Below, one piece after another: positions 1-35,456 of a stretch of DNA of 35,456 nt (positions are counted from its first letter, which is position 1; every line of letters starts with the position of its first letter). Source of the DNA: a virus. The translations under genes and the position numbers were made by a program. Location of the stretch: positions 1 to 35,456 of the IMG/VR virus record IMGVR_UViG_3300045974_000992; one strand, given 5' to 3'. A model generated the notes under the pieces. It was given only the letters and a program-made list of their open reading frames with translations. It did no database searches and had not been told where the DNA came from.

Positions 1-255
1 CTAAAACGGGATGCCATCATCAATGGCATCACAATCAGAAGTGATCGTGGGCGGCGCAAACGGGCCAAAAACGGCATCTTCCTCTGCCTGCATTCTCCGG
101 CTCCAATCCGCCTGGGCGGCAGTCCAAAGGGTCAGAAAGGCGCTCCGCGCTTCGCGGTGCTTATTGGCCATAAAGAAATCAAGTAAGGCCTCGGCAATGA
201 TCATGCGCGCGCAAGCTAGTTCTGTTTCTGGCTCACCATAGCCATCGCGCCTCAT
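1..255 (-). CDS. Hypothetical protein, 84 aa, last gene of the integrase operon
   Basis: I do not recognise this family. The start chosen is the ATG whose first bases overlap the TGA of the upstream 74-aa gene (ATGA, 253-255 against 252-254). A longer reading starting at 309 would run back into that gene. The protein is soluble, with an alanine- and arginine-rich helical middle and an acidic C-terminal tail ending DDGIPF; there is no signal peptide or membrane segment. It follows the integrase and the 74-aa gene, so it is probably co-transcribed with them. The window begins exactly at its stop codon, so nothing can be said about what lies beyond. Real gene likely; function unknown. Confidence 0.6.
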   Translation of the reverse strand: MRRDGYGEPETELACARMIIAEALLDFFMANKHREARSAFLTLWTAAQADWSRRMQAEEDAVFGPFAPPTITSDCDAIDDGIPF

Positions 256-476
256 TTCGCCTCTCCCTGCTTTTCGTTTGCTTTGCGCGCAATCTCTTCG
301 GCCACGCACCGGGCGGTGAAAACCGCGCCTGGCTGGTCCTGGAACGAGAGGATGTTCCGCTCGCTTCCCTTTTCAGTGACGTAGGAAACGCAGCCCGACG
401 TCTTCGCTTCAAACGGCCACCGGCCGTGCAAATGAGCAATGAAACGCTCGCCCTCGATTTCGTAGGCGACTTTCAC
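252..476 (-). CDS. Hypothetical protein, 74 aa, GTG start
   Basis: Starts at a GTG that overlaps the integrase stop codon (GTGA) and ends in an ATGA overlap with the next gene; this tight coupling is the main support. The sequence begins VKVAYEIEGERFIAHLHGRW and reads as an ordinary soluble protein with a beta-rich first half and a charged helical end (ARKANEKQGEAK). No known domain was recognised. Its last five residues, QGEAK, match the integrase C-terminus because the DNA at the two gene junctions is nearly the same (see findings). It may modulate integration or lysogeny, but only position suggests this. Confidence 0.6.
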   Translation of the reverse strand: MKVAYEIEGERFIAHLHGRWPFEAKTSGCVSYVTEKGSERNILSFQDQPGAVFTARCVAEEIARKANEKQGEAK

Positions 477-1726
477 TTCGCCTCTCCCTGCCCTTCGTAC
501 CACGCCAGCAGCTTCGCGATGGCGTTGTCGCCCATCTCGCGGTGGCGGCTGAGGTAGTGCCTCAAAATGCTCTGGATGCTCTGGTCGCTGTGCCCGGTGA
601 TCTGGCCGATCTCGGCGTGGGTGCAGCCGGCGCGCGCGAGCCAGGTCACGGCCGTGTCGCGCAAGTCCTGGTCGCGGGCGTCGGCAAGGCTGGCCATGGG
701 CTCGACGATCCATGCGCCCGTCATCGCGTCCCTGACGCCGGCGACGGCCGCCGCGCGCACCTGCGCATAGACGTGGCGATACCAGTCGCCCTTGAAGGGC
801 TCGCGCGTCTTCTCGTCCACGATCAGTTCGAGCGGCTGGACTTTCCAATCCTCCCGGCGGGCGCGCGACCTGGTCAGGCGCGCCTCCAGCTCGGGCGCCT
901 GACGGATTTCGACGACGGCCTTGGTCTTGCTCTGCTGGAACACGCGGCGGCCGTCGATCAGGCCACGGTCGACCAGCTCCAGGCGGTCTTTCTGCCTCTG
1001 CCCGGTCCACACGCCCATGACGATGGCGTCGCCGATCTCCGGCCTTCCCAGCGCATCGGCGGCCGCGACGATGTGGCGGACCTCGGCCGGCGACAGGCAG
1101 CGCAGGCGCGCGTCGGGCATTTCCATGCCCAGCTTCTCGCAGGGGTTGGCCGGCATGCGGATTTTGCCGCGCTTCAAACCCCATGACAGGGCGGCGGACA
1201 GGACGGCAATGGCGCCGCGCGCGGTGGCGAGTCCCTGACGCGTCCACATCCGCTCATAAAGATCGTAGACGATGGGTTTCGACAGCGCCTCGGCCGGCGC
1301 GGCCCAGATCGCCTCGTCGAATTTGGCGAGGGCGTCGGCCTTCTTGCGATAGTCGCGGATGGTGGCCGGCGCCGCCGCCTTCTGCCGGCGCTTGCCGTCG
1401 GAGACGGCCTCGCCTTTCATGCGCGGGCTCTGGAAATAGACGTCGAACAGATCGCCGACCGTCAGCGCGGCGGCGCGCGCGCTGCTGAGCGGCGCGAGGC
1501 GGCGTTTGGTCACCCGCGCGGCGACGACGGCCTGACGACGCGCGGCGATCTCGCGCTCCTTGGCGTCCGCCCAGGTCTTGGCCTCGGCGGCCGTGAACCA
1601 GTTTCCGTCGCCGTGGCGCAGGTCCTCGCCCTTGAAACCGATCTTGCGCAATTTCGGCCCCGGCACGAAGCGCGGGCGGCCTTCGCGCCAGGCGACATGG
1701 GTAATCGAGACGGTGAGCTTGGCCAT
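473..1726 (-). CDS. int: Tyrosine-type phage integrase, 417 aa
   Basis: Site-specific recombinase that would integrate the phage at attP/attB and, with an excisionase, remove it. Residues about 88-185 resemble the SAM-like core-binding domain, and 210-395 the catalytic domain. Visible catalytic positions are Arg244 in TGQR, a likely Lys at 267 or 269 in the beta-hairpin (QQSKTKA), Arg356 in QDLRDTAV, His379 in TGHS and Tyr391 in RHYL. The first residue of the usual H-x-x-R box is Gln353, a substitution tolerated in some family members. The length is normal for alphaproteobacterial prophage integrases with an N-terminal arm-binding region. The start is preceded by GGGAGAGAGGAACC. It is the seventh or so gene of the leftward run, separated from the genes before it by a strong hairpin. 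Confidence 0.95.
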   Translation of the reverse strand: MAKLTVSITHVAWREGRPRFVPGPKLRKIGFKGEDLRHGDGNWFTAAEAKTWADAKEREIAARRQAVVAARVTKRRLAPLSSARAAALTVGDLFDVYFQSPRMKGEAVSDGKRRQKAAAPATIRDYRKKADALAKFDEAIWAAPAEALSKPIVYDLYERMWTRQGLATARGAIAVLSAALSWGLKRGKIRMPANPCEKLGMEMPDARLRCLSPAEVRHIVAAADALGRPEIGDAIVMGVWTGQRQKDRLELVDRGLIDGRRVFQQSKTKAVVEIRQAPELEARLTRSRARREDWKVQPLELIVDEKTREPFKGDWYRHVYAQVRAAAVAGVRDAMTGAWIVEPMASLADARDQDLRDTAVTWLARAGCTHAEIGQITGHSDQSIQSILRHYLSRHREMGDNAIAKLLAWYEGQGEAK

Positions 1727-1754
1727 GGTTCCTCTCTCCCTGGCGGTTCATAGA

Positions 1755-1785
1755 GGCGGCGCGCGGCGTCGATCCGCGCGCCGCC
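1755..1785 (-). terminator. Strong GC hairpin ahead of the integrase (terminator or attenuator candidate)
   Basis: A perfect 12-bp inverted repeat (arms 1755-1766 and 1774-1785, 7-nt loop) lies between the stop of the 99-aa gene and the integrase start. No T-run follows on the minus strand, so it is not a textbook intrinsic terminator. It could reduce read-through into int, protect an mRNA end, or be a protein-binding site. The stem is certain; the function is inferred. Confidence 0.45.
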
Positions 1786-1793
1786 GGCGGCGG

Positions 1794-2093
1794 TCAGTTG
1801 AACGCCGGCGTCTTGGGGCCGAGGTACTGGGCCTCATGTCCGTCATTCAGAATGCTGAGCAGGGCGCGAATTTTCGAGGCCTGCGCTCGTCCGCGCTCGG
1901 CGCCGGTTTCTGCGGCCGAGGCGGCGTTGACGAGCGCGATCGTCGCGATGGCCGTCATCTCGCAATAGGCCAGAGTGGCCTCGGTTTCGCCCATAGGCCC
2001 TTTGAAGTCGATCCTCATTCCGTCAGGCTCTCGCGCCAAGGAAAAGGTATAGACCCTCCCGGCGTTGGCCGGCTGTTCGTTCTCCGGGCTCAT
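1794..2093 (-). CDS. Hypothetical protein, 99 aa
   Basis: Unrecognised soluble protein beginning MSPENEQPANAGRVYTFSL. The first half looks beta-rich (an FSLAREPDG..RIDFKG pattern); the second half is a run of alanine-rich helices, ending NDGHEAQYLGPKTPAFN. Its ATG overlaps the TGA of the preceding 73-aa gene by four bases, so translation is probably coupled. It is the last gene before the hairpin that precedes the integrase. Early prophage accessory gene by position; no function can be assigned. Confidence 0.65.
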   Translation of the reverse strand: MSPENEQPANAGRVYTFSLAREPDGMRIDFKGPMGETEATLAYCEMTAIATIALVNAASAAETGAERGRAQASKIRALLSILNDGHEAQYLGPKTPAFN

Positions 2094-2311
2094 TGGCGCG
2101 GCTCCATGTGTTCGATGGCGGTGTTGATTTCGGCCATGTCCCCGGCGGCTGAGAGCATGCGGTGGATGGCCAGCTCGAGCGCGGCGAAGCCCTCGTCCAT
2201 GTGCGCCGCCGCGCGCATCATGCGCGCCTTGATCTCGTCGATCTGGCGCTTTTCGGCCGCCGCCGCCGTCGCCGTCCGCGCGCCGGGCGCCAGTGTGCTG
2301 TAGTCAAACAT
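2090..2311 (-). CDS. Hypothetical helical protein, 73 aa
   Basis: The start was placed at the ATG giving MFDYSTLAPGARTATAAAAE; the upstream extension of the open frame has the low-complexity look of an out-of-frame reading of the neighbouring gene. The rest is a single long amphipathic helix region (EKRQIDEIKARMMRAAAHMDE) likely to form a coiled coil, followed by a second helix. It overlaps the LuxR-like gene by 8 bases upstream and the 99-aa gene by 4 bases downstream. No homologue recognised. It could be a small oligomeric regulator or inhibitor, but that is a guess. Confidence 0.6.
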   Translation of the reverse strand: MFDYSTLAPGARTATAAAAEKRQIDEIKARMMRAAAHMDEGFAALELAIHRMLSAAGDMAEINTAIEHMEPRQ

Positions 2312-2516
2312 GCTGCGACTCCATGTTTTGCGCGGACCTGTAGACCGCGATTGCCGCGTCGCGGCCGCCGAGGCGAATGAAGATACGGCGTGCCCTTTGG
2401 TTGACGGTGTTGAGCTTGAGGCCCTTGCGCAAGGCAAAGGTGCGATAGCGACGGCCCGCGGCGATGTGCCTCAACAGCGCGAAATCGTCTTCCGAAAGGC
2501 TGGCGAGCTGGCTCAT
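2304..2516 (-). CDS. Small LuxR-type (GerE-like) HTH protein, 70 aa
   Basis: The whole protein corresponds to a LuxR C-terminal DNA-binding domain without a sensory partner. The order LSEDDFALLRHIAAGRRYR, then LRKGLKLNTVNQRARRIFIR, then LGGRDAAIAVYRSA follows the usual pattern (LTxRExxVLxLIAxGxxxxEIA, then xxxTVxxHxxxIxxKLG, then xxRxxAV). The standard E of the first helix is replaced by D, and the recognition helix carries NTVNQRARRIF. Solo GerE-type proteins are usually transcription regulators. It lies between two small genes with overlapping starts and stops. A regulator of the prophage operon is plausible; assignment rests on motif reading alone. Confidence 0.65.
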   Translation of the reverse strand: MSQLASLSEDDFALLRHIAAGRRYRTFALRKGLKLNTVNQRARRIFIRLGGRDAAIAVYRSAQNMESQHV

Positions 2517-2833
2517 GCCGCGCTCCTTTCCTTGAAAAGAGCACCAGCGCTATGACGACGCGCGCACCTCGGCCGGAACCAGTTCGAGAGTTTCCCCGTC
2601 TCGCGATTCATGTGTCGCGCGATGCCTGCGATGTCGTGGCAGAAGGTGAAGCCATCCGCGGCGAGGAGCCGGCGAAACGCCATCCCGCAACCATTGGCGT
2701 TGGTCGCGACCAAATCCATTGAGCAAGTCTGTTCCGAATAGCCTTCGAAAATCATGCCTTCGGCTTTGGCGCGTTCGACAATCCTGTCGACCAGGGCGCG
2801 ATCTCGCGGCCCGATTTTGAAAGAAACGTTCAT
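2513..2833 (-). CDS. Conserved-looking small prophage protein, 106 aa
   Basis: Begins MNVSFKIGPRDRALVDRIVE, the ATG that overlaps the stop of the upstream HTH gene (ATGA). The core contains NANGCGMAFRRLLAADGFTF, then CHDIAGIARHMNRETGKLSN, a pattern I associate with uncharacterised small phage/prophage proteins (NGC..LLAAD..F.HD..GI..H..RETG). Three cysteines and several histidines could bind a metal, but spacing is not a standard zinc finger. The gene is bounded on both sides by the same 18-bp sequence holding stop, start and Shine-Dalgarno elements (see findings). Function unknown. Confidence 0.6.
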   Translation of the reverse strand: MNVSFKIGPRDRALVDRIVERAKAEGMIFEGYSEQTCSMDLVATNANGCGMAFRRLLAADGFTFCHDIAGIARHMNRETGKLSNWFRPRCARRHSAGALFKERSAA

Positions 2834-3090
2834 GCCGCGCTCCTTTCGCCAATGCGCGATTCGAGATCGGCGCGGGCGGCGGCGACGGGGTCTTCTTCCT
2901 CGTCGATATAGGTCGCGGCGGCGCCGCCGCCGATCCACGCCAGGACCAGGCGGCGCGACCACACGCTGGTGCCTGGCACGCGACGCGGCAGGCCTTCGGC
3001 CTCCATCTTCTCGCGTTTTCGAAGAAAGGTTCGGACATTCATTTGCAGGATTTCCGCAATTTCCTGCGCGGTGATGGTCAGCAATGGCAT
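2830..3090 (-). CDS. HTH protein, 86 aa, candidate excisionase
   Basis: The N-terminal 50 residues read as a winged-helix or MerR/AlpA-type fold: MPLLTITAQEIAEILQMNVR, then TFLRKREKMEAEGLPRRVPG with the later tryptophan of VWSRRLVLAWIGG. This layout (helix-turn-helix choosing a residue after 'AEIL', then a wing with RRVPG) is common in phage excisionases and AlpA-like activators. The C-terminal 30 residues are acidic and helical. AGGAG lies about nine bases before the ATG. It is the first gene of the leftward operon that contains int, directly under the predicted operator-promoter, which fits an Xis or an operon regulator. The exact role is inferred. Confidence 0.6.
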   Translation of the reverse strand: MPLLTITAQEIAEILQMNVRTFLRKREKMEAEGLPRRVPGTSVWSRRLVLAWIGGGAAATYIDEEEDPVAAARADLESRIGERSAA

Positions 3091-3121
3091 TTTTGTGCGC
3101 TCCTAGTACAACCACGTACTC

Positions 3122-3150
3122 AAATTGCACAATCATGCGCATTGCGTCAA
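3122..3150 (-). promoter_or_regulatory. Predicted leftward promoter with embedded operator
   Basis: Reading the minus strand, TTGACG (3145-3150) and CAATTT (3122-3127) are separated by 17 bases, a fair sigma-70-like pair with a strong -35 and a weak -10. The spacer and -10 contain the palindrome ATTGCACAATCATGCGCATT (3124-3143), 17 of 20 positions like the one upstream of the repressor gene. Further TGCGCA half-sites follow at about 3157-3171. Binding of the repressor here would block the operon that includes int. Promoter and operator are predicted from sequence only. Confidence 0.55.
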
Positions 3151-3198
3151 TTAATTTTGCGCATTTGCGCACAACGCGCCGCGCATTTTGACGTAGCG

Positions 3199-3825
3199 TC
3201 AGGCCGCGCGCGAGCGCATCGGACGCAACATGTTCACCACGACGCCCTTGATGACGACATGGGCGTCATCGACCACGAGCGGCTTCATCAACTCCAAAGC
3301 GCCTGTCGCCGCGATAAGATAGGGCGCTTCAAAGATGCGAAAAACTGTATCGATCCGCCCTGGCTGAAACAGATCGACCTCTGCGCATACGATGTCCCGA
3401 TTGCGCGGACGCTCGGAAATATCCACAGCCAAAACGTCACCGGACAGGAAGCCAACGGCTTCGAGCGCCTGCGAGCGCAATTGCCAGAATTGAAGATTGG
3501 ATTGCGCCCTGCGCAAATTGCGCAACGCCTCGTCGGTAACCGGGTCCTGGCTGGACGAATTGTCGGACAGAAAATGCGCCTCTGCCTCGACCGGAGCGAA
3601 TCCACGGATCTGCGACGGATAAGAAAGCGCCGGAATGCCCGTCGCTTTTTCGATAGCTTTCAACGTCTTAGGGCTGAGAGAGTGCTTAACGTCGGGATCG
3701 TTTAGAAAGCGGTTGATCGTTGAAGGCACCACGGAAATTCGTTTCGCGAGGTCGCTACCAGACCAACCCATATGGATGAGTGTGGCCTGCAACCAGCGCC
3801 TAATCTCTTCCCGGTCTGTCATCAT
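3199..3825 (-). CDS. Phage repressor, XRE HTH plus S24-like C-terminal fold, 208 aa
   Basis: CI-type lysogeny repressor. Residues about 5-62 form the HTH (SGSDLAKRISVVPSTINRFL, then NDPDVKHSLSPKTLKAIEKA), a typical repressor N-terminus. Residues about 115-205 read as an S24/LexA-like beta fold (LSGDVLAVDI, RDIVCAEVDL, VFRIFEAPYLIAATG, VVIKGVVVNMLRP). The usual Ser nucleophile before GD and the usual Lys are not in place: the expected Ser position is Leu121 and the Lys position is probably Arg163, so RecA-stimulated self-cleavage may not occur. The start is uncertain: ATG 3825 fits the family N-terminus, ATG 3861 is possible, and the open frame extends further to 4032. Palindromic operators lie on both sides. 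Divergent from the Cro-like gene. Confidence 0.85.
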   Translation of the reverse strand: MMTDREEIRRWLQATLIHMGWSGSDLAKRISVVPSTINRFLNDPDVKHSLSPKTLKAIEKATGIPALSYPSQIRGFAPVEAEAHFLSDNSSSQDPVTDEALRNLRRAQSNLQFWQLRSQALEAVGFLSGDVLAVDISERPRNRDIVCAEVDLFQPGRIDTVFRIFEAPYLIAATGALELMKPLVVDDAHVVIKGVVVNMLRPMRSRAA

Positions 3826-3949
3826 AAGATGCAGGATAGCGGCCTCCCGCGCGCAACTCATACGCAAAGAACGATTGAATATTGCACAATAATGCGCAAT
3901 CGTCTGCGCATAAATGAGACGGTGATTCGCGGTTTTTTGGAGGAGGCGA
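3826..3949. promoter_or_regulatory. Repressor/Cro intergenic operator region
   Basis: Divergent control region between the repressor and the Cro-like gene. It holds ATTGCACAATAATGCGCAAT (3881-3900), an imperfect palindrome with half-sites ATTGCRCA and a 4-bp centre, and another TGCGCA half-site at 3905-3910. On the minus strand, AATATT lies 17 bases from a CAGACG-like -35, the same arrangement as at the second operator; this is a possible repressor promoter. AGGAGG at 3941-3946 is the Shine-Dalgarno of the Cro-like gene. The rightward promoter is not clear from sequence. Confidence 0.6.
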
Positions 3950-4165
3950 ATGCAAACCATTGCTGAGATCGAGGCAGAGAGGGCGCGAGCCCGCATTCCG
4001 AAAGCCGAATTGTGCAAGGCGGCGGGCGTCAATGTCGCGACCTATCGGCGCTGCGAAATCGGCGAAACGTCGCCGACGGTCCGCACCCTGATCAAGCTCG
4101 CCGATGCATTGGCGATGCTCCGGGCCGATGCGCTGGCGCGCCTCCAGAAGGGCGGCGACCAATGA
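3950..4165 (+). CDS. Cro-like XRE-family HTH protein, 71 aa
   Basis: Short HTH_3-type protein, MQTIAEIEAERARARIPKAE then LCKAAGVNVATYRRCEIGET then SPTVRTLIKLADAL: five-helix repressor fold over residues about 3-55, with recognition helix VATYRRCEIG. It is transcribed divergently from the repressor gene, across the operator, exactly where Cro sits in lambdoid phages. A strong AGGAGG lies four bases before the ATG. Its TGA overlaps the ATG of the next gene (ATGA at 4162-4165), so it leads the rightward early operon. Role as the lytic-state repressor is inferred from position and fold. Confidence 0.8.
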   Translation: MQTIAEIEAERARARIPKAELCKAAGVNVATYRRCEIGETSPTVRTLIKLADALAMLRADALARLQKGGDQ

Positions 4166-4824
4166 CCGCCGTCCTCGATACGCAATCTTCCCGAGTTGAC
4201 GTTTTGGAAGCTGGCGATTCGCGAAAGAGGGTGCACCAAAACTTAAGTGCGGCGGGTGATTCGCAAAACAGGACCGGTTCTAAATTAAGCGCGGGCTTGG
4301 CCCTTAGAGAATTCGACATCGAGCGACGCCGCGCGGGCGTCTCGCAAGATGCGCTCGCGCAGGCGGCTGGAATAACGTCGGGATGGTATCGCAAGCTTCT
4401 GCGTCGCCCGGCGTCTGTCCGCCCCCTTCTGCTCCCAAAACTTCGCCGCGCCCTGCGCGCGCTCGAACGTCAAGCCGCCGCGCCGTCTCCCGTCGCCGCC
4501 CTCACCCTCGCGGCCTATGCCGGCTTCCTCGAAGTGACCGCGCGCCACTATGGCGTCACCCCGGATCAAGTGCGCGCGACCTCGCCGCAGCGCGGCGCCA
4601 CGGCCGACGCCCATTGGCGGAGCTGCGCCCATGCGCGTCAGGCCGCGATCTATCTCGTCAATGTCGGGCTCGGCGTCGAACAGGCGCGGATCGCCGCGCT
4701 GCTCGTGCTGACGCCGGCGGCCGTGTGCCTCGCCCTCAAGGATGTCGAGGACCGGCGCGACGACGAAGCCTTCGAGGCGATGATTTCCGCCGCGATGCGC
4801 GGCTTTACCGGAAGGGACGAGTGA
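4162..4824 (+). CDS. DNA-binding protein: HTH plus DnaA domain IV-like C-terminus, 220 aa
   Basis: Residues about 47-95 look like an XRE-type HTH (REFDIERRRAGVSQDALAQA, AGITSGWYRKLLRRP). Residues about 115-210 resemble DnaA domain IV: VTARHYGVTPDQVRATSPQR, then HARQAAIYLVNVGLGVEQAR and IAALLVLTPAAVCLALKDVE, matching the order 'va.yygv...dl.s..R', 'aRq.amyl....t..sl..Ig' and a final recognition helix; the DnaA signature GRDHTTV is replaced by LTPAAV. An N-terminal linker holds two copies of a 14-residue unit (AGDSRKRVHQNLSA and AGDSQNRTGSKLSA). Likely an early regulator or replication-initiation helper that binds DnaA-box-like sites. Overlaps neighbours by 4 and 1 bases. Confidence 0.6.
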   Translation: MTAVLDTQSSRVDVLEAGDSRKRVHQNLSAAGDSQNRTGSKLSAGLALREFDIERRRAGVSQDALAQAAGITSGWYRKLLRRPASVRPLLLPKLRRALRALERQAAAPSPVAALTLAAYAGFLEVTARHYGVTPDQVRATSPQRGATADAHWRSCAHARQAAIYLVNVGLGVEQARIAALLVLTPAAVCLALKDVEDRRDDEAFEAMISAAMRGFTGRDE

Positions 4825-5012
4825 TGACGGGCAATCTGGAATTGATCATGCGGGCGTGGCGCCGGCGGGTGTTTTTCGAGCGGCTGGCGGGCGTGTGCCT
4901 GATCGCCAGTCTGTTCGGGCTGATTGCCGCCGTTGTCTCGCTCGACCGCTCGATGGCCCAATTCTGCACGGGTGGCGTGGCGCGGTTCGACTGGAGCGGG
5001 CCGCATGAGTAA
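4824..5012 (+). CDS. Small single-pass membrane protein, 62 aa
   Basis: Begins MTGNLELIMRAWRRRVFFER with an arginine cluster, followed by one hydrophobic segment (LAGVCLIASLFGLIAAVVSL, residues about 21-40) and a short tail DRSMAQFCTGGVARFDW. The positive-inside rule places the N-terminus in the cytoplasm. Its ATG shares one base with the stop of the preceding gene, and its end overlaps the methyltransferase start by 8 bases, so it is part of the early operon. It could be a superinfection-exclusion or host-takeover protein, but no family was recognised. Confidence 0.6.
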   Translation: MTGNLELIMRAWRRRVFFERLAGVCLIASLFGLIAAVVSLDRSMAQFCTGGVARFDWSGPHE

Positions 5013-5895
5013 GGCCAAGGGCTCCTCCGCCGTCATGGCCGCCAAGCGCCCGCGCCTGTCCGATGGCCAGCCGTGGCAGAAGCTGGCGCTGTTCTGCACG
5101 CCGCCCTGGGCGACGCGCGCGCTGTTCGAGGTGGTCCTGCCGAGGCTTCGGGCTGGAAAGACGCGCGTTGGACCCGTTTGGGATCCATGCAACGGCCTGG
5201 GCCACATGAGTTCCGTTTCCATGCGTTATTCCGCTCATGTCTGGACGTCCGACATCGCCGATTATGGCGTCGAAATCATGGACGCGGTGGTCGACGCGGG
5301 CGATCTCGCTGCGGTCCGATCAAAATTCGGCGCCGACTTCCGTCCGGACTGGGTCATCGTCAATCCGCCGTTTTCGCCCGATCCGCCGATGAAAACGGCC
5401 GCGCAGCTCCTCCCAAACTTCCTGAATGTCGCGCAAGAGGGCGTCGCCATGCTCTGCCGGCTGCAATGGCTGGAAACGGAGGAGCGACACAGGCTTTTGT
5501 CGGAGTTTCCGCCGCATCTGGTCGCGATCTTTTCCGAGCGGGTCGCAATGTGCGAAGGCGGCTGGGACCCCCGCTGCAAGACCGCGACAGCCTACGCCTG
5601 GTTCATCTGGAAGCGCGGGGCGGACGATAGCTGGTTGCGGCTGCTGGCCGATGGCCAGTTCACCACGTTCCTGATCCCGCCAGGCCAGAAACAGGCGCTG
5701 ACGCGCGCCTCTGACGCCGCGCTGGCGCAAAGGCACGTGCCCGGCTTCGTTCCGCCCTCGACGCTGCGGAAACAACGCGCGCGAGAGGCCTACGACGCGG
5801 TGCAGGCGGAATTCGCCAGCGCCGTCAACAATACCGGCCTCAAGCAATTCGCCGCGGAACTGGCGAGTGTAGGAAGGACCGCGCCATGCCCGTGA
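5005..5895 (+). CDS. SAM-dependent DNA methyltransferase-like protein (NPPF motif), 296 aa
   Basis: Probable adenine-N6-type DNA methyltransferase. Motif I is readable as VWDPCNGLGHM (residues 58-68), a motif II-like acidic SDIADYG (82-88), and motif IV as VIVNPPFSPD (117-126), where NPPF is the catalytic tetrad. An FCTPPWATRALFE segment (30-42) recalls motif X of these enzymes. The ATG overlaps the membrane-protein gene by eight bases; an upstream ATG at 4924 would run further into that gene. No restriction enzyme lies nearby, so it is probably an orphan methylase that shields phage DNA or marks regulatory sites. Target sequence cannot be read from the protein. Confidence 0.75.
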   Translation: MSKAKGSSAVMAAKRPRLSDGQPWQKLALFCTPPWATRALFEVVLPRLRAGKTRVGPVWDPCNGLGHMSSVSMRYSAHVWTSDIADYGVEIMDAVVDAGDLAAVRSKFGADFRPDWVIVNPPFSPDPPMKTAAQLLPNFLNVAQEGVAMLCRLQWLETEERHRLLSEFPPHLVAIFSERVAMCEGGWDPRCKTATAYAWFIWKRGADDSWLRLLADGQFTTFLIPPGQKQALTRASDAALAQRHVPGFVPPSTLRKQRAREAYDAVQAEFASAVNNTGLKQFAAELASVGRTAPCP

Positions 5896-6269
5896 AAAAG
5901 CCACTTTATGGCGAGCCCTGCAACGGTTGCGGCCACTGCTGCGACGATCAAATCTGTCCGCTGGCCGCCGCTGTTTTCTCCAATTGGCGCGCGCCATGCC
6001 CGGCGCTGGAGCCTAGCGGCGAGGCGCGCGTCTGTGGCCTCATCAACAATCCGACCAAATATGCGCCCGTGCGGATCGCTATTCAGGGGCGAAGCGAACT
6101 CAGCCTCGCCTCCGCCCACCTGTGCGGCGCTGGCGTCGGATGCGATGCGATCGCCGCTGGCGAGGTCGTCGATTTTGCGCGGCGGCAGTACTTCCAACGT
6201 CAGGCGCGGCGGGCGGCCCGGTCATCCGCAGTCCTGGCCGCCAAGCGCGTTTGGGGCCTTTCGCGATGA
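5886..6269 (+). CDS. YkgJ-type cysteine-cluster protein, 127 aa
   Basis: Contains GEPCNGCGHCCDDQICPL (residues 9-26) and further cysteines at CPALE and ARVCGL, the CxGCGxCC pattern of the YkgJ/UPF0153 family of predicted zinc- or iron-chelating proteins. The second half has no recognised motif and ends in a basic helix (RRQYFQRQARRAARSSA). Overlaps the methyltransferase by ten bases and the Toprim gene by four. Members of this family occur in many phages with no established role; metal delivery or redox sensing for nucleic-acid enzymes is possible but unproven. Confidence 0.7.
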   Translation: MPVKKPLYGEPCNGCGHCCDDQICPLAAAVFSNWRAPCPALEPSGEARVCGLINNPTKYAPVRIAIQGRSELSLASAHLCGAGVGCDAIAAGEVVDFARRQYFQRQARRAARSSAVLAAKRVWGLSR

Positions 6270-7342
6270 GCGCCGTCTCCGTCCGCGACCTGCGCGCCGG
6301 GCTGCAGGGGCTTTGCCCTGGCCTGCTGCACGAGCTCGTGCCCGGCATGCGGCGCGAGGGCACGGTGTGGGCGGCGCCCAACCCGACGCGCGCCAATGAC
6401 ACGCGCTCGTCGTTCAAGCTGTGGGGCAATGGCGCCTGGCGCGAATATGACGAGCCGGAGGACACCGGCAAGGGCGATATTTTGGGCCTCGTCGCCTATG
6501 TCGCCGGCTTCGCGCCGCGCTCGAGAGAGGGCCGGCGCTACGCCATCGACTGGGCCAAAAAGCGGCTTGGCGTCGACAATGGCAATCCCGAGGCAGTGCG
6601 GCGGATCAGGGTCGACGCGCAAAAGCGCCAGCGCGAGGCTGACAAGGAAGAGCGCGCGCGCGCGGCGCGAACCGCCTTGCGCATGACGGAAATCTGGCGC
6701 CAGGCGAAGCCTTTTTCCGGCCCGGAATTCGGCCTTGTGCGGCGCTATCTGCGCGGCCGGGGGATTGATTACGACGCCGTGCCGCACGCCTGCCCGGTGC
6801 TGAAGGTGCATCCGCATCTGCGCCATTGGGGCGGCGACAACTGGACCGGGCCGGCGATGATCGCCGCGGCCAAGAACGCCGAGGGCGTCACGACCGGCAT
6901 TCACGCCACCTTCCTGCATGAAGCGGGCGATGCCGTCACGAAGGCGCCGATCGCGTCGAGAAAGCTGATGCTCGGACCGATCAAGGGTTCCGTCGTCCAG
7001 CTCACCTATGGGCCGTCCGGCCTCTCGACGCGCGAGGCGCAGGCGCATGGCGTTTCGGGGCCGGTGGTGCTGTGCGAGGGCATCGAAACCGGCCTGGCGC
7101 TGGCGCTGAGCTTGCCCGAGGCGCGCGTCTGGGCCTGCCTGTCGCTCGGGAACATGGCCAATGCGCCGGTGTGGCTGCCCTGCGTCGCGTCGATTTACGT
7201 CGCGCTCGAAAACGACACCAAGCCGACGACGCTCAAGCAACGCGATTCGGTGCTGGAAACGCTGGAAAAGCACGGCAAGCCGCTCGCGACCATGTCGGCG
7301 CATCAAGGCAATGATTTCGCGGACCTGTTGTCGGCGGAGTGA
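6266..7342 (+). CDS. Toprim-domain primase-like protein, 358 aa
   Basis: Resembles the primase half of phage primase-helicases (DUF7146/Toprim_3-type). Residues 30-110 contain FKLWGNGAWREYDEPEDTGK and a DILGLVAYVAG helix, as in the N-terminal domain of that family; no Cys4 zinc finger is visible. Residues about 265-345 are Toprim: VVLCEGIETGLALALS (Glu271 and Glu274), SLGNMANAPVW, and VALENDTK (315-318), where the usual DxD is read as END. A central charged helix (112-140, DAQKRQREADKEERARAA) links the two. Would make RNA primers or act on ssDNA, working with the AAA+ helicase two genes downstream. Starts in an ATGA overlap. Confidence 0.75.
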   Translation: MSAVSVRDLRAGLQGLCPGLLHELVPGMRREGTVWAAPNPTRANDTRSSFKLWGNGAWREYDEPEDTGKGDILGLVAYVAGFAPRSREGRRYAIDWAKKRLGVDNGNPEAVRRIRVDAQKRQREADKEERARAARTALRMTEIWRQAKPFSGPEFGLVRRYLRGRGIDYDAVPHACPVLKVHPHLRHWGGDNWTGPAMIAAAKNAEGVTTGIHATFLHEAGDAVTKAPIASRKLMLGPIKGSVVQLTYGPSGLSTREAQAHGVSGPVVLCEGIETGLALALSLPEARVWACLSLGNMANAPVWLPCVASIYVALENDTKPTTLKQRDSVLETLEKHGKPLATMSAHQGNDFADLLSAE

Positions 7343-7352
7343 GGAGAAAGCA

Positions 7353-8006
7353 ATGCCAATACTTGACTTGAAAAAAGATGGCCCGGCGGCGGCCGTCAAC
7401 GCGGCCTGGCACGGCGCGGCCAATTTCGTCGCCATCCTGATCGGGCCGGATGCTGACAGTCTGTCGTGGGTGGGCTGCGGCGCCAGCCTCAACGCCGAAA
7501 ATCGCGATCGCGCGCGCGATGCGCTGGCCGCATTCGTGCGCGCCGGGGCAACCGCGCCAGCCGAGGCGCTCTATCGCTTCGCCAGCGCGTGGGGCTTCCA
7601 CGCCTGCGACGTCGACGGCTTCGCCGCGCTGGACCTGCCCTATCGCATCGCCTTCGCGGCGTTTCGCGACGCGGTGATCGGCGCGGACCGGCTGATCGCC
7701 GAGGAAATCGGGCGGCTGGCGGCGCTCGAGCAGGCGGCGGCCGGCCCGATCCCGGCGGCCGCGCTGAGCGAAAAGCCGGAAGACACGATTTTGGGGCTGG
7801 TTCCCGATCCGCTCGAAAAGAAGGGCGGCGATTTTCCGATTGTCTATGTCGATCCGCCCGCCGGGTTCCGCGCGCCGCCGCCGGAGCCAGAAGAGGAAGC
7901 GCCGGCGGCGGCTGAGGCCGATGCAGAGGCGGAGAAAGCGGCCGAGGATGCGAAGGCTGCTCTCGAGACCAATGGTCCCGAGGCCGATGCGCCTCGGGCC
8001 GCCTGA
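7353..8006 (+). CDS. Hypothetical protein, 217 aa, acidic Ala/Pro/Glu-rich tail
   Basis: Starts MPILDLKKDGPAAAVNAAWH after a strong GAGGAGAAAG Shine-Dalgarno, ten bases past the Toprim gene. Residues 1-150 look like a folded alpha/beta domain (GAANFVAILIG, SWVGCGASLN, then helices); residues about 165-217 are low-complexity and strongly acidic (EEEAPAAAEADAEAEKAAED), a pattern often seen in single-stranded-DNA-binding or scaffolding proteins. It sits between primase and helicase genes, so a replication accessory role such as an SSB-like or loader function is possible. I do not recognise the family. Confidence 0.65.
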   Translation: MPILDLKKDGPAAAVNAAWHGAANFVAILIGPDADSLSWVGCGASLNAENRDRARDALAAFVRAGATAPAEALYRFASAWGFHACDVDGFAALDLPYRIAFAAFRDAVIGADRLIAEEIGRLAALEQAAAGPIPAAALSEKPEDTILGLVPDPLEKKGGDFPIVYVDPPAGFRAPPPEPEEEAPAAAEADAEAEKAAEDAKAALETNGPEADAPRAA

Positions 8007-8084
8007 AAAAGACTGTTTTTGTAGCGTGTTGCGTCGCGTTTTTTCATTTCCGTGTGAGCGGCGGGCCGCTGGAATATCCCGAAC

Positions 8085-9929
8085 ATGGTGCAAAAAGGTG
8101 TGAAGGGCGTCCGCGCGGCATGGCTCGACGCCGAGGCGCGGCTGCTGGCCGAAACGACGGTCAACGAGCCGACCGCCGGCGATATCGATGGCTGGGGCTA
8201 TCCCGCCGGGCAATGGCCGGGCGCGCCAGCGTCGAAACTGCCGCCGGATTGCCCGGTGATCCCGCTCGGCATGGACGGAAAAATTACTTATGTGGTCGAT
8301 TCGCTCGGTCAGATGATCGACGTGGCCACGTCGGAATGGACGCATAACACCCTGATCTCGCTGTTCGCGGCCCGGCCGGAATATCTCTATCACCATTGGC
8401 CGCGCTTCAACGCCAAGACGCTGGCGATCAACGGTCTTGAAGTCAAAGAAGCGCATCAGGCGCTTATAAAAGCCGCCGCGATGCGGGGCATGTTCTCGCC
8501 GCGCGACAGTGTGCGCGGACGCGGATCGTGGACAACCTCGCGCAATGAGCTGATCTGGCATGCCGGCCCGGCGCTCTATCGGATCGAAGGCAAGCAGCTC
8601 AAGGCGGCCAAGCCGGGCGAGGTCGACGGGATGTTCTATCCTCAACGGCCGCCCATCACCATTCCCTGGCGCGAGCCGGTGCCGCCTAAAGATTCGCCCG
8701 CAGGACAATTGCTCCAGGACCTGGACTCGTGGTCGTGGGAGCGAAAGACGCTCGATCCCGTGCTCGTGCTCGGCGGCATCGCGGCGATGTTTCTCGGCGC
8801 CGCCCTGCCCTGGCGCCCGCACCTGTTTCTGAGCGGCGACAAGGGCGTCGGCAAGTCGACCTTGCAGAAAGTCATTCGCGCGGTGCTCGGGCCTTCGGTC
8901 TTCACGTCTGAAGATACGTCGCGCGCCGGCGTCTACCAGATCATCGGGCAGGATTGCCTGCCGGTGGCGATCGACGAACTGGAGGCCTCGGCGGTCTCGC
9001 GCAAGGCGAGCGAGATTGTCGACCTGGCGCGCGTCGCCAGCTCGGGCGGCACGATCTCGCGCGGCGGCGCCGATCATGAGGGCGTCCAATTCACGCTGCG
9101 AAATACGTTCCTTTTTTCGGCCATCAACCCGCCGCCCATGGAGCCGGCGGACCGATCGCGCATGGCGATTTTGAACATGGGAAAGCTGGAAAAGCAGCGC
9201 ATCGGCCGCGAACCGAAGATCGATGGGGACGTTTGCGGGCGGATGATCCTGCGCTCGCTCATGGACAGTTGGCCGAAGTTTCATGGCTGTTTCGAGGGCT
9301 GGAAGAAGACACTGTTTCTCGGCGGTCTCGATCGCCGCGCGCAGGATACGTATGGAACGCTTTTGGCGCTGGCCCATCTCCTGCTCGGCGATGAGGCCAT
9401 GGACGCGGCCGGCCTGCCGATGGTGGATGGCCAGTTTCTCGGCACGATGATCGCGCGCATGACTTCGACCGATCGACAGGATGCTTCGGAAAACTGGCGG
9501 CTGTGCCTTGAACATCTGCTCGGCTCGACCATCGAAGCGTGGAAGGGCGGCGAAAAGCCGACCATCGGCCGCGTGATGGAGGAATGGGACGCCAAAAACT
9601 GGAATCTCGACAGCGTCAATGAGCGCCTGGCGCTCGTCGGCATGCGCGGGCGCGAGGAGCTGGCCGATGGGAAGGACTGCGTCGACAGCGTGGGCGTCGC
9701 ACGGCGTCTGCTGTGCGTGCCGCTCTCGTCGGTCGGGCTGGCCAAGATTTTCCAGGGCTCGAAATGGGCTTCTGGCGTGTGGGGTTCGGCGCTCAAACAG
9801 GCGCCGCCGAATGTCGTGATCAAGGATCGCGGCAACGGTCAGAACGTCAAGATCAACCGCATGACGACGCGGTGCCTGTTTGTCGATCTGGCGGCTTTTG
9901 ACGCGCACATTGGCAAGGAGGAACAATAA
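8085..9929 (+). CDS. AAA+ replicative helicase-like protein, 614 aa
   Basis: Phage/plasmid-type helicase. Walker A is GDKGVGKST (251-259), Walker B is LPVAIDELE (292-300), and a sensor/arginine-finger segment is readable at [18 protein letters not shown] (343-360). The first 200 residues lack a recognised domain but show the regular structure seen ahead of such ATPases; the last 150 residues may hold a DNA-binding wing. It lies downstream of a Toprim primase-like gene, so primase and helicase functions are split over two genes, and no DNA polymerase is present. It likely unwinds phage DNA for host polymerase. The start has no obvious Shine-Dalgarno; a 78-base gap precedes it. Confidence 0.8.
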
Positions 9930-10468
9930 TGGCGCAGAGAGTGGCATTGGCGCAGATCGGCGCGGCCGTCGCGGTGGCGGCGCGTATCTCGGGCGTGGAG
10001 GCGGACGCTGTCGCCAGGCCCGGCGATAGCCCGCAAATCGTGCGCGCGCGCTATGTCGCGCTCGCGGGCCTGGTCGAGGCGCTGCCAGGGGTGGAGCCTC
10101 AGGACATCGCGCATAAGCTGGCGCTGGCGCGGACCGCGCCGCGCGACCTGCAACGCAACATCGTGACGGCGGCCTGGTGGAAGCCGGAATGGACGCGAAT
10201 CGTCGCCGACGCCGTGCGCCAGGTCGACCCAACGCCGGACCCCGTCGACGGCGGGCCTCTCAAGGCGTTTGTCGAGCGCATCGAGCGCGTCGAAGAAGAA
10301 AAGAAGTGCCTCAGCGACGATGTCAGGGACATTTATGCGGAAGCCAAAAGCAACGGCTATGATGTAAAGACCATGCGCAAGATCGTCGCCATACGGAAGA
10401 TCGACGTGAACCAGCGCAACGAAGAAGAGGCCATCCTCGATCTCTATATGCGCGCGCTGGGAGACTGA
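9929..10468 (+). CDS. GapR (DUF2312) domain fused to an extra N-terminal domain, 179 aa
   Basis: The last 72 residues ([20 protein letters not shown], then [20 protein letters not shown], then [20 protein letters not shown]) match GapR/DUF2312, an alphaproteobacterial nucleoid protein that binds overtwisted DNA ahead of forks and transcription complexes. Free-standing GapR is about 80-90 residues. Here about 100 residues precede it, with helices reading [20 protein letters not shown], then [20 protein letters not shown] and [20 protein letters not shown], faintly like DnaA domain IV. AAGGAGG lies before the ATG, which overlaps the helicase stop by one base. Likely tunes replication or transcription of the phage DNA; the extra domain may give site specificity. 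Confidence 0.8.
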
Positions 10469-10471
10469 CGC

Positions 10472-10744
10472 ATGGACTATTTTCGCAATCGCGAGAAGGG
10501 CAATGTGATCGAGGCGTTCGAGGTCACTGGCTCCTACGAGAACTTTCGTGCGCTAGGCGCCGCTGGCGTCCCGTGCTGCTGGGTTCCTGGCCTCGGCGAA
10601 CCCGACGATCCGCCCTTTCTCTACCTGCACGATGAAGCACGGACCCGCGCCCGGATCGGCGACTGGATCGTGCGGCGGCCGGGCCAAGCGGCGGCGGCCG
10701 TGCTGGCTGGTGATGATTTGCGGGCGCGCTATGCGCCGGCATAG
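10472..10744 (+). CDS. Small phage protein, 90 aa, unknown
   Basis: Begins MDYFRNREKGNVIEAFEVTG and contains RARIGDWIVRRPGQAAAAVL near its end. The 'GDWIVRRPGG' type of motif and the 'V.AF.VT' start recur in small uncharacterised early proteins of many phages. It is soluble, with no membrane segment. It starts three bases after the GapR-like gene and overlaps the next gene by 14 bases, so it belongs to the same operon. No function can be assigned; the family resemblance is impressionistic. Confidence 0.6.
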   Translation: MDYFRNREKGNVIEAFEVTGSYENFRALGAAGVPCCWVPGLGEPDDPPFLYLHDEARTRARIGDWIVRRPGQAAAAVLAGDDLRARYAPA

Positions 10745-11369
10745 TTCTGGCCCGCTGCGCGTGCTCATCGGCTGCGAGTTTTCTGGCGTCGTTCGGCGCG
10801 AGTTCGCCGCGCTCGGTCATGACGCCTGGTCGTGCGATCTTCTTCCCGCCGAGGATGGATCGAACAAGCACATCGTCGGCGACGTCCGCGATCTGCTCGA
10901 CGATGGATGGGATTTACTCATGGTGGCGCATCCCCCCTGCACCCGCCTGTGCAATTCCGGCGTCCGTTGGCTCTCTCGGCCGCCGCCAGGCCGCGCGCTC
11001 GCGGACATGTGGGCCGATCTCGACGCGGCGGCCGACTTGTTCTCCGCATGCTGGAATGCGCCGATCGGGCGCGTCTGCATCGAAAATCCGGTGATGCACA
11101 AGCACGCGAAGGCGCGCATCCGCAACTATGAACCCTTCGCCCAATCGGTGCAGCCATGGCAGTTCGGTCATCCTGAAACCAAGCGGACATGCCTCTGGCT
11201 GCGCGGCCTGGGCCCGCTGACGCCAACGGAGGTTGTCGAGGGGCGTCAGGCGCGTGTGCATCGCATGCCCGATTCGCGCCATCGCCAGCGCGAGCGGTCG
11301 CGCTTCTTTCCGGGCATAGCACGCGCCATGGCGCTCCAATGGGGCGGCGTGGTCGAAATCGCGGCTTAG
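10731..11369 (+). CDS. Cytosine-methyltransferase-like phage protein, 212 aa
   Basis: Resembles a common phage family with a Rossmann-type core: PLRVLIGCEFSGVVRREFAA (8-27; motif I-like), WSCDLLPAEDG (33-43), then GDVRDLLDDGWDLLMVAHPP (50-69) with HPPC at 67-70 like the PPC of cytosine-5 methyltransferases, ENPVMHKHAK and QFGHPETKRTCLWLRGL. The conserved target-recognition half of true C5 methylases is absent, so activity is uncertain. Family members are often named DNA cytosine methyltransferase. Start chosen at the ATG inside the previous gene; the GTG at 10761 would start inside the first strand. Last gene of the early operon. Confidence 0.7.
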   Translation: MRRHSSGPLRVLIGCEFSGVVRREFAALGHDAWSCDLLPAEDGSNKHIVGDVRDLLDDGWDLLMVAHPPCTRLCNSGVRWLSRPPPGRALADMWADLDAAADLFSACWNAPIGRVCIENPVMHKHAKARIRNYEPFAQSVQPWQFGHPETKRTCLWLRGLGPLTPTEVVEGRQARVHRMPDSRHRQRERSRFFPGIARAMALQWGGVVEIAA

Positions 11370-11617
11370 GTTTCATTCCCCTGCCCGCTAGCGGCCTCGG
11401 CCGCCCCCCGCCCGGACCCGCTCGGCCCTGGCTATTTTCCCGCCATTGATCCCGGTCCCTTTTGGGCTCTGCGGCCATCCTTTCCCGCCGCCCGTTTGAG
11501 GTCAAGCGGTCGCGCGCGCGGCGCGTGCTCGGGCTTGAGCCAGATTGTGGCGCGCGCGCAGTTAATGCAGTTGGACCTGTGCGCAAGGTGATGGGTCCGG
11601 CGCTGGGTCGCGGGCGC

Positions 11618-11887
11618 AGTTATGGGCATAACCGCTCATTACCGGCGACATAACCGGATAAATTCAGCGAAATCAGAGGGCTAGGGCATGAGGTTATGCG
11701 GTAATGTCTCTCTCGCGCGCGCGTATATACACGTGCATGTGTGCACGTGCGGGCGCAGGCGCGCGCGCATACATGCGAAAACATAACTACATAACCTCAT
11801 TACCTTGGGGATAAGTATATGTTTAATATTATGCTTTGCAGTTACGCCAAAGTTATGAGCGGGCAGAATGAAGTTGTCGGCATAACC
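11618..11887. repeat. Iteron-like cluster: eight CATAACY 7-mers
   Basis: Copies on the plus strand at 11627, 11649, 11782, 11790 and 11881; on the minus strand (RGTTATG) at 11618, 11692 and 11851. The first two form an inverted pair with arms GTTATG/CATAAC around GG. An 11-bp inverted repeat, ATGAGGTTATG (11688-11698) and CATAACCTCAT (11790-11800), brackets the palindrome and the alternating tracts. CATTACC occurs at 11637, 11798 and, inverted, 11700. Confidence 0.7.
11714..11777. repeat. Alternating pyrimidine-purine tracts with central 20-bp palindrome
   Basis: Positions 11714-11751 alternate pyrimidine and purine without a break for 38 bases, and 11759-11777 do so again for 19. Within the first tract lies CACGTGCATGTGTGCACGTG (11730-11749), with perfect 8-bp arms and a 4-bp centre. 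Such sequence can form Z-DNA or a cruciform under supercoiling. The pattern is plain; a role is inferred. Confidence 0.6.
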
Positions 11888-11949
11888 GTCCATCTCGCCT
11901 GCGGCCTCGCCCTTTCGCGCAAGCAATTGAAAATAGGGGAGAAATAGCA

Positions 11950-12549
11950 ATGGCGGAGGGGAAGAAAGCGGCTGTCGCCGATTTGGCCGCCGATCTGGGG
12001 CCTGCGATGGCGCTCACTGGCGCGGCTTCGGAAAATTCTGGCGCCGATCTGTTCGCCGCGCTCGATGTCGAGGTTTCGCAGTTCGACGGCTCGGCGGTGG
12101 CGCCGCCGAAGCGGCGGGCGGGCAGGCCGCCGGGCTCGGTCAATCGTTCGACGCTCAAGCTGCAAGGCTATCTCCAGTCGCGCGGCTATCGCGATCCGGC
12201 GGAGTTTTTGGCGTCCATCGTCTCGGCCGATCCGCGCGAGCTGGCGGCGCGGCTGGCGGGCGTGAAGGACGTTCGGCTGATGACGTTCGACCAGGCGCTC
12301 GAAGTGCTCAAGCTGCAGCGAAACGCGGCGGATGCGCTCATGCCCTACTTCCACCAGAAAATGCCGATCGCGGTCCATCATCAGGGCGACGGCGCGGCGC
12401 GTCCGCTCATCATCATCGGCGACGGGCCGCGCGGCGGCGGCGCGCGGGATGGTTCGGCCATGTCGATTTACGATGTTGAGGATTTTCAACGGGTTGGCGA
12501 TGGAGGCGCGGAAGGGTCGCACGGAAATGGGTCTCATGACGATGCTTAA
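11950..12549 (+). CDS. Probable terminase small subunit, 199 aa
   Basis: Called by position and layout rather than by a clear motif: it lies upstream of the terminase large subunit and starts the late block. The N-terminal third is Ala/Asp-rich; residues about 54-66 are PKRRAGRPPGSVN, an AT-hook-like basic motif fit for DNA binding; residues 70-145 are helical (LQSRGYRDPAEFLASIVSAD, FDQALEVLKLQRNAADALMP); the C-terminus is Gly-rich and disordered. A Shine-Dalgarno (GGGGAG) precedes the ATG. Small terminases recognise the packaging site and recruit the large subunit. An alternative is a DNA-binding regulator of late genes. Confidence 0.6.
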   Translation: MAEGKKAAVADLAADLGPAMALTGAASENSGADLFAALDVEVSQFDGSAVAPPKRRAGRPPGSVNRSTLKLQGYLQSRGYRDPAEFLASIVSADPRELAARLAGVKDVRLMTFDQALEVLKLQRNAADALMPYFHQKMPIAVHHQGDGAARPLIIIGDGPRGGGARDGSAMSIYDVEDFQRVGDGGAEGSHGNGSHDDA

Positions 12550-13002
12550 ACAGTTGAATATAAAGGACAATGTTAGGTACGAACCGATGATTGAAAATCA
12601 GCGGGCCGAAGGCGCGAGGCCTCGCGCACGCGTCGCCGCTCATCCTGGCGGGGCTGTCTGGCGGAGGGGGTCCCCCCCTGTCGCCTGCGAACGGCCAAGG
12701 TCAAGGCCGCGACCCTTAAAACGCGCGGTCGACCTGCCCCCCAGGGGGGTGGCGTCTCACACCCAAAGCCGCCCCCGGTTCTGCCGGCTAAAAAAAATCG
12801 ATCTTGAAACCCGGAGGCGGAGAGGGCGCGGGGCGCGGGACACGGGTTGCGAGGGGCGCGCGGGTCGCGGGTTGATGGGTTTCCATGCCCAAAAACCGGG
12901 AATTGCGCAAAGACGGATTTTTGGCCCTTATTTTTGCGTTTTGGTTCGTCATGCGCAAAACGGCAAACTGACCAAAAATGCTTGTCTCGATCAGGGGGCG
13001 GC
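12550..13002. other. Non-coding stretch ahead of the large terminase; GC hairpins, possible packaging site
   Basis: No supported gene. It holds a perfect 16-bp palindrome GCGCGAGGCCTCGCGC (12612-12627), a G5-T-C7 run (12666-12678) and a C6-A-G6 run (12737-12749) that can fold alone or pair with each other, an A-run at about 12790-12797, and two near-repeats TGCGCAAAGACGG and TGCGCAAAACGGC (12904 and 12952). Such structured DNA beside terminase genes is where cos or pac sites often lie, but nothing proves it here. Confidence 0.35.
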
Positions 13003-14655
13003 ATGGAAAAGCCTCTGACGCGCGCCGACGTCGCCACGCTGTGCGGCTGCAAGGTCGCGGACATCCCGAACAATCCGCTGTTCTCGCTCACCCATTACGA
13101 GCCGGCCGGGCCGATCTGCGCGGCCTATATCCGGTCCTGCGGCCCGATCGACGCCATCACCGGGCCTTCGGGCTCCGGCAAGACCGTGGGCACGGTGTTC
13201 AAGCTGATCCGCTTCTGCGTCGCCTACATGCCCGTCACGAAGGCCGGCGTCGTGAAGGTGCGAATCACGGTGCTGCGCGACAATTACCGCGCGCTCTATC
13301 GCACCACGCTGCGGAGCTGGTTTCAATGGTTCCCGCCCGACTACCAGGGCTCGCAATTCTTCGGCGGGCAGGATCGCCCGGCGCGGCATGAGTTGCGGCT
13401 GTCGACCGTGCGCGAGGTCGATGGCGTGCGGCGCGAAGTGCCTGTCGATATCACGGTCGATTTCTTCGCCGTCGGCGACGTGGCAATCGAGGAGCTGCTG
13501 AAGGGTTACGAGACGTCGGCGGGTTGGTGCAACGAAGGCGATCTGCTGGCGCCTCGCGTGATCACGTTCCTGTACGACCGCACGGGCCGTTTCCCGTCGA
13601 TGATGGAGCTGGCGCCGGGGACGAAACTGCCGCGCATGGTCGCGGTCGATTTCAACCCGCCGCCGCCAAAGCATCCGCTGTGGAAGGCGTGCGCGCGGGG
13701 ATCGTTCCAGGAACAGGAAAGCGACGATCCGCTCGAGGCGGCGCTTCAGGCGACGGCGAAAAAGGACGTCACTGCGACGCTGAATTTCTTCCATCAACCG
13801 TCCGGCCTGTCGCCGCAGGCGGAGAATCGGCGCGGCAAAAGCTTCGACGATTACCAGCGCGCCGCCGCGGTGATGACGGAAGACGACAAGCGCCGCTTCG
13901 TCGACGGCCTGCCCGGCTACGCCCGCGACGGCAAGCCGGTCTATGCGCGCGAGTTCAACCGCGCCAAGCATATCGCAGGCGGGACGCTGGCGATTCTGCC
14001 CGGCGTCCCGCTCGATATCGGCTTCGATCAGGGCCTGAGCCCGGCGGCTGTGCTGTTTCAAGTCTCGAGCCTTGGCCAGGTGCGCGTGCTGCGCGAGGTC
14101 TGGCTCGGCCATGGCATCGGCTATCAGCGGTTCCTTGAGGCGATGATCCCGCTGCTGACCGGGCCGTTCTCCCGCCTGCCGCCGGGCAAGTTCACGGCCG
14201 ATCCCGCCGGCTTCTACGGCGCCGACAAGATCGTCGGCGAGCTGGCGTGGGCGGAGGCGATCTCCGCCGGCCTCGGCCATCCGATCTATCCCGCTCCGAC
14301 CAATGAGCCCTCGGCGCGGTGGGAGGCGGTGCGGCTGCGGCTGCGCATCGATATCGACCTGACGACGCCGGGCATTCTTATCGACCCCTGTTGCGAAATG
14401 CTGATCGAAGGGTTCGAAGCCGAATACAAGTTCCCGCGCTTCAAGGAAGGCTCGCCCAAAACCTTCGGCGACCAGGTCGTCGACAATGATTTCCACAATC
14501 CGCAAGACGCGCTGCAATACGGCATTCTCGGCCGCTTTGGCCGCGCGGGCATCATCAATGAGGCGGCCAAGGGCGGGCGGCCCGGATCGGTGATCCCGTT
14601 CCGCACCGGGCGCGAAGGCCACAAGGCCGGGGATTTCAATGTCTGGGACAGTTGA
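13003..14655 (+). CDS. terL: Terminase large subunit, 550 aa
   Basis: DNA-packaging ATPase and nuclease. The N-terminal ATPase half shows Walker A as GPSGSGKT (residues about 53-60), then helix VFKLIRFCVAY and the strand VRITVLRDNYRALYRTTLRS typical of the T7-like/podovirus family. The nuclease half has acidic strands such as VPLDIGFDQGLSPAAVLFQV and FTADPAGFYGADKIVG, carrying Asp residues for metal binding, and the late segment GDQVVDNDFHNPQDALQY. Length is normal. GGGGGCGG lies before the ATG. It overlaps the next gene by 17 bases. The terminase pair comes before the portal, unlike T7, where terminases come at the right end. Confidence 0.9.
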   Translation: MEKPLTRADVATLCGCKVADIPNNPLFSLTHYEPAGPICAAYIRSCGPIDAITGPSGSGKTVGTVFKLIRFCVAYMPVTKAGVVKVRITVLRDNYRALYRTTLRSWFQWFPPDYQGSQFFGGQDRPARHELRLSTVREVDGVRREVPVDITVDFFAVGDVAIEELLKGYETSAGWCNEGDLLAPRVITFLYDRTGRFPSMMELAPGTKLPRMVAVDFNPPPPKHPLWKACARGSFQEQESDDPLEAALQATAKKDVTATLNFFHQPSGLSPQAENRRGKSFDDYQRAAAVMTEDDKRRFVDGLPGYARDGKPVYAREFNRAKHIAGGTLAILPGVPLDIGFDQGLSPAAVLFQVSSLGQVRVLREVWLGHGIGYQRFLEAMIPLLTGPFSRLPPGKFTADPAGFYGADKIVGELAWAEAISAGLGHPIYPAPTNEPSARWEAVRLRLRIDIDLTTPGILIDPCCEMLIEGFEAEYKFPRFKEGSPKTFGDQVVDNDFHNPQDALQYGILGRFGRAGIINEAAKGGRPGSVIPFRTGREGHKAGDFNVWDS

Positions 14656-15049
14656 TGTCGTCTCGCCCGCGCCGTTTCTGGCGGCGCGCGCGCTGTTTCA
14701 TGGCGCGGACAAACCTCGCTTCGCCGCCGCCGCCGCGCTCCAGCTCGCCCGCGCGAAAACGTATGGGTTCGTCATCGATGACGCGCTTGTCGCCGTCATG
14801 GGCTTCTGGCCGCTTGGCGACGGCTGCGAAGAGGTTTTTTTGCTCGGCCGTCCTGCTCGCGACGTGGGACCGCACATGGCGATTCTGGCGCGGCGCGCCC
14901 GCTTAATCCTCGCCCGCCGGGCGCACTATGGCGTTCATGGGTTCGTGGGGCTGGTGCGGTCCGGACATGCGCCGGGCGCGCGGCTGGCGCGGATCGCCGG
15001 CTTCACGCGCACCGGTCCGGCGGGCGGCTTTGACCTTTGGGAGCGATAG
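14639..15049 (+). CDS. GNAT-like phage protein (internal virion protein A-like), 136 aa
   Basis: Compact alpha/beta protein with an N-terminal ALFHGADKPRFAAAAALQLA helix, strand VIDDALVAVMGFWPL, and a C-terminal part RLARIAGFTRTGPAGGFDLW that recalls the end of GNAT acetyltransferases ('lGF...G'). Similar small proteins sit between terminase and portal in podovirus-type phages, where they are often listed as acetyltransferase-like or internal virion proteins. No acetyl-CoA loop (Q/RxxGxG/A) can be read with certainty, so enzymatic activity is doubtful. The start lies inside the terminase gene and precedes no clear Shine-Dalgarno. Confidence 0.55.
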   Translation: MSGTVDVVSPAPFLAARALFHGADKPRFAAAAALQLARAKTYGFVIDDALVAVMGFWPLGDGCEEVFLLGRPARDVGPHMAILARRARLILARRAHYGVHGFVGLVRSGHAPGARLARIAGFTRTGPAGGFDLWER

Positions 15050-15050
15050 G

Positions 15051-15296
15051 ATGGGGCAATTCGTATCGTCCATGTTCGGCGGCGGCTCGTCGGCGGCGGC
15101 GGACGCGGCGGCCAAACAGGCCGCGCAAAGCCGTGAGCTCTCGTCCATCGCCTCGGCGCGGCAGGAACAGCTTGCACAGGACCAATCAACGAAAACGGCT
15201 GGAGACCTCGCCGCAGTCGGCAAGACGCCGCGCGGGCGTCGCCTGCTGCTGTCGAACGAATCTGGCGGCCTCGGCTCGACGCTGGGCACCGCCTGA
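15051..15296 (+). CDS. Small phage protein before the portal, 81 aa
   Basis: Begins MGQFVSSMFGGGSSAAADAA and is Ala/Ser/Gln-rich, with a helical middle (KQAAQSRELSSIASARQEQL) and a conserved-looking end KTPRGRRLLLSNESGGLGST. Small proteins with this Gly/Ser head and a TPRGRRLL-type tail are frequent directly upstream of the portal in T7-like phages. It may be a minor virion protein. The stop TGA overlaps the portal ATG by one base. Function not established. Confidence 0.7.
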   Translation: MGQFVSSMFGGGSSAAADAAAKQAAQSRELSSIASARQEQLAQDQSTKTAGDLAAVGKTPRGRRLLLSNESGGLGSTLGTA

Positions 15297-16993
15297 TGGC
15301 GCGCGCGGCCGCCGTCGATCTCGACTGTCATCGCCGCCGAGCTGACGCGGCCTGGCTGGATCGCTCCGTCTGGAGCGACATCTACCAGGACGCCTATCGC
15401 TTCACGACGCCCTATCGCCGGCCGGTCAACGGGCCGAACGGCTCTGACAAGGGCTCGAATCGCACCGATCATCTGTTCGATAATACCGGCGTGGTCTCGA
15501 CCTTTCGCGGCGCCGGTCAGATGCAACAGGATTTGTTTCCGCCCGGCCAGGAATTTTTCCGGCTGAAGCCGGGGCCGGTTACCAAGCTCGTCGCCGGCAA
15601 GCGCGGCATGGGCGATAACGGCGGGCCGACGCTCGAGGAGGCCGGCGAGGGCGCCAATCCCGGCGCCGACGATCAGGCGCCGCGCGATTTCGCATGGTTC
15701 GAACGCCAGCTCGACCAGGTGACGGCGCAAATTCAGCCGTTCTTTTTGTCCGGCGAATGGGACAACGCGGTCTCCGAACTGTGCCTCGATCTCTACCTCG
15801 GCACGGGCGTGATGCTCATTCTCGAGGGCGACCGCGACAATCCCATCCGCTTCGTCTGCCTGCCGATCGACGAAGTCGCGCTCGAGCCCGGCCCTTATGG
15901 CGACGTGGCCGCGCTGTTCTGGAAGACCAAAATGACGCGCCGCGCCATCAAGGCGGCGTTTCCGAAGGGCGTGTTTCCAAAGCAATTCGACGACGATTGC
16001 GAGAAAAACGCCGACGAAGAGGTCGAGCTGCGGCAGGATTTCACGCGCACGCCGAAAGGCTGGCGACTCATCGTCACCGTCGAAAAATCCGAGACGCCGG
16101 TCACGACGCAGGATTACCGCACGCAACCGTTCGTCGCGGCGCGCTATTTCCGCGTGCCTGGCGAGACCATGGGGCGCGGCCCGGCGCTGCTCGCGCTGCC
16201 CTCGATCAAGACGCTGAACAAGGTCATGGAGCTGACCTTGAAGGCGGCGGCGATCCAGATGCTGGGCATCTGGGGCTATCGGCCCGGCGGCACGTTCAAC
16301 CCGGACCAGGCGAGGATCGCGCCCGGCGCCTGGTGGCCGATGCAGGCGACCGGCGGCGTGATGGGGCCGGACGTGACGCGGCTCGACACGGCGGCCGGCC
16401 GCATGGACGTCGCGAATATCGTGCTGCAGGAGCTGCGGACGCAGGTCCAGGCCGCCCTTCACGATGAGCATTTGCCGGACGGCGGCGCGACGCCCAAGAG
16501 CGCCACCGAAATCATGGCCCGCATGGCGCGCGTCAAGCAAAACTACGTCGGCGCGTTCGGGCGCATGATCCATGAGGTCATCCCGGTCGTCGTGCGGCGG
16601 GCGATCGAAGTGCTCTACAAGCGCGGGCTTTTGACGGTCGATATCAAGATCGATCAATTGCTGGTCGCCATCGACGTGATGAGCCCGCTGGCGCAGGCGC
16701 TCAAGGCCGACGCGCACAAGACGACAGTCGAGGCGATGCAGATGGTGGCGGCGCTCGAGGGGCCGCAAGGCGTCGCGCGACGGTTCAAGCTCGACGAAAT
16801 CATTCCCGAGATGATCAAGGATCTGGGGGTGAATTCCGAATACGTGCGCACGGTGAAAGAGCTGGCGGAATTCGACCAGGCCGCGTCGCAGCAGCAGCAG
16901 GCCGCGACCGTGATGCAGGCCGCCCTGAATAAGCCGAAGGACTTCAAGGAGGCGCTTTCGCCGCCGGAAGATCAGCAGCAAGCCGCTGCTTAA
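15296..16993 (+). CDS. Portal (head-tail connector) protein, T7 gp8-like, 565 aa
   Basis: Forms the dodecameric portal at one capsid vertex and the DNA channel. The family is recognised from the order: WSDIYQDAYRFTTPYRRPVN near the N-terminus, DHLFDNTGVVSTFRGAGQMQ, a stem-region helix, FVAARYFRVPGETMGRGPAL, LNKVMELTLKAAAIQMLGIW, and GATPKSATEIMARMARVKQN (a T7 gp8-like 'ATE...R' helix). A Glu/Gln-rich tail ends QQQQAATVMQA...DQQQAAA. It contains an inserted Gly/Asp-rich loop (about 102-125, GKRGMGDNGGPTLEEAGEGA). Length is close to that of T7 gp8 (536). Confidence 0.92.
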   Translation: MARAAAVDLDCHRRRADAAWLDRSVWSDIYQDAYRFTTPYRRPVNGPNGSDKGSNRTDHLFDNTGVVSTFRGAGQMQQDLFPPGQEFFRLKPGPVTKLVAGKRGMGDNGGPTLEEAGEGANPGADDQAPRDFAWFERQLDQVTAQIQPFFLSGEWDNAVSELCLDLYLGTGVMLILEGDRDNPIRFVCLPIDEVALEPGPYGDVAALFWKTKMTRRAIKAAFPKGVFPKQFDDDCEKNADEEVELRQDFTRTPKGWRLIVTVEKSETPVTTQDYRTQPFVAARYFRVPGETMGRGPALLALPSIKTLNKVMELTLKAAAIQMLGIWGYRPGGTFNPDQARIAPGAWWPMQATGGVMGPDVTRLDTAAGRMDVANIVLQELRTQVQAALHDEHLPDGGATPKSATEIMARMARVKQNYVGAFGRMIHEVIPVVVRRAIEVLYKRGLLTVDIKIDQLLVAIDVMSPLAQALKADAHKTTVEAMQMVAALEGPQGVARRFKLDEIIPEMIKDLGVNSEYVRTVKELAEFDQAASQQQQAATVMQAALNKPKDFKEALSPPEDQQQAAA

Positions 16994-17006
16994 ACTGGAG
17001 AAAAAC

Positions 17007-17300
17007 ATGATTACGCCGACAGTAGGACGAGTTGTTTGGTACCGCCCCATGGCCCAGGAACGTGGCGAGATCGCCGTCCTGAGTGATCAGCCTCTCGCCG
17101 CGCTGGTCACGGTCGTCTGGGGTGATCGAATGGTCAATATCGCCGGTTTCGACGCCAACGGCATTCCTTTCAACCGGACGAGCGTCACTCTCGTCCAGGA
17201 AGGCGACGTCCCGCCCGAATTTGGCCGATATGTCGAGTGGATGCCCTATCAAATCGGCCAAGCCAAAAAGCATGAAGATCAGCAGCAAAACGCTGCATAG
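17007..17300 (+). CDS. Small conserved phage protein, 97 aa
   Basis: Beta-rich: MITPTVGRVVWYRPMAQERG, then VLSDQPLAALVTVVWGDRMV, NIAGFDANGIPFNRTSVTLV and a final VEWMPYQIGQAKKHED. The sequence pattern (VGRVVWY, QPLAA.V, D..VN.A.FD.NG, WMPYQ.GQAKK) is one I associate with small phage proteins of unknown role that often lie near portal genes. Possibly an SH3-like fold. Follows the portal by 13 bases with an ACTGGAG Shine-Dalgarno. No function can be assigned. Confidence 0.75.
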   Translation: MITPTVGRVVWYRPMAQERGEIAVLSDQPLAALVTVVWGDRMVNIAGFDANGIPFNRTSVTLVQEGDVPPEFGRYVEWMPYQIGQAKKHEDQQQNAA

Positions 17301-17351
17301 CCAAGCATTCGGTACAGTTTAACGAAAACGTTAATGCGGAAAGGAGCTTCA

Positions 17352-17735
17352 ATGAGCGGACCCGCGATTCCACCGCGCTATGGCGCGCGGCAGGCCATGC
17401 CGATCAAGGGTTTTCTCGACGCGACCGAGGCCGTGTCGCTCGATGCGATCACGGACCAGCTCGAAGGCACGCCGGCCGTCGCCAATGAACTGGCGCTCGA
17501 GCGCGCCAGCGTCGCGGCGATGGCCGCCGCGTGGGCCGATACGCCGGAAGGCGCGGCCATTCTCGAGTATCTGGCCGATATATCGGTGCGTCGCCCCGTC
17601 TTCCTGCCCGGTCTCGGGCCGGAGGCCGTGAGCTACGCGGCCCATCGCGAAGGCCAAAACAATCTGTTCTGGCAATTGGTCCAGCTCATCGCCATTGGGC
17701 GGAAAGAACCGCCGCCGCAAAGAGAGGGCATGTGA
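17352..17735 (+). CDS. Bbp19-like phage protein, 127 aa
   Basis: The start with the good Shine-Dalgarno (GAAAGGAGC, about eight bases upstream) was preferred over an ATG 18 bases earlier. The C-terminal half, WADTPEGAAILEYLADISVR then RPVFLPG and AAHREGQNNLFWQLVQLIAI, follows the pattern of the Bbp19-like phage domain (G..vL..l...., then the 'F.EG.R..w..l' helix). The N-terminal part is helical and Ala-rich. Such proteins are common between portal and scaffold genes. Role unknown; probably a head-assembly accessory. The TGA overlaps the scaffold ATG by one base. Confidence 0.65.
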   Translation: MSGPAIPPRYGARQAMPIKGFLDATEAVSLDAITDQLEGTPAVANELALERASVAAMAAAWADTPEGAAILEYLADISVRRPVFLPGLGPEAVSYAAHREGQNNLFWQLVQLIAIGRKEPPPQREGM

Positions 17736-18637
17736 TGTTCAAACGAGTGAATTTTTATGAATTTGTGGTGCGCGAGGCCGAAGGCGCCGGCGGCGGCGGC
17801 GCTCCTCCTCCGGGTGGCGGCGGCGCTCCTCCGGCGGGCGGCGCAACCAATTCCGGCGCGGGTGACAGCGCGCCGGCTGCTGGTGCGGGGGGTACCACAC
17901 CCGCGCCAGCCGGGCAGGTCCCCACGGGGGAAGGCGTCCTCTCCGCCTTCCGTCCGGAGGGCCTGCCCGATCATCTCTATGGCGCTTCCGACAAGGATAC
18001 TGTCGAAAAGCTGTACGGCGCCTACAAGGGCGCGCGCGACGCCATCGCGCAATTTGGCGAGGTTCCGAAGGAAGCCTCGGGCTATGTGTTCGAACCGTCA
18101 GACCCGGTCAAACCCTTTGCCGAGAGTCTGGCCAAAGACCCGTTCTTCGACAAGGTCAAGGGCCTCGCGCTGCAGCACAAAATCCCGGCGAAACAGTTCA
18201 ACGGGTTTATCGACGGCGTGATGGCCGAAATGATCGCCGGCGAGCTGGTGACGGAGCCGTTCAACGCCGAAAAAGAGCGCCTGGCGCTCGCGCCGGACAT
18301 TGCCGATCCCAAGGAGCGCGCGGCGGCCGCCGACAAGATCGCGCGCGAGAACATCGCCCTGGTCGATGTGTGGAAAGAACAGGGCATGCCGGAAAACGTC
18401 GCGACCTGGCTGCATTCGCAGCTCGACCGCGCCTCCGCCAATCAACTGGTTTCGTTCTTCGCGGACCGGCTTGGCGAAGAACGGCCGGCGCTCGGCGGCG
18501 CGGCGCCGGTGGGCAATGTGTCGGAAAGCGAACTTGACGCACGCATGGCCGATCCGCGCAACACGGTCGGAAACCCGAAATACGACCCCGCCTTCGCCAA
18601 ACATACGCAGGCGATGTTCCAGGCCTTCTATCGCTGA
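17735..18637 (+). CDS. Capsid assembly scaffolding protein, T7 gp9-like, 300 aa
   Basis: Placed directly before the major capsid gene. The N-terminus after MFKRVNFYEFVVREAEGAGG is a long low-complexity Gly/Ala/Pro stretch (about 19-70), then a helical body: GLPDHLYGASDKDTVEKLYG, KEASGYVFEPSDPVKPFAES, KDPFFDKVKGLALQHKIPAK, a layout typical of T7-like scaffolds, and a C-terminal LDARMADPRNTVGNPKYDPA then KHTQAMFQAFYR resembling the capsid-binding end. Scaffolds direct procapsid assembly and leave before packaging. Charge-rich composition fits. Start overlaps the previous stop. Confidence 0.85.
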   Translation: MFKRVNFYEFVVREAEGAGGGGAPPPGGGGAPPAGGATNSGAGDSAPAAGAGGTTPAPAGQVPTGEGVLSAFRPEGLPDHLYGASDKDTVEKLYGAYKGARDAIAQFGEVPKEASGYVFEPSDPVKPFAESLAKDPFFDKVKGLALQHKIPAKQFNGFIDGVMAEMIAGELVTEPFNAEKERLALAPDIADPKERAAAADKIARENIALVDVWKEQGMPENVATWLHSQLDRASANQLVSFFADRLGEERPALGGAAPVGNVSESELDARMADPRNTVGNPKYDPAFAKHTQAMFQAFYR

Positions 18638-18643
18638 AAGAAA

Positions 18644-18674
18644 CGCGCGGGCCGCGCTTAATGGCGCCCGCGCG
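18644..18674 (+). terminator. Hairpin upstream of the capsid gene
   Basis: Perfect 9-bp inverted repeat CGCGCGGGC / GCCCGCGCG with a 13-base loop (arms 18644-18652 and 18666-18674). No T-run follows, so it is not a clear terminator; it may stabilise or mark the 5' end of a capsid mRNA. It is followed by a 10-bp direct repeat, GCGGACCGAT, at 18672-18681 and 18688-18697. Confidence 0.35.
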
Positions 18675-18798
18675 GACCGATCTTGGAGCGGACCGATGGG
18701 ATAGACCCGGCCCGCTGCTTCGCCCTCCTTCTGGACCGAAGAAGTTCCGGCACTCGACCCGGCGGTGACGTTTTCTCACCCAACCGGAGTTTTCAGAC

Positions 18799-19662
18799 AT
18801 GGGCGCTCTAACCCCAGCCTGGTTCGAACCGAAATTCAAGAAGGGGGCGATCCATCGCCTCCAGTCGCAGGGCTTTCTTCTCAAAAGCGCCGTCGAAGAA
18901 GCGTCCGACACGGACGGCTCTACGGTGACCTGGCGCCGCGCCGGCACGGGCGCGGCGACGCCGCTTCAAGTCGGGCTCTCCAAATCGCCGGTCATGAACG
19001 CCGGCCGCGACACGGTCACCGCGACCTTCGCCGATTACGAAGCGAACGAGTTCATCAAAAAGGCCGATCTCAACAAGATGTCCGAAAACGAGCAGCAGAT
19101 TGCCCAGCAATCCGCCGCCATGGCTTTGGGCAGAAAATTCGACCAGATCGTGCTGGCGACGATGGACTCGGACACGGTCAATATCACCAATATTGGCACC
19201 GGCGCGACCGCCATCGCGCCCACCGATCTCATGACGGCGCAAGGGGCGATCTTCGACGTCGGCGCGGGCACGTATGAATATTTCGCGGCCGTTCCGCCGA
19301 TCTTCATGCAGCAACTCGAGCTCTATCGTGAAATTTCGTCCTCGGATTTCACCGGCGAGGCCGATTATCCGCTGCTGAAGGCGATCGGCGCGCGCAAGTG
19401 GCGCAATATCACCATCATCCCGATGCCCTCGTCCTTCTTCAACGTGCCTTCGGCCAACCAGGCCGACGGTTATATCTGGGTCAAGCAGGCCTTCGGCTTC
19501 GAATGGAACAAGAAATTGTCCTGCCGCGTCGACTGGCTCCCCCAGGAAAAGGGCTTTTTCGTCGCCATGGACATGGGCTGCGCCGCGGCCAATATCCTGC
19601 CCGAAGGCATCAAGCGCCTGCGCTTCGCCACCAACGTCGCCCTGTCGCGTCCGACGCCGTAA
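18799..19662 (+). CDS. Major capsid protein, 287 aa
   Basis: Main head protein, probably of the HK97 fold used by podovirus capsids. Family reading: MGALTPAWFEPKFKKGAIHR, LQSQGFLLKSAVEEASDTDG, then TVTATFADYEANEFIKKADL, a central AMALGRKFDQIVLATMDSD helix, AAVPPIFMQQLELYREISSS and the C-terminal KQAFGFEWNKKLSCRVDWLP. Length is at the shorter end for T7-like capsids (T7 gp10A is about 345), so the P-domain or A-domain loops may be trimmed. A GGAG Shine-Dalgarno precedes the ATG. Followed by a strong terminator. Would be the most abundant late product. Confidence 0.9.
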   Translation: MGALTPAWFEPKFKKGAIHRLQSQGFLLKSAVEEASDTDGSTVTWRRAGTGAATPLQVGLSKSPVMNAGRDTVTATFADYEANEFIKKADLNKMSENEQQIAQQSAAMALGRKFDQIVLATMDSDTVNITNIGTGATAIAPTDLMTAQGAIFDVGAGTYEYFAAVPPIFMQQLELYREISSSDFTGEADYPLLKAIGARKWRNITIIPMPSSFFNVPSANQADGYIWVKQAFGFEWNKKLSCRVDWLPQEKGFFVAMDMGCAAANILPEGIKRLRFATNVALSRPTP

Positions 19663-19667
19663 TCCTG

Positions 19668-19708
19668 CGGCGGCCGGACTGCCCGGCCGCCGTCCTCGCC
19701 GTTTTTTT
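19668..19708 (+). terminator. Intrinsic terminator behind the major capsid gene
   Basis: A perfect 10-bp stem (CGGCGGCCGG at 19668-19677 and CCGGCCGCCG at 19683-19692, loop ACTGC), then a seven-T run at 19702-19708, nine bases past the stem. It starts six bases after the capsid stop codon. Efficiency may be partial, as downstream tail genes must also be read. Its place matches the terminator behind gene 10 of T7. Confidence 0.7.
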
Positions 19709-19720
19709 CTGGAGGACTAC

Positions 19721-20014
19721 ATGACCTTCTTCCTCGGCGCGTTGCAGCGCCTGCATCAAAACCTCTCCGGCACCACGGCCGGCGCCGCCAAGACCACGAC
19801 GTCCTCGCTCTGGCGCTACGCCACCGACGACGCCGCCGCGACGGTCGAGACCGCCGGCTATTTCAACTCCGCGCGCGGCCTCTTGACGGTCGGCGACGCG
19901 ATCAACGCCAGCATGGTCCTGGCCGGAACGCCCGTGGTGAAAAACTACGTGGTGCTGACCGTGCCTGTGTCCGGCAACGTGACGATCACCATCGCTCAGG
20001 CGACCGCCGGCTAA
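19721..20014 (+). CDS. Small structural-type protein after the capsid gene, 97 aa
   Basis: Sequence: MTFFLGALQRLHQNLSGTTA, SLWRYATDDAAATVETAGYF, NSARGLLTVGDAINASMVLA then beta-strands to the end. 'YaT.D..atV...gYFn.....l.vGD.I' is a recurring pattern in small phage proteins found near capsid or tail genes, often suggested to be capsid decoration or head-tail proteins. Beta-rich, no cysteine, no membrane segment. A GGAGGACT Shine-Dalgarno precedes the ATG. It lies between two terminator-like hairpins, so it may be expressed as a separate unit. Specific role unknown. Confidence 0.7.
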   Translation: MTFFLGALQRLHQNLSGTTAGAAKTTTSSLWRYATDDAAATVETAGYFNSARGLLTVGDAINASMVLAGTPVVKNYVVLTVPVSGNVTITIAQATAG

Positions 20015-20060
20015 GGCTTTTCCTTCGCCGGGCGCTTTGCTCCTTTCCCGCCCGGCCTGC

Positions 20061-20101
20061 GCGTCGCGACCACTTTTCGGTTGCGGCGCGCCCCTCTTTT
20101 T
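20061..20101 (+). terminator. Intrinsic terminator-like hairpin before the tail genes
   Basis: An 11-bp stem with two wobble pairs (GCGTCGCGACC at 20061-20071 and GGTTGCGGCGC at 20079-20089; loop ACTTTTC), followed by a five-T run at 20097-20101. A second 8-bp stem lies just upstream (20027-20034 with 20049-20056). The tail genes start 13 bases later, so they must be read through it or have their own promoter. Likely an attenuating site. Confidence 0.6.
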
Positions 20102-20113
20102 CGGATCGGCTCC

Positions 20114-20758
20114 ATGGCGCAAACGATTGACGACGTCACCATCTGCAACCGCGCCCTGACGCGAATCGGCGGCGGCCAGATTACATCGTTCGACGAAGAC
20201 ACCGATCTGGCGCGGCTCTGTGTCGCGATCTATGACGATCTGGTCGAAGGCGCCTTCACGCTCTACCACTGGAAATGGCCGCGCCGGACCAGGGCGCTCG
20301 ACCGGCTGTCCGAAACGCCGGCGAATGGGATGCTCTACGCGTTTGGCTTTCCCGCCGGCGCGCTGTCGCAGCCGCTCAAGGTGCTCGACTCCCCGCGCGA
20401 CGCCAACCGCCCCTTTCGCGATTTCACGATGGAAGGGCGCGAGATTTACGCCAATCGCGACACGCTGTGGGCCAGCTTTATCTTCCGCATTTCGCCCGAC
20501 CAGTGGCCGCCGGTGTTCCGCCTCGGCGTCACGACCTGGCTGGCCTCGGCGCTGGCTATTCCGGTCAGTCAGGACGTCAATATGAAGGCGTCGCTCGAAG
20601 CGGAGGCCATCGGGTCGCCGTCCGAACAGGGGCGCGGCGGGATCATCGGCCGCGCGATCGCCATCGACGGCGCGACCTCGGGCGGCGAAGCGCCGCTGCT
20701 CGCGTCCGACCCGGTGACGGCGGCGCGCTATGACGGCCCCTGGCATGGGGGCTATTGA
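20114..20758 (+). CDS. Tail tubular protein A, T7 gp11-like, 214 aa
   Basis: Adaptor that joins the portal to the short tail. The start chosen is the ATG of MAQTIDDVTICNRALTRIGG; an ATG 33 bases earlier lies within the terminator. Typical features: the N-terminal CNRALTRIGGGQITSFDEDT pattern, ARLCVAIYDDLVEGAFTLYH, WPRRTRALDRLSE and PADQWPPVFRLG-like segment (RISPDQWPPVFRLG), and TTWLASALAIPVSQDVN with a terminal Gly/Ala tail. Length matches the T7 gp11 family (196). Overlaps tail tubular protein B by one base. Confidence 0.88.
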   Translation: MAQTIDDVTICNRALTRIGGGQITSFDEDTDLARLCVAIYDDLVEGAFTLYHWKWPRRTRALDRLSETPANGMLYAFGFPAGALSQPLKVLDSPRDANRPFRDFTMEGREIYANRDTLWASFIFRISPDQWPPVFRLGVTTWLASALAIPVSQDVNMKASLEAEAIGSPSEQGRGGIIGRAIAIDGATSGGEAPLLASDPVTAARYDGPWHGGY

Positions 20759-22839
20759 TGGTCGCCGGAGCCGGACCCTATCAGGCCTCGTTCAACGCCG
20801 GCGAACTCGCGCCGGAGCTATGGGGCAATACCGGCCTCAAGCAATTCTATTCCGGCCTGTCGGCGGCGCGCAACATCATGCCCATTCCGCAGGGCGGCTT
20901 CACGCTGCTGCCGCGCACGCGCCATCTGGGGATCGTCGGCCCGGCCGCGAATGTGAAGCTGTTCCGCTTCACCGTCTCGCGCGCGGCGGCCTATGTCTGT
21001 ATCCTGACGGCCGGCAAGATCGATATCTGGCGCAATGGCGCGTATTGCTCCACCGTCGGCGTGCCCTATGGCGAAGGCGATATCGCCCTGGTCAAGACGG
21101 TGCAACGCGCCGAAACCATGATCCTGTTTCATCAGTCCTTTTTTCCGCGCCGGCTGCTGCGTCATGGATCGGACGCGTCCTGGTCGCTCGACGCCGCGCC
21201 CTTCGTCCATGTGCCCGATGTCGACTATGGCGGCGCGTACGCCAACACCGATGAGGCCTGGCAGATCTATCTCTATTGGCCGTCATCCGGATTTTTCGTC
21301 GCCAACATGGCCTTTGTCGTCTCGGTCGATGGCGTCGAGACCTCGGCTGTTCATACCGTCATGGCGGGCGCGACGCCCAACTGGCCCGCGACGGCCGCCG
21401 CGCTGGAAACGGCTCTGCTGGCGCTCGCCAATATCGAGCCTGGCATCGCGGTCTCGGCCGTGAGCTCCACGACGCAAACCGTCAGTTTTCAGGTGGTGTT
21501 TTCCGGCGCGCTGAATTCCGGCTCGTCCTATACGGTCTCGGGCCGCGTCGTCACCTCCGGCGACGCGGCCTTGCAGACGTCGCGCACCGTCGTCGGCAAG
21601 GCGGGCGGCGAAGCGGTGTTTTCCGATCCGCGCGGCTATGCCGCCTGCGGCACGTTTTATCAGGATAGGCTGTTGCAGGGCGGCTTTGCGTCCCGGCTCT
21701 CCGCCTGGCTCGCCTCGCGCACCTCGGAATATTACGACCAGAATATCGATCTGACGGCGGCGTCGGGCGCCATGCTGATCAATATCGACGCCGATGGCGC
21801 CGAGGAAGTACAGCACATCGTCCAGGCGCGCCACCTGTGTTTCTTCACCTCCGACGCGGAATATTTCTGCGCCGATCGCGCGCTGCAAAAGACGCAGCCG
21901 CCGAACATCGTCCGCTCTTCGACCAATGGGTCCTCCAAGCGCGTTCCGCCGATTTTCGAGGAAAGCTCGCTGCTGTTCGTGTCGCGCGAGGAAACCATCG
22001 TCTACGCCGCAACCTATAACGAGGTTGCGCAGGCCTATGAGGCGTCGCCGCAAAGCCTGTTGTCCGGTCATCTGATCTTCGGCATTCGCGACGCGGCGGT
22101 GCAGGTTTCGGCGGCGGCGACGGACGCCAACCGCTATTTCCTGCCGCGCGACGACGGCGTGATGGTGGTCGCGTCGCTGATCCGCAACCAGGACGTCTAT
22201 CCCTTCACGCGCTGGGAAACCGACGGCCAGGTGCGGGCGGTGATCGTCGACGGCGTCAACGCGCCGCACCTGATCGTGCAACGGTCGATTGGCGGGGTGG
22301 CGCAACTCTGTTTCGAGCGCCTTGAGGACGGCCTTTGGCTCGACGGCGCGGTGACGCAAACGTTCGGAACGCCGCAAACCCTCATCGGCGGCCTGGCGAT
22401 GCATGAGGGCGCTGCGGTCTGGGCGGTGAACGACGGCTATGTCGAAGGCCCGTTCACGGTCGTGGGCGGCGTGATTTCTCTCGCCAATGCGGGCTCCGTC
22501 GTGACGGTCGGGCGCTGGACGCCGCCGCTGGCGCAAACCCTGCCGCTGGCGCGCGACGTGGGCAACAAGACGGTGCTCAAGCGGCCCTGCCGCGTCCATA
22601 CGGTCCAGCTCGATGTGATCAAGACCACCTCGCTGGCGGTGGGCGCCAATGGCCAGCCGGCGCGCGATGTGGTGCTGGCGCGCGTCGGCGACCCGGTCGA
22701 TGTCCCGACGCCGGCCTATACCGGCGAAAAGATCGTCTCGGGCCTCGCCGGCTGGACGCCCGACGGCATCGCGACGATCACGCAGGTTCGCCCCGGCGCG
22801 CTTCAGGTGCGCAACATCACCCTCCAAGCGAAGGTTTGA
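20758..22839 (+). CDS. Tail tubular protein B, T7 gp12-like, 693 aa
   Basis: Nozzle of the short tail. Begins MVAGAGPYQASFNAGELAPE and continues LWGNTGLKQFYSGLSAARNI MPIPQGG, the signature opening of this family ('..GE.sP...gR.D...Y..g...l.N..p.p.GG...RPGt'). Then beta-rich domains, RLQGGFASRL-type and YYDQNIDLTAASGA segments, and LVSREETIVYAATYNEVAQA-like region follow. The first codon was taken as the ATG overlapping the gp11-like stop; a TTG one codon earlier is possible. Length is near T7 gp12 (794). Confidence 0.88.
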   Translation: MVAGAGPYQASFNAGELAPELWGNTGLKQFYSGLSAARNIMPIPQGGFTLLPRTRHLGIVGPAANVKLFRFTVSRAAAYVCILTAGKIDIWRNGAYCSTVGVPYGEGDIALVKTVQRAETMILFHQSFFPRRLLRHGSDASWSLDAAPFVHVPDVDYGGAYANTDEAWQIYLYWPSSGFFVANMAFVVSVDGVETSAVHTVMAGATPNWPATAAALETALLALANIEPGIAVSAVSSTTQTVSFQVVFSGALNSGSSYTVSGRVVTSGDAALQTSRTVVGKAGGEAVFSDPRGYAACGTFYQDRLLQGGFASRLSAWLASRTSEYYDQNIDLTAASGAMLINIDADGAEEVQHIVQARHLCFFTSDAEYFCADRALQKTQPPNIVRSSTNGSSKRVPPIFEESSLLFVSREETIVYAATYNEVAQAYEASPQSLLSGHLIFGIRDAAVQVSAAATDANRYFLPRDDGVMVVASLIRNQDVYPFTRWETDGQVRAVIVDGVNAPHLIVQRSIGGVAQLCFERLEDGLWLDGAVTQTFGTPQTLIGGLAMHEGAAVWAVNDGYVEGPFTVVGGVISLANAGSVVTVGRWTPPLAQTLPLARDVGNKTVLKRPCRVHTVQLDVIKTTSLAVGANGQPARDVVLARVGDPVDVPTPAYTGEKIVSGLAGWTPDGIATITQVRPGALQVRNITLQAKV

Positions 22840-22843
22840 GCCG

Positions 22844-23422
22844 ATGGAATTCGCCGCCGCCGCATTGACCTCCCTTGCCTCGGGAATTGGCGAGGCCGGC
22901 GCCGCCGCAGGTTCGGCGCTCTCCGGCGCGGGCGCGGCCGTTGGCGGCGCATCCGGGGCGATTGGCGGCGCCTCGACCTTCGCCAGTATCCTCCAGGGCG
23001 GCGCGGGCCTCCTTGGCGCCATGGCGGCGGTGCGCTCGGGCAATGCGCAATCCGACGCGCTGAAACAGTCCGCGCTCGACGCCGAACAGGACCGCACGGC
23101 GGCGGGAATCGACGCGACCAATCAGCAAACAGGCCTGCGCCGCGCGCTGATCCAGTCGCTCGGCGAACGCGACGTGGCCTATGCGGCGTCCGGCGTCGAC
23201 ACGTCGTTCGGAACGCCGGCCGTCGCGCGCCAGCAGGCGGAAGCCGATACGTCGAACGCGCTCACGCAAAATCAGGATGAAGCCGCCGCCAGGGCGGCGC
23301 GGCTCACGGCGCGCGCCGCCTCCTATCGCCAGGCGGCGGGCGAGGCGCAAAGCGCTGGAAACATCAAGGGAGCCTATTCAATCCTGTCGGCGGGCGGCTC
23401 CATTCTCGCGAGGGGCAAATAA
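22844..23422 (+). CDS. Internal virion protein, T7 gp14-like, 192 aa
   Basis: The N-terminal 65 residues are a Gly/Ala-rich, hydrophobic stretch (GIGEAGAAAGSALSGAGAAV, ASTFASILQGGAGLLGAMAA), then a helical coil with QSALDAEQDRTAAGIDATNQ and RALIQSLGERDVAYAASGVD TSFG, ending SAGNIKGAYSILSAGGSILA. Small Gly-rich proteins of this length right after the nozzle gene are the gp14-type ejection proteins that enter the outer membrane. The 'D...a.sG...s.GT' segment is typical. Function assigned by composition and order. Confidence 0.75.
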   Translation: MEFAAAALTSLASGIGEAGAAAGSALSGAGAAVGGASGAIGGASTFASILQGGAGLLGAMAAVRSGNAQSDALKQSALDAEQDRTAAGIDATNQQTGLRRALIQSLGERDVAYAASGVDTSFGTPAVARQQAEADTSNALTQNQDEAAARAARLTARAASYRQAAGEAQSAGNIKGAYSILSAGGSILARGK

Positions 23423-23424
23423 TC

Positions 23425-26049
23425 ATGGCCAATGTGCGCGGCCAAGGCCTGCAAATCTCCGACTTCAATCCGCAGCCGGGTCAAGCGTCCGGCCTGCCCG
23501 ATATTCCGCGCGCCGGCGGCGCTTCCGCCGACGCGATGTTCGCCGTCTCGAACGCCCTGGGCGCGCAAGTTGGCAAGCTGGGCGACACGCTGGCGCAAGC
23601 GGAGGGGACCAAGGCGGGCAAGATCGCCGGCGCCGATCCGAACTGGCGTCCGACCGATGACATGACGATCAAGGGCCGCGCCTTCGATCAGGCCGCGAGC
23701 GAGGTCTATCTTTCGAAACTGGCGTCGAATTTCCAGGGCGATGCGCTCGATCTCTACCAGAAGAACCAGAACGACCCCGCCGCGTTCAAGACGGCCTATG
23801 AAGGGCTGATCGGGACCTACAAGCAACAGCATGTGTTTCCCGAAGCGCAGGGCTGGTTCGACGCCAAGGCCGGCGATATCGCCAACTCGCTGCGCACCAA
23901 GGTTCTGTCGAATTGGGAGACCAATCAGAAGGATAAGGCTCACGCGTCGCTGATTACGGATCTGAGCGATTCGAACACGGCGCAAGCCCGGCTTCTGGCC
24001 ATCGATCCGCATTCGCCCGATACTGAGCGGTCCATCTTTCGGATGCGCGATGAAAATATCGCTCGCATCAAAGCGGATGCGACGGCAGGCAATATCACCG
24101 AAACTGCCGCCGCAAAGGCGATCCTCAATGAGCAGGACAGCGCGCAAAGCAAGATCATCAACGCGCGCGCCGCGACGCTGGGGACGTCCGATCAAATCGA
24201 CGCCTATCGCGTGAAACTGCGCAAGGATTTTGCCGCGGGCAAGCTATCCGGCTTGCAGGATTTCGACACGCTCGACGCCGGTCTCTCGACGCTGTCAAAG
24301 GCCAAAAAGACGCAGGCCGATCAGGGCCTGAGCGAACTGGACGGCAAGGTCTCGGATTTTCTCGACCGCTTCGGCAAGGGCGAGACGCCCTCTTCGACCG
24401 AATGGCTGAAACTCGAAGACGCGGGAAAAAGCCTCGGACCGGCGGGCGCAGCGGCGATCGACGCGGCGCGCTCGAAACTGTTGCTGCGGCAGAAGATTGC
24501 CTCATTATCGGTCGCGGACGGGCAGACGCTGATTTCCAACCTCGAACAGACGGCCAAGGGCAGCGGCGCGGCGCTGCGGCCTTATCTCGGCGCCGGGAAG
24601 GACAGCAGCCACGTCGACAATCTCGACGGCGCGTTTTCCGGCTCGCTCGGCAAGATGCTGGCTTCCATGCCGCCCGATCTTCGCGGCCAGGTAACGATCA
24701 ATTCGGGCTTTCGCACCAATGAGCGCCAGGCGGAGCTGTTCAACGAAGCCGTGCAGAAATACGGATCGGAAGAGGCGGCGCGCAAATGGGTCGCGCCGCC
24801 GGGCGCATCGAACCACAACCACGGCCAGGCCGCCGATCTCGGCTTCACCTCCGACGCGGCCAAGGCGTGGGTGCATGACAATGCCGGGAATTTCGGCCTG
24901 ACCTTCCCGATGGGCCATGAAGACTGGCATATCGAGCCCATCGACAAGGCCACGCATGGCGCGCCCGGCATGGACAAGACATCGGCGGGCGTGCTCGACG
25001 ATGCGCGCACCGCTCTGGCGGCCAAGCGCAACCTGATCAATCAGGACCCGCTCTTGGCTGGCGAGCGCGAGGGCATCCTGCCGCAAGCGTCCAATGTCGA
25101 TTTTTCCGCCGCTCCCGACGCGCTCGGCGCGCAGATGCGCCTGCGAATCGCCCAGTCCGACGCGGTCGCGGGGCATTACCAGCGGCCGCCGCAATATGTC
25201 CGGCCGGACGAAAAGCCGCAGATGCAGGCGATTTTAGGCCAGGGCGGCGACAAGGCGCTCAACCTGATTGACGGCGTGGTGCGCGGGGCTGGCGGCCGCG
25301 CCAACCAGGTGCTGGCCGAAGTCGGCGGCGACGCCCCAGAACTAGCCCATGCCGGCATGGTCTCGCTTTCGACCGGCGACAGGTCTTTCGCGCGCCAGGT
25401 GGCGGAGGCGATCCGCGCGCGCTCAGTCGCGGGCGCCAAGGTCCCTGCCATTTCCAGCACGGACATGGGAGACGCCATGCGCAAGGTGATCGGGCCTGCT
25501 CTCAACGGCATGGACGCCTCCGAGCGCGTCCGGACGCAGGCGGCGGCCTCCGCCTGGACCGAGCAGGAGCTGGCGCGCCGCAACATCGACCCGAAAGACG
25601 CGGCTGCTCTTCCTCTCGTCGAAGAGGGCGTCAAGCGCGCTCGCGGAATGACCATCGATCCGGCCAGCGGCGCGAGCTTCGGCGGCCTCGCCGATCTGCC
25701 CGTCGGCGGGCGGACGTGGGGCGGCGTCCTCGGACCGCAAACGACGAAGGTGCAAGTGCCCGCCGACGTGAAAACCGACAGGCTTTCCGACGTGTTCGCG
25801 GCGATCAACGACAATGATCTCAAAGCCCTGCCCAATGCGCCGATGGCCAAGGGCGACCGCGTCATGACAGCCGCCGAGCTGCGCCGCGCCACGCCGATCT
25901 TCGGTCCCGGCGGCTATCGCTTCGCGACCGTCGATCCAATGACGAAAATCGCCACGCCCATCGTCGGCAAGGATGGCTCCGTCTTCACCCTGCCCTGGTC
26001 CGATATTTCGCCAACCTTGCGCGCCCGCGTTCCCTTCGCCTTCAGGTGA
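23425..26049 (+). CDS. Internal virion protein with M15-type peptidase domain, 874 aa
   Basis: Position matches T7 gp15. Residues about 1-410 and 530-874 are helical, as in ejection proteins. An embedded peptidase M15 (VanY/D-Ala-D-Ala endopeptidase-like) domain lies at about 425-506: INSGFRTNERQAELFNEAVQ, then SNHNHGQAADL with the motif SxHxxGxAxD (Ser462, His464, Asp471), then EDWHIEP with ExxH (Glu499, His502). Zinc ligands would be His464, Asp471 and His502, with Glu499 as general base. It would cut peptide cross-links of peptidoglycan during DNA entry. Starts with a GGGGCAAATAATC leader, two bases past the preceding gene. Confidence 0.82.
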   Translation: MANVRGQGLQISDFNPQPGQASGLPDIPRAGGASADAMFAVSNALGAQVGKLGDTLAQAEGTKAGKIAGADPNWRPTDDMTIKGRAFDQAASEVYLSKLASNFQGDALDLYQKNQNDPAAFKTAYEGLIGTYKQQHVFPEAQGWFDAKAGDIANSLRTKVLSNWETNQKDKAHASLITDLSDSNTAQARLLAIDPHSPDTERSIFRMRDENIARIKADATAGNITETAAAKAILNEQDSAQSKIINARAATLGTSDQIDAYRVKLRKDFAAGKLSGLQDFDTLDAGLSTLSKAKKTQADQGLSELDGKVSDFLDRFGKGETPSSTEWLKLEDAGKSLGPAGAAAIDAARSKLLLRQKIASLSVADGQTLISNLEQTAKGSGAALRPYLGAGKDSSHVDNLDGAFSGSLGKMLASMPPDLRGQVTINSGFRTNERQAELFNEAVQKYGSEEAARKWVAPPGASNHNHGQAADLGFTSDAAKAWVHDNAGNFGLTFPMGHEDWHIEPIDKATHGAPGMDKTSAGVLDDARTALAAKRNLINQDPLLAGEREGILPQASNVDFSAAPDALGAQMRLRIAQSDAVAGHYQRPPQYVRPDEKPQMQAILGQGGDKALNLIDGVVRGAGGRANQVLAEVGGDAPELAHAGMVSLSTGDRSFARQVAEAIRARSVAGAKVPAISSTDMGDAMRKVIGPALNGMDASERVRTQAAASAWTEQELARRNIDPKDAAALPLVEEGVKRARGMTIDPASGASFGGLADLPVGGRTWGGVLGPQTTKVQVPADVKTDRLSDVFAAINDNDLKALPNAPMAKGDRVMTAAELRRATPIFGPGGYRFATVDPMTKIATPIVGKDGSVFTLPWSDISPTLRARVPFAFR

Positions 26050-26053
26050 CTTC

Positions 26054-28891
26054 ATGGATGCCCTTGGCTCATGGTCCGATACGACGTTTGCAGCGCCAAA
26101 ACCATACGATCCTGGCGCCGACAAGAGCTTTCTCGAAACGGCTTTTTCCGGCGGAACGCATGGAATTGGCGAGGTTTATGACGCGGCCAAAAGCGCGGCG
26201 GAGCTGACGTCGGGCGCGCTCACCCTGCGCGACGTGCGGTCCAATATTTACGACGATCTTTCGCGCCAGGTGAAGGCCGCCACGGGCGTCGAACTCGATA
26301 ATCCGACTGCGATCGGACAGGCGCAAGCGCCGAATATCGCGGAACTTGTGCGCCAGCGAACCGCCTCCGGGCTCGGCGCCGATGGCGCGATTCCCGATTT
26401 TATGGCGCAGCGTGAGCGCGACTTGATGGACCAGGTGCGAGCGCTCAAACAGCAACAGCCGGGAAAAATGCTCGGCGTCGACGTCGACACGCCGATCGAA
26501 GACCGCATGAAGCAACGGTTTTCCGCCAGCGCCGACGCGCTCGCCAGGGCGAAGGACGATACCGGCCTCAACCCCATCCTGCGCTTCGGCGCCGAAACGC
26601 TCGGCTCGATGGTCGGGTCGCGCGGCGACCCGCTGTTCTGGGCCTCCTTCGCCCTGCCCGCCGGCGGCTTCGGCGCGAATGTCGCCACGCGGATCGGCAC
26701 GGCGGCGCTGTTGCAGGGCGGCGGCATGGCGGCGCTGAGCGCGACGCAGCAACCGGCGCAACAGGCCTTGCGCGAAAAGGTCGGTCTCGCGCCGAACGCG
26801 GGCGAACAAATTCTCGAAGCCGGCCTCGGCGGCGCGCTGATCGGCGGCGGCTTGCGCGGCGCGCATGAGATGCTGGCTCCCATCATCCAGCGCATTATCG
26901 GCGGTTCGGCCAAGCCGGCCGATTACGCGGCGGCGGCGGAGGCCGGCGTTCATGTCGATGAGCCGACGCAACAGGCGATTGCGCAGGAAGCGGAAGCCGT
27001 GCGCGCTCATTCCGAGACGTTCAGCCACCCTGACACCGTCCCGGACCAAACGGCCTCCACGGCCTTCTTTGAAGGGCTCTCCCATGCCGAAAATCCCGAT
27101 GCGCCTCCTCCGCTCGTCGACCGGTCGGTGCCGAAAGGAACGACGGACGCGCTCGCGCGCGAGCTGGTCGACAAAACGCAAAGCCCGGGCGAAGCGATCG
27201 ACGCGCTGAAGGCGCACGATCTCAATTACGAACCGGCTGTCTATGACCAGAAAATCAGCGAGCGGGCGCGCGCGCTGGCTCCGGATACGTTCACGGCGGC
27301 GGACGTGCTCGACAGCCGCATCGCCTCCTTGCGCGGTCAGATCGCCGAGGCGGTGAATGGGCCGCCGCCGGCGGCGCCCGCAAATGGTCGCGTCGATCTG
27401 TTGCAGGGGCAGCTGAGCGGCGTTCAGCGCCAGCTTGACGCGATCACGGGAAAACGGCGCTCTTCGCCCCGCGCCATCGCCTTGCGCGAGCAGGCGGCGG
27501 CTCTGGGCGACGAAATCGCCGCCGCGCGGGCGGAGGCGGCCAATGCCCTGGCGGCGAACGCCGCGCTGGCTCAGGACCGAATTCAGGCCATGCGGCTGCA
27601 TCTGAACGATACGATCTCCGACCGCGCGCGCATGGGGCCGGAGATCGCGGCGGCGCGCGCGGCCGCCGAACGCGAGGCGGCGTTGCTCGGCGTGAAGCGC
27701 GGGGCGATTGAAAGCGCGCTGGCCTCGGACGATCCGCACTTGCGCGATCTGGGCCGGCTGGCCTCGCTGGGCGACGACGCCTTGAAAATCGTGCGTCAGG
27801 GCGAGGTCGAGCCGGTCCATGGAGCGATTGTCGCCGGAACGACGCTGGATGAGGCCAAACAGGCGCAACTGCTGAGCGTCATCAAGGAGGCAAAGCCGGA
27901 AAGCGTCGAAGAGGCGCGGCAGGTTGTCACGGAGCATCTGGCGGCCGAGGCGGCGCCGGAGGCTGCAGTGGCGCGCATGGGAGCGCCTGCGCCGATCAAA
28001 CGGACGATGCCGAAGCGCGCCGAACTTTCCCTGCTCGAAACCCTCGCCTGGCATGGTCTCGCGCCCAATGAGGACTTGCGACGGATTTTCGATGGCAATC
28101 CGTTCGTTCCCGGCTTCGGCCGTCTGTTCCGCAAGTCGGGCGGCCTGCCGCTCGACCATGCCTTCGATCTCGCAAAGGATCGCGGCTATTTGCACGATCC
28201 GGCCGATTATGCAGGCGGAACCGCAACGCTGCGTCATAACGACCTGTTCGACCTGATGGCGAAAGAGGCCAGAGGCCAGAAGCAATGGCCGATTGGCTAC
28301 GTTCCGCCCGTCAAGGTGGACAAGACGGCGGAGCGGCTGTTCGCCAAGGAATTGAAGGCGCTCCGCAAGACGATTGGAAAGCATGTCGGGACGCCCGATG
28401 GCGGCGCGCTCGATGACGCCATTCTTGGCGACGCAGCCGTGCGCATGCATCTTGGGGAGCATACCGACCCCGTCGCGGCATGGGATGCGGCGGCTGTTGC
28501 CTATGAACGCGATGTGATGTCCAATAGCGCGCGCGTCGACGCCGCATATGAGGCGAGAATTCATGACACAGGGCCAATCCCCGGCTTCGACTTCCCCGAA
28601 GTTTCTGCTGACGCCAGACCAGCACCGCAGCCAGGCGAAGGTCTTGCGCAAGGAAGCCGAGAAGAACCCGGATCGGGCGGCGTTCCTGCTGGATCTGGCG
28701 AGCAAGCACGACAGTATGGCGGACCTGATCCAATGGCGGCAGGGCTACAAGCCGGAGACGCCGGCATGATCGACCGCATTCCAGTCGTGCGCGAGGACGG
28801 AACGACCGGCTTCATGCGCCGTGACGACATCGCCCGCGCCGCAGAGCGCGAACGTTGGATGTCGGATGTGATCAAGGCGTGTAAGGATTAG
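26054..28891 (+). CDS. Large internal virion (ejection) protein, 945 aa
   Basis: Starts MDALGSWSDTTFAAPKPYDP; five bases past the previous stop. The N-terminal half has a Gly/Ala-rich hydrophobic stretch (about 195-290: FGAETLGSMVGSRGDPLFWA, ALPAGGFGANVATRIGTAAL) that could insert into membrane; the middle (430-560) is a long Ala/Arg coiled coil; the end is Pro/Gly-rich and disordered. No lytic transglycosylase motif was seen. Placement and size fit T7 gp15/gp16-type ejection proteins. From 28563 another frame carries a small ORF, and the last 41 codons could be a separate in-frame gene, so the true stop or C-terminus is open. Confidence 0.8.
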   Translation: MDALGSWSDTTFAAPKPYDPGADKSFLETAFSGGTHGIGEVYDAAKSAAELTSGALTLRDVRSNIYDDLSRQVKAATGVELDNPTAIGQAQAPNIAELVRQRTASGLGADGAIPDFMAQRERDLMDQVRALKQQQPGKMLGVDVDTPIEDRMKQRFSASADALARAKDDTGLNPILRFGAETLGSMVGSRGDPLFWASFALPAGGFGANVATRIGTAALLQGGGMAALSATQQPAQQALREKVGLAPNAGEQILEAGLGGALIGGGLRGAHEMLAPIIQRIIGGSAKPADYAAAAEAGVHVDEPTQQAIAQEAEAVRAHSETFSHPDTVPDQTASTAFFEGLSHAENPDAPPPLVDRSVPKGTTDALARELVDKTQSPGEAIDALKAHDLNYEPAVYDQKISERARALAPDTFTAADVLDSRIASLRGQIAEAVNGPPPAAPANGRVDLLQGQLSGVQRQLDAITGKRRSSPRAIALREQAAALGDEIAAARAEAANALAANAALAQDRIQAMRLHLNDTISDRARMGPEIAAARAAAEREAALLGVKRGAIESALASDDPHLRDLGRLASLGDDALKIVRQGEVEPVHGAIVAGTTLDEAKQAQLLSVIKEAKPESVEEARQVVTEHLAAEAAPEAAVARMGAPAPIKRTMPKRAELSLLETLAWHGLAPNEDLRRIFDGNPFVPGFGRLFRKSGGLPLDHAFDLAKDRGYLHDPADYAGGTATLRHNDLFDLMAKEARGQKQWPIGYVPPVKVDKTAERLFAKELKALRKTIGKHVGTPDGGALDDAILGDAAVRMHLGEHTDPVAAWDAAAVAYERDVMSNSARVDAAYEARIHDTGPIPGFDFPEVSADARPAPQPGEGLAQGSREEPGSGGVPAGSGEQARQYGGPDPMAAGLQAGDAGMIDRIPVVREDGTTGFMRRDDIARAAERERWMSDVIKACKD
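28563..28769 (+). CDS. Nested out-of-frame small protein, 68 aa
   Basis: Read in a different frame from the 945-aa gene that contains it. MTQGQSPASTSPKFLLTPDQ, then HRSQAKVLRKEAEKNPDRAA, then FLLDLASKHDSMADLIQWRQ looks like a real two-helix protein of a type common in alphaproteobacteria ('HR..A..LR..A......rA..LL.LA..HD.mA..i'). A GAGGCGAG stretch lies before the ATG. It ends in an ATGA overlap with an ATG in the frame of the host gene. Either a true overprinted gene or a relic of a frame change; not proven. Confidence 0.5.
   Translation: MTQGQSPASTSPKFLLTPDQHRSQAKVLRKEAEKNPDRAAFLLDLASKHDSMADLIQWRQGYKPETPA
28766..28891 (+). CDS. Possible 41-aa gene in frame with the end of the large virion gene
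   Basis: Begins MIDRIPVVREDGTTGFMRRD and ends MSDVIKACKD. The ATG overlaps the TGA of the nested 68-aa ORF (ATGA), the same junction type as other gene pairs here, so it may be translated as its own product by coupling. It is also simply the C-terminus of the 945-aa reading frame. Sequence alone cannot decide. Confidence 0.3.
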   Translation: MIDRIPVVREDGTTGFMRRDDIARAAERERWMSDVIKACKD

Positions 28892-29036
28892 GGCTTCAAC
28901 GCCGCTTCAAGCCAGCGTTCGGGGATTAGCGTTCCGCGCGCGGCCTGCTGGTCTACGAGATATTTTCGAGGAGGGACTAGACGGAAACTGATTCGGTTGC
29001 TCTATAGGGCGCGTTGCACGGATTACGAGAATAGAT

Positions 29037-29357
29037 ATGCGCAAATTGATTACATTTGGAGCCGCATTGGTCTTGGCCGGATGTTCCGCCGCGCCGCAAA
29101 GGACCGCGATGCATCTCGACACACAAGATAAGAAGTTCGATTCCCCCGCCTGCATGGACATTCGAAACCGCGCCTTGACGTATGACGACAAGGTTGGCGA
29201 GCGCATCGGCGTGGGCCTTGCCACCGGCCTCCTCCTCGGACCGTTCGGAATTCCGCTCGCGGCCGCCGCCGACGCCAAGCAAAATGAAGAACGAGAATAT
29301 TTCAATCACGAGATTGCGCTGCGCTGCTCCAGCGCCCTGCCGCCGCCTCCGGCTTAA
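29037..29357 (+). CDS. Predicted lipoprotein, 106 aa, moron-type gene
   Basis: MRKLITFGAALVLAGCSAAP is a lipoprotein signal with lipobox LAGC (Cys16), so the mature protein would be lipid-anchored in the envelope. A Gly-rich hydrophobic stretch follows later (ERIGVGLATGLLLGPFGIPL), then a helix and C-terminal ALPPPPA. Two further cysteines may form a disulfide. It lies between two ejection-protein genes, is set apart by 145 and 43 bases of non-coding DNA, and is less GC-rich at the start, which fits a moron (lysogenic conversion) gene such as an exclusion lipoprotein. A local promoter is likely but I could not place one with confidence. Confidence 0.7.
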   Translation: MRKLITFGAALVLAGCSAAPQRTAMHLDTQDKKFDSPACMDIRNRALTYDDKVGERIGVGLATGLLLGPFGIPLAAAADAKQNEEREYFNHEIALRCSSALPPPPA

Positions 29358-29400
29358 CCCTTCCAGCCTTCCGCCATGATGCTCCCATAGGAGACCCATC

Positions 29401-31977
29401 ATGGCGTTCGCAGATTGCATCCTTTCCGCCCGCGACCAGGGCGCGCTGACCCGTGACGAAGCCGACGAGCTGATCGCCCGCTATGAGGCGCATCTGGCGT
29501 CCGCGCGGGCGCAGACCAAGGGCCTCGCCTGGCTCGAGCCGACGGCGGAGGAGATGTCGGCGGCGAAACAGCAGCTGCTGACCATGCTGGAAGCCGAAGC
29601 GGCCAAGAAGGAATGGATCGCCAAGCGCAACGCCGAGGTGATCGACAATCTGGCTCGCGTCGCCGAGACCTATCGGCCCAAGGGCGCGCCCGACGTGCGC
29701 GAGGCGATGCTCGGCGTGCTCGAAAACAAGAATAACGCATTGCTCGGCGCACCCTCCGTCGCCGGCCGGCGCGACGCGCTTTTGGGCGAAGCGCATGGCA
29801 AGATGGAGCAGATGCTCTATGATTTCCGGCGCAAATTTTGGTCGGGCAAGCGCGAAAACCCGTTGCGCGAAAACAGCCTGATCGATGAGGCCTTCGGCAC
29901 GGCTTCGGGCGATTCGGCCGCCAAGGGCTATCTGGAGGCGTGGCGCGGCGTCTCCGACGATCTCGCCACGCGCTTCAACGAGCTGGGCGGCGAAATCCGC
30001 CTGATGGACGATCTGTCGCCGCACGGCGGCTATTTTCCGCAGCCCAAGGAAGACGCGCGGATCCTCGCGCGCATGGGCGAACAGAAGTGGGTCGATTTCA
30101 TCAAGCCGCTGCTGGGCGTCCAGTACATGCGCGACCCTTTGACGCGGCTCGAACTGTCGCCGGAGCGGCTGGATGAGGCCCTGCATGTGATCTACTGGCG
30201 CAAGGTCACCGATGGCGGGCTCGAGCGCGATCCGACCATGACGGCCTATGGCCAGGGCGCGCTGGCGAATCGGCGCACCGATCATCGTTTTTTGATCTTC
30301 AAGGATGGCGACGCCTGGCGCGCCTATGATGCGGCCATGGGCTCGAACGGCGCCTATGCGGCGATGATGCATCATATCGACGGCCTGGCGAAAGACGTGG
30401 CCGCGCTCGACGTGTTGGGGCCGAACCCGGCGGCGACGGTCGAATGGATGAAACAGTTCGTCGACCAGGAAGCGGCCAAGGCGGTTGCTGGCCAGCCCAG
30501 CCTTTATCGCGGCAAGCCGGGTATCGACGGCCTAGGCCATGTCAACAGCCAAAGCTGGCAGATTGAACGTCTGTGGCAAACGATGCGCGGCGGCGGCGAC
30601 GTCGGCAACATGGCGGCGGCGGACCTATTTCAGGCGACGCGCAACCTGCTGATGTCGGCGCAACTGGCTTCGACCATGATCACGGCCGGCTTCACCGATC
30701 CGTTTCAGCAGGCGAACGCCCGGCGCTTCGCCGGCGTGCCGTTCGCGCGCTATTTCGCCGAAACCGGGGCGCAGTTGTTCAACCATGCCGAGGAGCGCCA
30801 GACCGTCGCCAGCGGCGTGATCTTCCAAGATGCGATGGAGCATCTGGTCTCCGACGTGCGCAAGATGGGCATGACGACGGGCGCGATCTCCGAGGCCTCC
30901 AAATATCTGCCCGACCGCATTTTGACATGGACGGGCCTGACGCCATGGACCCACGCGCAAAGGCGCGGCGCGGCCAACGGGTTTATGGCGCGCGCGGCCG
31001 ATCTGGCGGATCGATCCATGGCCGATCTGAAGGCCGGCGCCGGCGACGGCGCGCAATTCGGCCAATGGCTGGAAGGGTTCGGCATTGGCGAGGCCGAATG
31101 GGACAGGCTGCGCGCGACATTGCCGGCCGCGCCGGAGGGCATGGTGGCGTCGTTGCGCCCGATCGACGTGTTCAAGGCGGCGGCGGAGACCGGCGACGCG
31201 GATCTGCGCGAGCTGGGCTTGCGCTATTCGGAGGCCGTGCACGCCTTTATCGAAGAGGCGACGCCGGAAGGGACTCACCGGGTGCGCGCGTGGATGAAGG
31301 GGCAGAGCCCGGCGGGCACGTTTCAGGGCGAAGTCAGCCGCTCGACCCGCATGTACGCGGGATTTCCGGCCAATGTCATGTTGTCGATGATGAACGCGGC
31401 GATGCACGAAAGCGCGGCGGGGCGCGCCGGATGGAAATACATCATGGCCTCTGTCGCGACCCTGACGCTGGGCGGCGCGCTGCTGACGCAAGTGCGCGCG
31501 CTGCTCAAGGGCCAAGACCCTCTGCCGGTCGACTCGCAGGAATTCTGGCTTGAAGCCTTCATTCGCGGCGGCGGCGGCGGCATCTGGGGCGATTACATGA
31601 CGGCGGACATGTCGCGCGGCGGCATGTCTTTGGGTTCGAAGCTTGCCGGGCCGGTGGCGGGCCTGGTGTTCGATACATTGGGCGTGATCAATCCCAAGGC
31701 GGCGCTGACATTCTCCGACGATCAGCCGAATCGCACCGCCAATGCGTTCAGGATGGCGAGCAAATATATCCCCGGCCAGAACATGTGGTGGCTCAAGCCG
31801 GTGACGCAGCGCCTGCTCTGGGATCAGTTGCAGCTCTGGGCGGACCCGGAGGCCTATCGCACCTGGCGGCGCAAGGAGAAGCGGCTGCGCGGCGATACCG
31901 GTCAGGGCCTGTGGTGGGGTCCCGGCGACACAGCGCCGCGGCGCGCGCCGGATTTTTCGACAGGTTGGAAGCGCTAG
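29401..31977 (+). CDS. Internal virion (ejection) protein, 858 aa
   Basis: Starts MAFADCILSARDQGALTRDE after an AGGAGA Shine-Dalgarno. Largely helical; segments such as ENPLRENSLIDEAFGTASGD, SPHGGYFPQPKEDARILARM, VSDVRKMGMTTGAISEASKY and GGGGGIWGDYMTADMSRGGM, plus a hydrophobic helix near residues 680-700 (YIMASVATLTLGGALLTQVR), are of the type found in the large ejection proteins of T7-like phages. It ends PGDTAPRRAPDFSTGWKR. It is separated from the other ejection genes only by the lipoprotein gene. It would form part of the tunnel through the host envelope. Confidence 0.8.
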   Translation: MAFADCILSARDQGALTRDEADELIARYEAHLASARAQTKGLAWLEPTAEEMSAAKQQLLTMLEAEAAKKEWIAKRNAEVIDNLARVAETYRPKGAPDVREAMLGVLENKNNALLGAPSVAGRRDALLGEAHGKMEQMLYDFRRKFWSGKRENPLRENSLIDEAFGTASGDSAAKGYLEAWRGVSDDLATRFNELGGEIRLMDDLSPHGGYFPQPKEDARILARMGEQKWVDFIKPLLGVQYMRDPLTRLELSPERLDEALHVIYWRKVTDGGLERDPTMTAYGQGALANRRTDHRFLIFKDGDAWRAYDAAMGSNGAYAAMMHHIDGLAKDVAALDVLGPNPAATVEWMKQFVDQEAAKAVAGQPSLYRGKPGIDGLGHVNSQSWQIERLWQTMRGGGDVGNMAAADLFQATRNLLMSAQLASTMITAGFTDPFQQANARRFAGVPFARYFAETGAQLFNHAEERQTVASGVIFQDAMEHLVSDVRKMGMTTGAISEASKYLPDRILTWTGLTPWTHAQRRGAANGFMARAADLADRSMADLKAGAGDGAQFGQWLEGFGIGEAEWDRLRATLPAAPEGMVASLRPIDVFKAAAETGDADLRELGLRYSEAVHAFIEEATPEGTHRVRAWMKGQSPAGTFQGEVSRSTRMYAGFPANVMLSMMNAAMHESAAGRAGWKYIMASVATLTLGGALLTQVRALLKGQDPLPVDSQEFWLEAFIRGGGGGIWGDYMTADMSRGGMSLGSKLAGPVAGLVFDTLGVINPKAALTFSDDQPNRTANAFRMASKYIPGQNMWWLKPVTQRLLWDQLQLWADPEAYRTWRRKEKRLRGDTGQGLWWGPGDTAPRRAPDFSTGWKR

Positions 31978-32010
31978 CCGCGCTTAAGGGGCGCTGGCGC
32001 GCCGCATTCT

Positions 32011-32032
32011 GAAGGCCAATCGAGAGGCCTTC
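32011..32032 (+). promoter_or_regulatory. Hairpin abutting the tail-fibre start codon
   Basis: A perfect 7-bp stem, GAAGGCC and GGCCTTC, with an 8-base loop AATCGAGA, ends on the base before the ATG at 32033. The Shine-Dalgarno-like GAGAGG lies in the loop and right arm, so folding could slow translation initiation. Structure is clear; regulation is inferred. Confidence 0.4.
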
Positions 32033-32872
32033 ATGTCGTCAGCCACACCCATCATCCGCGACACGCGCCAGCGCGCGCTGATCGCCGGCGTCGGGCAGAC
32101 GGTATTTTCGTTCGACGCGCCGCTGTTCGATACGCTCGACCTGTCGGTCATGAAGATGGCGGCGACGGATAGCGCCTATTCCATGGCGACCGGCTATAGC
32201 GTCGCGCTCGTCGGATCGTCCGGCGCGACCGTTACTTTCGCCGTCGCGCCGCGCCCGACCCTCGGCGATCCCGCCGTGACGCTGCTGCTGACGTCGCAAC
32301 GCATCGCCAATCGCATCACTGACGTGACGCGAGGCGGCGCCTTGTCTTCCGCCATGCTCGAACGCGAGCTGGATATTATCGAAACGGTACTGCAGGAGCT
32401 GCGTCGCGACGTTTCCGCCGAGACCACGCGCGCGGAGGCCGCCGAGACGGCCGAGACCACGCGCGCGGAACTCGCCGAGGCGGCGATCGCAAGCTCGGTC
32501 GTGGCCGAGACCACGCGCGCGGGCCTCGCCGAAGCAGGGATCGCAAGCTCGGTCGTGAACGAGGCCACGCGCGCGCTCGCCGCCGAGGCCCGGATCGCCT
32601 ACGTGATTTCCGTCATCGCCCCGTCGACCGGCCCCTTCGTCCTGGGCGTCACGGTCGCGCAGGCGATGGCCTGGGCCGCCGCCAACGGCGTGCTCTACAC
32701 GCTCGACAACGCCGTGCCCGCCGACATCGCCAACGCCGTCACGATGCGCTGGCGGCGCGGGCTTTTCCTGTCGCCCGGCGACGCTCTCTACACCTTCGTG
32801 CAGACGACGCTCGGCTACACCGCCGGCCAGATGACGACCGCCTTCAGCGCCATGCAGGGATATGCAGCATGA
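32033..32872 (+). CDS. Tail fibre protein with coiled repeat, 279 aa
   Basis: The N-terminal 95 residues (IRDTRQRALIAGVGQTVFSF, DAPLFDTLDLSVMKMAATDS, VTFAVAPRPTLGD) match the T7 gp17-type anchor that fixes a fibre to the tail: 'q.vF...f.yl...dv.V'. Residues 129-180 are an 18-residue repeat (AETTRAELAEAAIASSVV and close copies) of trimeric coiled-coil type. The last 85 residues, AYVISVIAPSTGPFVLGVTV and so on, are a small tip or an adaptor. The fibre is short, so host-range contacts may be made by the next gene's product. The stop overlaps the next ATG (ATGA). Confidence 0.8.
   Translation: MSSATPIIRDTRQRALIAGVGQTVFSFDAPLFDTLDLSVMKMAATDSAYSMATGYSVALVGSSGATVTFAVAPRPTLGDPAVTLLLTSQRIANRITDVTRGGALSSAMLERELDIIETVLQELRRDVSAETTRAEAAETAETTRAELAEAAIASSVVAETTRAGLAEAGIASSVVNEATRALAAEARIAYVISVIAPSTGPFVLGVTVAQAMAWAAANGVLYTLDNAVPADIANAVTMRWRRGLFLSPGDALYTFVQTTLGYTAGQMTTAFSAMQGYAA
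32450..32557 (+). repeat. Two near-identical 54-bp units in the tail-fibre gene
   Basis: Two successive 18-codon units encode AETTRAELAEAAIASSVV and AETTRAGLAEAGIASSVV; a third, more diverged unit follows (NEATRALAAEARIAYVI). The repeats extend the coiled shaft; unit number could change by slippage or unequal recombination. Confidence 0.75.
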
Positions 32873-34176
32873 TCCGTTTCACGACAACAGCCGTGACGGC
32901 TGCGGCCCTCATCGCCGCCGTTCCGTCTCTTTCTCACGCGCAAACCAGCGTGCAATTCGGCCTTCAGACCGGATCGAACCCGCGCCAGCTCGGCGTCTAT
33001 GACCAGGCGCATACCTTCGTCCCCATGGGCGCTCTCGACAGCACGGGGCATGGTTTCAGCATTCCCGCGAAATCGACCGCGAAAACGGCCGCCTATACCG
33101 TGGCGTCGGGCGACGTGAACACGCAACTGACGCTCGGCGGATCGGCTTTTTACACGGTCACGTTCAATGCCCCGGCGGGCTACGCCATCGGCAATTATTT
33201 CCTCGCGAACACCGATACGCGCGCAAAGAAAATCGTGCTTTCGGGCGGCGCGACATACACGCTTTGGCCTGGTCAGAGCGACATTATTTCCAACCTGACC
33301 GGCGCATGGGTCGCGTTCAACGGCCCGCGCCGTTACGTCAAGAATGCGCCGACCTGCTATGTCGACAAGGCGGCCGGGCAGACGATCGGAAACACCGATG
33401 GCCTCGCCGCCGGCGCCGGCGCTTTCACGACGTTTCAGGGCTGTTACCAGAATGCCTTGGCCAATTTTGACACGGCGGGCGGGCCTTTCAACGTCCAATT
33501 GACTGCGGGCCAAACCTATACCGCCTTGGACGATTTTGCCTTCAACGGCCTGGTGCCGGGCTCATACGGAACTACCGTCTATGGCAATGGCGCGTCGATC
33601 ATTGTCGGCGGGTCAACCACGCCAGTTGGCCAGGGCGCTGTGTCCTATATTGGCGCCAGCGGCCAGGTCTCTATCGGCAATCTCTCCACCGTGAGTTGCA
33701 CAGCGCCGAATTGCTCCGATTTTTCCATTTCCTATCCCGGCGAGCTCAATGTCTACGCCCCGGTGTCTTACGGGCAGGCGACGCAGGCGCATAACCAGGC
33801 CTCCGGACCCGGCTCCGTGCTTTACATCACGGGCTTCAATTACGCCCTGACGCCGACGGCGAACACGATTGCGGGCAATGCGCCCTATCACAATCAGGCC
33901 GTACAGGGCGGTTTTCTTATCGACTATAGCTCAAGTAATGTTCTCAGCGCCAATGTAACGTTCAGCGCCCAGTTCGCACTTGCTTCCGTGGGCGGCATTC
34001 TGCAAGGCCCCGGAGGCGCGGCCTATCCGATTACACTCGGAAGTTTCACCGTTTCCGGGCAGCGTTGGTACTCAAACTTGAATGGCGTGATCAATAATAC
34101 GTCGGGATGTCCCGCCAATTACTGGCCGGGATCGATCAGCGGCGGTCCGTCCGCGACTGGCGGACAGTGCAACTGA
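32869..34176 (+). CDS. Secreted-looking beta-rich protein of the tail region, 435 aa
   Basis: Has an apparent Sec signal peptide: basic start MIRFTTTA, hydrophobic VTAAALIAAVPSLS, cleavage after HAQ (about residue 25). The mature part is Gly/Ala/Ser/Thr-rich, with many short strands (SGDVNTQLTLGGSAFYTVTF, FNVQLTAGQTYTALDDFAFN), suggestive of a beta-helix or tailspike. Six cysteines lie mainly in two pairs. It is translationally coupled to the tail fibre (ATGA) and followed by lysozyme. A signal peptide is unexpected for a virion protein assembled in the cytoplasm, so it may be an envelope protein made by lysogens or a tail tip with an unusual N-terminus. Function unknown. Confidence 0.65.
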   Translation: MIRFTTTAVTAAALIAAVPSLSHAQTSVQFGLQTGSNPRQLGVYDQAHTFVPMGALDSTGHGFSIPAKSTAKTAAYTVASGDVNTQLTLGGSAFYTVTFNAPAGYAIGNYFLANTDTRAKKIVLSGGATYTLWPGQSDIISNLTGAWVAFNGPRRYVKNAPTCYVDKAAGQTIGNTDGLAAGAGAFTTFQGCYQNALANFDTAGGPFNVQLTAGQTYTALDDFAFNGLVPGSYGTTVYGNGASIIVGGSTTPVGQGAVSYIGASGQVSIGNLSTVSCTAPNCSDFSISYPGELNVYAPVSYGQATQAHNQASGPGSVLYITGFNYALTPTANTIAGNAPYHNQAVQGGFLIDYSSSNVLSANVTFSAQFALASVGGILQGPGGAAYPITLGSFTVSGQRWYSNLNGVINNTSGCPANYWPGSISGGPSATGGQCN

Positions 34177-34187
34177 CGGAGCTCCCC

Positions 34188-34652
34188 ATGAACCCGCATC
34201 TCAAAAAAGCATCCATCGCCGCGCTCGCCGTCGCCGTCATCGGCGGCGCCGAGGGCCTGCGCCAGTCGGCCTATCCCGATCCGGCGACGCGCGGTCATCC
34301 GTGGACGATCTGCTACGGCCACACCGGCCCCGACGTGCATCCTGGCGAGCGCGCCAGCCTTGCCCAATGCAAAGACCTTCTCGCCGCCGATCTCGGCCGC
34401 GAGGCGGACGGGATCGACGCCTGCCTGCATGCGCCTTTGACCGATGGCCAGTACGTCGCCGTCCTGTCGCTGGCGCACAACATCGGCGTGGGCGGCGTCT
34501 GCCGCTCCTCCGTCGTGCGCGAACTCAACGCCGGCCATGTCGCGGCCGGCTGCAACGCGCTGCTCCAATACACCCATGCCGCCGGCGTCGTGATGCCCGG
34601 CCTCGTCAGTCGCCGGCAGCGGGAGCGCGCGCTCTGCCTGGCGAAAAATTGA
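34188..34652 (+). CDS. Endolysin: GH24 muramidase with SAR-type N-terminus, 154 aa
   Basis: Lysozyme of the T4/P21 family that cleaves the glycan strands of peptidoglycan. Glu22 (in GGAEGLRQSAYPDP), Asp31 and Thr40 (PWTICYGHT) form the catalytic set; the loop between Asp and Thr is three residues longer than in T4, as in other YPDPAT..PWTIGYGHT members. The first 20 residues, MNPHLKKASIAALAVAVIGG, are weakly hydrophobic and rich in Gly/Ala, typical of a signal-arrest-release helix that leaves the membrane to activate the enzyme. Cys42, Cys61, Cys79, Cys105, Cys122 and Cys150 could form disulfides or control folding. The start was chosen after GGAGCTCCCC; an upstream ATG at 34107 lies in the previous gene. 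Confidence 0.9.
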   Translation: MNPHLKKASIAALAVAVIGGAEGLRQSAYPDPATRGHPWTICYGHTGPDVHPGERASLAQCKDLLAADLGREADGIDACLHAPLTDGQYVAVLSLAHNIGVGGVCRSSVVRELNAGHVAAGCNALLQYTHAAGVVMPGLVSRRQRERALCLAKN

Positions 34653-34681
34653 GCGCGCACCCTGAAAAACGAGGATCTGAA

Positions 34682-35017
34682 ATGGATGTCACCAATACGC
34701 AGGGCGTGCTGCGCGCCATTCTCTCCGCCGTCGGCGGCCTGTTGATCGCCCGCGGCTGGGTTTCCGCCGATCTGTGGACCTTGGTTACGGGCTTTCTCGC
34801 GGCTGGCGTTACCGCCTATTGGTCCTGGAAGGCCAATGCGTTCGGGCTGGAGCAGTATCTTGGCCTCGTGCGCACGTTTCTGGCGGCCGTGGGCGGCTTT
34901 GTGGCGCAAAAGGGCTGGCTGTCCGCCGATCAGGCCGCACAGGTCACCGGCGTGGCCCTGACGGTCGCGCAGGCCATCTGGTCCGTGTTCTTCAAGACGG
35001 AGGCGAAGGCCGCCTGA
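34682..35017 (+). CDS. Holin candidate with internal duplication, 111 aa
   Basis: Membrane protein with two hydrophobic units. Residues 8-50 (GVLRAILSAVGGLLIARGWV, then SADLWTLVTGFLAAGVTAYW) and 61-105 (GLVRTFLAAVGGFVAQKGWL, then SADQAAQVTGVALTVAQAIW) align position for position, so the gene arose by duplication of a 40-45 residue unit with two weak transmembrane helices. The unit pattern '(r)..La.vGG.l..kGwlsaDq...vtG......a.WS...' is that of the Pam3_gp28-type putative holin family. Overlaps the next gene by one base; follows the SAR lysozyme. With a SAR endolysin a pinholin-like role is possible. Confidence 0.78.
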   Translation: MDVTNTQGVLRAILSAVGGLLIARGWVSADLWTLVTGFLAAGVTAYWSWKANAFGLEQYLGLVRTFLAAVGGFVAQKGWLSADQAAQVTGVALTVAQAIWSVFFKTEAKAA

Positions 35018-35268
35018 TGTTCGCATCGCTCGCGCTCCTCGCCATCAAGCTCGCGCCAACGCTGTTTTCGTTGGTCTCGCAGGCGGTCGAACTTTTGCAC
35101 GATCGCCAGCAGCTCGACGCGGGCGATGCGCGGGCGGTCGCGCGCGCCTTGACGGCCGCCGCCAAGGCCAGAGGTCTCGCGGCGGCCGTCGAAACCGAAG
35201 CCGCCAAGGCGCATGCGGCGGACGCCACCGATGACGCTTTCGACCGCGCCTTCGAACGGAAGGACTGA
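35017..35268 (+). CDS. Small membrane-anchored helical protein, 83 aa, candidate inner-membrane spanin
   Basis: MFASLALLAIKLAPTLFSLV is a hydrophobic N-terminal anchor (about residues 2-21), followed by VELLHDRQQLDAGDARAVAR and an Ala/Glu/Lys-rich helix to the end (EAAKAHAADATDDAFDRAFE). Short single-anchor proteins with a helical periplasmic part between holin and an Rz1-like lipoprotein-like gene are typical of the i-spanin slot. The length is shorter than most Rz proteins (about 150). The family is not certain; it could be another holin-associated protein. ATG overlaps the holin stop (TGATG). Confidence 0.5.
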   Translation: MFASLALLAIKLAPTLFSLVSQAVELLHDRQQLDAGDARAVARALTAAAKARGLAAAVETEAAKAHAADATDDAFDRAFERKD

Positions 35269-35270
35269 CC

Positions 35271-35456
35271 ATGGCCTGTATCGGCTTCCTGATTTTTTTC
35301 CAGTGCTCCCTGGGGGAGACGGCGCAAAGCTCCTTGTCGTTCTGCGACGGCGCGCGCCCGATCACCTGGTCGCGCGCCGACACGCGCGCGACCAAGGAAC
35401 AGATCGACACCCACAACCGCAAGTTCAAACGGTTCTGTCTGGAAGGCCGAAATTAA
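35271..35456 (+). CDS. Rz1-like small protein, 61 aa, candidate outer-membrane spanin
   Basis: Residues 24-58 (SFCDGARPITWSRADTRATK, then EQIDTHNRKFKRFCL) resemble a small phage lysis protein family with the pattern 'C..(A)RPI..s..D......a..IlahN......C'. The N-terminus, MACIGFLIFFQCSLGETAQS, is hydrophobic with Cys12 but lacks a clean lipobox, so lipid attachment is not certain. It follows the spanin-like gene by two bases. The window ends exactly on its stop codon, so the phage right end is close. Confidence 0.6.
   Translation: MACIGFLIFFQCSLGETAQSSLSFCDGARPITWSRADTRATKEQIDTHNRKFKRFCLEGRN

Follow-up and report, generated by a model that had tools for sequence, protein, structure and literature searches.

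A twelve-site iteron array as the probable replication origin of a phage encoding a SaPI-Rep-like helicase

Introduction

Why does one 7-bp word recur so densely between the early and the late genes of a phage? The DNA analyzed here, a linear IMG/VR virus record of 35,456 nucleotides (the window), contains such a cluster at 11618-11887. A sequence-only reading of it had counted eight copies of CATAACY and had offered two explanations, the phage origin and the site of a DnaA-like protein. We examined the array in the window, its counterparts in related phages, and the proteins that may read it.

Results and Discussion

Architecture of the array

All eight CATAACY copies were found at the positions reported by the sequence-only reading, with both strands represented. 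The count was correct for the exact 7-mer but too low for the array, since near-matches raise it to 12 sites (Table 1). The same reading had regarded equal density elsewhere in the phage as an objection; a single further CATAACY was found, at 33790, and 1.5-1.8 copies are expected in the whole record. The biggest cluster per 277 nt contained eight copies, compared with two in 300 shuffled windows, the same maximum being obtained with an order-1 as with an order-3 Markov background. The gene-free block described around the array is real (11370-11949, 580 nt), bounded by a methyltransferase-like open reading frame that ends at 11369 and by the terS-like frame that begins at 11950. Likewise, the AT-rich patch is the lowest-GC 24-, 40- and 60-mer in the whole window, and the right-hand interval of the array corresponds to the most AT-rich 24- and 40-mer. 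The 11-bp inverted repeat is present, with 10 rather than 11 matching bases.

Table 1 Features of the array and of the genes discussed in the text. Coordinates are those of the window; signs after coordinates in the last column denote the strand of single sites.
Feature	Coordinates	Strand	Description
Toprim-type DNA primase	6266..7342	+	Toprim_3 5.6e-12; genetically linked to helicase
Helicase partner	8085..9929	+	614 aa; predicted AAA+ of SaPI-Rep/Cch type; C-terminal domain ~466-614
CATAACY sites			Exact 7-mer: 11618-, 11627+, 11649+, 11692-, 11782+, 11790+, 11851-, 11881+
Near-match sites CATTACC			11637+, 11700-, 11798+; complete the 12-site array
Near-match site CGTAACT			11840-; degenerate, two mismatches
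Distal left cluster	11618..11655		AGTTATG (-) 11618-11624, CATAACC (+) 11627-11633, CATTACC (+) 11637-11643, CATAACC (+) 11649-11655
Left linker	11656..11691		36 nt, 47% GC; start-to-start gap 43 to next cluster
Proximal left pair	11692..11706	-	CATAACC 11692-11698, CATTACC 11700-11706; spacing 8
Dyad centre	11707..11781		75 nt between proximal clusters
Proximal right triple	11782..11804	+	CATAACT 11782-11788, CATAACC 11790-11796, CATTACC 11798-11804; spacing 8, 8
AT-rich stretch	11805..11839		Presumed unwinding element; start-to-start gap 42 across
Distal right cluster	11840..11887		CGTAACT (-) 11840-11846, CATAACT (-) 11851-11857, CATAACC (+) 11881-11887
Small terminase, terS-like	11950..12549	+	Adjoins array; not its likely reader

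From left to right, the strands of the sites and the start-to-start distances between them (in bp) are - 9 + 10 + 12 + 43 - 8 - 82 + 8 + 8 + 42 - 11 - 30 +. The 12 sites can thus be written as a dyad: (-)(+++), 43 bp, (--), an alternating purine-pyrimidine core, (+++), 42 bp, and (--)(+). Two facing iteron sets surround the AT-rich region. The dyad centre contains the longest strictly alternating purine-pyrimidine tract in the window (38 nt at 11714) and also the second longest (19 nt), and outside the centre such tracts do not exceed 13 nt. The window's own dyad pairing gave a p value of 0.28 when the 11840 site, which has two mismatches, was left out of the count, and GC skew along the window showed no turn at the array.

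As a separate observation, the left linker contains an AAATCA / ATCAANNAAATCA element that recurs in the left linkers of many relatives' arrays. It does not fit the IHF consensus.

Gene neighbourhood

Upstream of the array are genes for a Toprim primase, an AAA+ helicase, a GapR-like protein and a methyltransferase-like protein; terS, terL and a podovirus-type portal gene follow downstream. The array lies 1.7 kb past the helicase gene with three genes between, and terS is adjacent. Among the neighbours named by the sequence-only reading, the primase, the helicase-like protein and the GapR-like protein (GapR PF10073, 6.8e-32) were borne out. The DnaA-like label proved weak, because the HTH protein in question (window 4156-4824) matched Bac_DnaA_C with an E value of 0.039, under the cut-off. 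When 53 array-bearing loci were compared, the primase was linked to the array in 52, homologs of the HTH protein were found in 47, and GapR-like proteins in only 24.

Two minor features of the neighbourhood were also observed. The element CAATTGAAAATAGGGGA (11926-11942), which immediately precedes terS, is unchanged among five close relatives, and farther relatives have GAATAAANAAATNGGG-like or AATTAAATATCAGGGGTTTA-like elements at its position; it is possibly a ribosome-binding or late-promoter element. In one relative, the slot between the GapR-like gene and the array (L011:1407-3339) encodes a DUF5131 protein and a partner matching the PADLOC candidate defence families PDC-M30/M41. This slot, occupied by the methyltransferase-like gene in the window, looks like a cargo site.

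Arrays in related phages

A lack of the repeat at the same place in related phages was the other objection named by the sequence-only reading. In the relatives that we checked, the array is kept there, but it is built from a different word. Viral contigs with TerL 89% identical have it at the same place despite differing left-side genes, in a contig whose TerL is 69% identical the layout is preserved with TGTAACC as the word, and other loci use CCTAACC and AAGTAACC. A search of 297 genomes of Hyphomicrobiales gave 17 with TerL relatives, and wherever a Hyphomicrobiales locus encoded all four proteins (primase, helicase, TerS and TerL), it also had an array written in its own word. When viral contigs were scanned by TerL alignment, the same four relatives were returned and no more, and blastn of the region against phages gave matches only around the methyltransferase-like gene.

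A helicase-based scan yielded 46 viral loci, and an array was found in all 39 that were informative, 0.2-3.3 kb downstream of the helicase gene. The array scores in these 39 ranged from 7.6 to 28 against a shuffled-control maximum of 7.9; in most of the five that scored near this maximum, words were mixed or exact copies were fewer. Multiple short iterons past the helicase gene are the usual arrangement, the exception being L120. Its array (about 15290-15560, helicase oriented +) lies about 5 kb from a fused primase-helicase gene, the farthest distance seen. The fused gene also occurs at L121, L123 and L124, and all four loci have an array of the same kind; no terminase was identified for them in the stretch read. 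At L116, no array appeared up to the contig end.

The geometry of the arrays is shared across words. Spacing is 10-12 bp in distal clusters and 8-9 bp in proximal clusters, and the distal-to-proximal gap is 41-45 bp on both sides in most arrays. At the positions of the distal left cluster, which has spacings of 9, 10 and 12 in the window, relatives have their own word. A CG-rich alternating spacer occupies the place of the dyad centre in nearly all relatives, and the length of the array centre is variable (about 41-103 bp). Dyad pairing averaged 64% of sites compared with 38% under random placement and reached p<=0.05 in 19 of 29 arrays; the strand of the words in L115, L087, L122 and L120 was chosen from the geometry, so that the dyad evidence there is not independent.

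Cultured phages with distant relatives of the fused primase-helicase also have arrays beside that gene. The clearest cultured case is Bdellovibrio phage phi1422, in which eleven GGTAACA words lie directly behind the primase gene (L138:9390-9720). A TGTTACA array was also seen beside the primase-helicase gene of Acinetobacter phage Acjo_20 (L137:3070-3560); both are phages of other groups of bacteria. The repeat table in the phi1422 genome paper does not include phi1422, and our literature search found no iteron origin described for these phages.

The array follows the helicase rather than the terminase

Since the array was near terS in all of the first relatives, we tested whether it is a packaging initiation site, pac- or cosB-like and bound by the small terminase, as are the hexamer clusters of P1 pac. 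This was the leading alternative at an early stage. In most relatives the array is just upstream of terS while the genes on its other side vary, and iteron clusters around a core recall P1 pac. However, the array and the packaging genes are separated in two prophages. L117 has a lambda-type portal and a phrog_57 terS, and L118 has an HK97-type terL and portal, yet both retain the primase, and in both the array lies just behind a helicase gene of the same family. Neither has TerS or TerL of the window type, and the gene after the array is an unrelated phrog_9306 gene; clean decoupling together with identified foreign packaging genes was seen at these two loci only. Furthermore, no helicase match was obtained in the stretches read of the TerL relatives BcepC6B, Ss1, Pmp11, RHph_TM3_14A, Mx8 and Rollin, and none of the six showed such an array. 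The array thus does not stay with a cognate terminase, nor does it co-vary with TerS as described below. The packaging site was dropped on the decoupled loci and the larger co-variation test, and we consider it hardly probable.

Co-variation of the word with the helicase

In 40 loci, 26 words were found, and all copies in an array change word together. Word distance was correlated with the distances of the helicase (0.447), its C-terminal domain (0.471), TerL (0.391) and TerS (0.204). The word-helicase correlation remained when TerL was controlled for (r 0.236, p 0.0005), whereas that of word and TerL given the helicase was 0.026 (p 0.36); similarly, the C-terminal domain retained a correlation given the N-terminal part (0.237, p 0.001) and the reverse was 0.063 (p 0.19), with the caveat that the sequences in these Mantel tests are related, so that the contrasts are informative in direction but the p values are optimistic. 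The signal of the C-terminal domain persisted after control for TerL or TerS, and the correlation of word and TerS given the helicase was negative. In an earlier Mantel set of 21 loci, TerL and the helicase performed equally well and were not separated. As judged from these sequence comparisons, the word varies with the helicase and most of all with its C-terminal domain; with the helicase accounted for, it does not track TerS, TerL, the primase or the DnaA-like protein. Word and helicase could nonetheless share a history without contact.

These results also bear on a regulatory role. Lying between early and late genes, the array might be an operator for a late operon that starts at terS, bound by a phage regulator such as the DnaA-like HTH protein, whose gene is present in the great majority of array loci. 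Against this, no homolog was found in 6 of the 53 loci (some of which have a short upstream stretch), and the partial r of the word with this protein given the helicase was -0.14. In L117 and L118, moreover, the gene that follows is not terS, and an operator would not usually comprise twelve sites spread over 270 bp, arranged as a dyad and accompanied by an AT-rich stretch. Such a function therefore seems very unlikely. The proposal of the sequence-only reading that the region is the site of the DnaA-like protein is not supported, on the same two points, incomplete occurrence and missing residual co-variation; GapR-like proteins were rejected as binders because they are not in all loci.

Alternatively, an origin could be read by the primase or by a host initiator instead of the helicase. 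The close linkage of primase and array would agree with the former, and DnaA is the usual host initiator. However, the primase adds nothing to the prediction of the word beyond the helicase (partial -0.02), and a host protein would not explain the differing words in phages of related hosts. We regard either reader as extremely improbable.

In L164, L166, L167, L169, L172 and L173, GGTTACC- and GGTTGGC-type words were observed together at fixed positions upstream of terS. These arrays have possibly been caught in mid-switch.

Fold of the helicase and its C-terminal domain

The helicase was modelled with a mean pLDDT of 66.6, and the C-terminal domain alone with a pLDDT of 91. The best Foldseek match of the helicase model was SCCmec Cch (5dgk, E 1.4e-7), and 7ola matched with an E value of 1.2e-5. 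The VIA Z values were 14.3 for 5dgk, 13.7 for SaPI5 Rep (7ola) and 12.6 for SaPIbov1 Rep (8tch). The model thus agrees with an AAA+ initiator helicase of the SaPI Rep/Cch fold; because MCM AAA+ chains score equally high (Z 12-14.7) and the matches run mainly through the AAA+ core, the superfamily is assigned more surely than the subfamily. By sequence, the helicase matched only P-loop fragments in the PDB, and Pfam gave only weak AAA/DUF927 matches for its relatives. The first three matches of the C-terminal domain model were the pCW3 relaxosome accessory protein (two entries, one bound to oriT DNA; Z 5.5 and 5.3) and the C-terminal domain of SaPIbov1 Rep (Z 4.4), all of them weak. Foldseek with this domain alone gave nothing significant (E>1).

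A further protein was noticed at L116:6577-7563. It contains an AntA-like antirepressor domain, labelled by eye, apparently fused to a near-copy of the neighbouring helicase's C-terminal domain, and the two proteins have the common ending RRINGRATRQVAIPARQHVVDPWPG. It is possibly a stand-alone iteron binder or a copy-control protein.

A candidate replication origin

The association of the array with the helicase family, its decoupling from the packaging genes in L117 and L118, the co-variation of word and helicase, the predicted fold, the analogy to SaPI/PICI origins and the dyad pairing together suggest that 11618-11887 is very probably the phage replication origin. It would be an iteron origin for the SaPI-Rep-like helicase, whose C-terminal domain is the candidate reader. 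Of the two explanations given by the sequence-only reading, the phage origin is accordingly the better supported, as the array goes with the primase-helicase pair and combines a dyad and AT-rich layout with a helicase resembling SaPI Rep/Cch. Several observations are on the other side: the GC skew, the 1.7-kb distance combined with terS adjacency, L120, L116, the relatedness of the sequences in the Mantel tests, the earlier 21-locus set, the decoupled loci numbering only two, and the weakness of the C-terminal domain matches.

We propose the following mechanism. The 12 copies of the 7-bp iteron would form two inverted half-origins around the alternating purine-pyrimidine core. In each half, the distal cluster with 10-12 bp spacing would face the proximal cluster with 8 bp spacing across ~42-43 bp, roughly four turns. 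Helicase subunits would bind the clusters, presumably through the C-terminal domain, and one ring would assemble per half. The AT-rich DNA would melt, the two rings would then move apart, and the linked Toprim primase would prime both strands.

If the origin reading is right, an origin and an initiator are assigned for a large group of alphaproteobacterial prophages and for some cultured phages (e.g. phi1422). About 26 naturally matched combinations of a helicase reading domain and a DNA word would then exist in one geometric frame. Such pairs would make the recognition rules and the concerted change of word at 12 sites directly testable, and the fixed dyad with facing half-sites suggests head-to-head placing of two ring helicases without a separate loader. 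A broader proposal, which we offer only tentatively, is that these arrays may represent an undescribed, widespread class of phage origin. In this class, a fixed scaffold (inverted 10-12 / 42-44 / 8 bp halves and an alternating core) would place two helicase rings head to head, the iteron word would change freely along with the helicase C-terminal domain, and two-word arrays would be in mid-switch. The group would then offer a natural collection in which each reader is matched to its word.

Comparison with known systems

Through its C-terminal domain, SaPI Rep recognizes iterons that lie downstream of its gene, and the C-terminal domain of Cch2 binds repeats downstream of its gene (PMC7581432). 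In PICI origins, two iteron sets flank an AT-rich region (PMC6092414). The rep-ori systems of SaPIs and PICIs (SaPIbov1 Rep, SaPI5 Pri-Rep and EcCICFT073) resemble the present phage in combining a primase with an initiator helicase of the same AAA+ fold, in having short iterons past the helicase gene, and in the iteron sets that flank an AT-rich region (PMC7581432, PMC6092414). However, PICIs are satellites without virion genes, whereas the phage here is complete with its own capsid genes, the window carrying terS, terL and the podovirus-type portal gene. Its primase is Toprim and theirs AEP, and two inverted iteron-AT-iteron units are arranged around the alternating core. In addition, the array here can sit kilobases downstream, beside terS, and 26 words occur in one phage group. 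In the case of SCCmec, Cch is the best Foldseek match of the helicase, but the putative origin has three short iterons only, no dyad double array and another primase system. What is new relative to SaPI, PICI and Cch is the occurrence in complete phages, the different primase, the doubled inverted layout and the extensive word switching.

Other phage systems are comparable in part. In phage P4, the alpha protein acts on ori and crr, a phage-encoded primase and helicase thus working on short iterons as proposed here; the geometry differs, as P4 requires two separate sites and one fused protein. In the origin of phage lambda, a phage initiator binds iterons that lie beside an AT-rich region. These iterons, however, are inside the O gene and the initiator loads the host DnaB, whereas the array here is in the 580-nt intergenic block and the initiator would itself be a helicase. 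In phage P1, clusters of a short word flank a core at the pac site, close to the terminase gene; the window array differs in going with the helicase rather than the terminase. As a separate observation, six ACTGCGA-type words lie within the 5' portion of terS in Pasteurella phage Pmp11 (L131:7344-7420), and this cluster may be that phage's own pac site.
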